A stretch of 64,000 nt of DNA from Metallosphaera sedula DSM 5348 (GTDB lineage: Archaea; Thermoproteota; Thermoprotei_A; Sulfolobales; Sulfolobaceae). The stretch lies in assembly GCF_000016605.1 (NCBI RefSeq), contig NC_009440.1, positions 1,772,001 to 1,836,000 of the forward strand, in the 5' to 3' direction. The notes beneath the pieces were generated by a model, which saw nothing but the letters and a program-made list of their open reading frames with translations, was not told where the DNA came from and searched no databases. The translations under genes and the position numbers were made by a program. Below are positions 1 through 64,000 of this stretch, piece after piece. The first letter of the stretch is position 1; every line of letters begins with the position of its first letter.

Positions 1-944
1 TAGTTCCCCTGTTGAGTAGCGTGTCCCCACTCACGGCGTTGGTATACTCACCCTTTAATCCCTGGCTCGTGTCAGTGGCCCCGCTTCACCTAGAGAAGAG
101 ATGGAAATGGTCGTGGATTTTCCCAGTGATGGCAGGTTTCTTCAGCCCCGTGATCTCCCTATCGCTTGTGCCCAGAAAGGTGGTATACGGACTCATCGGG
201 CTCTTCGCGGTGTCTCTGGTTCTGTTCGCCCTTGGAAGGTACACGGAATTTGAGATTGTCTCCCTTGCCTTGATCGGATCGGTGGCGTGGCCCTACGTGA
301 GGAGGGTCGCAGGTAAGATGAGGGGAATCCCCATCAGGATCGTGTTGGCGATCGCGTTACAGGGGCTCGCCCTTCTATATTACAGTGACCTCTTCAGGTT
401 TGTCCTCCTCTCCTTGGTTGCCATCTCGTTCGTGGCCCCTAGGGTGAACGTGAGGGCCTTAAGCTTCTCAGTCCTGTCTCTCCTTAATCCCTTTGCTGGG
501 TTAGGTGAGGCCGTCCCGTATTTCCTCGTGGTTCCCCTAGTGGGGGTCATCTATTTCCATTTCCCTGTCATTTCCTGGGTTATCTACGCTGTGGGAAGCC
601 TGTTGGGTTGGCTCCCCGACAGGAAGATCAAGGCGAAATTCGCGTTTCTTGCAGTCGCATGCATCTACCTGGCGTATTCGTTATACCTGTTTGGTGGTGG
701 GAATGAGGTAATGTCCACCTACTTTTCGGTTCTTGGTGCGGGGTCGGCAATCCTGAGCATGAGGGAGTGGGGAGATTCCACATTGAGGAGTGTGATGAGA
801 TATATAGGGGTGTCCCTTCCCTTTCCTGTCCTGGGGCTACCTTTCTTCGCGATGAGGAAATATGACCTTCTCGTCATCGAGGCCATAGTGGTTATCCTCG
901 TAATCAAGTACCTGAGTGTGGCCAGTTTTCTTTTCATCGCGTAG
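1..944 (+). CDS. Polytopic membrane protein, 5' end outside the window
   Basis: The frame is open to the left edge of the window, so the first possible start (TTG at 12) need not be the true one. At least 310 residues are present. Nearly the whole chain is hydrophobic, with roughly nine or ten predicted membrane spans separated by short basic loops such as KMRG and PDRK. I see no catalytic motif and do not recognise the family. Codon use and GC content match the housekeeping part of the window rather than the AT-rich genes after it. It is probably an intact chromosomal gene at the border of the glycan island. Function unknown. Confidence 0.6.
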   Translation, partial: VPLLSSVSPLTALVYSPFNPWLVSVAPLHLEKRWKWSWIFPVMAGFFSPVISLSLVPRKVVYGLIGLFAVSLVLFALGRYTEFEIVSLALIGSVAWPYVRRVAGKMRGIPIRIVLAIALQGLALLYYSDLFRFVLLSLVAISFVAPRVNVRALSFSVLSLLNPFAGLGEAVPYFLVVPLVGVIYFHFPVISWVIYAVGSLLGWLPDRKIKAKFAFLAVACIYLAYSLYLFGGGNEVMSTYFSVLGAGSAILSMREWGDSTLRSVMRYIGVSLPFPVLGLPFFAMRKYDLLVIEAIVVILVIKYLSVASFLFIA

Positions 945-1044
945 GGTATGACACGTGTTGATTTGAGGAGGCCTGAGACGATACTGCACTTGACGTTAAG
1001 TGTCTGGAATTAGGTGTCGCATAAGTGGAACCGAGACAAGTTGA

Positions 1045-1062
1045 GATGTTCGAAATGCCTAG
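1045..1062 (-). repeat. Dispersed 18-bp intergenic motif, copy 1
   Basis: Read on the minus strand this is CTAGGCATTTCGAACATC. Closely similar sequences occur at 18703-18720 and 19939-19956 on the plus strand. All three lie in gene-free DNA. The stretch 945-1275 around it holds no gene that I can support. Confidence 0.45.
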
Positions 1063-1275
1063 AATACACAAAAATCCATCCCAGTCTTAGAACTGTCCTT
1101 ATCGCGAAATATGGTAGGTTAGATGATGCCGATATATGATTAGACATGTTGAGTCAGCCAAACTCATTTAGGTAATCTAGTATTACCAATTTATTTAAAA
1201 TAGAAATATTAAGCTACAACAGTGGCCATCCTTCACAGGAAAAGAAATATATGTTGCAGATCTAGTAGACTCTCA

Positions 1276-2221
1276 ATGTCGTTGTCAAGGGCAATCCTGT
1301 TATCTCTTATCTTTGCGTTTCTGACATCCCTTACAGTGTTGAGTTACACTGTACAGGTTAGCTATCCCAGTAACGTGCTCTTGGGTCAGAATTTCAACAT
1401 CTCATTCTCTCTTGTTTCTAACCTTATTAACTCAACTAACTTCCAGTACATGACACCCGGAACCAAGCTGGTTAATGTTTCAGGAAAGACAGCCTATGAG
1501 GGATTCGGTTCTTACTGGTTAATCGATAGGATAAACGTTACCGACTCGAGCCAGATAATGATCACCTTTGATGGAAACGTCGTAGGTGGTTTCAGTAATG
1601 TCCCCGGGCATAGTACTTTATGGTAGTAACTTCACATTATCCAATATGGATGGTCAGATAGGTAACTATGAAATTCTTGTAGGATGGTATGGAATTTTGT
1701 TTCTAGATAAATTGACAGGTTATAACGGAGTATTATATACATTACCTTCTTTCTCCTCCGGCAATTACACCGTGATTTTTAAGAATGTAAATTCTTCAGT
1801 CTGCGTTTATTCAATTACCATTAATTCATCAATTTACATGATAAAATATAATACTGGAATTCCTTGGAGAAGCGTGGGATATGCTGGTATTCGGACAGAC
1901 ACCGACACCATATTACCACTTTCCTTTCGTGTCCTCTCCTTTATTCCATCAAACTACACGGTGTTCGTGAACGGAAAAGAGTTCAGGTCCGGATTTAGCA
2001 ATGGAACTACATCATTAACCTTGAGGCTCTTCTCGCCCACTGTGTTAAATATATCCTTTCCCGACTATCATGTGTATAGGGTAATCGTGATCTCAACAAG
2101 CGATAATGCTAACATTCATGAAGAGTTTCCATTTATTCAAGTTATATTAATCGCCGTTACTGGAATGCTTATTGGGTTGTCTATTAGAAAGGAGATTATA
2201 AAAAAACAAGGTAGAACCTAA
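1276..2221 (+). pseudogene. Secreted, membrane-anchored protein broken by a frameshift
   Basis: Two overlapping frames form one protein. The first starts best at ATG 1276 with a hydrophobic signal segment (SRAILLSLIFAFL) and runs to a stop at 1626. The second continues from about 1610 to 2221. They join at a run of four C and three G near 1604-1610, where a one-base change would fuse them. The joined product of about 315 residues would have a signal peptide, a Ser/Thr/Asn-rich outer domain with many N-x-S/T sites, and a C-terminal membrane span with a basic tail (RKEIIKK). That is the plan of a glycosylated surface protein. Whether the break is real or a sequencing error cannot be told here. 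The family is not recognised. Confidence 0.6.
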
Positions 2222-2290
2222 TTGGATGTATATTTTTATTCTATTTCTCCTACAATTAAGGAGTTCATTCATAATTCTCCATTGCTTTAG

Positions 2291-2370
2291 TTTATGGAGT
2301 TTCTCGAGGTTAACCTTGAAACCCGTAATGCCCACGAATGTTCGCTGAGAAAAGGAGATATATCAGGGAT
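2291..2370 (+). mobile_element. Left-end remnant of an IS5-like element
   Basis: This stretch resembles the start of the IS5-like transposase copy at 14530-14620 (minus strand), including GAGAAAAGGAGATA and an upstream GTTAAC, and also the fragment at 7190-7248. Only the leader and about 15 codons remain. It runs into the IS1-like element that begins at 2414. Confidence 0.5.
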
Positions 2371-2413
2371 TGCATTGTAGATGCGTATATAAAGGAAGCC
2401 TACAGCTTTCTGA

Positions 2414-3207
2414 GTGTGTCCGTAGTGTGCTCAGATAGTTATAAATTCCGGGATTAAACCGCGTTCCCACAGGAGGAGCCCAACTGAGCACTTCATCATT
2501 TCAAGGCTCCTATCCACGGCCTTCGTAGCCCTCTTGAACCTCACGAGCCTATCGCGAAGCGACGAGTGAAGCGATTCGTTGGGGTTCACGGGGGACACGA
2601 CTGTGTGCTTGGGTAGGAGGAAGTACACGTTGTAATCGTCGCTCACCCACGTTCCCTTCTCGGGTAGGTATTGCCTAAGTTCCTGAAAGGTCCCCTCTCC
2701 CTCACGGAGAAGGCCAGGTACATGCCCCTCCTCGAGAACAGGAAAGCGAAGACCCACGCCTAGAAGGCCTTCGTTTTCCTCTTCACGTAGGTCCACATCT
2801 CGTCAACGACCTTCACGCCCTCTCCCGCTACCTCTTTCGCGCCACTCCACAGGTCTAGGAGCTCCGCGCACTTCTTCTTACCGTACCTCTTGATCCACGT
2901 GAACACCGTCCCAAGTGGGACTTGGAGTACCCTGGAGATGGCCCTCATGCTCATCCAGTTTGCGACTTGAGTGCCCTCTCCCTCACGCTCTTGTAGTAAC
3001 GATGCTTGGCCCCCTCGACGAAATTCCTCTCGCAACTCCTACAGAGATACTCCTGCCTTCCCTTTACCCTACCCTTCTTAACCACGTGGTTCCCACTGCA
3101 GGAAGGACAGGATATCTCCCTGTAAACTGATTTTCTCTACCTTTTGCCCCACATTATTACCTCATTATACAAATATTTATAACTATCTGACGATACTATG
3201 GACATAC
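2414..3207 (-). mobile_element. IS1-family element, copy 1, transposase decayed
   Basis: The element is about 794 bp, the usual size for IS1. Its ends are inverted: GTGTGTCCGTAG at 2414 and CTATGGACATAC at 3196-3207. Minus-strand translation in pieces gives an InsA-like zinc ribbon (CPSC...CRSC), a helix-turn-helix (MSMRAISRVLQVPLG), then an InsB-like catalytic part with VVDEMW, SDDYNVY and NESLHSSLRDRLVRF. Stops (for example after AKRYYKS... at about 2970) and frame changes split it, so it cannot make an active enzyme. The right 130 bp is nearly identical to copy 2 at 4322-5095, which points to recent duplication or gene conversion. Confidence 0.8.
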
Positions 3208-3260
3208 TCCACGTTCATGAAGGAAAATTTTAAATTCATTCAATTTCTTCAAAAGCTGAA

Positions 3261-4313
3261 TTGACAATTCAGGTAACTGTTGTGATAACTGTCTGGTATA
3301 GGTATAAATTCCTTGAAGAAGCCCTAGAAAGCGTTGTTAACCAAAACGCACCATCTTCTGACTATGAAATTTTATTAGTTGGTAAAATAGATGAAAATAT
3401 ACTAAATAAAATAATAAGTAAAGTAAAAATTAAAAGAGGAGACGTTAAAATAGCCTATGAAGAGGTTAATGAGGAGTCTATTGGAGCAAAGTTGTATAAG
3501 GCCATTAAGATAGCTAACGGAAAAATAATAACATTCTTGGAAGATGATGATATCTTTTATCACAATAAATTATCTGTTATTGAGAAATTAATTAACTGTG
3601 AAGAAAAAAGGTCCTTTTTACGGCATGCTGTAGATCTTATTGATGAAAAATCCAACGTAATTTCAAGAACAGAAAGAGTAGAATCTAATCCTGTATATAT
3701 TACTAATGAAGATTGGTTTAATCTTAAATTACCTTCTAGGCATAGCGTTAAGTTTGCTTCTGTATCGTCGATGGCCATTTGCAAGAGTTTGCTAGAGAAT
3801 TATTCAGATTTTATTAGAAGAATAAAGTTTTCCCCAGATATATTAGTTCTTTTAATATCAGCTTTGTCTTTAGGACAAAAGATCTACTATCTTGATCCTT
3901 TGGGCGCATATAGACTGTATAGAGATAGCTTCGGTTCTGGTTACGGTAGTTTCGATGAATTTATTAAGACATCCAGATTTAAATATAAGTCTTGGTATGA
4001 AGATGGTTTAGTATATTCAAAAATGTTAGAAGGGAATAAAAGACTCTGGGATATTAATCTAGGGGTGACGGTTTTATATAAAATTTTATTTAATATATTT
4101 AATAATAATAATAGTGATATAAAACTAACTGTCAAAGATTTAAAAACTATAATATATCTGATGAGGAGTACCTATACTTCTAAAACATTATCTCTAAAAG
4201 CTCTTGGATTATATATATTATCATATCTTCCGTATCAATTGAGAAAGAAAATACTAATGGAAAGGATATTTAAAGATAAAATCAAGATTTATACTAAAAA
4301 AAGTAATTTATAG
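3261..4313 (+). CDS. Family 2 glycosyltransferase
   Basis: About 350 residues with the GT-A fold pattern: an N-terminal strand (TVVITVWYR), the acceptor-side segment ALESVVNQN, and an EDDD nucleotide-sugar/metal site near residue 95. It would transfer an activated sugar to a lipid-linked or protein-linked glycan at the inner membrane face. The start is TTG 3261 or a nearby codon; no strong signal decides it. The gene is strikingly AT-rich compared with the housekeeping genes and sits between two IS1-like copies in the same orientation, so it could have been carried in as a composite unit. Donor and acceptor sugars cannot be inferred. Confidence 0.8.
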   Translation: MTIQVTVVITVWYRYKFLEEALESVVNQNAPSSDYEILLVGKIDENILNKIISKVKIKRGDVKIAYEEVNEESIGAKLYKAIKIANGKIITFLEDDDIFYHNKLSVIEKLINCEEKRSFLRHAVDLIDEKSNVISRTERVESNPVYITNEDWFNLKLPSRHSVKFASVSSMAICKSLLENYSDFIRRIKFSPDILVLLISALSLGQKIYYLDPLGAYRLYRDSFGSGYGSFDEFIKTSRFKYKSWYEDGLVYSKMLEGNKRLWDINLGVTVLYKILFNIFNNNNSDIKLTVKDLKTIIYLMRSTYTSKTLSLKALGLYILSYLPYQLRKKILMERIFKDKIKIYTKKSNL

Positions 4314-4321
4314 AGCTTTTG

Positions 4322-5095
4322 GTGTGTCCATAGAGTTGTCATGAAGTTGCAAATTCCAGGATTGGGCCGCGTTCCCACAGGACGAGCCCAACAGAGTACT
4401 TCATCATCATAGCGCTCATGTTGATTGCCTTAGTGGATCTCTTGAATCTTACGAGCCGGTTATGAGGCGATAGTGGAGCGACTCATTCGGGCTCGCTGAA
4501 ACGATGATGTACGTTGGTACGAGAGAGCATACGTTGTAATCGTCGCTCACCCACGTTCCCTTCTCGGGTAGGTATTGCTTAAGTTGCTGAAAGGTTTGCT
4601 CTCCCCTGCTCTTGGAGCACGTGACTTGCATACCTTTCATCGAGATCAGGAAAGTGAAGACCCACGCGTAGAAAGCATTCGCCTCTTCACATAGATCCAC
4701 ATCTAGTCAACAATACGCCCTCTCCTGCTACCTCCTTCACGCTACACAGGTCGAGAAGCTTCACGTAATTCTTCCCGCCGCCTTAATCTACCCGAAGATC
4801 CCAAGGGGCACCTGGAGTATCTCGAGATAGCCCTCATGCTCGTCCGGTTTGCGACTTGAATGCCCTCTATCCCAAGCTCCTGTGGTAACGATGCTTAGCC
4901 CCTCAACGAACTGGCTCCCACAATTCCCGCAAAGATACTCCTGCCTTCCCTTTACCCTACCCTTCTTAACCACGTGGTTCCCACTGCAGGAAGGACAGGA
5001 TATCTCCCTGTAAACTGATTTTCTCTACCTTTTGCCCCACATTATTACCTCATTATACAAATATTTATAACTATCTGACGATACTATGGACATAC
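4322..5095 (-). mobile_element. IS1-family element, copy 2, transposase decayed
   Basis: 774 bp with near-perfect 12-bp inverted ends: GTGTGTCCATAG at 4322-4333 and CTATGGACATAC at 5084-5095. Fragments of the zinc ribbon (YLCGNCGSQFVEG) and the catalytic domain (WVSDDYNV) are visible on the minus strand, with several frame breaks. It is in the same orientation as copy 1, so the two flank the glycosyltransferase at 3261-4313 as direct repeats. Confidence 0.8.
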
Positions 5096-5187
5096 ACAAA
5101 TACTCTATATCTCTCCTAAGATAGCTGTCAGCAAAGTAGCTAAATTAATCCTGAGAAAATATTTTTAAGATTACTCCGGCTTATTGT

Positions 5188-5300
5188 GATGTCCGTTTCT
5201 CCAGGCTTAAATATTATTAATGAAGAACATAAATATAAGTAATTATAAATAATTATTTATTGAATTTCTCTTAGTCCAGGCACTCTTTAAAGAGAATGGC
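5188..5300 (+). mobile_element. Decayed end of the IS4/ISH3-like element
   Basis: This AT-rich segment matches the terminal region seen at 7511-7609, sharing GATGTCCGTTTC at one side and AATTATTTATTGAATTTCTC at the other. It ends near CACTCTTTAAAG, a worn form of the terminal repeat GACACTCTCT. No transposase coding sequence remains. Confidence 0.45.
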
Positions 5301-5346
5301 TTGACAAGGATGAATATCTAAATTTTATATGGCCTAATCACTAGAT

Positions 5347-5814
5347 ATAATTGGCACGATATTTAAATATGGAGATCTAGAGATTGAAATACCTCAAGGT
5401 TACGAATACGTTTATTATGCTACTTTATTGCAGAAGAATATGACTCCCTTCACGAAAGAAAAAGATGATGTTGTTATGGATTCTGGAGCCTTCGTTAGTG
5501 ATTACACTGTAAGAGTGACCAAGTAAGTTAAAGAAGTTATTAAAGTAGAACCAATAGCATCTTTATTTGAAATATTAAAAAGAGAGGTAGAAAGATATAA
5601 TTTTAAAAACGTCATTCTTGTTAATAAAGCATTATACGACTCTAAGGCAGTTGTAACAATGAAAAATGAGGGTGTAGGAAGCAGTATTGGTGAAGGTGAA
5701 TTAAAGTGGAAACAATCAGCATAGATAAGCTGGTAAACGAAGTAGAGGAAAAAATAACTGTAAGGAAAATGGATATTGAAGAAGCTGAAGGAAAGGCAAT
5801 TCATGGAGATTAAA
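5347..5814 (+). pseudogene. FkbM-family methyltransferase, decayed
   Basis: The reading frame gives DDVVMDSGAFVSDYTVRV, a form of the SAM-binding motif I of FkbM methyltransferases, then VIKVEPIASLFEILKREVE and NVILVNKALYDSKAVV. A TAA at 5524-5526 interrupts it. After a frame change near 5690 the series ends with ETISIDKLVNEV and VRKMDIEEAEG, equivalent to the KMDCEGCEY segment of the intact FkbM protein at 20378-21274. It is therefore a broken relative of that gene, presumably once methylating a surface sugar. No functional product is expected. Confidence 0.6.
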
Positions 5815-6054
5815 GGCCATGAGTTAGTACTTGAAATAAAATGGTTTTCAAGTTAATCGAGCCGAGTTATAGGAGTCTTTTGTTTAATATAGTTAAAAAC
5901 ATTATTACATATTTCCCATCGTTTATAAAGGCTGAAACAAAAACTAAAATGCTCGCCTCAACAAGTTTCTCAAGAAAATATTATGTATCAGCATTGAGTA
6001 GAAATCAAATAAAAGTAGTTCACGCTAGACGAACAATGAACATTAAGAGCAAGA

Positions 6055-7068
6055 TTAGTTACTATTCATGGCTTCCTTATATAACCCTAGGAACTTTTTT
6101 CTTGCAATTTCGTTATATTGTTTCACTAACTCATACCCCTTTCTCCCTATTTCCTCTAAATCCCCACAACTTAATTTGTTCAATATATCACCTAGTTCTT
6201 TAGGATTGTAAGGGTCAAATTTTGGGCTTGCTTTAAAAATAGTATTAAATGATGGAATCTTGCTTGTTATCAAGGGAAGGCCTATAGAATATGCTTCTAA
6301 ACCTACGTAACCCAGTTCCTCGTAAGTTGAGGGTAATATTAGAGCATCGACTTTGTACATTAACTCAAATACTTTTTCTCTTTCTAGAAAACCATGAATT
6401 ATAATGTTTTTATCTCTCCTTATCTTTCCCTTGTCTTCTCCAACTAGATGTAATTCAATGTCTTTCTTCAAGTATTTGAAAGAGTTAAGGATAACCTTTA
6501 AATTCTTTCTCTTCATTGTTAAATCTCTAGATACAAAAAGGAGTTTCAGTTTACTATCGTATTCGTATTTTTTCAACGTCCTATTCTCGATCGGTGGAGG
6601 AATGAAATTTGCACTTTCGTCATTCATGGAAACTATGTATTTTGCCTTTCTAAAAGATATCTTATCCATGATGTAATGTTGAAGAGTGACTGGAAATGCT
6701 CCTAATTTTTCTGGGAATGATAACCCGGCTAATCTAATTAACGCAAGTTTAAAGTAACCGATATAGCCCCATTTTGTTGTTATTAAATTATTTCCCGTTG
6801 AGCCCCAGGGTGGAAGAGTTTCGTGAATTACGTCAAATTCTTTTTCAATCTTTTCCAAGCTTTCTTTGTTTCTTAAGAACGATAAATAAGGTAAAGCTCT
6901 AGATACACCCTTTCTGGTGAATTTTATAACTTTAAATCTCTCACTTTTCCAGTCATCAAAAGAGAGAACTGCGAGGTCCACATAAGATGAGAGAAGTTTT
7001 GCTACTTCTTCAGTATAAGAAGCTATTCCAGAACTCATTTTTTCGTATGCAGATATAAGAACTTTCAT
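6055..7068 (-). CDS. Family 4 glycosyltransferase
   Basis: 337 residues with a GT-B fold. The N-terminus has the glycine-containing acceptor loop (SAYEKMSSGIASYTEEV). The C-terminal donor domain has LLFVSRDLTMKRKNL, VGEDKG and the EX7E motif in EELGYVGLEAYSIGLP. The product would be a cytosolic or membrane-associated retaining transferase in surface glycan assembly. The start ATG 7068 is preceded on the minus strand by an AT-rich stretch. It is convergent with the decayed FkbM gene and is AT-rich like other island genes. The sugar is unknown. Confidence 0.85.
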   Translation of the reverse strand: MKVLISAYEKMSSGIASYTEEVAKLLSSYVDLAVLSFDDWKSERFKVIKFTRKGVSRALPYLSFLRNKESLEKIEKEFDVIHETLPPWGSTGNNLITTKWGYIGYFKLALIRLAGLSFPEKLGAFPVTLQHYIMDKISFRKAKYIVSMNDESANFIPPPIENRTLKKYEYDSKLKLLFVSRDLTMKRKNLKVILNSFKYLKKDIELHLVGEDKGKIRRDKNIIIHGFLEREKVFELMYKVDALILPSTYEELGYVGLEAYSIGLPLITSKIPSFNTIFKASPKFDPYNPKELGDILNKLSCGDLEEIGRKGYELVKQYNEIARKKFLGLYKEAMNSN

Positions 7069-7189
7069 ATAATGATATATTAAGTAATAGTTAATAAACC
7101 TTATGTTGAGACAAACTGGAATTTATAATAGTCAAATTAATATTAAAAATTAGTTATAAAAATTTATTAAGTTAGTTTGTAGAGTTTCT

Positions 7190-7248
7190 GGAGAGTTAAC
7201 CTTGGAACATAATACCCGCAAATGTCCTCTGAGAAAGTGAGATACACC
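7190..7248 (+). mobile_element. IS5-like left-end remnant
   Basis: The segment with GAGTTTCTGGAGAGTTAACC and AAAGTGAGATACACCAG resembles the leader and first codons of the IS5-like transposase at 14558. It stops exactly where the 361-bp mini-element begins. More IS5-like sequence appears on the other side at 7610, so the mini-element seems to sit inside an IS5-like remnant. Confidence 0.5.
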
Positions 7249-7609
7249 AGAGAGTGTCCACCCCACGTGCTCATCAGCAAACGGCTTAAGTATCACGTTC
7301 GTGTTCACGAGGTTGACCGCGTCCCTCAAGGAACAATACATGACCATGATGACCAATAACTTGAGGTCCCTAGGAAGTTTCTCCTCGATCCTTGGCCTTA
7401 TCATCTCGATGACTGTAGGAGGAAAAGGGTTTCCCGGACGGCATATCCTCAAGTGGTTGAACTAGCATAACGTATTGGGGACGTTTGGTGATTTCTGTAT
7501 TCATAGTATGATGTCCGTTTCCCCGACTAAAGTATTACTGATGTTCTTCAGTAACGAGAAAGATCTCAAATAATTATTCATTGAATTTCTCTCACTATAG
7601 ACACTCTCT
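7249..7609 (-). mobile_element. 361-bp deletion derivative of the IS4/ISH3-like element
   Basis: Both ends carry the inverted repeat AGAGAGTGTC (7249-7258) / GACACTCTCT (7600-7609). On the minus strand from 7452 it encodes the first 50 or so residues of the transposase found at 9627 (MRICRPGNPFPPTVIEM onward). About 155 bp are identical to that copy. The coding region then breaks at codon 57 or so and joins directly to the right-end repeat. This is the structure of a non-autonomous miniature element made by internal deletion. Confidence 0.7.
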
Positions 7610-7890
7610 TGAGTATAGGGAGTCGCCGTGCGACTGTGGTAAGAGGAGAGGTTACGATAAGCGGTGGAGAGTCGAGATCGTGATATCCGCGATCAAGAGT
7701 ATGTTCAGACGGGATAAAGATGAGTGGCATCCTCCACGACTGTTCTCCAGAAGTTCCGGCTCTACCCCTACATAAGAAGGCCAACTTCCTCAGAGAGATC
7801 CACGCGATTAGCATAGCGTGACATAACCTGCGAATCAAATTATCTAGGCGAAATTTTATAAAGCAAATATATAATCTGTCAAGAGAAAAT
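7610..7890 (+). mobile_element. IS5-like right-end remnant
   Basis: Translation on the plus strand gives LEYRESPCDCGKRRGYDKRW and VEIVISAIKSMF, matching the C-terminal catalytic-glutamate region of the IS5-like transposase at 13656-14558. The downstream tail to 7890 also matches the right end of that element (TTTATAAAATTTCGCCTAG, minus strand). The middle of the transposase is missing. Confidence 0.6.
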
Positions 7891-7948
7891 TCATATGATA
7901 CATACTAACTCCGACACTTTCTTGAGAAGACTTTGTCTGATTCTTTCC

Positions 7949-9346
7949 TTAAATGAAGAGATTAAGTATCCTTATAAAGAATCTGAGCTGAGGTGGAATG
8001 AATTTTTGTATTAAGGCCATCTCCTTATTAGTTATGATTCCAAGAAACTTCAATCCTAGAATAATCACAAGTGCCCCAATCACCCAGGAGAAGAGGGAAA
8101 TCGAAGAAAGAGATATCAACAAAATGGAATATATAGTCTTTCTATCGAGTGTTATTATTCCCTGTTTTAGGGAGAAAATTACATAAAGAATACTGGTTAC
8201 TATGGCATTCCCAGCCTGGGCTATCCCCGCACCCAAAATCCCCATTCGCGGGATCAGGAGGAAGGAGACCAGAACCACTTCAATGGCGCTCGCGCTCCCA
8301 ATTACCAGGAAGGGTCTGTAATTCTTGTTGAGTGCAATCAAGAACGTTGAGAGAATTTGAAAGGGCATTGTAACTGTAATGAATAGAACTAGGATCTTCA
8401 ACACCTCGACTCCAGGTGAATACTCAGGGAAAAGCTTGAGAACTAGATATGGGGCAATTGCGTAACTAGATACCCCTAGAAGAAGGGAGAGGAAGGTCAA
8501 GAGTCTAAAGGCACCGGAGGCCATCTCCCTCATCTCGACGCCCTTAGTGTAATAGTAGGTAGAGGAAGGTAGTAGGGCAGAGGTCAAGGACCAAATCAGC
8601 GTATTTGGTACAACAGAAATCAATGCTACCAATTGATAAATACCTAGACTATACGATCCCAGTAAAAATGCTGTAACAACTCTATCCCCTTGTCCGGAAA
8701 TAAAAGACACTATTCCTGACAAATAAATTGGAACCCCTATCTTGGCTATTTCCTTTGCAACCTGAAAATCGAAGTGAAATTTAAACGGAAGATAGTGGTT
8801 ATAGTAGATAACCCTTACCAGGGCACCTAAAGTCCAAATTAGGATCAAGAGTGATATGCTGTGATAAAACACTGCGACCGAGGATATCCCCCATCTCGTT
8901 ACGGTAAAGATAACGTTGCCTAAATTCGTTTCAGAGAACTTTCCCAATCCCGATAAAATCTGATATTGATAAGTGGAAAATAAATATAAAACAAAGTACG
9001 GTATTGACAACCATACGTATGAGGGAAATAGAAACAGAAAAAGGAGAAAAGGTGAAACCAAAAGGGAGTACGAGAGTGAAGTAGAAACTACCTTCCTATG
9101 GTCCTGAGAGGAGGCATATTTATGTGAGATATCCCTCGTGACAAGATTGAACGGTAGTAAAGCAAAGAACGATCCTGTAATAGTCTCTATAAGCTGTATT
9201 ATTGCTACCTTCCCAACAAATGACGGACTAGAAAAATGGGCGACAATGAGAAAGAACAGTAGAGCGGTGATTGAGTTTAGAAGTGTAGTCGCTAGAAACT
9301 TCAATGAACCAGTTAATGGATTCATGATCTTAAACTGATATATCAT
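7949..9346 (-). CDS. Polysaccharide flippase (Wzx/MATE-like)
   Basis: 465 residues with about 12 to 14 hydrophobic spans and the opening layout of polysaccharide transporters (LATTLLNSITALLFFLIVAHFSSP...). Such proteins flip lipid-linked oligosaccharides to the outer membrane face. Start: ATG 9346, or ATG 9325 which gives MNPLTGSLKF. A possible TATA box at about 9370 favours 9346. The gene lies between two IS4/ISH3-like elements in opposite orientation (7249-7609 and 9465-10671). It probably works with the neighbouring glycosyltransferases in exporting the S-layer or exopolysaccharide glycan. Confidence 0.85.
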   Translation of the reverse strand: MIYQFKIMNPLTGSLKFLATTLLNSITALLFFLIVAHFSSPSFVGKVAIIQLIETITGSFFALLPFNLVTRDISHKYASSQDHRKVVSTSLSYSLLVSPFLLFLFLFPSYVWLSIPYFVLYLFSTYQYQILSGLGKFSETNLGNVIFTVTRWGISSVAVFYHSISLLILIWTLGALVRVIYYNHYLPFKFHFDFQVAKEIAKIGVPIYLSGIVSFISGQGDRVVTAFLLGSYSLGIYQLVALISVVPNTLIWSLTSALLPSSTYYYTKGVEMREMASGAFRLLTFLSLLLGVSSYAIAPYLVLKLFPEYSPGVEVLKILVLFITVTMPFQILSTFLIALNKNYRPFLVIGSASAIEVVLVSFLLIPRMGILGAGIAQAGNAIVTSILYVIFSLKQGIITLDRKTIYSILLISLSSISLFSWVIGALVIILGLKFLGIITNKEMALIQKFIPPQLRFFIRILNLFI

Positions 9347-9464
9347 GGGGATTCAAAAGATTTTTCTTCTGCCTAGTTGCACGTCCAATAGTACCGCAAA
9401 ATTATGCAGAGGGTATGAGAGGTTTGACAAATCTCCACTTTTACCTTGCCTAGATAGTGTATCT

Positions 9465-10671
9465 AGAGAGAGTGTTAGTAGTGAGAAAAATTCAGTGAAT
9501 AATTATTTGAGATCAGTCTAGTTAGTGAAGAGCTTGAGAGCTGCTTAAGTTGGGGAAACGGCTATCATACCATGAAGTCCAACACTCTCCAACAACCCTA
9601 ACATGTGATGATGCCCGTTTCCCCACTTGAGGATATGCCGTCCGGGAAACCCTTTTCCTCCTACAGTCATCGAGATGATAAGGCCAAGGATCGAGGAGAA
9701 ACTTCCTAGGGACCTCAAGTTATTGGTCATCATGGTCATGTATTGTTCCTTGAGGGACGCGGTCAACCTCGTGAACACGAACGTCATCGTGAGACTATTC
9801 GTCGGTGAAAGGGTGAGGAAGTCTACGTTATTCGACATCATAGAGAAGTTCGCGAGGGTCAGGAATGACCTGCTCAGGGAGATGACCAAGGAACTTGAGG
9901 CTAAGTGCAGGCAGAGTTACTTGCCGTTGAGCGCATTATACGAGGGAGTTGAGTGGCTAGTGGACTCGTTCCTTCTCGACCTTCCACCAGGGAAGACTAG
10001 CCTAGAGCTGGTCCTCGAGAAGTTAAGGCTGGACTCTATGGACCTGGGCCCTATCGCGAGGGTGATTGCGTTCGCTGGGGCATGGCTTAGGACTAGGAGG
10101 AGGTTCGAGAGAACCTGAGCCAAGAAGTGGTCGTGCTCTTACTTTGGGTTGAAGCTCTTCCTGCTCGTCTCCACTGGTCTCTTCGTCCACGGACTTGAGG
10201 TCGAGTTAGCTAACTTCTCCGACGCGAGGTGCAGGCTGTCAAGGAAAGGCTTGAAGCTCGTGGACCGCGGGTTCAGGGAACGTGGATCCTTCGTCCACCC
10301 ACACGGGAACTTCAAGTACCCACGTCCCTTCGTGGAGTAGTTCGGGATCTTCCTGAAACACTGGAGACCCTACGCCGAGACAAGGGTGAGGAACGAGGCC
10401 TTCCTTTACGCGATAGCTATCACGTACAACATGATCCACTTCGTCTCAATCCAGCGCAGGACTCCGCGTCACTTACGCGCGGTTCAACTCCCTTGACGCG
10501 TATGTGGACGAGGGGTTAGGCAAAACTGTTCGTGATATTTTTATTTCTAGTAAGAGATACAAACCAGGTTAGTTAATTTAACCTTAGATCTAGGTGATAA
10601 CTTGAGATGCAGGGTTAATTTTATGCTTTATATTGAAACAAGCCGAATTTTGCAAAATCCGGACACTCTCT
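9465..10671 (+). mobile_element. IS4/ISH3-like insertion sequence, full length but inactive
   Basis: The boundaries are the inverted repeat AGAGAGTGTT at 9465-9474 and GACACTCTCT at 10662-10671, giving about 1207 bp. A leader of about 160 bp precedes the transposase frame. It contains a long stem: GGGGAAACGG near 9553 pairs with CCGTTTCCCC near 9617. The right end abuts a truncated IS256-like fragment with no spacer, so this element probably inserted into it and one side was lost. Confidence 0.7.
9627..10496 (+). pseudogene. DDE transposase (IS4/ISH3-like) with two in-frame stops
   Basis: One frame runs 290 codons from 9627 to 10496, interrupted by TGA at 10116 and TAG at 10338. Visible landmarks are a basic N-terminal part, VDSFLLDLPPG near residue 112, LVDRGF near residue 213 (a likely DDE aspartate), and the C-terminal helix RNEAFLYAIAITYNMIH carrying the likely catalytic glutamate. 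This order fits IS4-superfamily enzymes, with ISH3 the closest guess. It cannot be translated whole. The first 155 bp are shared exactly with the 361-bp mini-element at 7249. Confidence 0.7.
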
Positions 10672-11112
10672 CGTGAGGGAACTTAAGCTCGTGAGGAATG
10701 TTGAGGAAGGTAAGGCGATCCTCTCCTCGCTCAGCGAGCTCGTAGGAAAACACTACGCGAAGAGGGCGAAGCACCTCCTTGACGCGTCCAACAGATATAC
10801 CGCCTTCCTGAACTTCCCGCGCGAGGTCAGGCACTACATCTACACTAACAATACTTCCGAGAGCTTCAACCCCTATCTTGACGTAGTTCGACAGGACCTA
10901 GGAGGTTACTTCCCCTCGTCCCAACTCCTCGACACCTACGTCGTTGCCATAATCCGAAACAACTCGTGCTGGAAATCTAGTCCTGTGTCACACATCAGGC
11001 ACCACTCCTATCACCTCAAGCGGCTCCACGCTTCTCGCTTCCAGGTGATGGATGATGAAGGCTTATAAGCCGGGTTCTTTATATTTTTCTAATACAACAA
11101 TCTTGGGTAGCC
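10672..11112 (+). pseudogene. IS256-like transposase, C-terminal fragment
   Basis: The frame ends with EEGKAILSSLSELVGKHYAK, FLNFPREVRHYIYTNNTSES and FNPYLDVVRQ, a mutator/IS256-family C-terminus (compare the usual FP...IYTTNAIESLN region). The last 250 bp are almost identical to the copy at 21836-23110. The terminal sequence CTTGGGTAGCCCCAC at about 11098-11112 matches that element's end. The N-terminal two thirds are absent. Confidence 0.75.
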
Positions 11113-11154
11113 CCACTAATAACTTTTTAAATTGAATCCTTAATAATATATTGT

Positions 11155-13436
11155 ATGCTATCACTTAGGAATTTTTTCTTAGAATTCAGCACTAAAAAGC
11201 AAATATTAATACTTATATCTATGTTTTTAATTGAGAGTACATTTTTATGGTTGGTCTTAGAAGGTAGAATAGTCGTATTTTCTGATACTGGTTTTCCAAT
11301 AAACCCAGTAAATGCATTAATTACCAATTTATATTATTGGAATTGGCCTGCATTCCCTGGTGGAAGTACATATGCCGGATCTTATATTGAAGCTTGGGCA
11401 GTGGCTTCATTTTTTTATCTAATGTTTAAAAATACAGGATTATCACAATATTTTACCTTATTAACGTTCACTTATATCTCGTCTATCGGTATTTATTTCA
11501 TTGTAAGTTTGATTTTAAATAGTGAAAGAAATTATTTAACTTACTTTAGTGCTTTAGTGGCCGGATTATTCTATGTGATTTCTCCTATTTACACCTTTGA
11601 TTTTGTCAGTAATTTAAGCGGATATATATATTCTTATTCTATGTTTCCCCTATTCCTATACTTCGTTCTCAAATATATTAACAGTGATAGATGGGTATCC
11701 TTAACTTTATTAGGATTTATTACGGCAACGATCTTATTTAGTCTTGGTATTTCTTTTGGAACACCTCCAATTCTATGGTGGGAGCTGGTTACATCAATAG
11801 TAATTTTGATAATATTATCAATATTTAAAATAATAAAATTTTATATAAAAAATTTTTAATTGTATTAATAACTTTAATTGTCTCATTTATCCCCTTTGTA
11901 TTTTCCTATTTTAATAACATAAATAATATAGCCTATTCAGTTACACATAGTACCTTTGATGGTAAGTCATTAATTCAGTATATTCTACAAAACACCTTTT
12001 TAATTATGAGTATAAGAAATTATGAATTTTCATACTATACAGCAGAATACTCATTTACATTAATGCAAGGTGATATGATATACCTCCTTCTTCTCCCGTT
12101 TGTATTGATATTAGTAGCTATAATAAGTAGTAGAGATCACAAAATAACGAGACTCTTATCATTCCTTTTTTTGTATGAATTAATTATAGAAATTTTTGCA
12201 TCCGGCCTTATTAATCCTCTTATCATTACAAATATAATAAATAACTCAGTTACCGTCGGTATCGCATATTCTTTTCAAAACGTCTACAGTTTATATCCTC
12301 TATCATTAGTTTATTCCATACTTTTTGGTCTTTCATTTTATTATATTTTATCCAATATTCGCCGAATTAGACAAAGAATGGCAATTATTTTTTTGTTTGC
12401 TCTTGTTTTTATCTCAATAATGACTCCTATCTCAATAAGGCCTCCTATTAATACTTATTCTGCATTTGGATATCCTAATGTAACTTCCTTAACACCAGTT
12501 ATACCACCTTTAGTACAATTGACTGAATTTCTTAACTCTCAGCAGGATTCATTTAATGTTTTAATTGCTCCAGTACAATGGGCAGCCTATGCATATAACA
12601 ATTCCGTTATAATATCCAACCCGGTAATTTTTGGGAGTATGATTTTACCTCCCTCAGAAAAAATTGTTGGCGGAGTAGGTGGATTAGTTGATCCTATTTT
12701 GACTTATTTTCCAAACTCAAAATATAACTTCACTAATTACTTTTTGTTACTTGGTATTAAGTATGTAATAGTGAATACTCATGCCTATCCTGGGTTTGGT
12801 GCAGTTTTAAATCCTCCATATGCTAATGGATTCTTTCAGTCATTAAATCAGTTTAATATTTCTGGAATGGAGAACGTACTTAAGAAAGAAGGTGCGGTAC
12901 TAGTAGCAAATTACTCGTTATTTGAGGTATATCAGCTAGCTAATAACGTAAATATTATATATGCATCTAATGGAATACCCTATAATTTCTCATCTACTAA
13001 CGCTACTAATAACTTATTCTTTCTTTATGCAAATAACACATTAAAGGTTTACAATACTAGTTTGGTATGTAACGAGGTAGAAATAAATAACATAACCACT
13101 CAAAATGTCCATGTAAACTATCAGTATATTAATCCAGATCTATACCTAGTTCATATAAATGCATCAACTAAATTCTATCTAATCTTTGATCAAGGATACT
13201 CAAAGAATTGGTACTTAATATATCCTAATGGTAGTGTTAATAATGACCATTATTTAGCAAACGGATATTCTAATGCCTGGTTAATACCAAGGGGAAGCTA
13301 TAATATTAAAATTGAATATATACCAGAATTTCCGATATTCTATTATGAGAAATTTATTTACTTCTCAATGTTTTTTATAATATCTATATTACTAGTAATA
13401 AAGAAATTTATTAAATATACCAAATTCAATGCTTAA
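11155..13436 (+). pseudogene. Large membrane protein with outer C-terminal domain, frameshifted
   Basis: ORFs 11155-11859 and 12006-13436 belong together. The gap 11860-12005 is open in the second frame (KFLIVLITLIVSFIPFVFSY...), and the switch falls at a run of A and T (about 11841-11857). The joined product would be about 760 residues: ten or more spans in the N-terminal half, a long outer domain rich in N-x-S/T sites, and one C-terminal span with a lysine-rich tail. The plan resembles archaeal YfhO-like or GT-C-type glycosylation proteins, but I see no decisive motif. It is among the most AT-rich genes here, which suggests transfer. The frameshift lies in a homopolymer, so a sequencing error is possible. 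Confidence 0.6.
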
Positions 13437-13621
13437 CTATTAAAGACCATCTTTTAAAATGTTATACAGAACTTTTTCTTGGCTAATTAAAGTTATTAAA
13501 TCTTGGTAATAATTCTATGCTATCTTATTCCTAATCCGTATATTCATTCAGAAAATCCTGGGGTCTGATATAGCGTGTATCATCTGAATTTGCTCATAAT
13601 ATATTATGTATTTGTTTCATA

Positions 13622-14643
13622 AAATTTTGCCTAGGTCATTTGATTCCCAATCGTGTCAAGCCAAGCGGACTGCATGGACCTCTCCCACGATGGAGTCAGC
13701 TTTGTTTCTCATGAGGTGGTAGAGCCAGAACTTCAGGAGGGAGGCCATTCTCTGGAGGACGTTCCTAGCCCTTATCCCGTCGCCGAACATCCTCTTGATA
13801 GCGGATATCACGATCTCGACTCTCCATTGCTTGCTGTATCCTCTCCTCCTACTCCAATCGCGCGACGACTCCCTATACTCTAGGATCGTGTCCCTCCTCC
13901 TTGGGTTAGCCCTACCAGAGTTGGCTGACTTCTTCAGGATCACGACATCGTGGACTAGGTTGTAAATCCTGTTGGAGTCGTATGCCTTATCACCATAAAA
14001 CTTCGCGATCTGCCCGTCTTCCTTTCGAATTTTCCTGATCACCTTGACCGCAGAATCAACCTCAGAGTTCTCGACCTCAGCCTTCACGACCCTCGTGGAC
14101 TTGGAGTCAACGTCAACCGCGACCTTCAGGAACTTCCCCCTCCTCTTCCCTCCATATCTCGCCCTTATGTACCTACCTCCCTGCTCGACACTTATCCCCG
14201 TCCCGTCGCTCACGAGCTTAATTTCGTCCTTTACCTTCTAGAAATTCAGCGACATCTTCCTCAACCTCAGGTGTATTGTCTTGTAATCTAGGTATACCGG
14301 AATTATCCCCATATCGTGGAGCACCCTCAATATCCCCTCAATACCCCTGTACGTGAAGAACACGTAAAAGAAGGCTAGGAACTCGTTGAACATCACGGGC
14401 ACCCTATACGGCCTGGTCTTTGCCTCCCTGTTGTCCTCCTCGAGAAGATCGTACTATTGCTCAAACATGTAAAACGGGAACATCATCTCGTACCTAGTCA
14501 CGAGATTCTCGTCGTACTTCGCCTAATCCCTGGCGTATCTCCTTTTCTCGGAGGACATGACTATCGTGGGTATTACACGTCTTTGACGTTAACTTTGCAG
14601 AAACTAGAGTGTGTCCAACAATATCGCTAAATTAGACAAAATA
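13622..14643 (-). mobile_element. IS5-like insertion sequence
   Basis: About 1.02 kb. Possible imperfect inverted ends are ATTTTGCCTAGG near 13622 and CTAAATTAGACAAAAT near 14628. It contains the full-length but stop-containing transposase listed separately. Partial copies occur at 2291-2370, 7190-7248 and 7610-7890. The exact ends are uncertain by ten or twenty bases. Confidence 0.6.
13656..14558 (-). pseudogene. IS5-like DDE transposase with three amber stops
   Basis: A single frame of 301 codons starts at ATG 14558 (MSSEKRRYARD). It contains TAG three times: after residue 11, after FEQ, and just before KVKDEIKLVSDG. Otherwise it is uninterrupted. The DDE signature is visible as VSDGTGIS, YGDKAYDS and the glutamate region GYSKQWRVE...ISAIKRMFG, with the usual C-terminal KFWLYHL. 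The conserved frame with only point stops suggests recent inactivation. The product would catalyse cut-and-paste transposition if intact. Confidence 0.75.
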
Positions 14644-14682
14644 ATATTTAAGGGTCAGGACGGGTTTATCACGTGAGCAGAC

Positions 14683-15330
14683 GTGAAGAGGAGCGTACCT
14701 CTTCCCGTCCTGATCCACGTAATAATTTACCTTCTCCAACTTAATAATCTTAAGCCCAAGTTCTGGTCGGTCGAGGAGTTGGGGGAAGTCTTGGCTGGTT
14801 ATTTCCTCGGGCTCTCGCTCAGGAGGTTCAGGGTCCCGAGGAGTACTGTTCATTACTACTGGAGGAGAGCAACAAGGGTGACCCTGAACCTCCCCTTGAC
14901 CGGGGAGTACGCGGTTGACGAGGCCAAGGTACTTCTGGCGAAGGAGGTGATGTATTACCTATGGGTCTTGAGGGACGTTCACACGGGATATCACGTTCTT
15001 TATGGTCACTGAGGCCAGGTCGGGCCTCGACGCGATAATCCTCGTGAAGCGAGTGAGGCAGGTAGAGTTGAGGGTGAGAGGGAAAATCCTCAGGGCCAAG
15101 TACATGACAGCCTCCTCGCGTACAACGTCCTCTCGATAGCGGGGTTCGACCACGAACACGTAACCTTTGGGATTAGGAACAGGGTTGAACAGGTTTTCAG
15201 GACTGCTAAGCACAGGCTCTCTGGAATGGACTTCCACTTCCCGTGGAACGCGAGCAAGAGGAGTCTTAAGTCGTGGTTCTCCGCCTTCTTCACGGTCCAC
15301 AATCTCTTGGAAATTTGGAGGGAGAAATAA
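14683..15330 (+). pseudogene. IS6-like transposase, frameshifted and deleted
   Basis: The N-terminal frame (14683-15012) has a helix-turn-helix (RVPRSTVHYYWRRA) and EYAVDEAKV, the first catalytic aspartate of IS6 enzymes, followed by LWVLRDVHTGY with the second. After a frameshift near 15008 the reading VTEARSGLDAIILVKRV continues. A deletion near 15105 follows, then FGIRNRVEQVFRTAKHRL with the catalytic glutamate and a terminal SAFFTVHNLLEI. The element is dead. It ends about 20 bp before the start of the next glycosyltransferase, so that gene may use IS-derived upstream DNA. Confidence 0.7.
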
Positions 15331-15350
15331 ATTGTTGCACACACTTAGTT

Positions 15351-16442
15351 ATGAAAATGGTAATATTTTTGGTTTCCCGCCTGAAGCGATTCGATGGCCA
15401 GACTAAAGCGGTATTAAACTTTACCTCAGGATTGTTAAGATTAAACATGGATGTAACTATAGTTGGTTACTATATACGTGAAGACATAAAGAGGGAAGTA
15501 ACTCAAAAACTAGGAATAAATATATACAATATCTCATCAAATGACGAGACTCTCTTTGGTTTAGCTAATGAATACTATTTCGATGGAATTAGCAAAAAAC
15601 TAATGAAAATAGTACACTCGCTACCCAAGGATATAATCTTAGTTTCAAATGATATAATTGTAAATACTATTAAATATAATAAGAAAAAGTATCCCATGAT
15701 ATATTGGAGCCAGGGTGCTATAGCTTCTTTATTTATGTGGCCACTTACCTATTCCAAGTCACCAACTTTGAGAAAGTTAGTAAATATGACAGCTCCAGTT
15801 ATAAATTTACGGTTTTCTAATTCCGTTAAGCGATATCCCTGTGTCCTTGCAAATAGTAAAACCACAGGAAACATTATCTCCCTGTTTTACGATACGCCTC
15901 CTACTGATGTGGTTTATCCTCCTATCCACGTCGAGTATTATGCCCGTAAGGCCAAAACAGAGACTAATGAAGATGATAAATACGTTTTAGTATTCCTAAA
16001 AAGAGGATATCCCGCTAGTGTGAACGTTATCAAAAAGTTAGCAGAAAATGTTCGCATAAAAGTAGTTGGATATCAAATCGACAACGCAAAATCTTTCATA
16101 AATATATCTGATGAAGAACTTATTGACTTGTATTGTAATGCTTATGTTACAATTTATCCTATAACTTTTGAGAACTTTGGTTATATTCCAGTAGAATCAA
16201 TGGCGTGTGGGACCCCGGTGGTAGCCTATCGTTTTTCTGGTGGTCCTTCAGAGACCATAATACACGAAAGAACTGGTTGGTTAGTAAATACTGAGAAAGA
16301 CCTATATAAAAAGGCTCTAGAGATATATAAAAATGGGTATGATATGAAAATGAGAAAAGATGCGATAGAGAGAGCAAAGGACTTCTCTTATGTGAATTCT
16401 ACTGAAAAATTACTTTATTATATTAAAAACTCTAGCCTCTAG
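15351..16442 (+). CDS. Family 4 glycosyltransferase
   Basis: I place the start at ATG 15351 (MKMVIFLVSRLKRFDGQ), giving 364 residues. The longer frame upstream only reads through the IS6-like remnant. The N-terminal domain binds acceptor. The C-terminal domain shows VLVFLKRGYP and the EX7E motif in ENFGYIPVESMACGTPVV, followed by GGPSETI. The role is probably sugar transfer in surface glycan assembly on the cytosolic side. It is AT-rich. The promoter would lie in the IS6-like remnant. The closest-looking relatives in the window are the proteins at 6055 and 17472. Confidence 0.85.
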   Translation: MKMVIFLVSRLKRFDGQTKAVLNFTSGLLRLNMDVTIVGYYIREDIKREVTQKLGINIYNISSNDETLFGLANEYYFDGISKKLMKIVHSLPKDIILVSNDIIVNTIKYNKKKYPMIYWSQGAIASLFMWPLTYSKSPTLRKLVNMTAPVINLRFSNSVKRYPCVLANSKTTGNIISLFYDTPPTDVVYPPIHVEYYARKAKTETNEDDKYVLVFLKRGYPASVNVIKKLAENVRIKVVGYQIDNAKSFINISDEELIDLYCNAYVTIYPITFENFGYIPVESMACGTPVVAYRFSGGPSETIIHERTGWLVNTEKDLYKKALEIYKNGYDMKMRKDAIERAKDFSYVNSTEKLLYYIKNSSL

Positions 16443-16579
16443 GGCCTCAATTTTAGGCGTAGGGTGTATGGTTGGCCACCTAGTGAAACTGTACGTGATC
16501 CAGTATGTTTTCACGATCAGGCTAGAATACATTCACGTTAACAGAAAACCCTTTTTATGTCGGTCTTGATGAACTTTTT

Positions 16580-17368
16580 GTGATATCGATAGAGATTCCT
16601 GTTGTTCATGGTAAATACCTACATGATGTTCTCGAGTCTATTCGCTCCCAATCCTATCAGGACTACGAAGTTATAATTGTGAACTCAGGATCAGATCAAA
16701 TATCTGATTTAATAAGACAATATGGATTTAAAGAAATCAGGAAGAGTACTAAGCTCCTGTATGCGAGATACCTGGCTCACATGAACTCCAAAGGAGACTT
16801 CTCCCTTCTCCTAGACGAGACTAGATATCTAGGAAAAGACGCTTTGTTAACGTTATCTTCTCTAAGGCGAGATATGATAATTATTCATGAAAGGGAAGTG
16901 GGAAACTCGATTTGGATTAGACAAGCTCAGTTAGATAAGGACAACATTATCTACTGTAATCCCGCTGATGCAATCAAGGGATTTGCCTTGCCAAGATATT
17001 TCAGGTCCGAAATACTCTCGAGGGCCTTCGAAGCCCTTGAAAGCAACCTTAAGGACAAATTTTATGATGTGATATTCCCTGATCATGAACTAATATACTA
17101 TGAAGCCTCTAAGATCTCTACCGATGTAAATATTGTTAAAGAACCTTTCATCTACCATTACGGAGACTCCTCTATTCTGGACATTGCTAGAAAATATTAT
17201 AAATACGGTAAGAGCATCAGAGTGGTAAAAGGAACACTATATGAAAACTTCTTCTCCACGAAGAGAAAGGTTAGGAAGATTTGTCGGGGATCACTTCTCG
17301 ATAGAGTTGGGGTATATGGACTGTATTTAGTAAGGGGTATTCCATTTATTTTGGGAAAGTATCTTTAA
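16580..17368 (+). CDS. Family 2 glycosyltransferase-like protein
   Basis: 262 residues starting at GTG 16580. The N-terminus (ISIEIPVVHGKYLHDVLESIRSQ) and YEVIIVNSGSD are typical of the GT-A nucleotide-binding half. The usual DxD site is weak: the equivalent segment reads LLLDETRYLGKD. The second half contains a putative acceptor region (FPDHELIYYEASKI) and a basic, amphipathic C-terminus. A TATA-like TTTTTATG lies at about 16550. It forms a same-strand series with 15351 and 17472, so all three may build one glycan. The metal site should be checked before calling it active. Confidence 0.7.
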   Translation: MISIEIPVVHGKYLHDVLESIRSQSYQDYEVIIVNSGSDQISDLIRQYGFKEIRKSTKLLYARYLAHMNSKGDFSLLLDETRYLGKDALLTLSSLRRDMIIIHEREVGNSIWIRQAQLDKDNIIYCNPADAIKGFALPRYFRSEILSRAFEALESNLKDKFYDVIFPDHELIYYEASKISTDVNIVKEPFIYHYGDSSILDIARKYYKYGKSIRVVKGTLYENFFSTKRKVRKICRGSLLDRVGVYGLYLVRGIPFILGKYL

Positions 17369-17471
17369 GGGTTACAGACTTAGAGGAACTCCAGATTAAA
17401 CAGAACAAAATTCATGGAGGCACGTCCCCAGGTTACTTCATTCTTTTTACCTTCTATCTCTACTAACCCCC

Positions 17472-18518
17472 GTGAGGCTTCTTTTCATAAATCATAGGGA
17501 CATCTACCATCCGCAGGCGGGTGGGGCCGAGAGGGTCATCCTGGAGGTTGCGAGGAGACTGGCGAAGCGCGGGATTGACGTTTCCTGGTTGAGCGAATCC
17601 GTCAACACCTCACGCGATTACGAGGATGGGGTGAAACTTCTCCACGCCGGTAATCGTTTTTCGCTCCATCTTTACTCCTTGCTCCAAGCGGGTAAGTATG
17701 ACGTTGTCATAGATAGCGTGGCTCATGCCGTTCCCTTTTTCTCATACCTGGTTAACAGAAGATCCATAGCCCTAGTTTATCACGTTCATCAGGAGGTGGT
17801 CAAGTATGAGCTTGACCCAGTCACCGCGACCCTCGTGAGACAACTCGAGAAGGGGGTTAAGAACTATCCTTGGATTATCTCTATTTCTCACACAACAAAG
17901 CGCGACCTAGTCTCCTTGGGGGTAGATCCCAGGAAGATAACAGTGATCCATAACGGGATTGACCACTCGCTTTATCAACCAGGCGAGAAGTCTCCCACAC
18001 CCATGATCCTATGGATAGGCAGGATGAAGAATTATAAGAACCCACTAGACCCCATCAAGGTGTTTAAGCGACTTAAGACGAGGGCTACCCTGGTTATCGT
18101 GGGGAGTGGCGACCTTGAGGAGGAAGTAAAGAGGGCCACCCTCGGAGAGAGAGACATCATCTACCTGGGAAGGGTGTCCGAGGCCAAGAAGGTGGAGCTG
18201 TATCAAAGGGCATGGGTTACGCTGTCAACCTCGTTCATTGAGGGGTGGGGAATGACCGTGGTGGAGGCTAACGCCTGTGGGACCCCCGTTCTTGGCTACG
18301 CTACTGGCTCTCTCCCCGAGATCGTTGAGGAAGGGGTTAACGGGTTCCTTGTGGGTTACAAGGACTTGGATGGGATGGCTCAGAGGCTGGAGTACATGTT
18401 GAACGAGGATGTGATGAAGAGCCTTTCTAAGTCTAGCTACGTGAGTTCGCTTAAGTACGACTGGGATAAGACTGCAGATCAATATTATGCGAAAGTAAAG
18501 GAGGTTCTCCAGACCTAA
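17472..18518 (+). CDS. Family 4 glycosyltransferase
   Basis: 348 residues, start GTG 17472 with a TATA-like TTCTTTTTAC about 26 bases before it, so the transcript is probably leaderless. Features: the N-terminal loop HPQAGGAERVILEVARRLAK, HVHQEVV, a mid-linker ISISHTTKRDL, VIHNGID, the donor domain WIGRMKNYKNP, and EX7E in EGWGMTVVEANACGTPVL with GSLPEIV. It resembles archaeal mannosyl/glucosyltransferases of family 4. GC content is close to the chromosome average, unlike the AT-rich transferases nearby. It is followed by a gap to rmlA. Confidence 0.9.
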   Translation: MRLLFINHRDIYHPQAGGAERVILEVARRLAKRGIDVSWLSESVNTSRDYEDGVKLLHAGNRFSLHLYSLLQAGKYDVVIDSVAHAVPFFSYLVNRRSIALVYHVHQEVVKYELDPVTATLVRQLEKGVKNYPWIISISHTTKRDLVSLGVDPRKITVIHNGIDHSLYQPGEKSPTPMILWIGRMKNYKNPLDPIKVFKRLKTRATLVIVGSGDLEEEVKRATLGERDIIYLGRVSEAKKVELYQRAWVTLSTSFIEGWGMTVVEANACGTPVLGYATGSLPEIVEEGVNGFLVGYKDLDGMAQRLEYMLNEDVMKSLSKSSYVSSLKYDWDKTADQYYAKVKEVLQT

Positions 18519-18702
18519 ACCTGAAGAGGTTTTGTCGAGTTAACTTGTGTGCCCATTTAACTTTTATTCAGTGTGATTGTCATCTAACTCAAAGAACTAG
18601 TCTGAGCGTGCATTATCCAAGAGTTCTCCCAGATCTCAAAGGGAAAAGATACGAGATGGACACGGGTCATTGCGTGAGTCAGAGACTTTCTATCCCTTAT
18701 GT

Positions 18703-18720
18703 CTAGGCATTTCGAACGTC
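18703..18720 (+). repeat. Dispersed 18-bp intergenic motif, copy 2
   Basis: CTAGGCATTTCGAACGTC, followed by AATACACAATCTTGAC. It lies in the 349-bp gap before rmlA (18519-18867), which otherwise holds only the rmlA promoter (TTATTTA at about 18839). See copies at 1045 and 19939. Confidence 0.5.
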
Positions 18721-18867
18721 AAATACACAATCTTGACTAGGTCCCGAGTCAGTATCGAAAGTCTCTTTGAACCCACACCATGTCTCATGATATCTCTTAT
18801 TGATGTCTCTATCTAGTCATCCTATAAAACCTTGAAAGCTTATTTACCGAGGCTGGAACTACACTTC

Positions 18868-19917
18868 ATGAAAGGGCTTATCCTCGCGGGTGGACACGGA
18901 ACTAGGTTAAGACCCTTAACTCACACTGGGAACAAGCACGCGATCCCCATCGCCAACAAGCCCATGGTCTTGTACGCAGTCGAGAACCTAGTGAACGCGG
19001 GGATACGCGACATTGTGGTGATCTTGGGTCCGCTCAAGGAGGGGATAAAGGAGGCCATTGACGGGAACTACCCCGCTAATTTCACCTACGTGGAGCAGGA
19101 ACCCCTCGGGCTAGCCCACGCGGTCATGAAGGCTGAGAAGTACCTAGATGAGCCCTTCGTCATGCACCTTGGCGACAACCTCCTGCAGAACGGGATCTCC
19201 CAGTTCGTGAACAAGTTCCATGAAACCAAGGCAGACGCAGTGATTGGCGTAACTCCCGTGAAGGACCCGAGGCAGTACGGTGTCGTTGTAATCGAGAATG
19301 GGAGGGTGAAGAGGCTTATGGAGAAACCCAGGGACCCGCCCTCTAACCTGGCACTCGTGGGAGTTTACGTTTTCACTCCCGTGGTCCACGACTATACGAA
19401 GAGGCTGAAGCCGAGCTGGAGGGGAGAGTACGAGATTACAGACGTGTTACAGCTCATGGTTGAGGATGGTAGGAGGGTTGAGGTGGTTCAGGTGGAGGGA
19501 TGGTGGAAGGACACGGGGAAGCCAGAGGACCTGCTTGAGGCGAACCAGTTGGTGCTGGACTCTCTTCACGGTAGCTTTAGACACGATCACGCGAAGATCG
19601 AGGGCAGGGTACAGGTCGGGGAAGGGACAGTCTTGAGGGAGAACGTCATAATTCGCGGACCCGCGATTATAGGGAAGAACTGCGTCATAGGGCCTAACGT
19701 ATTCATTGGTCCATATACCTCGATCTGGGATGATTGCGAACTCAGTGATGTAGAGATAGAGAACTCGATCGTCATGAAGGGCGTTAAGATAAAAGGGGTT
19801 TCCAGGATAAGCTATAGTATTATAGGTAACGATGTGGTCGTTGAGAGCAGATCGGGAGTACCCAGGATCAAGCGACTCGTGGTCGGGGATAGGTCAAGGA
19901 TAACGCTGTCAAGTTGA
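18868..19917 (+). CDS. rmlA: Glucose-1-phosphate thymidylyltransferase, long archaeal form
   Basis: The start ATG 18868 gives MKGLILAGGHGTRLRPL, the nucleotide-binding signature; a TATA-like TTATTTA lies 26 bases upstream. The first 235 residues form the transferase domain (KPMVLYAVENL, VMHLGDN, EKPRDPPS, WWKDTGKPEDL). The last 110 are a left-handed beta-helix of hexapeptide repeats (VLRENVIIRGPAIIGKNCVIG...). It joins dTTP and glucose-1-phosphate to make dTDP-glucose, the first step to dTDP-rhamnose. RmlB and RmlC are 5 to 7 kb downstream, separated by IS DNA, so the pathway is not one operon here. Confidence 0.9.
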   Translation: MKGLILAGGHGTRLRPLTHTGNKHAIPIANKPMVLYAVENLVNAGIRDIVVILGPLKEGIKEAIDGNYPANFTYVEQEPLGLAHAVMKAEKYLDEPFVMHLGDNLLQNGISQFVNKFHETKADAVIGVTPVKDPRQYGVVVIENGRVKRLMEKPRDPPSNLALVGVYVFTPVVHDYTKRLKPSWRGEYEITDVLQLMVEDGRRVEVVQVEGWWKDTGKPEDLLEANQLVLDSLHGSFRHDHAKIEGRVQVGEGTVLRENVIIRGPAIIGKNCVIGPNVFIGPYTSIWDDCELSDVEIENSIVMKGVKIKGVSRISYSIIGNDVVVESRSGVPRIKRLVVGDRSRITLSS

Positions 19918-19938
19918 GACTTGATATACTTGTATATT

Positions 19939-19956
19939 CTAGGTATTTTGAACGTC
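19939..19956 (+). repeat. Dispersed 18-bp intergenic motif, copy 3
   Basis: CTAGGTATTTTGAACGTC, followed by ACAGCAATCTCGGG, just after the rmlA stop. Together with copy 2 it brackets rmlA. The rest of the 460-bp gap 19918-20377 shows no gene; it ends with the TATA box TTTATATAC of the next gene. Confidence 0.45.
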
Positions 19957-20377
19957 GAACCACAGCAATCTCGGGCAATCCCTAAAGTTCTTCTTAGCAT
20001 AGCGTTTAGGCAAAGAAACTTGAGAAACTGTGAGATTTTCCTTCGAGCCATCATGTTTTCAATATAGCAATTATATTTGGTCGTCGATGTTAGTGTGGTA
20101 AATATTGAATTGTACTGCTAAAAATTACTCTTAACACATTTTTAAATCAAGGTGATAACAAAAATCTGGGTTGATATTTTGGCAAGATGAGTTGGACTAA
20201 ATTAATCCGTGATCTCATAGTATTGTAATGGAGTGGTCATGAAAGTCGGCTTTCATGATCAATTGATCTTCAATCCAAAATCATTACTCGCTCATTCTTG
20301 AAGCTTAAAAAACAAATTATCTAAGTTGGGCTAATTCAAGTAAAGGGTTTATATACTTAAAAATGTATTCAATTCTG

Positions 20378-21274
20378 ATGACTATTAGGTCGAAATACAA
20401 CACTGCCAAGGAAATTTCACGAAATCTCCACGTTAGTATGCCAAGCCTTCTCATTTCCTTTCTCTTAAAACGGAACTTAGAGGTTAAGCTTGCGGGTTCC
20501 ACAATCTCGATTTCACCATTCAATGCCTACGTGCTGGGCAATATACTCTCAAGGGGATGGAAAGTCACAGGTGTTCAAGGTTACTTGGTGACCTTAACCA
20601 GCAGGGATGGAGAAGTAAGTATAACCTGTAGAACCAATAAGGGTAATGATCTTGGACATATAATGGAGATATTTTTGGACAATTCTTACAACTATGATGT
20701 GAGAAATAAAGTTGTTATAGATGTTGGGGCAAGCAACGGCGACTCAAGTATATTTTTTGCGAAGAGGGGGGCCAAGAGGATTATAGCGCTTGAGCCAGAT
20801 GAGGAGAGTTACGCCTTAGCCACAAGGAACGTTGAGGCATCTCGAGTAGGGGATCAGGTAATACTCCTGAACAAGGCGTTATCCTCGCAGAGGGGTAAGA
20901 TTACTCTTTACGTATACGAGAATAGCGTAAATGGCAACTCCATAGATCCACAAAATATGGTCAAGCTGGGTGAAAGGGTGATTCCCAAGACAGTGGAAAG
21001 CGTGACATTGACAGAATTATTGGATATGGCAAAGGATGAGACTGTGGGTCTGTTGAAGATGGACTGTGAAGGTTGCGAGTATTCTGTGCTGAACAACCTG
21101 GAAAGGGAGGCATTCGAAAGGATTGAGGCTATCTTCATGGAATATCACAACGGGTTACAGAACCTGAAGTCTATCCTGGAAAGTAACGGATTTCAGGTTG
21201 AGGTTATAGGGGAAAATAATAGAAAAATGGGTTATATACGCGCCAGAAAACTATCTAGTCCATTTCACGGATGA
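20378..21274 (+). CDS. FkbM-family SAM-dependent methyltransferase
   Basis: The TATA box TTTATATAC at 20348-20356 points to ATG 20378 rather than the upstream ATG 20363, giving 298 residues. The N-terminal third is not recognised. The methyltransferase domain starts with NKVVIDVGASNGDSSIFFAK (motif I), IIALEPDEESYALATRNVE, then LLKMDCEGCEYSVL, and IFMEYHNG near the end. FkbM enzymes O-methylate sugars, which suits a glycan island. The same family is represented by the decayed copy at 5347. The substrate is unknown. Confidence 0.85.
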   Translation: MTIRSKYNTAKEISRNLHVSMPSLLISFLLKRNLEVKLAGSTISISPFNAYVLGNILSRGWKVTGVQGYLVTLTSRDGEVSITCRTNKGNDLGHIMEIFLDNSYNYDVRNKVVIDVGASNGDSSIFFAKRGAKRIIALEPDEESYALATRNVEASRVGDQVILLNKALSSQRGKITLYVYENSVNGNSIDPQNMVKLGERVIPKTVESVTLTELLDMAKDETVGLLKMDCEGCEYSVLNNLEREAFERIEAIFMEYHNGLQNLKSILESNGFQVEVIGENNRKMGYIRARKLSSPFHG

Positions 21275-21362
21275 CAAGTCACGCGATTAACCCGTGGGTA
21301 TCACGCCCATATGACACGTCGTGAACATTATCTACGTTAACGCAAAATAATAAAATCAGTCT
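21255..21362 (+). repeat. About 105-bp intergenic repeat with promoter, copy A
   Basis: It starts in the last codons of the FkbM gene and ends with ACGTTAACGCAAAATAATAA, a likely BRE/TATA region. A clearly related sequence lies at 24685-24792, immediately before rmlB. An IS1-like element begins 12 bp downstream at 21375, so whatever this promoter drove has been displaced. Confidence 0.5.
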
Positions 21363-21374
21363 TCACCAACCTGA

Positions 21375-23440
21375 GTGTATCCATAATCTCGTCATGAAGT
21401 TATAAATTCCGGGATTTAGGCTGCATTTCCACAGGACGAGTTTCACTGAGTACTTCATTATCTCAAGGCTCCTATTTGCCTCCTTGGCGGTCCTCTTCAA
21501 CCTCACGAGCCTATTGCAAAGTGACAAGTGAAGGGACTCGTTGGAGTTCACGGGGGACACGACGGTACCCTTGTGCAGGAGAAAGTACACGTTGTCGTCA
21601 CTTACCCACGTCACCTTCTCGGGTTAGGTATTGCCTAAGTTCCTGAAAGGTCCTCTCTCCCCTATCACCCACGGAGAAAGCAACGTACATGCCCCGTCCT
21701 AGAGAAAAGGAGGGCCGTGAAGACCCACGCGTACAGGGTCTTCGCGTTCCTCTTCACGTAAGTCCGCATCTCATCAACGACCTTCACGCCCTCTCTCGTA
21801 ACCTCCTTTGCGCTACAGAGGTTGAGGAGCTTTGTGTGGGGTTTATCCCAGTTAGTTGTGGACTATGAGGTGAAAAAATAATTGCAAAAGACAAAAATAA
21901 CCCTGAAGGGGGTTAATATTATGGGGAAAAAACTGAGAGACAGAGGGAGACGCTTAAGAAGGCGTTCAGGAAGGGAATGACTTTCAAGGAAGTTGAGGAG
22001 CTCGTGCTACAGGCTGTCATGGAGGTGGAAAGGGACGTGTACCTGGAGGGGAGAGATGACGTTGCGAACGGGACTTATTTCAGCTGAAGACTGACGAGGA
22101 CGTGTTGAGGCTGTGGGTTCCAAGGACCAGGAGGTCAGGGTTTAGGCCGAGGGTTCTCCCAGAGAAGGGCAAGAGGGTTGCAAGGGGCTACGAGGAGTTC
22201 TTGGAGGCGCTAGTTCTCGAGGGATTGACGCCGTGCCAGGTGAAGTCCTTAGGAGTAGGGACTCGGGTATAGCGACGAGGTAATGGGGAGAATTGCTGAG
22301 AGGTTGAGAGAGTTCAAGTCCTCAAGTTTGCCAAGCGACCTTTTCGCAACTTGGGCGCTGAGGTAGTTAGGAGGGAAAATAATGTTGTTGTAGAGAAGGT
22401 GGTATACACGACAATAGGCGTTGACCTAGACGGTAACAAGTTCGTCCTAGACTACGACAAGGCTGACAGGGAGGACCTAGACGGATAGAAGCTATTCCTA
22501 AACGGGCTAATCTCGCGAGGACTGAGTAGGGTTGACGTTATTGTGACGACTTCCCTGGGCTAGATAACCTCGTGTCGGCGCTCTTCCCTTCGTCCTCTCA
22601 CCAGCTCTGTCTCGTCCACCTCGCGAGGAACTTGGTGAGGGCCCTCCCTGAAGACGTGGGCAAGAGGGCCATAGACCTCATGAGTGAAGCTCGCGAGAAA
22701 GATTGAGGAAGGTAAGGCGATCCTCTCCTCACTTAACGACATCATGAGCAAGTACTCAGCGAAGAGGATCAATTACCTTCTTGACACATCTAGATACACC
22801 GCCTTCCTGAACTTCCCGCGCGAGGTCAGGCACTACATCTACACTAACAATACTTCCGAGAGCTTCAACCCCTATCTTGACGTAGTTCGACAGGACCTAG
22901 GAGGTTACTTCCCCTCGTCCCAACTCCTCGACACCTACGTCGTTGCCATAATCCGAAACAACTCGTGCTGGAAATCTAGTCCTGTGTCACACATCAGGCA
23001 CCACTCCTATCACCTCAAGCGGCTCCATGCTTCTCGCTTCCAGGTGATGGATGATGGAAATTAATAAGCTGAGTTCTTTATTTTCCTACACAACAATCTT
23101 GGGTAGCCCTCGCGTTACCTCTTATCACCGTATCCCTTGATCCATGTGAAGATCCCAAGGGGGACTTGGAGTGCCCTGGAGATCTCATGCTCATCTCATT
23201 CATATCTTGAGTTACTACCCTCTAACGCTCTTGTGGTAATGATGTCTAGCCCCTTCGACGAACAGCTTCTCACAATTCCTGCAGAGGTACTCCTACTCTC
23301 CCCTTCCTACACTTCTTGACCACGTGGTCCTCATGCAGGAAGGGATATCTCTCTATAAACCAGTTTTCTCTCCATCTTGCCTATAAGTATTACCTCGTTG
23401 TACAAATATTTATACCTATCTAACGATACTACAGATGCAC
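21375..23440 (-). mobile_element. IS1-family element, copy 3, split by an IS256-like insertion
   Basis: The left part (21375-21835) begins GTGTATCCATAA and carries the C-terminal half of the IS1-like transposase in decayed form. The right part (about 23110-23440) carries the zinc-ribbon and helix-turn-helix end and finishes CTACAGATGCAC. Added together they give about 790 bp, the length of copies 1 and 2, with the break inside the codons equivalent to ELLDL..CAE. This is therefore a nested insertion. Both parts have many stops. Confidence 0.75.
21836..23110 (+). mobile_element. IS256-like element nested in an IS1 copy
   Basis: The ends are GTGGGGTTTATCCCAG at 21836 and CTTGGGTAGCCC near 23109, which are inverted with mismatches. 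The interior reads in several frames as an IS256/mutator transposase: FKEVEELVLQAVMEVERDVY, WVPRTRRSGFRP, then TTIGVDLDGNKFVLDYDKA and the intact C-terminal frame 22684-23064 (EEGKAILSSLNDIM, FLNFPREVRHYIYTNNTSES). Frameshifts and stops (near 22270, 22487 and 22563) make it inactive. Its last 270 bp match the truncated copy at 10672-11112. Confidence 0.75.
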
Positions 23441-23490
23441 ACAACTAGGTCCAAACAAAATATTTATTATAGCTACATGTGTCTAACTCT

Positions 23491-24504
23491 ATGCCAGTAG
23501 CTCTGATTACCGGTGTAACTGGTCAGGATGGGGCTTTGCTATCCAAGTTTTTGATAGACAAAGGCTACGAGGTACACGGTATTATTAGACGTACAAGTAC
23601 CATGAACATATGGAGACTTGTATCGTTAGACATTGTAGACAAAGTGAAGTTACACACCTGCGATATTACTGATTCGACATGTATGTCAAATATAATTAAG
23701 GAGCTTAAACCTGACGAGTTATATCATCTTGCGGCGCAGAGTCATGTTGGAGCCAGTTTTGAGAACCCCACTAGTACTCTGAGTGCGAACACCATGTCTA
23801 CCGCTATTATGCTCGAATCAATACGTAAGCATTCTCCAGGAACTAAGTTCTATTTTGCTGGTACCAGCGAAATGTTTGGTAGTCTATCTGGCAAAGCAAA
23901 CGAGTCTACACCATTTCGTCCAGAGTCACCATATGCTGTGTCCAAGGTTTGATCTTATTATTTGACGAAAGTGTATAGGGAAGCTTACAGGATCTTTGCT
24001 CTTTCTGGCATATTATTTAATCACGAATCCGAGTATCGTGGTTTAGATTTCGTCACAAGAAAGATATCAAACGCTGTAGCAAGGATAAAACTAGGATTAC
24101 AGGACCAGTTACGCTTAGGTAACTTGTCGTCTAGGAGAGATTGGGGTTACGCTCCTGAATACGTAGAGGCCATGTGGTTAATGCTACAGAAGGATAAACC
24201 AGACGACTACGTAATAGCTACGGGGGTAAGTTACTCAGTGCAAGATTTCGTTACAGAGGCGTTTAACGTGGTAAACTTGGATTACCGGGAGCATGTTGTC
24301 ATAGACAAATCATTATATCGCCCACTTGATCCATCTAATCTCGTGGGGGACTACACAAAAGCTAAGAGAGTGTTAGGTTGGGAACCTAGAACAGACTTTA
24401 GGAAGCTTGTTAAAATAATGGTTAATGCAGATTTAGAAAGATGGAAAAAATTCATGGATGGGGAAAATGTTGTATTTGACGCTCCTTATTCAGCAGAGAG
24501 CTGA
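23491..24504 (+). pseudogene. gmd: GDP-mannose 4,6-dehydratase interrupted by one TGA
   Basis: One frame of 338 codons contains a single TGA at 23950-23952 (codon 154). The protein has the Rossmann motif GVTGQDG, RRTSTMN, LAAQSHVGASF, GTSEMFG and catalytic YAVSK. The stop comes two codons after the catalytic lysine. The rest is well conserved ([47 protein letters not shown]). Start: ATG 23491, with TATA-like ATATTTATTATA about 30 bases upstream; GTG 23479 is possible. Intact enzyme converts GDP-mannose to GDP-4-keto-6-deoxymannose. It lies just beyond the IS1-like copy. The enzyme should be absent unless the stop is read through or is an error. Confidence 0.85.
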
Positions 24505-24518
24505 ATTTCCTCCCTCAT

Positions 24519-24690
24519 CAATTCAAAAAAGGAGCCCTCACCAAAAGGTGAGGAGGTCAGTTTATTAGTCTTCCAAATTTTCCTAGAGAAATACATTAAT
24601 AGGGCTGACGTAATATTCGATTCGTTTGCTGGTAGTACTAAGATATCGAAAGTGAGATAGTAGAAGAACTACATAGTCATAGGACTTAGT
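24519..24690 (+). pseudogene. DNA methyltransferase C-terminal remnant
   Basis: One frame reads PSPKGEEVSLLVFQIFLEKY, then INRADVIFDSFAGS and, after two stops, KNYIVIGLSL. This matches the C-terminal part of N4/N6 DNA methylases, where a proline/lysine segment is followed by the SAM motif D-P-F-A-G-S and NYIGIEL. The catalytic half is gone. It suggests that a restriction-modification or solitary methylase gene was once here. Short and decayed, so moderate confidence. Confidence 0.45.
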
Positions 24691-24792
24691 CTATTTCATG
24701 AATTACACGTTACGCCATTAACTCGTGGACGTCACGAACCCATATCACGCCACAAACGATCTCTCCGTTGACGCAAAACAATAAAACGTGCC
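24685..24792 (+). repeat. About 105-bp intergenic repeat with promoter, copy B
   Basis: Related to 21255-21362 along its length. Shared blocks include ATTTCA..GA.TAC near the start, CCATAT.AC and a final GTTGACGCAAAACAATAAAA. The TATA-like AATAAAAC lies about 25 bases before the rmlB ATG at 24808, so this copy is a working promoter region by position. Confidence 0.55.
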
Positions 24793-24807
24793 TCACTAGA
24801 CTATCCT

Positions 24808-25785
24808 ATGCAGGGAAAAGTCCTAGTCACTGGAGGCTACGGGTTCATAGGTTCCAATTTCGTGAGGATGATCGCTAACCAGGCAGACGTTGTGGTTGTG
24901 GACAACTTCTCCGTGGGGTCCAATAGGGCCAACCTACGTGACGTCCCTGTCAAGACAGTTGAACTGGATATTCGGGACCCCAGGATGCTCGACCTTATCC
25001 GCGACGAGAGGCCTGACTTCATCTTCAACTTCGCAGCTGAGAGCCACGTGGACCGCAGTATTGTGGACCCGCTCTCCTTTGTCTCAACTAACGTCCTCGG
25101 GACCGCGAACCTCCTAGAAGGGGCAAGGCGTTACGACGTCACCTTCATTCAGATAGGTACAGATGAGGAGTACGGCGAGATCTACTCAGGGTCCTTCCGA
25201 GAAACTGACCCCCTCAACCCCTCTTCCCCCTACTCTGCCTCAAAGGCTGGCGCCACTCTCCTAGCCATGGCCTACGCCCGCACATATCACCTGGACGTTC
25301 GGGTTACGAGGAGCGCCAACAATTACGGTCCCTATCAGTACCCGGAGAAGTTGATTCCGAAGACTGTGATAAGGGCGCTTCACAACCTCCCGGTTCCCGT
25401 GTACGGCACGGGGAAGAACGTTAGGGACTGGATTTACGTTCAGGATAACTGCGAGGCTATCCTCACGGTTGCTGAGAAGGGGAAGCCCGGCATCTATAAC
25501 GTATCCGCGGGGGAGGAGAAGACTAACCTAGAGGTGGTTACCACGATCCTCGAGATACTTGGGAAGCCGAACCTCATCAAGTTTGTGGAGGATAGGCCTG
25601 GACACGACTTCAGGTATAGCGTGGATTCCACGAAGTTGAGGGAACTGGGGTGGAGGCCCAGGACGAGTTTCAGGGAGGGGATTTCGCTCACTGTGGATTG
25701 GTACGTGAAGAATAGGTGGTGGTGGGAGGGGATTAACAGCAGGGTGCTAGAGGAAACGCCGTTTAGAGGATCAGTGAATGGGTGA
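24808..25785 (+). CDS. rmlB: dTDP-glucose 4,6-dehydratase
   Basis: 325 residues of an extended short-chain dehydrogenase. Motifs: NAD-binding GGYGFIGSNFV at residues 8-18, FAAESHVDRS, the TDEEYG substrate segment, catalytic YSASK, RSANNYGPYQYPEKLIP, NVRDWIYVQDNC and RPGHDFRYSVD. These are diagnostic for RmlB rather than a generic epimerase. It removes water from dTDP-glucose to give dTDP-4-keto-6-deoxyglucose. Start ATG 24808 is probably leaderless. RmlC follows after 234 bp with its own TATA box. Confidence 0.95.
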   Translation: MQGKVLVTGGYGFIGSNFVRMIANQADVVVVDNFSVGSNRANLRDVPVKTVELDIRDPRMLDLIRDERPDFIFNFAAESHVDRSIVDPLSFVSTNVLGTANLLEGARRYDVTFIQIGTDEEYGEIYSGSFRETDPLNPSSPYSASKAGATLLAMAYARTYHLDVRVTRSANNYGPYQYPEKLIPKTVIRALHNLPVPVYGTGKNVRDWIYVQDNCEAILTVAEKGKPGIYNVSAGEEKTNLEVVTTILEILGKPNLIKFVEDRPGHDFRYSVDSTKLRELGWRPRTSFREGISLTVDWYVKNRWWWEGINSRVLEETPFRGSVNG

Positions 25786-26019
25786 CTGTGCGTAGAGCGG
25801 GGACCCAGGATTCACTCGACTGGGACCCCAACAAACTTGACCCTGCTTTCTAGAGCCTCACGGGTACTCAAGACTCGCCTTGATTGGGCTTCTCAAGGAC
25901 TGATCGTTTTCTGTTGGGTATCTCTCTCGTGCACACCACAATCTCAGGCTCGTGCAATACACAACAATCTCGAGCCACCAAGTCCCCAACCATTTAAGCT
26001 CCTCAGCAATCTTTAACCC

Positions 26020-26550
26020 ATGTTCAAGTTCACCCCCATCCTTGGACCTGTTACCCTAATCGAGACAACCCAATACCCTGACGACCGCGGGTTCTTTCAG
26101 GAGCTTTTCAGGGAGTCGCAATTCCCCTGCAGGTTCGTTCAGGTGAATCATTCCTTCTCGAGGCGAGGGGTTCTTCGCGGGCTTCACTTTCAGGCCATGC
26201 CGGTCCCACAGGGGAAGCTGGTCACGGTGATCACGGGAAGGATTTACGACGTCGCAGTTGACCTCAGACGCGGTTTCAAGGGATGGGCTGGCGTCGAGTT
26301 AACCCCTGGGAAGCTACTCTGGATACCGCCTGGATTCGCCCACGGGTTTCAGGCGCTTGAGGACTCACATGTGATCTACTTCGTGACGAGGGAGTTCTCG
26401 CCACAGCACGACGCGGGGGTTGCGTGGGATGACCCTGAGATAGGCGTGAGGTGGCCCCTTCCTAACCCCATCCTGTCGGAGAAGGACAGGAAGCTACCGA
26501 GGTTGGCTGAGTCGAGGGCTAACTTTCCCGAAGATCCTGGGACCTGTTGA
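26020..26550 (+). CDS. rmlC: dTDP-4-dehydrorhamnose 3,5-epimerase
   Basis: 176 residues of the RmlC cupin. Motifs: DDRGFFQELFRES, the QVNHSFSRRGVLRGLHFQ strand with the catalytic histidine, QGKLVTVITGRIYDVAVDLR, LLWIPPGFAHGFQ, and YFVTREFSPQHDAGVAWDDP. It epimerises C3 and C5 of the RmlB product. TATA-like CATTTAAG lies 26 bases before ATG 26020. RmlD, the final reductase of the pathway, is not found in this window. The gap 25786-26019 before it contains two copies of an ACAATCTC motif but no gene. Confidence 0.93.
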   Translation: MFKFTPILGPVTLIETTQYPDDRGFFQELFRESQFPCRFVQVNHSFSRRGVLRGLHFQAMPVPQGKLVTVITGRIYDVAVDLRRGFKGWAGVELTPGKLLWIPPGFAHGFQALEDSHVIYFVTREFSPQHDAGVAWDDPEIGVRWPLPNPILSEKDRKLPRLAESRANFPEDPGTC

Positions 26551-26847
26551 GGAGTTCAGGAACTTATGGTAGACGACAAGAACTTATATGGCATCTGTTT
26601 CTGGAAGCGGGAAGCCCAGGACTAGTTGAAGTGTGAATGTCCACTGAGCCCGCACCAAGGCAAGTTCAGTGTTGCTGGCGCATCGTCCAGTGCGTGAAAC
26701 TCGAGGGTTTCCATGCACGTGACTTTACCAGCTGAGAGTCAAGCGGTGCCTTGGGGATCGCTAATCTACCCTTTTCTCTGGAGAAACACGGGCCTATTTG
26801 TCGCAGTTGACCGTTCAATCCTAGAGCGTTCCTAAGCGCACCACGGG

Positions 26848-26869
26848 GTTGGCTCAATCCAGAGCCAAC
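26848..26869. other. Perfect 8-bp stem-loop in a gene-free stretch
   Basis: GTTGGCTC, six-base loop AATCCA, GAGCCAAC. It is the only clear structure in the 370-bp stretch 26551-26920, and it sits about 20 bases before the TATA-like GCTTATTATTT of the next gene. It may be an operator, a 3' processing hairpin for rmlC, or an IS relic. Confidence 0.4.
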
Positions 26870-26920
26870 TAACCTGATGGACCCTAGAGAGCTTATTATT
26901 TCCACACGCGAGATTATCCC

Positions 26921-28063
26921 ATGGACTTGAAGGAGGAGATACTTAGACTGCTTAGGGAGGACCCAGAGTTTAGGAGGGAGGTCATGGAGCTATTAGGCCT
27001 AGCCCCAAATGAGATGAGGGAACTCAAGGAGCTGGTGAGGCAATTGACTGAGGTCGTGAACAAGCTAGTGGAGGGGCAGGCCAAGATCGAGACGAGGTCA
27101 AGTGAGGCACAGAAGAGAAGCGAGGAGAGACTAACTAGACTCGAGTCCGCGGTTGAGAAACTAGCCGAGGCACAGAAGAGAAGCGAGGAGAGACTAACTA
27201 GACTCGAGTCCGCGGTTGAGAAACTAGCCGAGGCACAGAAGAGAAGCGAGGAGAGACTAACTAGACTCGAGTCCGCGGTTGAGAAACTAGCCGAGGCACA
27301 GAAGAGAAGCGAGGAGAGACTAACTAGACTCGAGTCCGCGGTTGAGAAACTAGCCGAGGCACAGAAGAGAAGCGAGGAGAGACTAACTAGACTCGAGTCC
27401 GCGGTTGAGAAACTAGCCGAGGCACAGAAGAGAAGCGAGGAGAGACTAACTAGACTCGAGTCCGCGGTTGAGAAACTAGCCGAGGCACAGAAGAGAAGCG
27501 AGGAGAGACTAACTAGACTCGAGTCCGCGGTTGAGAAACTAGCCGAGGCACAGAAGAGAAGCGAGGAGAGACTAACTAGACTCGAGTCCGCGGTTGAGAA
27601 ACTAGCCGAGGCACAGAAGAGAAGCGAGGAGAGACTTACCAGAGTTGAGGAGAACCTAGTCCGCCTTGAGAGAAAGGTGGGAAACATAGGCGCCCGTTGG
27701 GGGATAGATCAGGAAGAGGTGGTTAGGGAATTCATGGCCGAGGTCTTCAAACAGGAGGGGTTTGACGTATCACTGTTGAGCAGTTATACCTACGTTGATG
27801 AGCAGGGCGTGTTTGGGGAAAAGGGAGACGTATACGAGGTAGACATCCTAAAGAGGAATGGTACCACCTACCTCATCGAGGTCAAGGCCTATGCCCAGCC
27901 GAAGGACGTTTCGAGGTTTAACCACACGTGTTACGTGGTGTCCAAGGTCCTAAAACTTGAGAACCCCGTGAAGATGATGCTGGCTAACGTCGTGACTCAG
28001 AAGGCAGTGGAGAGGGCCAAGAACCTAGGAATCAGGTTGATTTATGGAGAGGTTGAGCAATAA
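26921..28063 (+). CDS. Coiled-coil protein with C-terminal PD-(D/E)XK nuclease-like domain
   Basis: 380 residues. Residues 1-61 form a charged helix. Residues 62-229 are eight perfect 21-residue repeats (three heptads each, starting [20 protein letters not shown]), and 230-241 a ninth partial copy, together a long predicted coiled coil. The C-terminal 125 residues carry DVYEVDIL (Asp308) and LIEVKAY (Glu320, Lys322), the D-x(n)-E-x-K core of PD-(D/E)XK nucleases. This layout is known for DUF3782-type proteins of Sulfolobales, whose role is not established. TATA-like GCTTATTATTT lies about 26 bases upstream of ATG 26921. The repeats should make length unstable between strains. Confidence 0.8.
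27104..27643 (+). repeat. Tandem array of eight identical 63-bp units plus a partial unit
   Basis: The unit starts GAGGCACAGAAGAGAAGCGA and is repeated exactly eight times (27104-27607). The ninth copy diverges after about 36 bp. 63 bp is 21 codons, so gain or loss keeps the frame. It lies within the coiled-coil nuclease-like gene. Because copies are identical to the base, they must be recently amplified or homogenised. Confidence 0.95.
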
Positions 28064-28396
28064 GGTTAAGCGATCGCGACTTGCTCTTCATGTTGTTACT
28101 CCCTTCTTTACCAGGGAATTATTGCTGGTCACTTCAATGGAGTAGCGCACGCTTGGGTATCTGAAAATCGTTCGTGTTATACCGTCGTTACTTTTGAGAA
28201 CTAGTCGAAGAATCCAAAGATATGTTGCTAACGCGATGAAGCTAGCCCGTGAAGTGGTGCGATGCATCCTGGGTAATGCCTTGCCCTCATTTGCACTCAA
28301 TTTTATTCCGAAAATTTTAATCAGTATTCAGAACCGAATTCTAGAGCTAGAAACTTGGAAAAGGTTTTAAGTTGCTCGCTACAACATTTAAGTGAG

Positions 28397-28476
28397 GACT
28401 GCTCCGGGACAGGAGCAGGATGATCCATGAAGCTCGACTGCTCCGGGACAGGAGCAGGATGAAGAGCTAATGACCT
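28397..28476 (+). repeat. Two tandem stem-loop units, left of the DUF3800 pair
   Basis: The palindromic block CTGCTCC-GGGACA-GGAGCAG occurs twice, within 27-bp exact repeats at 28397-28423 and 28436-28462. The second is followed by GGATGAAGAGCTAATG. The first is followed by CCATGAAGC. The pattern returns in opposite orientation at 29920-30055. No other gene-like content is supportable in 28064-28539, although a 70-codon minus-strand frame (28088-28300) is open. Confidence 0.7.
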
Positions 28477-28539
28477 GCGTATTCACATTCCACTTGTTAT
28501 AAAGAGCTAAAAACCTCAATCAATTAGAACTTCGATCAC

Positions 28540-29211
28540 ATGACCGCATCTCTAATAGTTGCCGTTGACGAATCTGGAAGTCCGTCAAGGACAGTGGATG
28601 AACCCTTTTGCCTAGGGATTTCGGTAATTCTAGACGTAGATAGGTTCAGGGATAGTTATCGTGAAGTTTCGGAAAGGGTATTCGGAAGAGAGGCAGTTTT
28701 CAAGTATTCCCACGACAGACCGAAACCAGGAAAAGCAGGTCGCGTGAAAGACGAGTTCATTTCTCTCCTGAGTCGACATATTTTGGCCCTTGGGATAGTG
28801 ATATATAAGGAAGAGGATATTGGCAACCTTGTCCTTGAGGTTTACGGTAAACTAGTGGCCCTTCACTTGGAGAGGATATTGGGAAAGAGGAAAGCTTCAC
28901 ATGTAGGCCTAATCTACGACAGGAATCCCCTGTTCAGGGAGGATCAAAAGACGTTACTGGCGAATAGTTTTCATAAGTGGGTTAGATTGGGTTCGCATAG
29001 CTTTACCGTGAAGTTCGGAGGAAAAGACAAGGATATATGGGTGTCCTCTGCAGATTACGTGGCTGGATTGACGCGGGAAATGACTTTGTGCCAAGGACGT
29101 AAAATAAGCGATATGGAATACTGCGAAAGGGTGGGGCTATGGTTCAAGGGTCTCAACGTGAGCAGGAGTGTGTATAGAACATCGGATATAAGGAGGATGT
29201 TTCTGAGGTGA
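28540..29211 (+). CDS. DUF3800-like protein (predicted RNase H-like fold)
   Basis: 223 residues. Acidic residues fall as in DUF3800: Asp10-Glu11 in VAVDESGSP on the first strand, Asp127 in LIYDRNP, and Asp172 in SSADYVAGL near the end. This arrangement fits an RNase H-like metal site. DUF3800 proteins are often found near mobile and defence genes, but the biochemical role is unknown. Start ATG 28540, with GCTAAAAACC about 26 bases upstream. A second protein of the same layout follows after 103 bp, and both lie between inward-facing stem-loop repeats. Confidence 0.7.
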   Translation: MTASLIVAVDESGSPSRTVDEPFCLGISVILDVDRFRDSYREVSERVFGREAVFKYSHDRPKPGKAGRVKDEFISLLSRHILALGIVIYKEEDIGNLVLEVYGKLVALHLERILGKRKASHVGLIYDRNPLFREDQKTLLANSFHKWVRLGSHSFTVKFGGKDKDIWVSSADYVAGLTREMTLCQGRKISDMEYCERVGLWFKGLNVSRSVYRTSDIRRMFLR

Positions 29212-29314
29212 TTCCCTAGGTAATTCCTGTATTACGTCTCGATATTTCAACGAGTTTTCAACATGAACGTAGAAGCAGTATAAGGTTAAAGGGAGCAAAC
29301 TCTCAACTTCCTCA

Positions 29315-29929
29315 ATGCGATTTTCCAGTGCCATCGCGTTCGTGGACGAAGCCGGACCCGTGAAGATACATGATCGCTATCACATGTTCCTTAGTTGTGT
29401 TGTCACGAACGACTACAGGCTGGACTGGATCGGAGATTCCAGGTATCACTTTAGGAAGGATCATGAAGAGAGACGAAAGGAATTTTTGACCACACTCGTT
29501 GGAAACAAGGGGCAATTCAGGGTAGTTCTGCTAAAGTATGAAATCCTCTCGGATGAAATCTCAGATCAATATTTCAGAATTTATCTGGAGTATCCCCTGA
29601 GGGAGATCATGGAACTTGTGGAAAATGAGGTTGAAATATTCTACGATTCCTTAAACGACAAGTTGTCAAAATCTCGAAAGCGGGAATTTAATTCCAAAGT
29701 GGGAGAGATCATACGTAAGGAAAAGCGTAGAGTTAGCGTCAAGTTAAACCTGAGCCTAGGGGATTCGAGTAATAAGAAAAACTTATACAAAAAGGGGATA
29801 ATGATAGCTGATTATGTGGTCTCTGCTGAATTTGCTTCATTTCAGGGGAGCTTGTCCCAAGACCTCTATACATTACTAAACACATTAAGAGAAACCTATG
29901 TATCTCAGAAACAGGTTACGTTGCCTTAG
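29315..29929 (+). CDS. Second DUF3800-like protein
   Basis: 204 residues, with the same order of landmarks as the upstream gene: AFVDEAGP (Asp11-Glu12), IFYDSLND (Asp111) and MIADYVVSAEF (Asp166). Overall similarity to the first protein is otherwise low, so the two are probably ancient paralogues or partners rather than a recent duplication. Start ATG 29315 with GGTTAAAGG about 26 bases before it, so it may have its own promoter. The last codons (VTLP stop) overlap the start of the 68-bp tandem repeats, meaning the repeat contributes to the C-terminus. Confidence 0.6.
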   Translation: MRFSSAIAFVDEAGPVKIHDRYHMFLSCVVTNDYRLDWIGDSRYHFRKDHEERRKEFLTTLVGNKGQFRVVLLKYEILSDEISDQYFRIYLEYPLREIMELVENEVEIFYDSLNDKLSKSRKREFNSKVGEIIRKEKRRVSVKLNLSLGDSSNKKNLYKKGIMIADYVVSAEFASFQGSLSQDLYTLLNTLRETYVSQKQVTLP

Positions 29930-30055
29930 CCCTTCATCCCCGCTGCCTCTCCAGGCAACGAGTAAAAGGCTTCATCGGTAGTCTTCCGTTGCCTTAGCCC
30001 TTCATCCCCGCTGCCTCTCCAGGCAACGAGTAAAAGGCTTCATCGGTAGTCTTTA
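29920..30055 (-). repeat. Two tandem 68-bp stem-loop units, right of the DUF3800 pair
   Basis: Direct copies at 29920-29987 and 29988-30055, nearly identical. Read on the minus strand each contains CCGATGAAGCC, a hairpin TGCCT-GGAG-AGGCA, then GGATGAAGGGCTAA. The same order with a different but still paired stem occurs on the plus strand at 28397-28476. The repeats also sit just downstream of the minus-strand sugar operon, so they could serve as its 3' region. Confidence 0.75.
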
Positions 30056-30152
30056 TTTGTTTTATACTCTTTACTCACACAGTTAAAAGGTTTTTGACCG
30101 GCTAATAGCAAGAGTTCACTTGTCTCCTTTGTCGAGAGAATCCCTTAACGCC

Positions 30153-31076
30153 TCATGAATGCGAACCTTGTCTTCTCCTGGGCTTTAGCCTCTCCAACTG
30201 CTTCAACAACTCGTCCCTATCCTCCTCCTTAACGTCACCAAGGAGCATAACCATTGACCCTATCACGGTCTGATAGCCCTCATATACCTTCAGGGTTGGA
30301 AAGGCCTGCCTAACCATCATGGACCTAAACACTCCCCCTGTTCCCGCAACCCTCTCCACCTCCTTCCTCATCCTGGTCAGCATGGAGTCTATGTAGGCAA
30401 TCGCCTCATCCATCACGATCCTAGCCCCTGGGTCGCCCTCTTCAGCCAACTTGTCCACAACCTTCGCAAAGGACGCAATTATCCTCTTATTGGGTCTCTT
30501 CGTGAGCCTCTCGATCACAACCCTGATGGGGGCACCAAAGAATCTCTCAACCTCCTCCGGAAGTCTGCTCTCAATTAACCCGTCTAGCGCCCTCGTGGCC
30601 ATGGCTATGCCCCTCTTCCCTATGTAGGAAGCCGATCCCTCATCTCCGAAAAACCAGCCCCAGCCGGCAAGCTTCTTGAGTTCACCGGCCTTTTGGATGT
30701 AACCCACGTTACCTGTCCCTGCCACAAGCGCTCCACCATCCATGTTGAGGTGGGCAAGCTTCACTGCCGCAACTCCGTCATTTACCACTAGGGAGTTGGG
30801 AAAGATTGACTTAACTAGATTCTCCCCTATTCTGGTGAAATTTGGGGAATCACCTATCCCTGCGAGGGCAAAGGACGCCCTCTCCACTTCCGCGAGCGAG
30901 AGGTTAGCCATGTCTAGGGCCCTCTGGATTGCCTTCCTCAGGGTGTGCTCTGCCCTCTTGCCTACCTCGACGAAATTCGAGGATCCAGAGATCCCCAGGC
31001 CTAGGATCTCAAGTCCCTGAAACACAACTGCAGTTGTCTTAGTACCTCCTCCCTCAACTGCCAATCCTTTCCACAA
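30153..31076 (-). CDS. BadF/BadG-type sugar kinase (hexokinase or N-acetylglucosamine kinase family)
   Basis: 307 residues of the ASKHA fold. The phosphate-1 loop is [13 protein letters not shown] at the N-terminus; ASFALAGIGD, LVVNDGVAA and VAGTGNVGYI (phosphate-2) follow, and WGWFFGDEGSASYIG is the typical BadF/GlcNAc-kinase signature. VAGTGGVFRS near residue 244 would bind adenosine. It should phosphorylate a hexose or aminohexose with ATP in the cytosol. Its start overlaps the end of the isomerase gene by 23 bp, so both are translated from one message. The exact substrate is not predictable. Confidence 0.85.
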   Translation of the reverse strand: MWKGLAVEGGGTKTTAVVFQGLEILGLGISGSSNFVEVGKRAEHTLRKAIQRALDMANLSLAEVERASFALAGIGDSPNFTRIGENLVKSIFPNSLVVNDGVAAVKLAHLNMDGGALVAGTGNVGYIQKAGELKKLAGWGWFFGDEGSASYIGKRGIAMATRALDGLIESRLPEEVERFFGAPIRVVIERLTKRPNKRIIASFAKVVDKLAEEGDPGARIVMDEAIAYIDSMLTRMRKEVERVAGTGGVFRSMMVRQAFPTLKVYEGYQTVIGSMVMLLGDVKEEDRDELLKQLERLKPRRRQGSHS

Positions 31077-31884
31077 GTTTCCTTCCCTCAGGTATCCTGG
31101 TTAATTTCTCGGGATCCTCCCCAAGTTCCCTTGCTAGCATGACGGAAAGGAAGCCTGCGCTCTGAATGAGGAGGGAGACGTCCCTGATCCCTGAAATCCT
31201 TATCACCTTCGCGTTCACTAGGCTTGCGGTCACCTCGTCTAGGGGACCTGAGGAGAACACAACTGGGAAGAGTCCCGATCCGTGCGCGTAGCCCTCAATC
31301 TCGTTGTGGTTAACCTCTGGTATCTCGCCAAAGAAGGCGGGGTACTTCGCGTTCTCGTTGATCTCCTGCTTAAATCTCTTGGCGAGACCCAGGTAGATGG
31401 ACGCATAAAACACGGGTATCCTCCCACGGATTGCGGAGAGGAGGTCCCCTGCCACCCTTCTCGCCTCATTCGCGTTGACGCCTCGGATGACCTCTTCAGT
31501 GAGCTCAGGTCTCAACATCTTTACGAGGGGGAGAAAGAGGAGGGGGAAGGAGTACCTAGGTTGATCCCCACCCCTCACCAATATCCTTTCCACGGGGAGC
31601 GTAGCCAGGGCTCCACCAGACGTTATCGCGACTATCCTTTTGCCAGCCGAGGTCGCCTTCCTCACGATCTCTAGGGTCTCCCTCGTGTTACCGGAGTAGC
31701 TCACGGCAATAACGACGTCGGCGTGTCTCATGTCCCTTAGAAGAGGGTAAAAGGCGCTCATGACTTCACATGCTACACCGCTTCCTCCCATCCCGAAGCA
31801 GAAGACCTCCCCCTCAACTCTCGGAACTTGGAGCTTGTTGGCCTCGGCGTATAGCCTGTCCCAATCTTCATACAAGCTGTCCAA
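31054..31884 (-). CDS. Bifunctional phosphoglucose/phosphomannose isomerase, SIS domain
   Basis: 276 residues. [11 protein letters not shown] (sugar-phosphate loop), [14 protein letters not shown] and IVAITSGG define a SIS domain. [20 protein letters not shown] followed by [10 protein letters not shown] is the signature of the archaeal PGI/PMI family, including the catalytic glutamate and histidine. It interconverts fructose-6-phosphate with glucose-6- and mannose-6-phosphate. It is a little shorter than the usual 300 or so residues of the family. It overlaps the nucleotidyltransferase by 17 bp and the kinase by 23 bp, a tight three-gene operon for making an activated sugar. Confidence 0.88.
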
Positions 31885-32530
31885 CCTCCTGTCCTGCCTC
31901 CTCCATATCCTTGACGCTGTCTATGGACCTCCAATACACCCTCTCGAACTTCACTGCCCTCAATAACCCCATCTCAGCGAGCTTCGGGAAGGTTGTCCTC
32001 TCTATGTCACCTTTCTCCGGAAGGTAATCAAACACGTCAGGAGAAAGTCTGTACACCCCTGCGTTAATCCAGTGGTCGTACAGCGTTGGCTTCTCGATGA
32101 ACCTGCTAACTTTCTCTCCATTAACCTCAACTATCCCGTAGGGACTCTTCAGCGGGACCAAGGCTATGGACATTGGGGTTAATCTCGACACATCTAGGTT
32201 AGTCAGAATATCCCCGTTCACCACAAGGAAGTCCTCGTTTATGAAGTGCTTCACCTTGCGTATTGCCCCTCCCGTACCAAGGGGCTCACTCTCCACGCTA
32301 TACACGAAGTTAACCTCTAGCCTGTCAGCGTTGGATGAGGCCCAATCTATGAGGGTCTCCTTCTTGTATCCTGTGAGGATCACAAACTCACGGATGTTGT
32401 ACTTCTTTAGCCAGGTGATCTGCCACTCGAGGATTGGTCTTCCACCTATCTCGAGGAGGGGCTTAGGTTTCTCGTCAGTGAAGGGTCTAAGTCTCTTGCC
32501 GTAACCGCCAGCGAGAATTAGGGCCTTCAT
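31868..32530 (-). CDS. NDP-sugar pyrophosphorylase (mannose-1-phosphate guanylyltransferase-like)
   Basis: 220 residues, only the catalytic domain. [78 protein letters not shown]. It lacks the C-terminal beta-helix seen in RmlA at 18868. It would join a nucleoside triphosphate to a sugar-1-phosphate. With PGI/PMI next to it, GDP-mannose is a reasonable product, but the base is not determined by sequence here. ATG 32530 is preceded by AT-rich DNA, so the operon promoter lies there. Confidence 0.85.
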
Positions 32531-32689
32531 GTTTGGGAATAATTTAACATGAATAAAAACTTAATTGAACAGATAGCACACACCTTAAAATGACTCCCTT
32601 TAATCTCCTTTATCGTGTAGCGTGGGATTTAGTGATCCTTTTATGTTCGTTAACAAGATGTACTCAAAAGGTTTTGTCATGTGATATGG

Positions 32690-33022
32690 CGGAGAAGTAA
32701 CTCTCACGCAGTTATACCTCTAAGAAGTCTAGGAAGTGCTCTAGGCTCTATCACGTTACTACCTTCTCAATGATGTTTCACATTCTCTCCTTAGAGGTTC
32801 TCCCATCTAAACCTAGGGCCTTGTCTCTTAGGGCCCTTCTGACGGAACCGGGAGCATAAGCAGTCTAAGTTTAAGATCTAGTGTCATAAAGTTCCTTGGT
32901 CGTCTTCACTATCTCATGCGGGCCCTTGGACACGTAAGAGTTTAGGTGCTACACTGGACTTCGAATCCTGGAGACAGTTCAGGCCATTCGCAGGTTCTCC
33001 AGGCTTTCAATATCTTCCAAGA
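32690..33022 (-). pseudogene. Strongly decayed coding sequence, perhaps a transposase
   Basis: A single minus-strand frame keeps protein-like composition across about 110 codons despite eight stops: FLEDIESLENLRMA, LNSYVSKGPHEIVKTTKELY, APGSVRRALRDKALGLDGRT, SKERM, NIIEKVV, LEHFLDFLEV. Conservation of one frame with point stops suggests a dead gene rather than noise. The RRALRDKALGLDGRTSKE part recalls Sulfolobales transposases, but I cannot name a family. The 500-bp gap 32531-33032 holds nothing else. Confidence 0.35.
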
Positions 33023-33032
33023 ATTCGCGAGA

Positions 33033-33899
33033 CTAGATGCCGGATCCAAAGATGACTTCTCCCTCGGAAAGATTTACGATTCTCAAATTACCTAGTTTGT
33101 CTAAAACCCTTTCAGCCACTTGCCTCCATTTGTCGGAACCGCCTTGTGTATCTTGTTTATTACGTGAATTTTCTAGTGAATTTTTAAGGTCGTTATATAT
33201 TATAAATGGATCATAATCGTTAGTAACAAAGAAAATTTTATCATAAACTCCACCACTTAACGCTAGGTATATTTCGGTTAAAATAACCCTATCCATCCTG
33301 TTGGCACTTGCACCTTCTTTTTTCTTTAGATTTTCACTTACTATTTTTTCATCTATAAGAGTAAGTTCCATCATTAAATTATCTTTCAAGCTGACTGTTG
33401 AAGGTAAAGGTTCAAAATTCTCGTCTAGTCTTTTATTCATCGAAGCTATCACTGGTTCCCAATTTTTACCTCCTAACACATCATTTATTATTTCTTCCCT
33501 AGTTCTGGTATGGAACCTGTTTTCAAGCTTCCTGAAAAGCCTTAGCCCAATCTTCGCCTTTTCACCGTTATTTTTAGCTTTATACTTAGTTTTATATAGT
33601 TCCTGGAACTTTTCAGTAAAATTCTTGTCTAGATTCTCAAGTAGATTAATCCTATCTTCAAGAGACAATTGGTCCCAGTTATCAGGCAAATTAGTTTCAA
33701 CTATCGTTTTAGTTATGTCTAAAATACTAATAGTTACGCTGTTAAGCTCAGTCCTCACAGTATTGAGGAGAAATATTTCGAATTGTTCATTGCTTTTAGC
33801 ACGTCGAACGATCTCCTGTACTTGCCTTGTCTTTGCCTGGTCTAAATAATCAAAAATATAATAAAACAAAAGATTTGTATCAAAAGTAATACCTATCAC
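33033..33899 (-). CDS. PIN-domain protein with a large helical insertion
   Basis: 288 residues starting with GTG in TAGTG, which overlaps the stop of the upstream gene by one base. The PIN acidic residues are visible: Asp7 in ITFDTNLLF, Glu51 in VRTELNS, Asp203 in NRMDRVILTEI, and Asp228 in FFVTNDYDPF. Between residues 60 and 195 lies a long, charged helical insertion not found in small VapC toxins. PIN enzymes cut single-stranded RNA with Mg/Mn. The coupling to the upstream protein suggests a complex or toxin-antidote pair, but the partner does not look like a VapB. AT-richer than neighbours. Confidence 0.65.
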   Translation of the reverse strand: MIGITFDTNLLFYYIFDYLDQAKTRQVQEIVRRAKSNEQFEIFLLNTVRTELNSVTISILDITKTIVETNLPDNWDQLSLEDRINLLENLDKNFTEKFQELYKTKYKAKNNGEKAKIGLRLFRKLENRFHTRTREEIINDVLGGKNWEPVIASMNKRLDENFEPLPSTVSLKDNLMMELTLIDEKIVSENLKKKEGASANRMDRVILTEIYLALSGGVYDKIFFVTNDYDPFIIYNDLKNSLENSRNKQDTQGGSDKWRQVAERVLDKLGNLRIVNLSEGEVIFGSGI

Positions 33900-34585
33900 T
33901 ACTTAACCCCAAAGAGTGCGCTTAAGTAATCGTTAGTATACTCATTGAATAGGGGAGGGCTTACTCTTGAGTTAAATTCTATCAATATTGCAACAAAATC
34001 TGCCAAGGTTTTATAGTTCATTGGTTTATCGTTTATGTATAGCATTAGGGGGGCTAGAAACTCCATCAAAAAGTATATTATCGAATTCACTTCCCTTGTT
34101 AACCCAGGATTATCCTTAGCCTTAGCGTGGCTTAGTGTGACTGATCTCAAATTTGCGTACTTGAAGGATAAAACGTCCAGGAATTCCTGATAGTAAAGTT
34201 CCATGATCGGATTTGATTTATCTTTTCTTTTGATGAGTTCAACAAATTCTTTTTTCCCTTTAGTTAAATTATCCAAGACACGACTGATTCTCCTTAGCCA
34301 AAAGTCCTTGTAGTCCTCGTCGTTCAAGTTTTCAAGTAGTTTATAGACTTTCGAGTACTTCTCCTGAATCTCACGTAACTCTCCAGGTTCGATCTCCAGG
34401 TTACTTGACAGGTTACTTGACAGGATTATATGTTCAGAAAATTTTTCATAAAATCTTGATAAAGCGTCTGAATATTCTCTGTCTAGTTCCCCCAATAACC
34501 TTTCCAATGTCTCTACCGAGATGCCTGCCTTTCTCAGTTTGTTCTCGTCCTCCTTATCTATGCCATGCAATAGTGCTAGTTTCAT
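33899..34585 (-). CDS. Helical protein of unknown function, partner of the PIN protein
   Basis: 228 residues, mostly predicted helix, highly charged in the first 130, with a hydrophobic patch near 165-185 (SIIYFLMEFLAPLMLYI). No known motif found. Start: ATG 34585, but GTTTATATAAA on the minus strand lies only about 10 bases before it; TTG 34570 would suit a leaderless transcript better. Translation is coupled to the PIN gene through TAGTG. It may bind RNA or control the PIN protein; that is inference from gene order alone. Confidence 0.55.
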   Translation of the reverse strand: MKLALLHGIDKEDENKLRKAGISVETLERLLGELDREYSDALSRFYEKFSEHIILSSNLSSNLEIEPGELREIQEKYSKVYKLLENLNDEDYKDFWLRRISRVLDNLTKGKKEFVELIKRKDKSNPIMELYYQEFLDVLSFKYANLRSVTLSHAKAKDNPGLTREVNSIIYFLMEFLAPLMLYINDKPMNYKTLADFVAILIEFNSRVSPPLFNEYTNDYLSALFGVK

Positions 34586-34801
34586 GTTTTTATATAAACG
34601 TTTACGAACTTATAGATTTTAATGAATCGCCACACGCCGGCGATGGATTAAGTGACTTCGCCTTATATCGAGATTCTCTCTCCTAGTCGATCAAATAACC
34701 TTAGCTATAGCTCTAACCACGGTTTCGTTATGCATAAGAAGGATTCAAGTAGGAGCTAAGCGGTTCTAGTACTAAGATTACCGCTTGATAAAATTTGAAT
34801 G

Positions 34802-34889
<88 letters not shown>

Positions 34890-34949
34890 CTACATCTAGA
34901 GGTGGAGTCATCAAAAAAGATTTACGCTCCAGATCTAGCTAAACTATAT

Positions 34950-35215
34950 AGGTGAACTACTCCGCCCTTACGGACGGAGCATCCCCACCTCGTGATGGGG
35001 ATTTCCTGCTTCTTTAGGGGAACTTACTATACGCAAAGGTATAGCAGAGGTTTCCCCTCCACAGGCAATCAGGTAATCCCAACCCTCATCAGCCCTACCG
35101 GCTCTTTCAGCCTTGTAGAGGTAAGTTGAATGATCGTTTGTATATAAAATCTTTTCCATGGGGGGCTATTTATTCCCACCCTTGCGGATGGGAACTTCCG
35201 CCCCCTTAACCCCCG
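34950..35215 (-). mobile_element. Short IS200/IS605-like remnant or miniature element
   Basis: Hairpins mark both sides: CTCCGCCCTTACGGACGGAG at 34960-34979, ATCCCCA...TGATGGGGAT at 34981-35002, and TTCCCA...TGGGAA at 35170-35191. On the minus strand a 63-codon frame (34968-35159) ends SSPKEAGNPHHEVG and runs into the hairpins. This is the arrangement at the 3' end of TnpB genes, where the coding end overlaps the guide-RNA (omega RNA) region. No RuvC motif remains, so at most a guide-like RNA or a MITE survives. Family call is from structure only. Confidence 0.45.
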
Positions 35216-35296
35216 TTAAGGTTAACAGTAACTGCGCCAAAATACACCAAGAAAGTCTCAAGTGCTCAAAATGACTAAATGTAGTTCTCTGTCTAT

Positions 35297-35629
35297 CTAC
35301 TCGTATTCCCTCCAGACTTTCCCACACTTGGTACACTTATAAAACCTGGTCGGAGGTTCGTCGGCTGCCCTCGTCTGTAGCATCCAGAAGAAGACCTCGT
35401 CGTTCCTGCAGTTGGGGCACATGACTCCCTTCATTTTCTGGGTTCCTGCGGGAACCTCCTCGTCCTCTAGCACAAGGGTTCTCTCCGTGGCTGCGTGCTT
35501 CACCTTTGAGGAAATTATCTCTGACCTTTGACCCTGTTCTTCGTAACCACACTTAACGCACTTGTAGATGGTGACACCATTGACTTTCCTGGGGGTCATC
35601 ATGGACTTGCACTTGGGGCAAAATTTCAA
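35297..35629 (-). CDS. tfs: Transcription elongation factor TFS (RNA polymerase subunit M-like)
   Basis: Start TTG 35629 gives LKFCPKC..., 110 residues, the normal length. A longer frame from 35704 would overlap the upstream gene. N-terminal zinc ribbon CPKC...CVKC, C-terminal ribbon CPNC...CTKC with the acidic tip ADEP needed for stimulating RNA cleavage by stalled polymerase. It corresponds to functional TFS1 rather than the inhibitory paralogues, which lack the acidic pair. Last gene of the rpl10e-dph2-csl4-rpoL run. Confidence 0.9.
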   Translation of the reverse strand: MKFCPKCKSMMTPRKVNGVTIYKCVKCGYEEQGQRSEIISSKVKHAATERTLVLEDEEVPAGTQKMKGVMCPNCRNDEVFFWMLQTRAADEPPTRFYKCTKCGKVWREYE

Positions 35630-35652
35630 ATAAAGAACACCCTCAACACTCT

Positions 35653-35892
35653 TCACATCATCTTTTTTAATTCTTTCGATATCAACTTCACTATCCTGGA
35701 GCACTCTCCCTCCAGTTCACCGTGGTACTCTTCACCTAACCCGAAGTTACTTAGGTTGACCTCTTCCCTGACCCTGCTCCTCTCGAAGTCCTCCATATCA
35801 AGAAATAGGTGCTCTAGTCTGTCCCCCCTAAACACGCAAATGCCCTCTAGTTCCTCCCTAACCAGGATTGCGATCCTGCTCCCGGGTTTCAA
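35653..35892 (-). CDS. Small conserved-looking protein between rpoL and tfs
   Basis: 79 residues, start MKPGSRIAILVREELEGICVF. It lies 3 bp after the rpoL stop and 23 bp before the TTG of tfs, so it is part of the operon. The chain begins with beta-like strands and ends in a charged helix (ISKELKKMM). I do not recognise the family. Position suggests a role near transcription or RNA processing. Confidence 0.65.
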   Translation of the reverse strand: MKPGSRIAILVREELEGICVFRGDRLEHLFLDMEDFERSRVREEVNLSNFGLGEEYHGELEGECSRIVKLISKELKKMM

Positions 35893-35895
35893 CTC

Positions 35896-36168
35896 CTAAA
35901 CCTGTTCCAGCTCGTCGAGGAAGGACTCTCCAAGAACCTTTACGTCCTCTATCGCCCTATTGAGGGCCTCCCTAGGAGAGATCGTGCCATCTGTCTTTAT
36001 CTTGATCACGAGCTCATCCTTAAGCGGATGAGGCAGGTAGTACGTCGCGAGGATAACTCCCTTAACGCTCCTCAGCCTACCAGCTATTAAGTTACCTAGA
36101 GTGTGATCCTCACCCTGGATCCTTAACTCCAGGTAATTTTCCTCTTCCCTCTCAACTGCGATTTCCAT
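35896..36168 (-). CDS. rpoL: DNA-directed RNA polymerase subunit L (Rpo11)
   Basis: 90 residues. GEDHTLGNLIAGRLRSVKGV and ATYYLPHPLKDELVIKIKT are the Rpo11/alpha-like dimerisation motif, which pairs with subunit D to start polymerase assembly. The C-terminal helix REALNRAIEDVKVLGESFLDEL is typical. Overlaps the end of csl4 by 17 bp. Confidence 0.93.
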   Translation of the reverse strand: MEIAVEREEENYLELRIQGEDHTLGNLIAGRLRSVKGVILATYYLPHPLKDELVIKIKTDGTISPREALNRAIEDVKVLGESFLDELEQV

Positions 36169-36736
36169 TTCCCTTCACCGAGTAAGGTCCAACTCTTCTG
36201 GTCTCAACGTTACCACAGTTCGGGCACTTTAAATGTTCTTCGTCCATCTTGAGCATTACGGTCCCGCAAATGGAGCAGGACGCAACTATCACTCCGAGGT
36301 CCTTTCCCCTGAGCGAGAGCTGAAGGGGGTAGGTGTAGGAGATTGGCCTGGCCTTTATCACGTCAGATGGCCTCACTGCGTCTCGTAGGGACTTAACGTG
36401 TTTGTGGGAGACCTGCGAGATGTGGAGGTAACCCGTTATTGACGGGCTCACGAACCTCTCCTCTACACTACTCACTGCCACAACCGCGTAATCTTCCTTC
36501 AGGCTGGTGACGAGGCCGTACATGTACTTGGCCTTCTTGAGCTTGTATACAAAGGTCTTCTTCTCAGGGATCACGTTGCTTTTCCTGTTGATCATGTCGT
36601 AGAAGACTTTCCCAATGATTGATGCTCTGACCTGACCCTGAAGTTCGTAACAACCCTCACCTGGAGTGAACTCCTCGATCACGGAGAGAACGTCCCCAGG
36701 AAGCGTTAAATCGCCCTGTTTTCCCATTTTTACCAC
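36152..36736 (-). CDS. csl4: Exosome cap protein Csl4
   Basis: 194 residues: an N-terminal barrel ([19 protein letters not shown]), a central S1 RNA-binding domain ([20 protein letters not shown]...DVIKARPI) and a C-terminal zinc ribbon (CSICG...CPNCG). It recruits RNA and DnaG to the Rrp41/42 ring in archaea. Overlaps dph2 by 7 bp and rpoL by 17 bp. Confidence 0.92.
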
Positions 36737-37728
36737 GGAAATATGTATGGTTCTAGTTTATTGGTTATAATCATTTTCGCCTCTCCAGGTGTCAACACGG
36801 GCTTCTCGTAAAGGTAGAGGTCATCCGTGGGTAATCTTGGACACGATGTGACCACGAAGGCGTCGATGTAGCTCCTATCTAGGTTTCTGAGGGAGTCCTG
36901 GTTCAGAACCTTGCTTGTGACCACGTAGGTTGTCTTCCCCAGGGACTTGAGCCTGGACTCTAGGGACTTAACCATGAGGGGCCTGTTCTGGCCAACCTTC
37001 AATCCCTGCACAATGACCCAGGTCCTCGCGTCCATGGCCTCCATGATCTTGGAATATCTCACCTTGAGGACCTTGAAAACCTGAGGAGTTAGGTCCTCCA
37101 CAGATCTCGTGTAGGGGTCAAGCTTGATGACCGGTTTACCCGTGGCCAGTCCCAGTCCGAGGGCGTGGAAAACCCCACCTGAGATGTTTACGTGCACGTC
37201 GGCCTCAACCTGGGCAGACTTGTAGTCACATCCCAGGACCTGTCCATCCCCCATGAAAGGTGAGGAAGGCCTTCCAACCTCCACGTGGAAGTGGGGGGAA
37301 AGGTGCTCCTTCACCTGGTTCAGTAGTTTCCCGTGCTGAACGGTCGAGGTTAGGGCGACCGAGTTAGCTCCTCTCTCGCGAAGGACATCAACTAGCTTGT
37401 CCAGGGTCTCCCTCTCCACTTGAGCCGTGCTCTCAGCCTTAACGAAGAGGGTTGGAAACCTGGGGTAATACCAGGTATAAGGAGAGTGGCCGAAATGGAT
37501 GAGGAGGTCGACCTTGAGAAGGGAGGCTTCGTCTTCAGCTATGTCACAGGCCCCCCAGCTCGGTTCTCCCGATATCACGAACTCAACGTCTGGAAGGGAT
37601 TCCCTTAACCTCTCCACCAACTCCGTGGAGAAATACCTTAAACCCTCGGGGAACTGAAGGAGAACCCTCCTAGCCCCTCTCTTCCTGATCTCGGACTTGA
37701 GAAGGTCTTCATCAAAAATGTAACTCAC
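36730..37728 (-). CDS. dph2: Diphthamide synthase Dph2, non-classical radical SAM enzyme
   Basis: 332 residues. Three cysteines at the expected places bind the 4Fe-4S cluster: Cys61 ([10 protein letters not shown]), Cys167 (LGCDYKSA) and Cys296 (TSCPRLP). It transfers the 3-amino-3-carboxypropyl group from SAM to a histidine of elongation factor 2. The start overlaps the rpl10e stop by 4 bp, consistent with a translation-related operon. Confidence 0.93.
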
Positions 37729-38252
37729 TGAGTCTTTTCCTCCTTTAGAGGAACCACGACGATCTCGGTGTCGAGCGGGAGCTTGCTCGAGGCAACCTTA
37801 AAGGCCTTCTTTGCGAACTCGAGGTGCTCCTTCTTCACCCTTATTGCCATGATGAGGTCGCCGAGCTTCGTAATCCTGGCTGCAGTTCCAATGGGCTTTC
37901 CGAAGGACAGCCTCATTCCGTCTTGAAGCCTGTCCGCACCAGCGAAGGCCATCATCTTGTTCTCCCTTATGACGTGGTGCGGGTACTTGGTAACGTAAAG
38001 GTAAAAGTCGGTTTCATTTCCCACCATTGAGGTCATCTGCTTCAGCGCTATGACCCTAGCCGCTTCAAGTGCGTTATGCCTGATCTGACCAATCTGCTTT
38101 GTGAGCAACCTCACCTCGAAGTCGTAGTCCTTCTTGTGGTCTCCCATTGTGAACTTAGTTATCTTGGGTTGGGGAACTCCCGGGATATACTCTTTCCTAG
38201 TGTAAGCAGGCCCCGAGAAGTGCCTGTAGCATCTTCCTGGTCTTAGTGGCAT
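37725..38252 (-). CDS. rpl10e: 50S ribosomal protein L10e (uL16)
   Basis: 175 residues beginning [20 protein letters not shown], a diagnostic N-terminus. [12 protein letters not shown]-type and [19 protein letters not shown] segments confirm it. It sits in the large subunit near the A-site tRNA. GTTAAATAC on the minus strand about 26 bases upstream of ATG 38252 gives a leaderless promoter. First gene of the run that ends with tfs. Confidence 0.95.
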
Positions 38253-38300
38253 GGGTAAAGATTCAATCTCGAGTATTTAACTCCAGCGGGGGGACTCTCG

Positions 38301-39077
38301 TCAGGGCTTGCCAACCGCGTGGATCCCCTTTAACGACTTCTGCTCCTTCTCTACCTTATCCCACAGGGAGTCATAGTTCTCCATGACGTACCCGTAGACC
38401 TTCGCGATCCTTGTCATCGTGTCCACCTCGGAGAGAGGGTGTATCCTTAGGCCTACCCTTCCCACAGCCCCTCCCCTGACCATGAGCCAGTGGGCGAAGA
38501 TCTCAAGCGTGTACCTGGAGAACAGTTCCTCTCTAGGGACCTTCTTCCCGTAGAGCCAGTAGATCTCCCTCACGAAATTGGATGAGATGTTCCTGAACAT
38601 CCTGGGTTCCCATTCCTGGAGAATCCTCTCCCTGTCCTTCACCAACACGTTCCTCAGATAGTTGAATCCCTCCTCCGGGTTCTCTGAGAGCGCAAGCCCC
38701 GTGACCGCCATTACGAAGTCTCTCTGGGAAAGGAAGGAATCGAAGTCGCGGTTAACGTAGAGCCAAGCAGTTGCTGCGAAGGAGTCCACTATCCCTTCCA
38801 TCAACCTAGTAACGAGTTCCTCCCTATTGTAGGTCCTGGCTACGCCTTTACCCTTAAGTATCTCCTCAAACTCCTCAAGGTCCACTTTTCCGGCATACAC
38901 GAGTTTACCATCCACGAAAATTGAGGGGGTTGAGATGACTCCCCTCTCGAGGGCCAGGAAGGGTTGAGTCTCCGTGTCCACTAGCTTCACTTTACCTAGG
39001 AGACCCTTCTCCTCAAGGTACTCCACGAGGAGGTTGCACTCGGTGCAGTTTCTGTGCGTGAAAATCTCAACTTCCAT
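38301..39077 (-). CDS. Thioredoxin/glutaredoxin-fold protein with unknown C-terminal domain
   Basis: 258 residues. Residues 1-80 form a glutaredoxin-like domain: IFTHRNCTECNLLVEYL with a CxxC pair, a cis-proline in ISTPSIFVDG, and KLVYAG. The remaining 175 residues are helical (FAATAWLYVNRDFDSFLSQRDF) and unrecognised. The start lies 1 base after the xpd stop, so they are co-transcribed. A link of a thiol-redox domain with the Fe-S helicase XPD may reflect cluster maintenance, but that is guesswork. Confidence 0.75.
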   Translation of the reverse strand: MEVEIFTHRNCTECNLLVEYLEEKGLLGKVKLVDTETQPFLALERGVISTPSIFVDGKLVYAGKVDLEEFEEILKGKGVARTYNREELVTRLMEGIVDSFAATAWLYVNRDFDSFLSQRDFVMAVTGLALSENPEEGFNYLRNVLVKDRERILQEWEPRMFRNISSNFVREIYWLYGKKVPREELFSRYTLEIFAHWLMVRGGAVGRVGLRIHPLSEVDTMTRIAKVYGYVMENYDSLWDKVEKEQKSLKGIHAVGKP

Positions 39078-39078
39078 G

Positions 39079-40704
39079 CTAGAGTTTCACCTTCTTGGGA
39101 TTAAAACAGTTTATCTTTAGTTTCCACCACGAGGTTTCAAACCTCCTATCTAGTAACCAGACGGTAGCATGGTCCTGCCTGCTCCTGATTGCCCTCCCTA
39201 TTGCCTGCTTCACCGCTATGAGTGCCGGTATCTCCATGAGAGCCTCCCTAACAGGTTGTCCCGTTAACTTGTATATGGCCTCGCTCCTAAGTTTCAGGTA
39301 ATCGTCAAAGGAGGGATAGGGTATACCGCAGAGGACGACGTCGCTTATGACGCTGGCTCCGTCCCTGGTTAGCTCAATCCCCTCGGAGAGCTTACCCCGG
39401 GCAACTCCAGCAATGATGAGCTTCCTCTTTCCGGACTCACCGATCACCTCCTCTAGGTTTGTCCTGCTACCTTCGACGTACTTGTCAACCTTTACGTGGG
39501 CCATGACCTTCTCCATGATGGAGTAACTGGGGAAAATCGCGAGGATGTTGGCCTTGGCCAGGTGATATATCCTGAGGAGGTAGCTGGCGTATTTCTTCCA
39601 CATCTCCTGGCTCCTCAGGGAGTAGGACGAGGTTACGTCAATTGCAAGCATACAATCAAAGGACCCTGTGACCTTCGCCTTCACCTCCTTCTCGACGTCT
39701 AGGTAAAGAATCTGCCTCTGTATTCCCAGGACCTTGCTCAGGTACTCCTTTGGTGGCATGGTCCCTGACATTAGTATCACGGGTAGGTCGTCGCGATTTA
39801 GGATCGACAGAAATGGTGAGGAGAGGAGGGGCTTCATCACCAGGTGACCACGGTAGGAGAAGACTGGGGCCTCATCTGAGCTGTAGAACTTGATCACCGA
39901 TCCCAAGTGGAGTTTCCTTATGGATCTGTTGGCAATCATCTCGTTCCTTCTGTCCTCGTATTCCTCCTTCAGGAGCTTGAGTTCGTGTCCGTCCACCTTA
40001 GGATAATCCTCTACCTTGATGTATCTCTCCTCTTGGAGGACCACCTCACCTAGTTCCCTCTTGATTCTCTCAAGGATCGAGATTGCCTCCTTGCTCTTAA
40101 CCTCCTTGAGGGCGAGGTCGAGGATTTGCTGGCTGAGCTTCCTCTCTGCTAGCTCGTTCAAGTTATCCAGGTTGTGGGCCTCATCCACCACGAGGACGAA
40201 GTCGTCTAGTTCCAGACCAAGGGCCTCCCACATCCAAGGCGTGAACACGTAGGGATAGGTCACGGCAATCACGTCGGCGACGCTGGTTGAGTTAATCAGG
40301 GAGAAATAGGGGCAAAACTTCTCCCTTCTCCCTCTCTCCTTGAGTTCCTTGAGAAGGGTAAAGGGAGGCTCCGTGGAATCCACGAACATCGCAACGTAGG
40401 AGTCACACAGGGAGCACTTTATGTCCTCAGGATCTGCGCCTTCATCGGCGTAGAGGCAGGCCCTTCCCTTCCCCATGACGAAGGAGAACCTCTTCCCGAG
40501 CCTGTTAACTTCCCTGTAAACAGGGTAGAACTCGTTGTGGGTTCTAACAGTGAAAAGAACCCTAGGCCTAACTTCAAACGCGGAAACGAGAGAGAAAAGA
40601 GTCTTTCCACTTCCAGTGGGGGACTGCAGGGCTACTAGATTGCCTTCCCTTAGCCCCTTCACTACCTTGTCCTTGAGCGCTAATTGCCAGTCCCTTAGCT
40701 CCAC
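39079..40704 (-). CDS. xpd: XPD/Rad3 Fe-S DNA helicase
   Basis: 541 residues, close to the 551 of S. acidocaldarius XPD. Walker A SPTGSGKT at residues 28-35, Fe-S cluster cysteines 83, 97, 100 and 131 (GRACLY, KCSLC, FCPYF), DEAH at 174-177, and motif VI QAIGRAIRSRQD near the C-terminus. It unwinds DNA 5' to 3' in repair. Overlaps the upstream small gene by 10 bp and almost touches the downstream thioredoxin-like gene. Confidence 0.95.
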   Translation of the reverse strand: MELRDWQLALKDKVVKGLREGNLVALQSPTGSGKTLFSLVSAFEVRPRVLFTVRTHNEFYPVYREVNRLGKRFSFVMGKGRACLYADEGADPEDIKCSLCDSYVAMFVDSTEPPFTLLKELKERGRREKFCPYFSLINSTSVADVIAVTYPYVFTPWMWEALGLELDDFVLVVDEAHNLDNLNELAERKLSQQILDLALKEVKSKEAISILERIKRELGEVVLQEERYIKVEDYPKVDGHELKLLKEEYEDRRNEMIANRSIRKLHLGSVIKFYSSDEAPVFSYRGHLVMKPLLSSPFLSILNRDDLPVILMSGTMPPKEYLSKVLGIQRQILYLDVEKEVKAKVTGSFDCMLAIDVTSSYSLRSQEMWKKYASYLLRIYHLAKANILAIFPSYSIMEKVMAHVKVDKYVEGSRTNLEEVIGESGKRKLIIAGVARGKLSEGIELTRDGASVISDVVLCGIPYPSFDDYLKLRSEAIYKLTGQPVREALMEIPALIAVKQAIGRAIRSRQDHATVWLLDRRFETSWWKLKINCFNPKKVKL

Positions 40705-40994
40705 TCTTGCGTCCTTGCAATAACCTCGTCTAGCATTATATACCTTATGAATGACTTCTCTCCAAGTCTGGCAACATCAGAGGCCTTTCCCTTCACCTTA
40801 ACAGTCATCATGAAGCTGAAGACGTTGTCAATCTTGGCGAGGCTTGATATCTCCTTAAGGACCTCCTCTGAGGGGGAGGTGTCGAGGACAAGAATAGCCC
40901 TGATCTCGGTACTTGGGGAACTTTGGGCTATTTCCACTATCCTGTAATCCACCTTTGTTCTCAAAGCTTCGTTGTAACTTATCATTTCATACAC
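40695..40994 (-). CDS. Small protein upstream of xpd, propeptide-inhibitor-like fold possible
   Basis: 99 residues (DYRIVEIAQSSPSTEIRAIL...). A beta-alpha-beta pattern ending with SFIRYIMLDEVIA resembles the ferredoxin-like fold of subtilisin propeptides and I9 inhibitors; this is weak. TATA-like ATTTTATAAT lies about 26 bases before ATG 40994, so it starts the operon with xpd. Function unknown. Confidence 0.6.
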   Translation of the reverse strand: MYEMISYNEALRTKVDYRIVEIAQSSPSTEIRAILVLDTSPSEEVLKEISSLAKIDNVFSFMMTVKVKGKASDVARLGEKSFIRYIMLDEVIARTQEWS

Positions 40995-41134
40995 CTAAGA
41001 TAACATAGTGTTTTAACATTATAAAATAATCTACTAAATACCCAAGGGAATTGGTATCATATAAGTGAATTATTAAGTCAATTATAAGTCGTGGGGTTCG
41101 TGGAACTTTTAACTTGAAGTGTGAATCTCAGAGC

Positions 41135-41449
41135 ATGATACTTCAAAGACCTGAGATGAGGGTTGGGGAGAAGAGAAGAGTAGACATAGAGGGGAAGGCA
41201 ATTCTACTGATCTACCTGGGAGGGGAGAGGTACCTCGCGTTCGATAATACCTGCCCCCATCTTGGTTGCGATCTCAGTAAGTACGGGGTACTAATAAGGG
41301 AGGAATTGGTGTGCCAGTGCCACTTCAGTCACTTCTCGGTGAAGGATGGGAGACCGTTGAAGGGGGCGTCTAAGAGGCCTATCGGCGTGTATTCGGTGAA
41401 GGTTGAGGGAGATAAGTTAATCCTGGAGATGACTAGAAGAGACAGTTGA
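41135..41449 (+). CDS. Rieske-type [2Fe-2S] ferredoxin
   Basis: ATG 41135 is about 26 bases after CTTTTAAC, so the upstream TTG 41114 is unlikely. 104 residues. Cluster-binding CPHLGC and CQCHFSHFS with two Cys and two His. No membrane anchor or signal, so it is a soluble electron carrier rather than a cytochrome-complex Rieske. The 3' end overlaps the convergent aroD by 17 bp. The partner enzyme is unknown. Confidence 0.88.
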   Translation: MILQRPEMRVGEKRRVDIEGKAILLIYLGGERYLAFDNTCPHLGCDLSKYGVLIREELVCQCHFSHFSVKDGRPLKGASKRPIGVYSVKVEGDKLILEMTRRDS

Positions 41450-42047
41450 GAATCCTTTTTGCCTCCAGATAGTGTAGTTGGCCCGTCGCCGTTGGGGAAT
41501 CCACGTAGGTGTAGAGTAGCCTCGAGCCAAGAAGGGAGATCGCCAATCTCTCCAGGGGGTCAGGGCTCATAGGCATGAAAGTGGAGCCCGGCTTCGTGGA
41601 AATGTAGGAGAGAATCTCCCTGTATCCAGGTAGGTTGGACACGGCGATCTTCACTGTGAAGGCTTCGCGATATGTGGAGAATAGGCAGTCAACCTCCTCC
41701 CTGGAGGGTAGGCGATGAAAGTAGTGTGCGGATACCACCTTTTCCCTGAATTGGACTCTCCTCCTGGAAAGGAAGGATGCCTCTACGTCATAGAGAATGC
41801 CAAGTTTCATGAGCTCGTTAAGGAAAGTTTCCTTGAAATTGTCGGTAAAGTTACCTTGGCCTCCCTCTTCCCTGTCTCTTAGAGTGACCAAGATCCTATC
41901 TCGGTATGGGAGGAGGTCCTGAGGCCTTGGAAACTCCCTGGAGTAATCCAGTCTTAATTCAACGAGATCGGCATCTATGTCCTTTACTCTGCTTATGTCT
42001 CCAGGTGAGGTCACTGGCAGGGAAGCGACAATAAGTGGCCTATTCAT
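41433..42047 (-). CDS. aroD: 3-dehydroquinate dehydratase, type I
   Basis: 204 residues. DADLVELRLDY, ILVTLRDREEGG, SAHYFHRLPS with the catalytic His, and FTVKIAV with the Schiff-base Lys define class I AroD. It makes 3-dehydroshikimate. Separated from aroA by 190 bp, the largest gap in the aromatic run; it may have a separate promoter. Last gene of the shikimate set. Confidence 0.9.
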   Translation of the reverse strand: MNRPLIVASLPVTSPGDISRVKDIDADLVELRLDYSREFPRPQDLLPYRDRILVTLRDREEGGQGNFTDNFKETFLNELMKLGILYDVEASFLSRRRVQFREKVVSAHYFHRLPSREEVDCLFSTYREAFTVKIAVSNLPGYREILSYISTKPGSTFMPMSPDPLERLAISLLGSRLLYTYVDSPTATGQLHYLEAKRILNCLF

Positions 42048-42093
42048 GGTTAGAGGTTGAAGGATGAATTAATATGTGTTCTTGATTGGTGTA

Positions 42094-42207
42094 ATGGTTT
42101 CCAGTGTTATCATCCAAGACTACATGAAAGAGCTAAGACTGAGCATAGAGGAGAGGTTCATTTGCGACTCTCGGAAACTATGTGATGTTGTAATGAGGAT
42201 CAAGTAA
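42094..42207 (+). CDS. Possible 37-residue small protein between aroA and aroD
   Basis: ATG 42094 to TAA 42207 encodes MVSSVIIQDYMKELRLSIEE and a Cys-containing tail ending VVMRIK. AATTAATAT lies about 22 bases before the ATG, consistent with a leaderless start. It is on the strand opposite to the aro operon. It is too short to judge by composition and could be chance. Confidence 0.3.
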   Translation: MVSSVIIQDYMKELRLSIEERFICDSRKLCDVVMRIK

Positions 42208-42237
42208 CTCTCATGCCCTCTCCATGTCACAATGAAG

Positions 42238-43413
42238 TCACTCATGAATCCTTATCTTCCCTCCCAGAGCCGAGAGATCGCTCCAGTATCCAGGGTTGCT
42301 CTTGTTCACGCACTCTGCACTCGTGATTTTACCACCTACCCTCAAGGCCAGATCGCCAGCCATCATGGCTATCCTGTGATCCTTGGGGCACTCCACCTCC
42401 CCTCTTCTCGGCTCTCCTCCCTTCACTGTGATAGTGCCGGCTGAGTAAGATCCTGATATCCCAAAGCTGGCTAACGTGTTCAGGATAGTGGATATCCTGT
42501 CACTCTCCTTGATCCTCAGCCTTTCGCTATCCATTATCCTGGACTCACCCGGTATCACGGCCATGAGGGCTGCCAGGGAGGGCGCCAGGTCTGGCACGTC
42601 GTTGATTGACACGGATATGGGGACCCTGACCCCGGTGTCCCTCACTATCCACCTGTTCTCGCTCACGTAGCTCTCAGCTCCCGCCTCCTTCACCATCCTA
42701 ACCACGTCGTGGTCCCCAACGTAACTTGGGGGAGCGTAAAGGTTGGTGATCTCCACTTCCCCACCCGTTAGTACTGCCCCCACTGCGTAAAATGAAGCCA
42801 GGGCGTAATCGCCTGGAACAGATCCCCCAAACTTGCGAAGGTTTCTGCACTCCACGGTTATCTCCTCCCCCTGAATCGTCACCTTTCCCCCTATTGAGGA
42901 GATGACGTCAGCGGTCATGAAGATGTAGCCCCTTGACGAGATTGGGGGAATTACCCTGATCCTTCCCTCCCCCCTCAGGCAGTAGGCGTAGATTAACCCA
43001 GAGATGTACTGACTACTTTCCCACCCCTCAATCTGCGTCTCTGGTCCCAGGCTTCCCTCAACTGTCATGGGAAGGGAATTTGACGAGAACTTGCCTGGAA
43101 GCCATCTCAACGCGTTCAGAGGTCTCCTCCTCAGGGTGTCGTCTCCGTCAAGTTTCACCCTTCGCCCCATGGCTAGGATCACTGGTATTATCATCCTTAG
43201 GGTGGTGGCAGATCCACCCAGGTAGAGCTCATCCTTCCCCTCCTTCAGGGACTTGACCGCGTTAATTGCAACCCTTACGTCATCCGACTCTGGGAGGTTC
43301 TCGAGCGAAACCTCCGTCAGAAGGGACAGGAAAACGTACCTGATTCCAAGGCTCTTTGAGGGCGGAGCCTTAACCCTTCCCTTGATCCTTGATGGCTCAA
43401 TTTCCACGAACAA
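42238..43413 (-). CDS. aroA: 3-phosphoshikimate 1-carboxyvinyltransferase (EPSP synthase)
   Basis: 391 residues, shorter than bacterial forms as usual for archaea. PPSKSLGIRYVFLSLL, LGGSATTLRMIIPVILAMG (phosphoenolpyruvate site), SRGYIFMTADVI, INDVPDLAPSLAALMAV and the end LRIKESDRISTI and DHRIAMMAGDLAL. It adds enolpyruvate to shikimate-3-phosphate. Overlaps aroK by 17 bp. Confidence 0.95.
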   Translation of the reverse strand: MFVEIEPSRIKGRVKAPPSKSLGIRYVFLSLLTEVSLENLPESDDVRVAINAVKSLKEGKDELYLGGSATTLRMIIPVILAMGRRVKLDGDDTLRRRPLNALRWLPGKFSSNSLPMTVEGSLGPETQIEGWESSQYISGLIYAYCLRGEGRIRVIPPISSRGYIFMTADVISSIGGKVTIQGEEITVECRNLRKFGGSVPGDYALASFYAVGAVLTGGEVEITNLYAPPSYVGDHDVVRMVKEAGAESYVSENRWIVRDTGVRVPISVSINDVPDLAPSLAALMAVIPGESRIMDSERLRIKESDRISTILNTLASFGISGSYSAGTITVKGGEPRRGEVECPKDHRIAMMAGDLALRVGGKITSAECVNKSNPGYWSDLSALGGKIRIHE

Positions 43414-44176
43414 GGTCTACCACCCTGGTAACCCTAACCTTCCCCCTCTTCTCAAAGGCCTCAATAACTGGCCCCTCGTCGCCCTCACGGGTCACGGCGA
43501 AATATGAGGGTCCATTCCCTGACAGCCCCGAGGCCAGAGCCCCCTTACGAAGAGCCTCCTCAACCAGGTCCGTAGGAAAGCCCAGTATCTCGGCTATGGC
43601 TATCCCGTTGAGTTTCATGGCCTCCCACAACCTTCCCTGTAGGGCAATCGCGAAGATCTCCTGGAAGAGTGCCCTAAAGGCCCTTAACTTACCCAGATCT
43701 ATCTTTCCCTTCCCGCTCCTCTCCAGGATGACCACGGTCACATCGCGGGGAGCCCTTTCCCTCTTGATAACCTTGAACTCCTTATTATACGTGAACGAGA
43801 CACCTCCACACCACGAGGCAACAGCGTCGTCCAAGGCCCCCGTGAACGAGACTCCAGCCTTGAGGGAGAGGATGGCTGATAGCTTGGGGATATCCACGTT
43901 CAAGGAGAACCTCTCGGCTATCTCCCCTATTAACGCATTGGAAACGGCACTGCTACTCTTCAACCCACTTCCCGGAGGGATCTCCGACTCAACCTCCACC
44001 TCGAGCTCCGGGATTCCCTGCCTCTCGAAATAGTTCAGTATCTCGTTGAGGAGTAGGTCCTGAACGTTCCTCTTCCCCTCCCTCACCCTCACGTTAACCT
44101 TCATGTCCACTGCCATGGCAGAGCCGTACCAAGAGGGTAAGGCGTTCACGACTGAGATTCCGCCGTAGGCCTGCAT
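43397..44176 (-). CDS. aroK: Shikimate kinase, archaeal GHMP type
   Basis: I take ATG 44176 ([18 protein letters not shown]) as the start, 259 residues; ATG 44197 is also possible. [20 protein letters not shown] is the GHMP kinase phosphate loop. [14 protein letters not shown] and [13 protein letters not shown] follow. This family replaces the bacterial P-loop AroK in archaea. Overlaps aroC by 31 bp. Confidence 0.93.
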
Positions 44177-45318
44177 TCCTCCATGTACCTCCTCCATCTG
44201 TCCTCAATGACCTCAGCCTGCCTCTCCTCGAGCTTGACAGGTGGGATGACCCCAGACCTCAGGGAGTGATCCACCAGGGTCAGGGCCACCATGGACTCAG
44301 CCACGGAGACTCCCCTGATTGCGACAGCTGGATCATGCCTTCCCAGGACAGAGATCTCTGCCGGTTCCCCGGTTCTTAGATCCACCGTCCCCTGCGGTTT
44401 CCTTATGGAGCTTGTGGGCTTGAAGGAACATCTCACCACTATATCCTCACCCGTAGTTATTCCTCCCAGGATTCCGCCAGACTTGTTCTCCCTCCAACCA
44501 AGTCTCTCACCCTTCCTTACAATGGAGTCGTTTGCCTCGCTTCCCTTCATTCTTGAAGCTTGAAAGCCCAGTCCGTACTCAAACCCCGTCACTGCCGGGA
44601 TAGAGAGGATCGCCTTGGCCAGGTCAGCCTTGATCTTGTCGAAGACAGGTTCACCTAACCCTGCAGGTGGGTTCTTCACGACTATCTCGGCAACTCCACC
44701 GTAACTATCTCCCTCAACCGTTGCCTGTTTCACCAGTTCCTGGAACTTGGCCTCAGTCTCTGGGTCGGAAGCCCTCACGGGGCTGTACTTGGAACATAAG
44801 ATTTGAAGGAAGTCCGCGGGCGGTGAGTCCACAGGTCCAAGACTCTTGAGCCTCCCCGCTATCCAGGTATCGTGGAACATTAACAGCTTCTTGGCTATCG
44901 CCCCTGCAGCTACTCTCCCAACGGTCTCCCTGGCGCTCGATCTGCCACCTCCCCTGTAGTCCCAGTTTTCGTAACCATACCTCATGATGAAGGGAAGGTC
45001 AGCGTGTCCAGGCCTTGGCTTCACCTTAACCTCCTCATAGAACGACGAGATAACATCAGTGTTTTTCACGACGATGGCAATGGGAGACCCAGTGGTCCTT
45101 CCATTATAGACCCCACTCAGGATCTCGGGAACGTCCTTCTCCCTTCTCCCTGACACGTAGAGTCTCCCTGGTCTCCTGAAGGAGAGCTCGAATTCAAGAT
45201 CCTCCTGGGACAACCTTAACCCTGCAGGGACACCGTCCACCACGACGCCCACCGCGGGCCCGTGGCTTTCCCCGAAAGTGGTAATCCTAAAGATCTTGCC
45301 AAAGCTATTTCCCGGCAT
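44146..45318 (-). CDS. aroC: Chorismate synthase
   Basis: 390 residues. [80 protein letters not shown] and [20 protein letters not shown] are the classical motifs. FMN-dependent conversion of EPSP to chorismate. Overlaps aroE by 14 bp. Confidence 0.96.
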
Positions 45319-46132
45319 TTAGGAAATTCACCACCTCTATGTCGTTGAGGGATTTACCAAACCAAATTTTTTCAGCCTCCATGGCCTGCCTCACCAGGAT
45401 CTGGAGGCCATCAACCACTCTCATTCCCAGTTCCCTCGCCCTTCTAAGAAAGGGGGTTTCCTCCTTATACACGAACTCCACCGCCATCTTTCCCCTCACG
45501 CACTCCAGGGGTACAGCCTCCGGTTCAGGGATCGTGTTAACGACCACGTTGTACTCCCCTTGGCAAGCCCTGGAGAAGGAGGCCGAGATACCCTCCTCCC
45601 TCAACCTTGAGACCAGCTCCATCCCACGGGTCTCGGTCCTATTCTGTACAATTATCTCGAAACCCAGTTCCCCCAGGGCAAAGGAGGCAGCCTTGGCCGC
45701 ACCCCCAGCTCCCAGGATTAGGGCAGTACCCCTTTCCACTCCTGAAACTAATCCCTTCACTGCTAGGTAGTCCGTGTTATACCCCCTTCCTCCATGGATC
45801 GTGTTTACCGCCCCCACCTTTTCAGCCTCGGGCGACAGCGAGTCCAGAAATGGCATTACAGCCTCCTTGTAGGGGATGGTCACGTTCAACCCATACGTGA
45901 ACTCTAGCAGCCCTGGGAAAGCCCTCTGAAACCTGTCCCTTGAGACGTCAAAGGTAACGTAAACTGCCCTTATCCCTAGCCTCTCGAAAGCGAAGTTATG
46001 TATCTTGGGGGACAGGGTATACTTAATGTTCTCCCCAAGTACGCCCAGAAGGCTGGTATCAGGCCCTATTTCCGTGCACTTCAGTTCAATTACCTCCCAA
46101 GCATTGCTTAGCGAAACCCTCAAGGGTCTCAA
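45305..46132 (-). CDS. aroE: Shikimate dehydrogenase
   Basis: 275 residues in the longest form. [20 protein letters not shown] (shikimate site), [15 protein letters not shown] with the catalytic Lys, [22 protein letters not shown] (NADP) and [18 protein letters not shown]. The start is uncertain: TTG 46132 overlaps aroB by 47 bp, and TTG 46123 is another choice. Reduces 3-dehydroshikimate to shikimate. Confidence 0.93.
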
Positions 46133-47132
46133 GTGGCACCCTTACCCCCCTCCAATTCCCAATCCTAGTGGGAAAGGGTAGGAGGACTTCTTCCCCTCTC
46201 CTCTTCTTGTCCTTTGTCATGGCAATTAACGCCTTCTCCACATCAATTTTCGCGTTAAGTTGCTCCAAGGAGATGGGTAACCCAAAGAGTTGCAGTAACC
46301 AAAGGACATCCTCAACCACTCCCTCCTCAGCGTAGCCCATTTCCTCGGCAATCTTAGCCTCACATACCATTCCAACGGATATTGCGAGACCGTGAGGAAC
46401 CGTGAAATCTGAGCCAGCCTCGATTGCATGCCCTATGGTATGCCCGAAGTTCAGGACTATCCTCACTCCCTTGGTCTCCCTCTCGTCCTCCGCAACGACC
46501 GCTAACTTGTCCCTAACTGACGAAGAGATTACCTTTTCCAGGGCTGATTCCTCCTTGTTCAGGACTGAGCTGTGATTCAAGGAAAGAAAGTCGTAAAGTT
46601 CCTTATCTAGGACCAGTGCATACTTCACAACCTCCGCGAGTCCCCTTCTCAGCTCCTCCGTGGGGAGAGTATCCAGAAAGGAGAGGTCATCTAGGATAAG
46701 TGAGGGTTGATAAAAGGTCCCGATCATGTTCTTTGCCTTACCGTAATTAACTCCCGTCTTTCCACCGATCCCTGCGTCTACCATCCCCAAGAGGGTGGTG
46801 GGAACGTTAACTAGGTTTAGGCCACGCATGAAGATTGAGGCTGAGAAGCCCGCCACGTCGAGTACTGTCCCTCCCCCCACAGCAACTAGGTAATCGCCCC
46901 TTGTGAAGTCGTGTTCCAGGAGTTTATCCACTATCTCAAGCGCGTTCCTCAGGTCCTTCCCTTTCTCTCCGTCCTCTACCGCGATTTCTAGGTCCCCCTT
47001 CACGTCTGGCTTCAAGGACTTGGGGTGAACTATGCACTTCCTCCCTGGAAGGCTCTCCAGCTCCCTGAGTGCCCCCCTACCAACTTTCACGCTCACATCT
47101 GAACAGCACACCTTCTCACGGAACTCGATCAT
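46086..47132 (-). CDS. aroB: 3-dehydroquinate synthase
   Basis: 348 residues. [20 protein letters not shown] (NAD), [68 protein letters not shown] with the zinc-binding histidines and HGLAISVGM. Makes the first carbocycle of the pathway from DAHP. Overlaps aroG by 4 bp. Confidence 0.95.
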
Positions 47133-48121
47133 GCGGATCTACCTAGAACCGAAGCCAATGCCTTGACTCTCTCCATCAATAATTCAAAGGACTCCGGGGT
47201 CAGTTGCTGTTCAGAGTCGCTCAGTGCCACCTCAGGCCTGGGATGAACTTCCACAAGGAGCATGTCTGCCCCGGCTGCCACAGAGGCTAGGGCAAGGGAG
47301 TGAACCAGTTCCCTCTTCCCCGCAGGATGACTCGGATCCGCGCAGAAGGGGAGGTGCGTCATTAGCTTCCCCGCAACCATTCCTCCAATATCTAGGGTGA
47401 ACCTGGTGGACTTCTCAAAGGTTCTTATTCCCCTTTCGCAGAGGACCACGTTGCCGTTCCCCTCCATCATTACGTATTCCGCAGACTGTATTAGTTCCTC
47501 CACCGTGTTCCCTAGACCTCTCTTTAGCAAGACGGGTTTGCCCAGCTTTCCCACATCCCGCAAAAGGGTGAAGTTCTGCGAGTTCCTAGCGCCTATCTGG
47601 ACCATGTCAGCATACTTTGCAAAGGCTCCCGCGTCCCTCGCGTCAAGGATCTCTGAAACCACAGGTAACCCTGTCTCGTCGCCAGCCTTCCTGAGTATCT
47701 TTAGCCCTTCCTCTCCCAGTCCCTGGAAGGAGTAGGGGCTCGTCCTAGGCTTGTAGGCTCCACCCCTGAGTAGTGAGGCACCAGCCCTTTTCACGGCCTT
47801 GGCCACGGTCTCGGTCTGCTCCATGGACTCCACCGCACATGGCCCGGCAGCGACCACAACCCTCTTGGATCCTATCTCCACGTCCTTCACCTTCACCACT
47901 GTTGGATCCTTTTTCCATTCGTTTCCAGCCAGGATGTAGGACTTCTTGGTCTTCACCACTAGCTCCACGGATTCATCCGTTATCCCCTCAACTGCAGAGT
48001 CGGGCCAGGCCAGTGCGAGCTCCTTTCCGTACAGGTTGAGGAACTTGAATGAGGCTGAGCTAGACTTAAGTTTCTCCTTTAGTGAGGAGTGATCCTTGCC
48101 CTTCAATATGTAGAGGATCAT
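47129..48121 (-). CDS. aroG: DAHP synthase, type I-beta
   Basis: 330 residues. An N-terminal 70-residue ferredoxin-like domain precedes the barrel, as in regulated type I-beta enzymes. [66 protein letters not shown] and [15 protein letters not shown]. Condenses phosphoenolpyruvate and erythrose-4-phosphate. Overlaps tyrA by 4 bp. Confidence 0.95.
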
Positions 48122-49152
48122 TTCTTTTCCTCTTGAAGAGTAGAGAAAAGAGTATTTAACTCTCTAAGTCCAAGCCTTCTCGCCTGCTCCGCGTAGGGGT
48201 TCATTCTCTGTATCTCCAGTATGACTGGCTCCAACTCCTTTACCCTCCTCACAATCTTGTATATCTCCCTGAAGTTGGTTGTCTGAAACTGGGAGAAGTC
48301 GACGTTGAGCTCCCTGGAGAGGAGGTCCAAGCTACTGGAAAGGCCCAGGATGAAAAAGTGGGGTAAAACCTGAACCACGGCCATTAACTTCTCGTGTGTA
48401 TCTACGTCTGTGATTAGGGGGGTCAGTCCTACCCCCCTCCAGAACTCCGATATCTCCTCGAGGTCTCCCGTGGTTTCAGAGGGGATCAGGACTATCTTCT
48501 CTCCCACAGGGTTCAGGTAGGGACCAAAGAGCGGGTGTGTCGACACGAACCTGAATCCCATCTGCCTGGACATTTCCTCGAGTTTCCCAAAGAATCTGGT
48601 CTTGCTCGAGAGGATATCCATTACCACCCTGTCCTTGGACAGGTGGAGAAACCTGGTGACGTTCTCCGAGAACACACCCTCAGGTGGAAGGGCCAAAATC
48701 ACGATCTCGCCCCATTGAAGGGCTTGTGGCATGGGCATGTAGGTGAAGTTGAAATCTATCGCGAGCTTCTGGGACTTCTCCTGGCTTCTTCCCGTTATCA
48801 CAACCTCGTGCTTTGCGAGCTTGAACAGGGAGGCCAGCGACCTAGCCATCCCGCCGTAACCAACGAGGGTTATTTTTCTCTTTTCCGAGGGATTGACCTC
48901 CCTCATCTTGGCTACAGAGAACATGGTCGAGAGGAGGTTATCCGCCAGGGTTTCGGGAATTCCATAGGCTCTAGCTAAGCTTCTCCATCTCTCCCTGACC
49001 TCACTCTCCCTCCTCTCGTCGGTGACAGGGAGACCTTCCTTCTTTTTAAGATGACCAATTTCAGAAACAAGTTCAAGGCGTTTAAAAAATAGTTTAAAAA
49101 GCTCCTCATCAACCCTGTCGATCTCAGCCCTTAGCTGGTCGAGTTCCTTCAT
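48118..49152 (-). CDS. tyrA: Chorismate mutase-prephenate dehydrogenase fusion
   Basis: 344 residues. Residues 1-85 are an AroQ-type chorismate mutase (LRAEIDRVDEELFKLFFKRL, ERRESEVRERW). Then a TyrA dehydrogenase starts with ITLVGYGGMARSLASLFKL (NAD), VISILALPPEGV-like, DILSSKTRFFG, THPLFGPYLNPVG. It channels chorismate towards tyrosine. Placing it between transketolase and DAHP synthase links branch and trunk in one message. Confidence 0.92.
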   Translation of the reverse strand: MKELDQLRAEIDRVDEELFKLFFKRLELVSEIGHLKKKEGLPVTDERRESEVRERWRSLARAYGIPETLADNLLSTMFSVAKMREVNPSEKRKITLVGYGGMARSLASLFKLAKHEVVITGRSQEKSQKLAIDFNFTYMPMPQALQWGEIVILALPPEGVFSENVTRFLHLSKDRVVMDILSSKTRFFGKLEEMSRQMGFRFVSTHPLFGPYLNPVGEKIVLIPSETTGDLEEISEFWRGVGLTPLITDVDTHEKLMAVVQVLPHFFILGLSSSLDLLSRELNVDFSQFQTTNFREIYKIVRRVKELEPVILEIQRMNPYAEQARRLGLRELNTLFSTLQEEKK

Positions 49153-50091
49153 TTACTTGATCAACTCGAGGGCTGAGTTCACGATTGTCTTGGGCGTTAT
49201 ACCGTAATAATCAAGGAGTTCCCTCTGGCTCCTCGCCGACCTACCATAGGTTGTGGCTCCCACGAACCTCATGGGAACAGGGTAAGTTTTCACCACTGTC
49301 TCAGCTATTGCTGATCCCACTCCCCCCATGACGTTGTGCTCCTCAACGGTAACTATCCTCCCCGTCTTCCTCGCGTAGTACTCTATTGTGGATTGATCTA
49401 TTGGCTTCACCGTGGGTACGTTAATCACGGCCGCGCTTATTCCCATCTTCTCCAGTTCCTCAGCAGCCTTTAGTGCGTCCCAAAGAACCACACCTGCTCC
49501 CATCAGTGCCACGTCATCTCCTTCCCTGAGAACGTATGCCTTACCTATCTCGAATTTGTAGTCCATGGTTGAGGTGATCGGAGGAGAATAGTCTCTCCCC
49601 ATCCTGTAGTAGAGAGGTCCCTTGTCCTCAAGAACTACGGGCATACTTCTCTCCACCTCGGCAGCGTCAGCCGGTATAACTACCTTGAAGTTCGGGATTA
49701 CCCTCATGAGCGCGATGTCCTCAAGGGCCTGATGACTTGAACCGTCACCGCTATCGCTGTAGCCCGAGTGGGTCACGAACACCTTAACGTTGAGGTTCAT
49801 TCTCCCTATGCTGTTCCTCATCTGTTCCCATGCTCTCATAAGGAACATGGCGAATCCCACCACCACGGGCTTCTTACCCACAGCCGAGAGACCGGCGCCG
49901 AAGTTTACCATGTCCTGCTCAGAGATGCCTATGTTGAAGTACCTGTCGGGGAACTTCTCCTTAAAGTAGGAAGCCCTTGACGAGTCCCCAACGTCAGCAG
50001 TAATCACTACGATGTCGTTGTCCTTCTCCCCCAGTTTAACCAGGGTTTTACCGAAGGCCTCACGAATTGAGGAGAAACTGCCTTGCAACAT
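49153..50091 (-). CDS. Transketolase, C-terminal subunit
   Basis: 312 residues. [53 protein letters not shown] (pyrimidine-binding domain of thiamine diphosphate enzymes), then [16 protein letters not shown] and [18 protein letters not shown]. In archaea transketolase is split in two genes; this is the Pyr/C-terminal half. It supplies erythrose-4-phosphate for DAHP synthase. Overlaps the N-terminal subunit gene by 32 bp. Confidence 0.93.
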
Positions 50092-50881
50092 CTGGAACAG
50101 TCCTCTGCTTCTTTGTGTTTTCTATTGGGGTGAACCCCTTACCTCTCTTGGTTTCCGCGAATATGACCGCGGGTTTCCCTGTCTTTAGTGCCTCATCCAC
50201 GGTGGAGATAACGCTTGCTATGTCGTGGCCATCACAGTTAAACACTCTCCAACCCACGGCTCTCCATACCTCAGGAAGGAATTCCTTGGGCTTAACGTTC
50301 TTCGTACTTTCGTCCAGCTGGAATCCGTTCATCTCTATGATAGCTACCAGATTGTCCAAGTTGCGAGCGACCGCGTGGGTCATGGCCTCCCACACTTCGC
50401 CCTCGTCCTGTTCTCCGTCTCCCATGATGACGAATACCCTTCCAGTTCCCTTGGCCATCTTTATTCCCGTGGCAACTCCAATTCCGAAGCTAAGTCCCTG
50501 CCCTAGGCTACCAGTTGACATGTCAACTCCGGGTATGAAGGTCTCGGGATGGCCTTGTAGAAGGCCAGAGATGTCCTGGATCTTCCACAGTTCCTCTTCC
50601 TTGATTAGTCCCTTCTCGTGGAGAACCGCATAGAGAGCAGGAGCCGCGTGGCCCTTACTTAGGATTAGCCAGTCCCTGTTGACTGGATCATTTGAGTCTC
50701 TTAATACCTTGAGTTCGAGAGCCGTTAGGATCTCGATACTGCTCAAGGAGGAACCAACGTGAATTGATTGGTCGTAGAATTGCATTCTAATTACGTTCTT
50801 TCTAGCTCTGTCAGCTACCTCCTTGAGCTTGTTTAATTCCTCTATTGATATTGGAATTCCATCACGCCCACCTTTTTCCAT
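50060..50881 (-). CDS. Transketolase, N-terminal subunit
   Basis: The longest frame starts at 50956, but a TATA-like CTTAAAAAAG falls inside it at 50921-50930, so ATG 50881 ([16 protein letters not shown]) is more likely, 273 residues. [74 protein letters not shown] (thiamine diphosphate site with GDG) are the PP-domain motifs. First gene of the aromatic operon. Confidence 0.92.
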
Positions 50882-50920
50882 TGGTGCAACAACAAACCCC
50901 CGCAATAATGCAATATCTCC

Positions 50921-50930
50921 CTTTTTTAAG
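50921..50930 (-). promoter_or_regulatory. Probable promoter of the shikimate operon
   Basis: CTTAAAAAAG on the minus strand, a crenarchaeal TATA box. Transcription would start near 50899, about 18 bases before ATG 50881. It faces the divergent operon starting at 51031, whose own TATA-like TTTTATGAG is at about 51001. Confidence 0.45.
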
Positions 50931-51030
50931 TCTTTATGTAGACTTCTTGCGTTCACATATTCCTCATTGTGAGGACTTTCGTGTAGGTCTTACAGTCAGA
51001 GTTTTATGAGTATGTGGAAAATGGAATCAG

Positions 51031-51903
51031 GTGGATCCACTGAGTAACCTTGAGATGTTCACCAGGCAATTGCTAGTTCTGGGCCCTGAGGCTCAGGAGA
51101 AGTTGTCCTCCCTTGACGTGTTGGTCGCTGGCTGTGGGGCCCTGGGAACTGCCATACTCGAGTTGCTAGTTAGGTTAGGGGTAGGAAGGATCGCCGTAGT
51201 GGACGCGGATGTGATTGAGACCTCGAACCTGCATAGAACTCACCTCTTTACCCTGTCGGACGTTGGAAAACCTAAGGCTCTCGTCTGCGCCCAGAGGGCC
51301 ATGGAAATAGGCAGTGGATCCAAGGTTACCCCAATCCTGGACATAGTGGACGAGACAAACGCGGAGTCCCTAGTTAAGGGAAGGGACTTCGTCTTTGATG
51401 CACTAGATAACGTTAACCCAAGGCTCATTCTCAATGACGCATGCGTGAAAAACGGAGTCCCCTTGATTTACGGTGGAGTGACAGGGGAGTACGGCTCCGC
51501 AATGTTCGTGAGTCCGCGGGACACTCCCTGCCTATCCTGTTTCATGGAGCCCGTGGAACAGGCTGATGCGTGCGAAACCATGGGAACCACCGCTATGACC
51601 GTTTCCTTGGTAGCTAACCTCCAGGTTCAAATGATGCTTAACGCCATCCGGGGAGATATTCCGCGCGGGCTTTACTACGTGGACGCCAGGTCTCTCACCC
51701 TTCAGGCTGTGGATATGAAGAGAAATCCATCGTGCGAGGCCTGCTCCCTAGGGGAGTACAGGTACCTCAAGGGGATAAGGATGAACTGTGGACTAGTCAG
51801 GGTTAATGAGAGACCCCCTGCGGGACCACGGCCTTACCTGAAGAGGACACCAGACGGTCTACTCATCTGCTACGAAAATTGTTTTAAGAAGATAGGGAGA
51901 TAA
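51031..51903 (+). CDS. E1-like (ThiF/MoeB/UbaA) adenylyltransferase
   Basis: 290 residues, GTG start 26 bases after TTTTATGAG. VLVAGCGALGTAILELLVRL (ATP), VVDADVIETSNLHRTHLF, DVGKPKA, DALDNVNPRLILNDACV, PLIYGGVTGEYGS, zinc pairs CLSC and CEAC, and CETMGTTA with a likely catalytic Cys. It activates ubiquitin-like or sulfur-carrier proteins for tRNA thiolation, molybdopterin or protein tagging. The C-terminal 50 residues are additional. Operon with the next three genes, including Pcc1, so a tRNA-modification link is plausible. Confidence 0.88.
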   Translation: MDPLSNLEMFTRQLLVLGPEAQEKLSSLDVLVAGCGALGTAILELLVRLGVGRIAVVDADVIETSNLHRTHLFTLSDVGKPKALVCAQRAMEIGSGSKVTPILDIVDETNAESLVKGRDFVFDALDNVNPRLILNDACVKNGVPLIYGGVTGEYGSAMFVSPRDTPCLSCFMEPVEQADACETMGTTAMTVSLVANLQVQMMLNAIRGDIPRGLYYVDARSLTLQAVDMKRNPSCEACSLGEYRYLKGIRMNCGLVRVNERPPAGPRPYLKRTPDGLLICYENCFKKIGR

Positions 51904-51910
51904 AGAGGAG

Positions 51911-52840
51911 ATGGAGAAAAAACTACTGATCGCAGTACTGATACCACCTGCTGTAATTATCGCTTATTCGCTCTATTTTCATATTGACTTCGTGAATGTG
52001 CTAAAAACCATGGATCCTGTGCTCCTTGCTCTCTTCGTGGCAACCTACCTGGTGCAACTCCTGATCCTCGCAATACGCGATTCTAGGATCACCAAGGTAC
52101 CTTACTTCACCGCGTTCAAGGCCAGGTTGCTGGGTAACGCTGTTGGGCTAGTAATTCCAGGATGGGCAGGCCAAGACTTGGCGAGAGCCTCAGTATATTC
52201 CAGGTATAACCAAGACCTGGTTAAGTCCTTCGCCCTTTCCCTATCTGAGGCCTTCTATGACGTCGTGATAGGCTCCCTCATGTTTCTGGTACTAGTAGAG
52301 ATAAGGGCCTCTCCTGTGGACTTCATCTATATCCTTGCCACCCTAGGTAACGTAGTGGGGTGGGTCGCGGGAACAGGATACGTGATCTTCACCTCTAAGA
52401 AGGTGGTGAAGGCAGAGGAGAGATTGATCAAGCTCATGAGACTTGAGAACTACTACTCCCTTCTTCAAAAGGGAAAGGACATGGTTAAGGAGGCAACAAC
52501 TAAGGAGGCCTTGATCGTGAATTCGCTCCTCACTCTTCTAGGCTACCTGGTTCAGTCAGTTGCATTTTACTACATAGTCCCCTCTTTTCCTCTAGATGTT
52601 CTAGTTAACATGACCTACTTTGCAGCTTCCCTAATTCCAGTGCCGGCCAGTTCAGGTTTCGCTGAATTGGGGCTCTCGATCTACTTCATTCCGAGGGTTG
52701 TGGTGGCGCTTAGAATCTTGGAACTCATAGATTACTCCCTCGGTTTCCTCCTCATAAGGGAGATAAGCCTTAAAGACCTTAAAAGGCAATTTGATGAGAT
52801 TAGATCATATGGAAAACTTTCTGAGAGACCCAGCTCCTGA
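51911..52840 (+). CDS. Flippase-like integral membrane protein (LPG synthase TM family)
   Basis: 309 residues, about seven to eight spans. TYLVQLLILAIRDSRI, FKARLLGNAVGLVIPGWAGQD, DLARASVYSRY, ALSLSEAFYDVVIGSL and IPVPASSGFAELGLSIYFIP are the pattern of the lysylphosphatidylglycerol synthase TM/UPF0104 family. It probably moves or binds lipid-linked molecules. It starts 7 bp after the E1-like gene. Confidence 0.8.
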   Translation: MEKKLLIAVLIPPAVIIAYSLYFHIDFVNVLKTMDPVLLALFVATYLVQLLILAIRDSRITKVPYFTAFKARLLGNAVGLVIPGWAGQDLARASVYSRYNQDLVKSFALSLSEAFYDVVIGSLMFLVLVEIRASPVDFIYILATLGNVVGWVAGTGYVIFTSKKVVKAEERLIKLMRLENYYSLLQKGKDMVKEATTKEALIVNSLLTLLGYLVQSVAFYYIVPSFPLDVLVNMTYFAASLIPVPASSGFAELGLSIYFIPRVVVALRILELIDYSLGFLLIREISLKDLKRQFDEIRSYGKLSERPSS

Positions 52841-53813
52841 GGAGGCATCCAGATTAATCCCCTCGATCTACTCAAGAAGAAGCTTATGTATTAGGGGACC
52901 TTTTGACCCTGATTTCGCCATTTTCTCTTCCTTGATCTCTAAGTACTTCAAGGGAGAGATTGGGGTGAGCTTTTCGTCCTCGTGCGACGTTACCTTAGAG
53001 AAGAGGGATACTGGTAGCTTCTTGATGTTGAATGGAAACGAAGTTTACGTTGGCTTCTCCTCATTCACGTCTCTTCTTCCCTTGACTATTGACGACCTTG
53101 TTCCCATGTTGGCCGGGATCTCCTCAGACTTGATCCTATACAGGAGGAGGCCGAGCCCCTGGGAGGAGAACTTACTCACCAAGGCTCAGGATCTGGGAGT
53201 TACGGAGGAGAAGTCCCTGAAAATCCCAGGTTACAGGGAAATCCCACTGTTCCTTTCCCTTTCCTATTCCCTTGACCCCTACATTCCCGAGATCTCAGGT
53301 AACAGAGAAAATTCCCTGAAGTTGGTTAAGGACATCGGGGGAAACGAGTTCACAAAGCTGGGAGAACTCGACGAGTCGCAGTTGAACACCCTCGTATTTA
53401 GGCTGATCTCTCTCCTGGTGAAGTTGAACCCCAAGATTGACAGGGACGAACTGGTGGTGAAGAGGTACTTCTTTCACAGCTACGATTTTCTAGAGTTAGG
53501 TCTCGTGTCCATATACCTTTTGGATAAACTCGGTTATCCCGGACTTTTCGATTTGGCACTTAACCCTTCCCTTTTCGGTGCATCCCTGGAGCTCTACAGG
53601 GAAAGCCTCAGCCACGGTTTCTCGCTGGATGTGGTTGAGGAGAAGAATCGTTACCTAGTTAATACTTCCCTGGGTTCCCCAATGCTGGCTCATGTTATAC
53701 TTAGGCAACTTGGTAAGAAGGGAAAGCCAGTGTATGTTAATGATGGGAACAGGGTTTTTACCTCTAGGTTCTTTGGAAATATGGAGGAAGTTGATTCAAA
53801 GGATAAGGCTTGA
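52809..53813 (+). CDS. Degenerate DHH-superfamily protein (RecJ/Cdc45-like)
   Basis: 334 residues from ATG 52809; ATG 52791 is also in frame. CIRGPFDPDFAIFSSLISKY has the shape of the DHH motif H-x-D-x-D-G-x-x-S-A, but the key Gly and second Asp are replaced. LFLSLSYSLDPYIPEISGNR resembles the PYLPGL-GD segment of RecJ and Cdc45. The last part (LAHVILRQLGKKGKPV) fits DHHA1. I would call it a non-catalytic homologue, perhaps Cdc45-like, but archaeal RecJ/Cdc45 genes are diverse and I cannot confirm the subfamily. Overlaps the upstream gene. Confidence 0.55.
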   Translation: MENFLRDPAPEEASRLIPSIYSRRSLCIRGPFDPDFAIFSSLISKYFKGEIGVSFSSSCDVTLEKRDTGSFLMLNGNEVYVGFSSFTSLLPLTIDDLVPMLAGISSDLILYRRRPSPWEENLLTKAQDLGVTEEKSLKIPGYREIPLFLSLSYSLDPYIPEISGNRENSLKLVKDIGGNEFTKLGELDESQLNTLVFRLISLLVKLNPKIDRDELVVKRYFFHSYDFLELGLVSIYLLDKLGYPGLFDLALNPSLFGASLELYRESLSHGFSLDVVEEKNRYLVNTSLGSPMLAHVILRQLGKKGKPVYVNDGNRVFTSRFFGNMEEVDSKDKA

Positions 53814-54045
53814 AATTTCCACGGAGAATCCGAGCGAGATACTTAACGCAATTCAGGTTGATAACGTGGAACTGCCAGAGGGAATGACCATTAAGATGAA
53901 GGAGAACGAAAAAGGTGTTGAAATAATTGTGGAAATGAGGTACACCGATCCAAGGTCAATACTCACCCTCAGGAACACGGTGGATGAGATATTGGAACAC
54001 GTGGAAATGTTGGAGAGGGTTCTGAAGAGCGATTCGAAGTTATAA
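53791..54045 (+). CDS. pcc1: KEOPS complex subunit Pcc1
   Basis: I set the start at TTG 53791 (MIQRIRLEISTENPSEIL), 84 residues, the right size for Pcc1. The longer frame from 53692 lies within the previous gene. VDNVELPEGMTIKMKENEKG and YTDPRSILTLRNTVDEILEHV match the Pcc1 dimerisation helices. It helps form t6A on tRNAs with Kae1, Bud32 and Cgi121. Overlaps the DHH-like gene by 23 bp. The 263-bp gap after it holds only the next promoter. Confidence 0.8.
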   Translation: MIQRIRLEISTENPSEILNAIQVDNVELPEGMTIKMKENEKGVEIIVEMRYTDPRSILTLRNTVDEILEHVEMLERVLKSDSKL

Positions 54046-54308
54046 CGATTTTCAGGCTTATTTTCAGGATAGATAGCACGGTTTGATAATTAAAAACTTC
54101 CAATTGTTTAAGGAGACTAACAAGAAATCTTTTACCCAAACCGGAGTACTAGATGTCTAATACGAAGTAACCATGCGTAATGTAGAAACATAGAAATTAT
54201 TGTTACGTCAACTTATAACTATCACCACGATATTTCGAACTTATATATTACGTGAAATCTGCATGAACAAATAAATAAGAATCTCAGTAAACGTGATTTT
54301 GCGATCTC

Positions 54309-56447
54309 ATGCTCATAATAAACAAGTATTTACCAATCCCTAAACAGACGGACTCGGAGTTTTGGACAATAGACAGGCTAGAGCATATAAGGCAACTTGC
54401 ACTTACAGGTGAACCGTATCAGATCTTCACCAGCAGAAGGAACAATTTGAGGATACTGGACAGGGTTGAGTTTAGGGTCGCTGAGACCAAGATAACAAGG
54501 GAGCCCTCAGCAGACACCAGGGTCTCCTTCAGCGGAATATCTATGTCCTCACCCCTATACCTAGGCGACATGTCGTACGGAGCCCTCAGTGGAACCCCTA
54601 ACATTGCCATTGCGGAGGCGGCTGACATCACAGGTACGCTCGCTGGAACCGGAGAGGGCGGACTTCATCCAGAGGTAGCGAAACACAAGAGAATATTTGT
54701 TCAATGGGCCTCAGCTAGGTTCGGGGTAGATGTTGACGTTCTAAACGCTGGGCTGGGGGTAGTAATAAAGATAGGCCAGGGGGCCAAGCCGGGGATTGGC
54801 GGACATTTACCCGGAAGTAAGGTAACCGAGCCGATTTCCAAGACCAGGAGGATCCCAGTTGGGATGGACGCGATCTCGCCAGCCCCACATCACGACATTT
54901 ACTCCATAGAGGACCTGGGACAGAGAATTGAGGCGCTAAAGGAGTTAACGGGCAAGCCTGTCTTCGTAAAGGTAGCAGCGACTAACTACATACCCTACGT
55001 GGTCTCAGGAATTGCCAGGATGAAAGCGGACGGAGTCATAATTGACGGTCACGGAGCGGGAACAGGAGCCACTCCTGCAGTGATACGGGACAACGTTGGG
55101 ATACCCATAGAGTTGGCTGTATCTTCGGCAGACTCTGTCCTAAAGAGGGAAGGTCTAAGGGACAACTTCACTATCATTGCTGCTGGAAGAGTGGGAGATG
55201 CAACAGACGCAGCGAAGCTGATTGCGCTAGGAGCAGACGTAGTGAGCGTTGGAACTGGAGCTTTGATTGCCATGGGTTGCGTCATGGTCCATAAGTGTCA
55301 CATAGGGTCGTGTCCCACTGCACTAACTAACAAGATAGATGGCACGAGGATAATGGAGACCGAGTTTGGAACTAAGATGCTCGTCAACTTCGTGAGGGGA
55401 TTCTCCCTGGAGCTTGCGAACATTCTAGATAACCTTAATCTGTCCTCTGTCTCACAACTTAAGGGTAGAAGGGATCTACTTTACGGTTATGGGCTATCCA
55501 GGGACACCCTGGAGATTCTTGGAATCCGGGGAGAGGTTGAGGAGCTGAACCCCAAGTTAGGTGAACTTTGGACCAGGAGAAGAAAGAACGCCCTTCATGA
55601 CCTCATAAACAAGGGAGAGCCATCACTCACCAGCATGGGTAGCACCGCACCACCTGACGTTGAGAAACCAGCTAGGATCCTCGACTGGCTTAGGTCCGAC
55701 GGCGCACAGGTTACCAGGCCGTCCATTGACCCCTATAGGGAGGATATTGATACTAGTTTCCTTCTTAAGGGAGGTGAGCTTTACCTGTCACTGCCCGTAA
55801 TTTTTGACGTGAGCAACTTACCGTTGGAGTATACTCAGGCCTTTGCCTGGGCTTCACTTGCCCTGGGAACCCTGGTCTTCTCAGTGGAGACCATTCGTCA
55901 ATTTGAGGAAGTCTCGCTTTCCTCAGACGGAAAGGGAATTGCTACCTGGTCCACGAAACCCTCACTGGGCAACTACTTCATCCCGGAAGACCTCGAGGAG
56001 ATGGAGGAACTGGCTAATGAGGGTGAGGTCCCGGGTTTCATCCTAGATGAGGATATCATGGGGGAGGACATAGAGCTTGTGATATCGGATGCGGACCTCA
56101 GGCTTAAGGAAGCTGGAGTAAGGAATAGGTATGACCTAATAGCCAAGTCCTCAAGGCTCAGGGACTCCTCGGACGTGTTCAAGCTTGTGGCCCTTGGCGC
56201 AGATTCCGTGATCATGCCCTACAGCGTTCTCGAGGTGGCCATAGGAGAAGGAAGTAAGGGAAACCTAAAGGAGAGAGCCTTTAACCTGATCTCGGGAATG
56301 AGGAAGGAGATCGCGCTGTTGGCTGGATCAGCGGGAATTTACAGCATTCAGTCAAGCTTAACTGGAAACAGGGAACTCCTGAGGGCGGTGAACCTGAACT
56401 CCTACGTCGCTAGGAGAATAAGAGTGAGGCAGGCTGGTTCGCTATGA
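54309..56447 (+). CDS. gltB: Glutamate synthase large subunit, FMN/Fe-S domain
   Basis: 712 residues. [96 protein letters not shown] and the 3Fe-4S cysteines in KCHIGSCP define the GltB synthase barrel. Residues 450-712 appear to be a worn second copy ([20 protein letters not shown] against [20 protein letters not shown]) without the cysteines. It uses ammonia from the amidotransferase partner to make glutamate from 2-oxoglutarate. It ends ATGA with the next gene. Confidence 0.9.
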
Positions 56448-58384
56448 TCTCGCCATCGGGTTGTGGAGTTTTCGGGGTTCTGAGGAAACCACACGCCCCT
56501 AAGATACAGGGAGATTCCGTGGTAAGATCCATAGACGCTGTAAGCTATAGGGGAAGCGATAAGGGGGCAGGGTTTGCTGTATTTAACCTGGAGGAGGGCA
56601 ACTACTACTACCTAAAGGCGTTCTTCCTAGATGACCCCGGAAAGATGAGGATAGCGATGGAGAGCCAAGGTCTTCAGGTGATAGAGGAGAGCATCGAGGC
56701 CGAGGATAGGGGGGTATGCAGTTGTAGCTATAAGGTTTCCATCGGGAACATAGCCCAGTTAAGGAAGGCAGTGAGGAACCTCAACGAGATGCTATGGCCA
56801 GAGAGGAAGGGTAGGATATACAGCATGGGTAAATCCCTTCAGGTGTTCAAGGGAGTCGGCTATCCCAAGGATATAGCCAAGATATATGACGTAAACAAGT
56901 ACGAGGGAGATATGTGGTTGGCCCACACAAGACAGCCAACCAACTCCCCAGGTAGTTATCCCTATTGGTCTCACCCCTTCTCCTCCTTTGATGTGGCCAT
57001 CGTTCACAACGGTGACGTTAGCTCCTTCGGTGCCAACCTGGAGTTCCTTCAATCCAGGGGATGGGGAGGTTTCGTGGGGACGGACAGTGAGGTCATGGCG
57101 TTCCTCTTCGAGGAGTTGATCAGCGAAGGTCTCACTGTGGAAGAAGTTGCAAAGATCCTGGTTAATCCTTCCAGGAGGACCAGTGCCATATCCCCGCATC
57201 ATGATTACCTTTATAGGAACGCGAGACTCGATGGACCCTTCACTGCGGTGATTGGGTATGACTCTGGGGATGACCTATATCTTGTGGGTTTGGCCGATAG
57301 ATCCAAGTTCAGGCCTGTGTTGATTGGCGAGGACGATTACTACTACTATATTGCGAGCGAGGAAAGTCAGATAAGACTCATGAGTCGCGAGGCGAGAGTT
57401 TGGACCCTCAGCCCCGGATCTTACTTCATTGCTTCCTTAAGGAAAGGGATACTTAGTCATGGGAGAGAGCTAGAGGAGATAAGGAATTTCTCTCCTCCTC
57501 CTACCTTTGTTTCCCCAAATTATGATATAGACGCTACTGCAATTGGTTACAAAGACCTGGACAAGGAAATTCTTAGGACTGGGAAGAAGGAGGTCAAGGT
57601 TGTAAACGTCCTGGGACACAGGTTCATTGGTATAAAGTTTCCCAGGGGAGGGCTTAAGGTCAGGTTATATGGGGTTGTGGGAAACGCAATGGCTAACCTC
57701 AACGAGAACAACGAATTCTACGTTTACGGTAACGTTGCAGACGACTGTTGTGACACCATGCATGGGGGAAAGGTGGTGATTACCGGGGACGCAAGGGACG
57801 TTCTCGCGCAAACTCTTCAGGGAGGGAAAGTTTTCGTTGGCGGAAATGCGGGCAACAGGGTCGGCATACAGATGCGTGAATACGCCAACAAGAGACCCTA
57901 CCTGGTGATAGGTGGAAGGGTGGATGACTATCTTGGGGAATACATGGCAGGAGGGGTGATCATGGTTCTTGGAATGAGGGAGAAGGGTGAAAAAACGGGC
58001 AACTTCGTGGGAACAGGAATGGTTGGGGGAAAGATATACGTACGTGGTAGGGTAGACCCTGGAAGGATAGGGATGCAACCCAATAGGCTAGAGGTCATGA
58101 GACTTCTAAAGGCACTCGCCATGGAGGGTTACGTGCACGACGTGGACTATAACATGTCATATATTGACGTGATGAAAAAATTGGAGGGCGAAGCTAAGAA
58201 GTACGCCAAGAGGCTTTTCGAGGAAAAGGTGGGAATACCGACTTACGAGTACAGGGAGTTGAGTGACTCGGAGTTTAAGGAAGTTGAGCCTATCATAAGG
58301 GAGTACGATCAAGATCTAGGTACAAGAGCTACTGAACTTTTGAGCGAGAAATTCACCGTTATTTACCCGTCCAAGGAGAAATAA
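56444..58384 (+). CDS. Glutamate synthase amidotransferase fused to GXGXG domain
   Basis: 646 residues. An N-terminal class II glutaminase: [10 protein letters not shown] with Cys7, [42 protein letters not shown] and GTDSEVMAF. Cys7 must become N-terminal by cleavage, as known for GltB. The C-terminal third ([79 protein letters not shown]) is the GltB GXGXG helix. The domain order differs from single-chain GltB: glutaminase and GXGXG are together and the barrel separate. Translationally coupled to gltB by ATGA. Confidence 0.9.
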
Positions 58385-58440
58385 GTCAACGTGCTTAGCG
58401 TAGAAAAGCATAAATATTATCCTTCTCTTTACCTTTTTGC

Positions 58441-58480
58441 GAAGGGCCTGACACTGCTATGTAGCAGGGTGTGAAGGCCT
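58441..58480 (+). other. Long imperfect hairpin just before tRNA-Gly
   Basis: AAGGGCCTGACACTGCTA pairs with TAGCAGGGTGTGAAGGCCTT, about 16 base pairs with small internal loops. It lies 57 bp after the glutamate synthase stop and 14 bp before tRNA-Gly. It could be a small RNA, or a 3' processing or termination structure for the upstream operon. Confidence 0.5.
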
Positions 58481-58494
58481 TAAGCAATCCATGT

Positions 58495-58572
58495 GCGGCC
58501 GTAGTCTAGCCTGGTTAGGACGCTGGCCTTCCAAGCCAGAAGTCCCGGGTTCAAATCCCGGCGGTCGCACCA
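58495..58572 (+). tRNA. tRNA-Gly (TCC), with CCA in the gene
   Basis: Acceptor GCGGCCG/CGGTCGC, D arm GTCT/GGAC, anticodon stem CTGGC/GCCAG with loop CTTCCAA, variable AAGTC, T arm CCGGG-TTCAAAT-CCCGG, discriminator A at 58569, followed by CCA (58570-58572). No intron. Reads GGA codons. No copy of its 3' end is seen downstream in the window. Confidence 0.95.
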
Positions 58573-58701
58573 TTCAGGATCCCATATACAATCTTAATTA
58601 TATTAAGTTTCAATTATATTACCTAGGAGTTTAACAAGGTAAATGCAGCGTTAGACCATATTTGTAAAAAACATAATATCTGCGTGAGTTAGGTGAGCTC
58701 C

Positions 58702-59079
58702 ATGGATAGGCTTAGACTGATGTGGCTCATCATAGTCGTCGGAAATATTGCAGACGTGATCATATCATGGTTTGGTTGGCCCACTGAACTTCGGAATACC
58801 GATATCTATATTTTTGATCATAATCTTGTTTTTAACATGTACATCAATTACATATTTGATTACGGTGGGGATAGCATATCCTTCTTTCAATTGTTGATCC
58901 TTCTTATCTCTCTTAAAATCCTACTAATCGTCATGATATACTGGTTTACTAAATTAGCGGATAAGCTAAGGGTAAGCCACATGAAGTGGGTTATGTTACT
59001 CCCATTCGTGTTGATAACATTAGGTGTAGATGTTTATGATGTCTTGTCCCTGACCAGCCTCGTTTTGGGCTCTTTATAA
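58702..59079 (+). CDS. Small polytopic membrane protein
   Basis: 125 residues from ATG 58702 (GTG 58693 also in frame). Three or four spans: LMWLIIVVGNIADVIISWF, FFQLLILLISLKILLIVMIY and VMLLPFVLITLGVDVYDVL. It ends LGSL; these last codons and the stop are part of the promoter block at 59067-59088. Not recognised. First of a cluster of tiny membrane or secreted proteins. Confidence 0.65.
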   Translation: MDRLRLMWLIIVVGNIADVIISWFGWPTELRNTDIYIFDHNLVFNMYINYIFDYGGDSISFFQLLILLISLKILLIVMIYWFTKLADKLRVSHMKWVMLLPFVLITLGVDVYDVLSLTSLVLGSL

Positions 59080-59080
59080 A
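59067..59080 (+). promoter_or_regulatory. Promoter over a stop codon, copy 1
   Basis: GGGCTCTTTATAAA covers the codons for Gly-Ser-Leu and the TAA of the gene at 58702. TTTATAAA is 26 to 30 bases before ATG 59103, the right distance for a leaderless start. Copies at 59774 and 60239. Confidence 0.65.
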
Positions 59081-59102
59081 ATCTCTTAGTTTCCCCCCTT
59101 CA

Positions 59103-59435
59103 ATGAAGTACAAATCCCCTATATCAATACCAATTCTAACATTATTTTCAATAACAATACTGGTGCCATCTGTTATTACTAATGCCGATACAGATTACCC
59201 TAACACATATGTAGTGGCATTCTATCCTGCCAACCCGCCAAGTAGTTACACAAGTTTTTCAACAATATTTGACGCACTGCCATTCATAAATACTGAGGGC
59301 TATAATTATACTGGATTAGTTATATCTGCGTTTCAATATGATAAAAATAGCATATATTATGGTAAAACTCTAGTAGGTTATTGGCTAACAGATGTAGGAT
59401 ATCAAGAAGGTATAACTACAAACAATTATCAGTAG
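59103..59435 (+). CDS. Small secreted protein
   Basis: 110 residues with a clear N-terminal signal segment (ISIPILTLFSITILVPSVI) after a lysine, followed by an outer part rich in Tyr, Thr and Asn (DTDYPNTYVVAFYPANPPSS). No membrane anchor at the C-terminus. It may be complete or a truncated larger surface protein. Leaderless from the copy 1 promoter. Unknown function. Confidence 0.6.
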   Translation: MKYKSPISIPILTLFSITILVPSVITNADTDYPNTYVVAFYPANPPSSYTSFSTIFDALPFINTEGYNYTGLVISAFQYDKNSIYYGKTLVGYWLTDVGYQEGITTNNYQ

Positions 59436-59546
59436 GTCAAACATGCCAATATTCAGGACTTAAATCCATTTTTTAATTTATAAAGAATATTGCCAAAACG
59501 TTTTTTATTTCTTTAAGGGCAATCCTTTTTTAGGTGGCATAAAACA

Positions 59547-59786
59547 GTGACTACAACTACGATGTATCCAATAAATGGTACGCCTTTCGGGCCTGTGTAC
59601 TTGCCGCCTGGGACGTTTATTCCGGCAAATAGTTCTTCAACAGTACTATTATCCCCACCCCCACCACCATGGTATATAGCCTTTTTGCCAGAAATCGTAA
59701 TAGGAATAGTCGTAATAGGTGCCATATCCTTCTTAGTATTTAGAGGTAAGTTTAAGTTCTTAAGAAAGGCAAGGGGCTCTTTATAA
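59547..59786 (+). CDS. Small protein with C-terminal membrane anchor, type A
   Basis: 79 residues, GTG start. The first 45 are Thr/Pro-rich (GTPFGPVYLPPGTFIP, SPPPPPW), then one span (IVIGIVVIGAISFLVF) and a strongly basic tail (RGKFKFLRKARGSL). It resembles the protein at 59964 in layout. This could be an outward-facing N-terminal part with a cytosolic basic tail. The end RGSL and stop are within promoter copy 2. Confidence 0.55.
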   Translation: MTTTTMYPINGTPFGPVYLPPGTFIPANSSSTVLLSPPPPPWYIAFLPEIVIGIVVIGAISFLVFRGKFKFLRKARGSL

Positions 59787-59794
59787 ATTTCCCC
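59774..59794 (+). promoter_or_regulatory. Promoter over a stop codon, copy 2
   Basis: GGGCTCTTTATAAATTTCCCC. It codes for Gly-Ser-Leu-stop of the gene at 59547 and then continues with the same TTTCCCC tail as copy 3. GTG codons at 59807 and 59810 lie at the leaderless distance. Confidence 0.65.
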
Positions 59795-59823
59795 TTTTCC
59801 CACCTAGTGGTGACAACAATCAG

Positions 59824-59925
59824 ATGCACGTATCGCTTGGGAATGCATGGCCTAATAATGGTGAATACGACTATTCCTATAACTTCTATCTGCCATCATC
59901 CGGTCTATCATTCACCGCACTATAA
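59824..59925 (+). CDS. Possible 33-residue ORF or fragment
   Basis: ATG 59824 reads MHVSLGNAWPNNGEY and ends LPSSGLSFTAL before TAA, a composition like the outer part of secreted proteins. A second frame from GTG 59807 (36 codons) overlaps it and fits the promoter distance better. One of these, or neither, may be real; the first looks like a relic of a surface protein. Confidence 0.25.
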   Translation: MHVSLGNAWPNNGEYDYSYNFYLPSSGLSFTAL

Positions 59926-59963
59926 GGAATAACTTTTTCCCTTTTCTTTTTCCTATTCTCTTG

Positions 59964-60251
59964 ATGACTGTATCTAACACGAGTTATTATAACATCACAA
60001 AAGTACCATTCCAACCTGGAAATATTAATGTAACAATAGGGCCAGACACTACCACGTTCATTGGCCCACCGGAACCCCTATGGGTTCAAACGATGCACAC
60101 GATTATTTTCTTCGTTATTTTCTTCTTACCAGAAATAACTCTCGCATTAGCTATACTGAGTTTGATATTTACTTTCCGTAAATCACCAAAAGTGAAGGCA
60201 ATAACAAGGTATTTCCCTAAGTTCAGGAGCAAGTCAAAGGGCTCTTTATAA
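59964..60251 (+). CDS. Small protein with C-terminal membrane anchor, type B
   Basis: 95 residues from ATG 59964. The outer part has N-x-S/T sites and ends IGPPEPLW. One long or two short spans (TIIFFVIFFLPEITLALAIL) follow, then a basic tail (KAITRYFPKFRSKSKGSL). Same plan as the protein at 59547, sharing PP..PW, LPEI and the final GSL. Probably paralogues. Function unknown. Confidence 0.55.
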   Translation: MTVSNTSYYNITKVPFQPGNINVTIGPDTTTFIGPPEPLWVQTMHTIIFFVIFFLPEITLALAILSLIFTFRKSPKVKAITRYFPKFRSKSKGSL

Positions 60252-60259
60252 ATTTCCCC
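60239..60259 (+). promoter_or_regulatory. Promoter over a stop codon, copy 3, with no gene after it
   Basis: GGGCTCTTTATAAATTTCCCC, nearly the same as copy 2. ATG 60272 lies at leaderless distance but opens only 11 codons, and the convergent gene at 60291 begins right after. This copy probably lost its gene or makes a short RNA. Confidence 0.55.
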
Positions 60260-60290
60260 TTTCCCAGTCCAATGAAAAGAGAGTTGACAA

Positions 60291-60518
60291 TTACCTTACT
60301 CTTCTAATGGTGATCTCGGCGTGATCCCCTACTACATCCCCCTTAAATAGATACCTAGGAGCATTCTTGAGAAGTTGATGTGTGCAAAGTATCCTGTCCT
60401 GATCAGCGACTAGCGAAAGTACATCTCCTGGTTTCATTGCAACTAATACCTTGGATATTTCAACCATGAATTCGTCGCATGATTTTCCCCTTAAATCTAA
60501 CGAGAACGTCTGTGGCAT
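60291..60518 (-). CDS. TusA/SirA-like sulfur-carrier protein
   Basis: 75 residues. [20 protein letters not shown] and [14 protein letters not shown] fit the TusA fold; Cys14 would carry the persulfide. The usual Cys-Pro is Cys-Asp here. TusA proteins pass sulfur in tRNA thiolation or, in Sulfolobales, in dissimilatory sulfur oxidation with DsrE and Hdr-like complexes, but no such genes are adjacent. Confidence 0.75.
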
Positions 60519-60608
60519 AGGAAACTTATCTTAGAGTCCTTTTTAAATGTTGATAAAAATCGTTAACAAGCTCTCATAATTAAATGAAACTTTATAAAAA
60601 GAAAATAG

Positions 60609-62477
60609 TTACCGTTCTCCGCATACACTGTTTTCTTTTAATATTGCGGTTATCCCTATTCCCTTAAGCCAACTCACCACAAATCTTCCATACTTGGCAT
60701 CAATACCTACTTCGTCTAGGCTGATACAGCCTTCCTCTGTTACCTTGGCTACTATCACATCCCTAAGTCCCTCAAGTAGTTGGAAGAGAGCTGAGACTGA
60801 CTGGAAATCCGCTACTATCTCATCTATATCATTTATTACGCTAATGAAAGAGTACACTCTCCTTACTATCTCACATGTGGGAAGGTTTCCATTCACTGTG
60901 AAAGTTAAGTCCTCAATTACCTTTGCGTACTCCTTAGACTCGGGAAGTCCGATTTTTCTCAACTCATCCTTCCTAGAGGAAAGATACTCGAAGTACTTTT
61001 TCAGTAAGTTGACGTTCTCGTTAGAGAGGCTTACAATCTGACTTAGCTTGTCCATGGAGAACGTCTCAATTATGACCTGGTTAAGTTTACGTGAGAGAGC
61101 GATCTTTTCGTCACTAAATGGGTTCATCTTCAATTCCCTTACTGCATCCGCCTGCATGGCTAAGCATTCTTCCGCACTCCGTCTCATCGTCTCATTGCCA
61201 ACAACTTCAGAGACCTTTTCCAATGACTTGAAGTCGGTAACCAACAGCCTCGTGTATTTTCCTCCCAGGGTTTTCTCTAAGCCTTCTACTATCTGGTTTA
61301 TTCTACTCGTGGTTAGATACACGTTCCTGTCTATTGTGTTCAGTATCCTGATGACAGTGTTTACATCCTGCTCTGTGAGCCTTAGAGAGGGCGGTATCTG
61401 AATCTCCTCTGCGTTAACTCCAAGTTTCCTTATTCCGGTTACGACATTATTGTAATCTATAACTATCTTAAAGATCGCGTCATTGAGAGACTTATCTACG
61501 TTGTTTGATACTTCCAGAAAGTTTCTATATGCCTCGGCTATACATTCCGAAGTAGAGCAGGAGTTCATCTTGGCCATTTCAGCCTTGAGTTGGGACTCCA
61601 TTTCGCTGAGTACTGTAATTAGCTCAACTGGCAGATTGGCTGACCCACCCTTAATGTTGTTAATCAACATGATCTTCTGTTCTACCTGTGAAATTACCTC
61701 ATTTTTCTCCTTCTGAAGTATACTCTTAGCCTGGGATGAAGACATTAGGTGGTTCAGAGTGGCAGGAAGAGCATTCACAAGTAGGCCTAAAAGTGAAGCT
61801 ATTATAGTATTGATCGAGAGAAATCCATACCCAAGGGCAAGTGCTATCCCTGGATAGAGAGGGATAATTCCTAGAACACTTAGTATGCTTCCCCTCGTAA
61901 AGAGTATGGAAGCTACAATAAGGAGAATGAAACCAACTATTGGATAAACGAGAGACACTGGCTCCGATAGTATGCCAGTATAATTCTCTACAGCCTTCAA
62001 TACTAGAGAATATAGTACAGGTATGGCAGAGAGCACGTTACTTTTGGGATCTCTACCTTTTTCTGATATACCAGTGGCCACAAGGAAAGGAGAGATGAAA
62101 ACCCCCAAAAGCGACTCTGAGGTTAAAAAGCCCTGAAGGGAGGTGAACTTTACCTCAACTATAATCGGTATAACGAATAGCAGGATCAACATAATCCCAA
62201 ACGTCTCTATCGTCGTGGGAGTTATTGTGTTGGTCTGACCAAGAATCATCCCACTGAAATTGTAACTTACCACGTATAGTAGAGTTATGGCAGGGGCGAG
62301 AATGTAAGGTAAAAGCGCAGATAAGATGATGACGACTCCCTCCTCAAAATAGAAGAAAGAATGAAGGTTCAGTGCGTTGGAAATAAGGTAGAAGACGAAG
62401 GTATTTAGAATTGTTATGCCTATTCTTTCAACTATATCATTAAAAGTTACAGTGCTGAGCCCTAGAATTCTAAGCAT
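60609..62477 (-). CDS. Large membrane protein with cytosolic helical domain
   Basis: 622 residues. The first 250 contain about seven to eight spans (FVFYLISNALNLHSFFYF, LLFVIPIIVEVKFTSL, VLGIIPLYPGIALALGYGFL). The rest is a long helical, charged region (EKNEVISQVEQKIMLINNIK, ...) that looks like a coiled-coil bundle, with two Cys near CSTSEC. No enzyme motif. I do not recognise the family; the layout suggests a sensor or scaffold anchored in the membrane. Confidence 0.65.
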   Translation of the reverse strand: MLRILGLSTVTFNDIVERIGITILNTFVFYLISNALNLHSFFYFEEGVVIILSALLPYILAPAITLLYVVSYNFSGMILGQTNTITPTTIETFGIMLILLFVIPIIVEVKFTSLQGFLTSESLLGVFISPFLVATGISEKGRDPKSNVLSAIPVLYSLVLKAVENYTGILSEPVSLVYPIVGFILLIVASILFTRGSILSVLGIIPLYPGIALALGYGFLSINTIIASLLGLLVNALPATLNHLMSSSQAKSILQKEKNEVISQVEQKIMLINNIKGGSANLPVELITVLSEMESQLKAEMAKMNSCSTSECIAEAYRNFLEVSNNVDKSLNDAIFKIVIDYNNVVTGIRKLGVNAEEIQIPPSLRLTEQDVNTVIRILNTIDRNVYLTTSRINQIVEGLEKTLGGKYTRLLVTDFKSLEKVSEVVGNETMRRSAEECLAMQADAVRELKMNPFSDEKIALSRKLNQVIIETFSMDKLSQIVSLSNENVNLLKKYFEYLSSRKDELRKIGLPESKEYAKVIEDLTFTVNGNLPTCEIVRRVYSFISVINDIDEIVADFQSVSALFQLLEGLRDVIVAKVTEEGCISLDEVGIDAKYGRFVVSWLKGIGITAILKENSVCGER

Positions 62478-62786
62478 AAGACCTTCTCTCTTTGCTAATA
62501 CATTATTGATATAAATTTATTACGTGTGTAAAGATCACCTACATGAAGGGATAAAAAGGGACAATATTATCTCTGGGGTTGTATGGATGGGGATTCGGCG
62601 TTAATTAGATGGTCTGCATGGGGAATCCTCCTATTCTAGTGACAGGTATAATGATCAATTCCTAACCTTCAGGTAGAACATGTTCCCAAAAATTGAGAGC
62701 GTGATACGATTTTTATTAAATTCACTGATTAAACCTAAGAACCCATAAAAGGAAAAAATAAAAGTGATTAGCAAGTAAGTATTGCT

Positions 62787-63419
62787 ATGAGTTCTTCCAT
62801 ATCTTTCAAAAAATTCGAATTGCCTCCACTACCCTATAAGGTAGATGCACTGGAACCATACATAAGTAAGGATATAATCGACGTTCACTATAACGGCCAT
62901 CACAAGGGATATGTGACGGGAGCCAACACATTCATGGAAAGGTTCAACAAGGTTATAAAGGGAGAGCTACAGAGCGGGCAATACGACGTTCAGGGTCTAA
63001 TGAGAGGAATAGTATTCAACATAAATGGTCATAAGCTTCACGCCTTGTATTGGGACAACATGGCCCCCGCTGGTAAGGGAGGCGGACAGCCAGGCGGTGC
63101 CCTCGCTGATCTCATTGTGAAGCAGTACGGGAGCTATGACAGGTTCAAGCAAGTTTTCACTGAGACTGCGAACTCGTTACCAGGCACAGGTTGGACTGTC
63201 CTTTACTACGACACTGAGAACGGTAACCTTGAGATCATGACCTTTGAGAACCACTTCATGAACCACATTGCAGAACTTCCGATCCTCCTGATCCTAGACG
63301 AGTTCGAACATGCCTACTACCTGCAATACAAGAACAAGAGGGCAGACTACGTAACTAACTGGTGGAACGTGGTAAACTGGGATTACGCTGAGAAGAAGTT
63401 GCAGAAATATCTCAAGTAA
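62787..63419 (+). CDS. sod: Iron superoxide dismutase
   Basis: 210 residues. [16 protein letters not shown] and [10 protein letters not shown] supply two His ligands, [20 protein letters not shown] the last Asp and His. [18 protein letters not shown] is typical of Sulfolobales Fe-SOD. Removes superoxide. AATAAAAGTG 26 bases upstream of ATG 62787 is the TATA box, so the message is probably leaderless. The 309-bp gap 62478-62786 holds no other gene. Confidence 0.95.
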
Positions 63420-63457
63420 ATCGATTCATTTATTTTCTTTCATCTATCAACAATATC

Positions 63458-64000
63458 ATGGTTTCTGCTATTATTCTAGCTGGAGGATGGGCCACTAGGT
63501 TAAGGCCTTTGAGTTTGACAAAGCCAAAGTCCCTCTTTCCAGTTCTCGGGAAGCCTATAATTGATTATACGCTCGATGCACTAGAAAGGGCCGACATCAA
63601 GGACGTATATATCTCCTTAAGGGTAATGGCTGATAACATCATTAAACATGTGGAGAGGGGAGGGAAGAAGGTCACCTTTGTTGTGGAGGAGGAACCACTT
63701 GGCGACTTAGGACCCCTGAAATACATCTCTGAAAAATATACCTTAGACGACGAGGTTCTAGTGATCTACGGTGACGTGTACATGGAGGTGGACTTCAAGG
63801 AGATCCTCTCGCTTCACAGGAGTAATGAGTGCGGTGCAACTATCATGTCAGCTGAGGTGGAGGACCCCCAGAGGTACGGGGTCCTCTACACGGAGGGGGA
63901 TAGGCTAATCCAGATCGTGGAGAAACCTTCGAACCCCCTTTCCAAACAGATTAATGCAGGAGTTTACGTCTTTGACAAGAAGCTTTTCTCGATAATAAAC
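63458..64000 (+). CDS. NDP-sugar nucleotidyltransferase, 3' end outside the window
   Basis: ATG 63458 gives [20 protein letters not shown], then [67 protein letters not shown] and NAGVYVFD. The frame is open at the window end after 181 codons. It differs from the genes at 18868 and 31868. GGWATR replaces the usual GGxGTR. CATTTATTTT about 25 bases upstream serves as TATA box. Substrate unknown. Confidence 0.88.

What the first reader, a model, noticed from the sequence alone, without database searches (positions are those of the whole stretch)
33033..34585. Translationally coupled PIN-domain protein and unknown helical partner
The PIN residues Asp7, Glu51, Asp203 and Asp228 are present, but a 130-residue helical insertion makes the protein twice the size of VapC toxins. 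Its GTG start overlaps the stop of a 228-residue unknown protein as TAGTG. The partner has no VapB-like DNA-binding motif. The pair sits at the edge of an IS-rich island and is AT-richer than what follows. It could be an undescribed two-gene ribonuclease system.
Basis: partly seen in the sequence, partly recalled or inferred. Interest (0 to 1): 0.6.

Follow-up and report, generated by a model that had tools for sequence, protein, structure and literature searches.

The report
Archaeal two-gene PIN nuclease module
In heat-loving acid-living archaea, an oversized RNA-cutting-type protein travels with the same unknown helical partner, as a mobile gene pair that looks like a toxin and its guard and fits no family in the libraries we searched.

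Summary
Two minus-strand genes overlap by one base (TAGTG): a 228-aa all-helical protein, then a 288-aa PIN-fold protein. Both belong to one conserved, mobile two-gene module. In the window's class, 12 of 229 genomes carry it, and all 12 have both genes side by side. D7, E51, D203 and D228 are invariant in 9 of 9 intact PIN proteins. AlphaFold2 gives a confident split PIN fold, closest to VapC toxins, with an inserted helical block of about 100 residues. No Pfam, NCBIfam, PADLOC or PHROGs family fits either protein convincingly. The pair fills a variable site beside a tRNA that is empty in a sister species. It has been reshuffled by recombination between genera. In 7 of 16 copies the PIN gene is broken or gone, most often with the partner intact; the reverse was never seen. 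Best reading: a toxin-antitoxin-like or abortive-infection module of PIN ribonuclease plus helical inhibitor, working like VapBC but outside VapBC by partner type and size. RNase activity, toxicity and complex formation are inferred, not shown.

The parts
33899..34585 (-). Upstream partner: 228-aa all-helical acidic protein (pI 5.6), member of an unnamed family; putative inhibitor/antitoxin
   Evidence: ORF; alignments A2/A3 with 11/14 members; model pLDDT 77, pTM 0.73; no library family
33033..33899 (-). 288-aa PIN-fold protein with D7, E51, D203, D228 and a helical insertion of about 100 residues; putative ribonuclease toxin
   Evidence: ORF; A1; model pLDDT 86.4, pTM 0.83; VapC matches Z up to 9.6
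33897..33901 (-). TAGTG stop/start overlap (1 nt) joining the two genes
   Evidence: in the 9 intact pairs the first start codon of the PIN frame lies from 23 nt inside the partner gene to 6 nt after it
34593..34598 (-). TTTATA promoter-like box 8-13 nt before the partner's ATG
   Evidence: sequence only; not conserved in position among relatives
34801..34889 (-). tRNA gene; the pair is the first gene after its 3' end
   Evidence: also found beside the empty site of G182 and the different insert of G184

Best explanation
A mobile two-gene toxin-antitoxin-like (possibly abortive-infection) module. The second gene makes a metal-dependent PIN endoribonuclease whose active site is D7/E51/D203/D228 and whose inserted helical block helps to hold the RNA substrate or the partner. 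The first gene, translated just before it by overlapping genes, makes a helical protein that binds the nuclease and keeps it silent. Loss of the partner, or a trigger such as a virus, would free the nuclease to cut RNA and stop growth. Shown here: conserved pairing, invariant catalytic residues, PIN fold by prediction, mobility, purifying selection, more frequent loss of the nuclease gene. Inferred: RNase activity, inhibition by the partner, trigger and target.
For: Adjacent pair in all 12 family-bearing genomes of 229. Invariant acidic residues. Predicted fold matches VapC toxins at Z 8-9.6 over 127-140 residues spanning nearly the whole chain. 7 of 9 members match Pfam PIN at E<=1, best 3.3e-4. 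Patchy distribution: 11 of the 31 genomes of its family listed, 3 of 6 in its genus. Different insertion sites; empty site in G182 and other cargo in G184. 3 of 14 copies are the first gene after a tRNA 3' end on the same strand. Recombination mosaic L033/L035. PIN broken or absent in 7 of 16 copies, with the partner intact in 4 and short of its last residues in 1; intact PIN with broken partner 0 of 16. PIN and partner divergence correlate (Mantel r 0.94, 1 of 20,000 permutations, n=9).
Against: No toxicity, RNase or binding data. The partner lacks any detected DNA-binding motif and is 2-3 times larger than usual VapB-type antitoxins (usual size recalled). The excess of broken PIN genes is modest (chance about 0.05 for 5 of 5 when target size is allowed for), and frameshifts in draft genome G181 could be errors. 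No copy was found on a named plasmid or virus (two phage rows had E 0.6-0.8 only), so the mobile carrier is unknown. L033/L035 show partner and PIN can be reshuffled, against strict one-to-one pairing.
Confidence: 0.6

Rival explanations
1. A two-subunit ribonuclease: the partner is an activating or sensing subunit rather than an inhibitor, and the complex acts on a specific RNA, for instance viral RNA, as a defence nuclease.
For: The partner is large, conserved (F114, Y131, Y132, P179 invariant) and not a typical antitoxin; purifying selection on both genes; overlapping genes suggest coupled expression.
Against: Partner copies persist where PIN is broken (L031, L036, L037, L038), which is odd for a mere activator; no PADLOC defence family fits.
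Confidence: 0.25
2. A house-keeping RNA-processing enzyme similar to HARP, the minimal protein-only RNase P, which is also a PIN domain split by an inserted helical block.
For: HARP chains match at Z 5.4-6.7; a review describes HARP as a split PIN domain with an inserted helical domain and says its function in archaea is unclear (PMC10941002, passages).
Against: Patchy presence, 12 of 229 genomes; frequent pseudogenes; no PIN_5 match among 9 members; constant partner gene; larger (HARP about 23 kDa).
Confidence: 0.06
3. A catalytically dead or purely regulatory remnant: the PIN protein binds RNA without cutting it and the pair is selfish cargo without toxin function.
For: Many decayed copies; no activity data.
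Against: Catalytic residues invariant in 9 of 9 across proteins as low as 19% identical; dN/dS 0.14-0.25 in PIN.
Confidence: 0.09

Closest known systems
VapBC type II toxin-antitoxin systems (PF01850 PIN toxins)
   Same: PIN fold with D-E-D-D acidic residues; two overlapping genes with the putative inhibitor first; patchy and mobile; best structural matches are VapC chains
   Different: 288 aa against 119-145 aa for the 12 PF01850 proteins read from this genome; PIN split by about 100 extra residues; partner is a 220-251 aa helical protein without detected RHH, AbrB, PHD or HTH domain
HARP, minimal protein-only RNase P (PIN_5)
   Same: Split PIN domain with an inserted helical block; Z up to 6.7
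   Different: No PIN_5 profile match; larger; has a constant partner gene; patchy and decaying
PIN_12 (PF16289) and PIN_8 (PF18476)
   Same: Weak matches in 2 of 9 and 1 of 9 members; a 252-aa PIN_12-like protein of G234 aligns to the family profile over the DTN...E part
   Different: No member was shown to pass the curated cut-off; the window protein matches neither
New PIN-associated antitoxins listed by Makarova et al. 2009 (PMC2701414, section 9 read)
   Same: Unrelated small proteins paired with PIN toxins in archaea and bacteria
   Different: Those listed there are described as DNA-binding (HTH, AbrB, RHH, MerR types); none is described as a large helical protein

Membership tests
VapBC (type II TA) | PIN fold with conserved D/E/D/D | tested here: met
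   9 of 9 invariant; model and VapC matches; hhalign to 11 own-genome VapC aligns DTN..E only, prob 50, E 1.6e-4
VapBC (type II TA) | toxin of roughly 120-150 aa | tested here: not met
   286-294 aa in 9 intact copies against 119-145 aa in own-genome VapCs
VapBC (type II TA) | small DNA-binding antitoxin (RHH, AbrB, PHD, HTH) | tested here: not met
   Partners 220-251 aa; no such Pfam family above its cut-off in the 11 scanned. A hidden DNA-binding fold is not excluded.
VapBC (type II TA) | bicistronic, overlapping or adjacent genes, antitoxin first | tested here: met
   9 of 9 intact pairs, first PIN start codon from 23 nt inside the partner gene to 6 nt after it
VapBC (type II TA) | toxin RNase activity neutralised by partner | not testable with these tools
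   needs expression and RNase assays
HARP | PIN_5 profile (PF08745 as recalled) | tested here: not met
   not among the families matched by 9 members at E<=1 (25 of 26 families shown)
HARP | split PIN with inserted helical domain | tested here: met
   definition
HARP | RNase P activity, homo-oligomer | not testable with these tools
   needs purified protein and pre-tRNA assays
PIN_12 / PIN_8 | profile match over cut-off | tested here: inconclusive
   best E 8.5e-4 (2 of 9) and 5e-4 (1 of 9); the window protein matches neither
Known anti-phage defence systems (PADLOC 2.0.0) | profile match of either gene | tested here: inconclusive
   only single-member weak matches, best 1.4e-4 to RT-associated SLATT in 1 of 14 partners; the window's partner matched that model at 0.13 over residues 42-118

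The most novel reading that the evidence does not exclude
An undescribed class of archaeal conflict module: a PIN ribonuclease with a built-in helical RNA or partner clamp, guarded by a large non-DNA-binding helical protein, inserted beside tRNA genes, with the guard kept as an immunity protein after the nuclease has died, and possibly mimicked by viruses: two unnamed viral protein models match the guard's predicted fold with Foldseek probability 1.00.
Probability: 0.3. Interest if true: 0.75.

Novelty: new variant of a known kind. Interest (0 to 1): 0.52.

Why it matters
Toxin-antitoxin and defence systems of archaea are mostly recognised by similarity to bacterial ones. This pair escaped every library used here yet is a coherent, mobile, selected module in Sulfolobales, where genetics and viruses are available. 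If right, it adds a new antitoxin family and a PIN nuclease with an inserted domain whose purpose can be tested directly. The kept-partner, lost-nuclease pattern offers a simple prediction about immunity.

Tried and rejected
Named family for either protein: Pfam, NCBIfam, PADLOC, PHROGs and PDB by sequence gave nothing convincing. The Pfam UFL1, SLATT_5 and similar matches are weak helical matches in one or two members.

Partner as a membrane protein: one helix near residue 166 has Kyte-Doolittle maxima of 1.4-2.2, borderline. The model places it among other helices, so this is left open.

Partner as a duplicate of the PIN insertion: hhalign probability 4%, rejected.

Partner fold in PDB: best Z 7.1, helical bundles only. 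A missing match does not show a new fold.

PIN by Foldseek alone: no match at E<=0.001, best E 0.92. The VapC matches come only from the VIA-align second look.

Viral or plasmid carrier: no match in phage, plasmid or IMG/VR scans, except rows at E 0.6-0.8, dropped. To find the source of the two BFVD models I guessed accession numbers near an Acidianus bottle-shaped virus 2 entry and scanned ABV2, ABV3 and the first 20 kb of ARV2 with the partner profile: nothing convincing. Hydrogenobaculum phage HP1 and the rest of ARV2 were fetched but not scanned. The source stays unknown.

SSV1 a291 toxin (PMC13431529, outline and passages): described there as a secreted hydrolase-like fold, unrelated.

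Matches dropped from the genome counts: short N-terminal PIN matches in G015, G026, G033, G120 and G234, G262, G268, G347, G522, E 9.5e-4 to 7.5e-7; G425 for the partner, E 4.1e-4.

Programmed frameshift in the broken PIN genes: the breaks lie at different places (profile positions about 157, 200, 135 and 222), so decay is likelier.

Full report
What is there. On the minus strand, a 228-aa ORF (33899-34585) is followed by a 288-aa ORF (33033-33899) whose GTG start shares its G with the TAG stop, TAGTG. The window lies in a single-contig 2,191,517-bp genome; from recall that is the size of Metallosphaera sedula DSM 5348, not checked by a tool. A tRNA gene lies at 34801-34889(-), with its 3' end towards the pair.

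It is a real family. With profile models of each protein, 12 of 229 genomes of the window's class carry full matches, and the same 12 carry both genes next to each other (positions). Four more genomes had only short N-terminal PIN matches and were dropped. Eleven of the 12 belong to the window's own family, of which 31 genomes are listed; the twelfth, G021, is in another family of the order. In the genus it is 3 of 6. A phylum-wide sample of 398 genomes added only short or weak matches. Two scans of 84,980-species genome contigs with single proteins gave nothing, but those find close relatives only. Genomes outside the phylum were not searched with profiles.

The nuclease. Nine intact PIN copies (the other eight 19-47% identical to the window's) keep D7, T8, N9, E51, D203, D228 and D230 without exception. 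7 of 9 match Pfam PIN at E<=1, best 3.3e-4, although the window protein itself does not. AlphaFold2 gives pLDDT 86.4 and pTM 0.83. A second-look structural alignment puts VapC toxins and close kin at Z 7.6-9.6 over 127-140 residues, spanning residues 1-288 or nearly so; Foldseek itself gave no significant match. Other PIN proteins follow at lower Z: SMG6, HARP, Utp24. The insertion sits between the helix with E51 and the helix with D203: the E-D spacing is 152 residues against 51 in the first of the own-genome VapCs of alignment A4. I could not read atomic distances from the model, so the geometry of the acidic site is inferred from the fold match.

The partner. Fourteen copies, 220-251 aa, mostly acidic (pI 4.9-5.8, one 8.3), with F114, Y131, Y132 and P179 invariant. 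The model is all-helical with moderate confidence (pLDDT 77, pTM 0.73). No DNA-binding family was matched above its cut-off, and no PDB fold stood out. Against predicted viral proteins two entries stood out, A0A0N9NIM4 (161 aa, E 1.4e-3, probability 1.00, 20% identity) and A0A0N9NWX9 (176 aa, E 0.015, probability 1.00). Their organisms were not given and I could not find them. This is a lead only.

Mobility. In relative G182 the flanking genes and the tRNA are syntenic, but between the tRNA (ending at 4183 in L115) and the next gene (4258) there is no pair. In G184 the same gap holds other cargo, with transposase- and ATPase-like ORFs judged by eye. G183 and G185 are rearranged there and not informative. 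Pair copies of other genomes lie in unrelated surroundings. Three of 14 copies (window, L029, L031) are the first gene after a tRNA 3' end on the same strand, at 216, 604 and 469 bp; with the tRNA density of these loci about 0.1 would be expected (P about 1e-4; the 700-bp limit was chosen after seeing the data, and the two PIN-less relics L083 and L084 were not scanned for tRNAs). L033 and L035, from different genera, share a block of 82-97% DNA identity over the partner, a little upstream DNA and about the first 25 PIN codons. The rest of the PIN gene falls to 52-82% and the flanks to chance level. So the module recombines, and partner and nuclease can be re-paired within a subtype. Across subtypes they diverge together (Mantel r 0.94, n=9).

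Decay. Sixteen copies were found in the 12 genomes. Nine have both genes intact. In seven the PIN is broken or absent: L031, L036 and L037 by stops or frameshifts, L038 truncated, L039 (the second copy of this very genome) split by an internal inversion, L083 and L084 without PIN. The partner is intact in L031, L036, L037 and L038, lacks its last residues in L039, is open with an internal N-terminal deletion in L083, and is broken in L084. No copy has an intact PIN with a broken partner. The bias is suggestive, not strong (0.054 for 5 of 5), and it is what a toxic nuclease with a protective partner would leave behind. Partner pairs where both copies lack a working PIN still show low dN/dS (L036-L083 0.21 at dS 0.75; L036-L038 0.08 near saturation), though selection may predate the loss.

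How it most likely works. By analogy with VapBC, the partner is made first and binds the nuclease; free nuclease cuts RNA with metal ions held by the four acidic residues. The inserted helices resemble in kind the spike-helix block that splits the PIN domain of HARP (PMC10941002, passages), so RNA or partner binding is their likeliest use; that step is inference. Sulfolobales use VapBC in heat stress, biofilm dispersal and uranium dormancy, and keep some VapB genes without their toxin (PMC10127717, abstract and passages; the heat-stress study PMC11633383 seen only in the listing), which makes a kept guard gene plausible here.

Known or new. The pair works like a toxin-antitoxin system but is not filed as VapBC: toxin size and partner type fail. 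Makarova et al. 2009 list PIN-associated antitoxins (section 9 read); none described there is a large helical protein. Searches of the held papers found no description of this pair (the PIN classification of Matelska et al. 2017, recalled, was not held). I rate it a new variant of a known kind.

Noticed in passing
L039:9314-10868 (G000:C1:764346-765864): Second copy of the module in the same genome, with a segment of about 350 bp inverted inside the PIN gene: the N-terminal half lies on the plus strand, the C-terminal half and the partner on the minus strand. No strong inverted repeat at the breakpoints (best 72% over 25 nt). Relic, or invertible switch, not decided.
   Followed up: partly
model of the window partner (33899-34585): Two unnamed viral proteins, A0A0N9NIM4 (161 aa) and A0A0N9NWX9 (176 aa), match the partner's predicted fold with Foldseek probability 1.00; source virus not identified.
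   Followed up: partly
L033:8720-10304 and L035:8569-10189: Sharp mosaic: partner plus the PIN 5' end nearly identical between genera, the rest of PIN diverged.
   Followed up: yes
L086:1272-2919 (G234) and L085:3849-5148 (G522): Other 236-252 aa PIN proteins (L086 PIN_12-like) whose frames overlap an upstream ORF of unknown family; perhaps further two-gene PIN modules.
   Followed up: partly
L083:9453-10088 and L084:9239-9936 (G203): Two partner relics without any PIN in one genome, beside a third copy with a broken PIN (L036).
   Followed up: partly
window 26921-28063 (+): DUF3782-type protein with many near-identical tandem repeats of about 21 aa before a PD-(D/E)XK-like C-terminus (weak match).
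   Followed up: no
window 23479-24504 (+): Sugar-nucleotide dehydratase-like gene apparently split over two frames (by eye).
   Followed up: no
window 34801-34889 (-): ARAGORN reports the tRNA with a four-base anticodon and no identity, also in relatives G182, G183 and G184; perhaps an intron.
   Followed up: no
window 32540-33030: Non-coding spacer left of the pair; 91 bp of it recur at 78% identity at G000:C1:1758777.
   Followed up: no

What the first reader, a model, noticed from the sequence alone, without database searches (positions are those of the whole stretch)
58702..60272. A promoter reused three times, written over the stop codons of tiny membrane-protein genes
GGGCTCTTTATAAA occurs at 59067, 59774 and 60239. 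Each time it encodes Gly-Ser-Leu-stop at the end of one small gene and provides a TATA box for the next start 22 to 30 bases on. As a result three otherwise different proteins all end in GSL. The C-terminal residues therefore seem set by promoter need, not protein function. The last copy points at only 11 codons, as if a gene were lost or a short RNA is made. This is a modular string of promoter-gene cassettes that could gain or lose members by recombination at the 14-21 bp blocks.
Basis: seen in the sequence. Interest (0 to 1): 0.68.

Follow-up and report, generated by a model that had tools for sequence, protein, structure and literature searches.

The report
Fusellovirus promoters in a relic provirus
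The thrice-repeated block is the promoter that spindle-shaped archaeal viruses place before their killer-toxin and tail genes, left here in a broken provirus; because it lies on the ends of the upstream genes, it also dictates the last amino acids of their proteins.

Summary
In detail: GGGCTCTTTATAAA occurs exactly three times in the 2.19 Mb genome, all here, and each copy encodes GSL-stop. The locus is a relic fusellovirus (SSV) provirus beside tRNA-Gly: the end of the B129 zinc-finger gene, a B111 homologue, a broken T3 killer-toxin gene, two small membrane-protein genes, and the first codons of (probably) the VP4 tail gene, cut off at a host gene. Block 1 is the orthologue of the mapped T3 promoter of SSV1; block 3 is probably that of T4. 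In seven SSV genomes the box precedes the same three genes every time (toxin, VP4, A82: 21/21) and none of the other 211 annotated genes. Corrections: the '11-codon gene' is a truncated VP4 start running into a host gene; the gene after block 2 starts at 59824 and is the toxin's C-terminal piece; cassettes did move, but only one of two junctions lies at a block. New member of a known kind; I found no description of the shared three-gene box.

The parts
58495..58572 (+). tRNA-Gly (tcc), the integration site; sister genomes carry SSV integrase N-fragments at the same tRNA gene
   Evidence: ARAGORN; int(N) relics at this tRNA in G003 and G004
58627..58692 (+). last 21 codons and stop of the SSV B129 zinc-finger gene (remnant)
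   Evidence: tblastn E about 1e-5 to 1e-6 with nine fuselloviruses
58702..59079 (+). B111/C113-family membrane protein (ORF open from 58693), ends GSL
   Evidence: phrog_8567 E 1.7e-21; 41 SSV records
59067..59080 (+). block 1: orthologue of the SSV1 T3 promoter; predicted start of transcription 59102-59103
   Evidence: same junction and box as mapped T3
59103..59435 (+). N-terminal 110 aa (with signal peptide) of the T3 killer-toxin homologue, truncated
   Evidence: phrog_15623 E 3.5e-6; SSV9 B310 32% over about 90 aa
59547..59786 (+). 79-aa one-helix membrane protein (C124-like), ends GSL; cassette with upstream DNA from about 59411 inserted in the toxin gene
   Evidence: 91-aa homologues in G028 56-64% identical; SSV1 C124 C-terminus
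59774..59787 (+). block 2: extra copy that came with the 79-aa cassette
   Evidence: the same end (KAKGSL plus box) on G028 homologues
59824..59925 (+). 33-aa ORF: C-terminal piece of the toxin family, Shine-Dalgarno GGTGA at 59809-59813
   Evidence: 57% identical to a 33-aa ORF in G028; matches SSV7 A298 residues 270-291
59964..60251 (+). 95-aa membrane protein (B74/C67-like), ends GSL
   Evidence: 45% identical to G028 80-aa protein; SSV7 C67 E 1e-4 in a small comparison
60239..60252 (+). block 3: probable T4 promoter, in front of a deleted VP4 gene
   Evidence: box precedes VP4 in 7 of 7 alphafuselloviruses
60272..60290 (+). first codons of the lost gene (MKRELT..), probably VP4; then deletion junction
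   Evidence: resembles MKNELVISILL, start of the G028 VP4-like protein
60291..60518 (-). host TusA-like gene; the rest of the 11-codon ORF is its antisense
   Evidence: Pfam TusA E 7e-5, below cut-off; its C-terminus is conserved in sister genomes

Best explanation
The block is a fusellovirus core promoter: a TATA box (TTTATAAA) preceded by a G/C-rich GGCYC at the TFB-recognition position, used by these viruses at the T3 (killer toxin), T4 (VP4 tail) and T9 (A82) promoters. Genes are packed so tightly that the box lies on or next to the last codons and stop of the upstream gene, and transcription starts at or beside the next start codon. Selection keeps the DNA box, and the upstream protein takes whatever ending the box gives in its frame; here this is GSL-stop, because TTA TAA is part of the TATA box. 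The window holds a relic of such a virus beside tRNA-Gly: block 1 is T3, block 3 is probably T4 with VP4 deleted, and block 2 came with a small membrane-protein cassette that replaced the middle of the toxin gene. Shown: homology, gene order, box distribution, frame differences. Inferred: that these copies are still transcribed in this host, and the exact start points.
For: Mapped starts of SSV1 T3, T4 and T9 lie 27-30 bases after the same box. In seven alphafuselloviruses (232 annotated genes) the box with at most 1 mismatch precedes toxin, VP4 and A82 genes 21 of 21 times and 0 of 211 other genes. Upstream stops fall at many offsets relative to the box, with endings GSL, GLL, SPL, SSL, or a stop before it; in G028 the identical 14 bases are in another frame and read on as GLFINSSPFFLFQ, although the B111 homologue is 74% identical. 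Gene order B129-B111-toxin-small protein-VP4 as in SSVs. In the own genome, box plus start codon occurs only here.
Against: No transcript data for the window. The window copies lack the GTC that follows most SSV boxes. Block 3 is 19 bases from its ATG, shorter than the usual 21-25. The consensus used in the gene census was learned from some of the same genomes. The VP4 identity of the last ORF rests on about six codons.
Confidence: 0.88

Rival explanations
1. The shared GSL C-terminus is a functional peptide signal (for example for membrane insertion or assembly), and the DNA identity merely follows from it.
For: All three upstream proteins are predicted membrane proteins with the same last three residues; G028 paralogues also end KGSL.
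Against: The ending is not kept in B111 homologues: GLL in G004 and G017, SPL in G030, SSL in G024, none of these in SSVs, and another frame in G028, while the DNA box is kept.
Confidence: 0.04
2. The blocks are mainly recombination sites that let cassettes be gained and lost; promoter activity is secondary.
For: Cassette order differs between window and G028; the 79-aa cassette occurs at several places in G028 with the block at its end; its right junction in the window lies just after the block.
Against: The left junction (about 59411) is not at a block. In SSVs the box stays in front of the same three genes in every genome, and it coincides with mapped promoters.
Confidence: 0.08
3. The remaining genes are kept by the host as protection against SSV killer toxins or superinfection, with the box still driving them (an addition to, not a replacement of, the main explanation).
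For: B111 and both membrane-protein ORFs are open; the same tRNA-Gly site in G004 keeps fragments of the same module; small elements in G028 keep only the 79-aa-type gene beside integrase fragments.
Against: No test of selection was made; toxin and VP4 are broken; the G004 copy is full of insertion sequences; the published work found no separate immunity gene (PMC8628083).
Confidence: 0.2

Closest known systems
SSV1 T3, T4 and T9 promoters (mapped; record X07234)
   Same: Box sequence, place in the gene order (T3 after B129/B111 and before the toxin; T4 before VP4), leaderless spacing, overlap with the upstream gene end.
   Different: The window uses the register in which the TATA box itself supplies the stop (GSL); it lacks GTC after the box; it has an extra copy (block 2) and a provirus context in another host genus.
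SSV T3 killer-toxin locus (SSV9 B310, SSV1 A291; PMC8628083)
   Same: Position between B111 and VP4, signal peptide, followed by small membrane proteins.
   Different: Here the toxin is broken into an N-part and a C-part with a foreign cassette between them.
SIRV promoters with GTC after the TATA box (Kessler et al. 2004, as cited in PMC5569661)
   Same: Virus-wide shared element beside the TATA box; most SSV boxes are also followed by GTC or GCC.
   Different: The fusellovirus box has a conserved G/C-rich element before the TATA box; window copies lack GTC.

Membership tests
Fusellovirus T3/T4/T9-type promoter | box RGSYCTTTWTAAA | tested here: met
   all three copies match without mismatch
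Fusellovirus T3/T4/T9-type promoter | lies in front of toxin, VP4 or A82 orthologue | tested here: met
   block 1 toxin N-part; block 3 probably VP4; block 2 is an extra copy in front of the toxin C-part
Fusellovirus T3/T4/T9-type promoter | start codon 21-25 bases after the box | tested here: inconclusive
   22 for block 1; 36 (with a Shine-Dalgarno) for block 2; 19 for block 3
Fusellovirus T3/T4/T9-type promoter | mapped transcription start 27-30 bases after the first T of the TATA hexamer | not testable with these tools
   mapped in SSV1; no RNA data for this host
Fusellovirus provirus (relic) | several SSV genes in SSV order beside a tRNA gene | tested here: met
   B129 end, B111, toxin parts, small membrane proteins
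Fusellovirus provirus (relic) | split integrase and att repeats | tested here: not met
   no integrase and no second tRNA end in the window; int(N) relics at the same tRNA in G003 and G004. So a deleted relic, not an intact provirus.
SSV killer toxin (B310/A291) | full-length secreted protein of about 300 aa | tested here: not met
   only a 110-aa N-part and a separate 33-aa C-part

The most novel reading that the evidence does not exclude
The GGCYC element before the TATA box, with C where strong TFB sites have A at -3, marks a fusellovirus-specific promoter class that controls exactly three genes (killer toxin, tail protein, A82) through a dedicated factor, such as the essential zinc-finger protein B129 or an alternative TFB, and its overlap with coding ends has shaped the C-termini of the proteins upstream.
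Probability: 0.3. Interest if true: 0.6.

Novelty: new member of a known kind. Interest (0 to 1): 0.42.

Why it matters
It is a clear case, shown by frame differences between relatives, in which the last residues of a protein are dictated by the next gene's promoter. It also shows that seven alphafuselloviruses each carry one shared promoter box at exactly three genes, including the killer toxin and the tail protein, which gives a small regulon to test in a model archaeal virus.

Tried and rejected
The loose pattern RGVYCTTTATAAA is no more common in 31 genomes than its reversed control; only the strict form with a start codon is specific in the own genome. Exact-pattern scans of genome contigs and viral contigs gave almost only chance hits; of the loci fetched, three viral ones encode module proteins. 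The search for related loci found no relatives of single proteins. The start at 59807/59810 was rejected in favour of 59824. No second tRNA end (attR) was found. The string CCCTTTATAAA occurs in three open papers, none relevant. The two 1988 papers on SSV1 promoters and terminators are not held, so the shared box may have been noted there. A host-promoter comparison in the window gave only seven usable sites, too few for a firm contrast of the TFB site.

Full report
WHAT IS THERE. The three 14-base copies are real and unique to this locus in the genome. Each ends an ORF with GGC TCT TTA TAA.

WHAT THE LOCUS IS. The first ORF belongs to phrog_8567 (E 1.7e-21) and matches B111/C113 proteins in 41 SSV records. 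The stretch before it (58627-58692) encodes the end of the SSV B129 zinc-finger protein. The next ORF matches the N-terminal part of the protein of the SSV T3 transcript (phrog_15623; SSV9 B310), which DeWerff et al. showed to be a secreted killer toxin acting on other Sulfolobus strains (PMC8628083). The 33-aa ORF at 59824 is a C-terminal piece of that family. The 79-aa and 95-aa ORFs resemble the small membrane proteins that follow the toxin in SSVs (C124 and B74/C67), and each other. The ORF after block 3 begins MKREL, like the VP4-like protein of a related provirus in G028 (MKNELVISILL), and after 19 bases runs antisense into the host TusA-like gene. The order B129-B111-toxin-small protein-VP4 is that of SSVs. 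In sister genomes G003 and G004 an SSV integrase N-fragment lies at the same tRNA-Gly. The window thus holds about 1.7 kb of a deleted fusellovirus provirus.

WHAT THE BLOCK IS. The SSV1 record carries mapped starts: T3 at 7851, one base before A-291; T4 at 9173, before C-792 (VP4); T9 at 13551, before A-82. All three have the same box: GGCTCTTTTTAAA, AGCCCTTTTTAAA and GGCCCTTTATAAA; T1/T2, T5 and T6 do not. I took the annotated gene starts of SSV1, 2, 4, 7, 8, 9 and SSV-Lassen (232 genes; a few genes that cross record ends or nest in others were left out; SSV9 toxin start as re-annotated in PMC8628083) and looked for the box upstream. With at most one mismatch it precedes the toxin, VP4 and A82 genes in all seven (21 of 21) and none of the other 211. 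For 129 random positions in four of these genomes about 0.6 would be expected. Genes were not chosen by motif, though the consensus was partly learned from these genomes. In the two betafuselloviruses the box is at A82 and at the VP4-adaptor gene, plus VP1 (SSV6) or C806 (ASV1).

PROMOTER OR PROTEIN? Across viruses and proviruses the upstream gene stops at offsets from -10 to -1, or at +9, relative to the box. In the +9 register the box itself supplies the stop, and the endings are GSL (window, G028), GLL (G004, G017), SPL (G030) or SSL (G024). In G028 the B111 homologue (74% identical) has the identical 14 bases in another frame and reads on as GLFINSSPFFLFQ. That all three window copies share a frame needs no special cause, since TATAAA offers a stop in only one frame.

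CASSETTES. G028 has B111, box, toxin (283 aa), 33 aa, 80 aa, box, 91 aa, box, a 201-aa gene similar to an SSV core gene, then a 1198-aa VP4-like gene. The window has the 79-aa cassette inside the toxin gene. Its left edge (about 59411) matches sequence just after the integrase stop in small G028 elements; its right edge lies just after block 2. A cassette did move with its own box, and one of its two junctions coincides with a block.

MECHANISM AND LIMITS. Host TBP and TFB would bind the box and start transcription 27-30 bases downstream, as mapped in SSV1. The T-rich tract between box and start resembles the SSV1 terminator motif TTTTTYT (PMC9608457), so it may also end the upstream transcript; this is inference. 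Strong TFB sites have G at -6 and A at -3 (PMC11065993); this box has C at -3 in all 36 distinct SSV copies collected, which suggests a weak or special site, but those copies were collected by motif. The review places T3, T4 and T9 in different temporal classes (PMC9608457), which speaks against simple co-regulation. No expression data exist here for the window.

NOVELTY. The promoters and the toxin locus are known; the relic is a new member. I did not find the family-wide three-gene box or its effect on C-termini described, but the key 1988 papers could not be read.

Noticed in passing
G028: L056 1600-3880, L057 2190-4500, L058 3900-4700: Small integrated elements of about 2 kb at different tRNA genes carry SSV-type integrase fragments and, as sole other gene, the 79/91-aa-type membrane protein; in L056 and L057 the box follows it with no ORF behind. 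They may be satellite-like or deletion derivatives.
   Followed up: partly
window 59824-59925; L055 about 6384-6483: The toxin family's C-terminal piece is a separate 33-aa ORF with its own Shine-Dalgarno in both the window and G028, as if the toxin gene were split or frameshifted in this lineage.
   Followed up: partly
window 60291-60518; L059, L060, L061: The TusA-like gene next to the relic is inverted in this genome and G004 relative to G003 and G005, where it follows the tRNA-Gly in the same direction.
   Followed up: partly
L055 4286-4332 and 11543-11589: 47-base direct repeats bound a 7.3 kb fusellovirus provirus in G028; an integrase N-fragment lies at its right end.
   Followed up: no
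G000:C1:2184993-2185005 (-): A further GGCCCTTTATAAA in the own genome, outside the window, not in front of a close ATG; may be another provirus remnant.
   Followed up: no
L076 (SSV9) 11914-11951: The box sits at the right distance before the re-annotated toxin start (B310), not before the annotated B252 start, which agrees with the published correction.
   Followed up: yes
window 34801-34889 (-): ARAGORN reports a tRNA-like structure with an odd four-base anticodon (ctaa).
   Followed up: no
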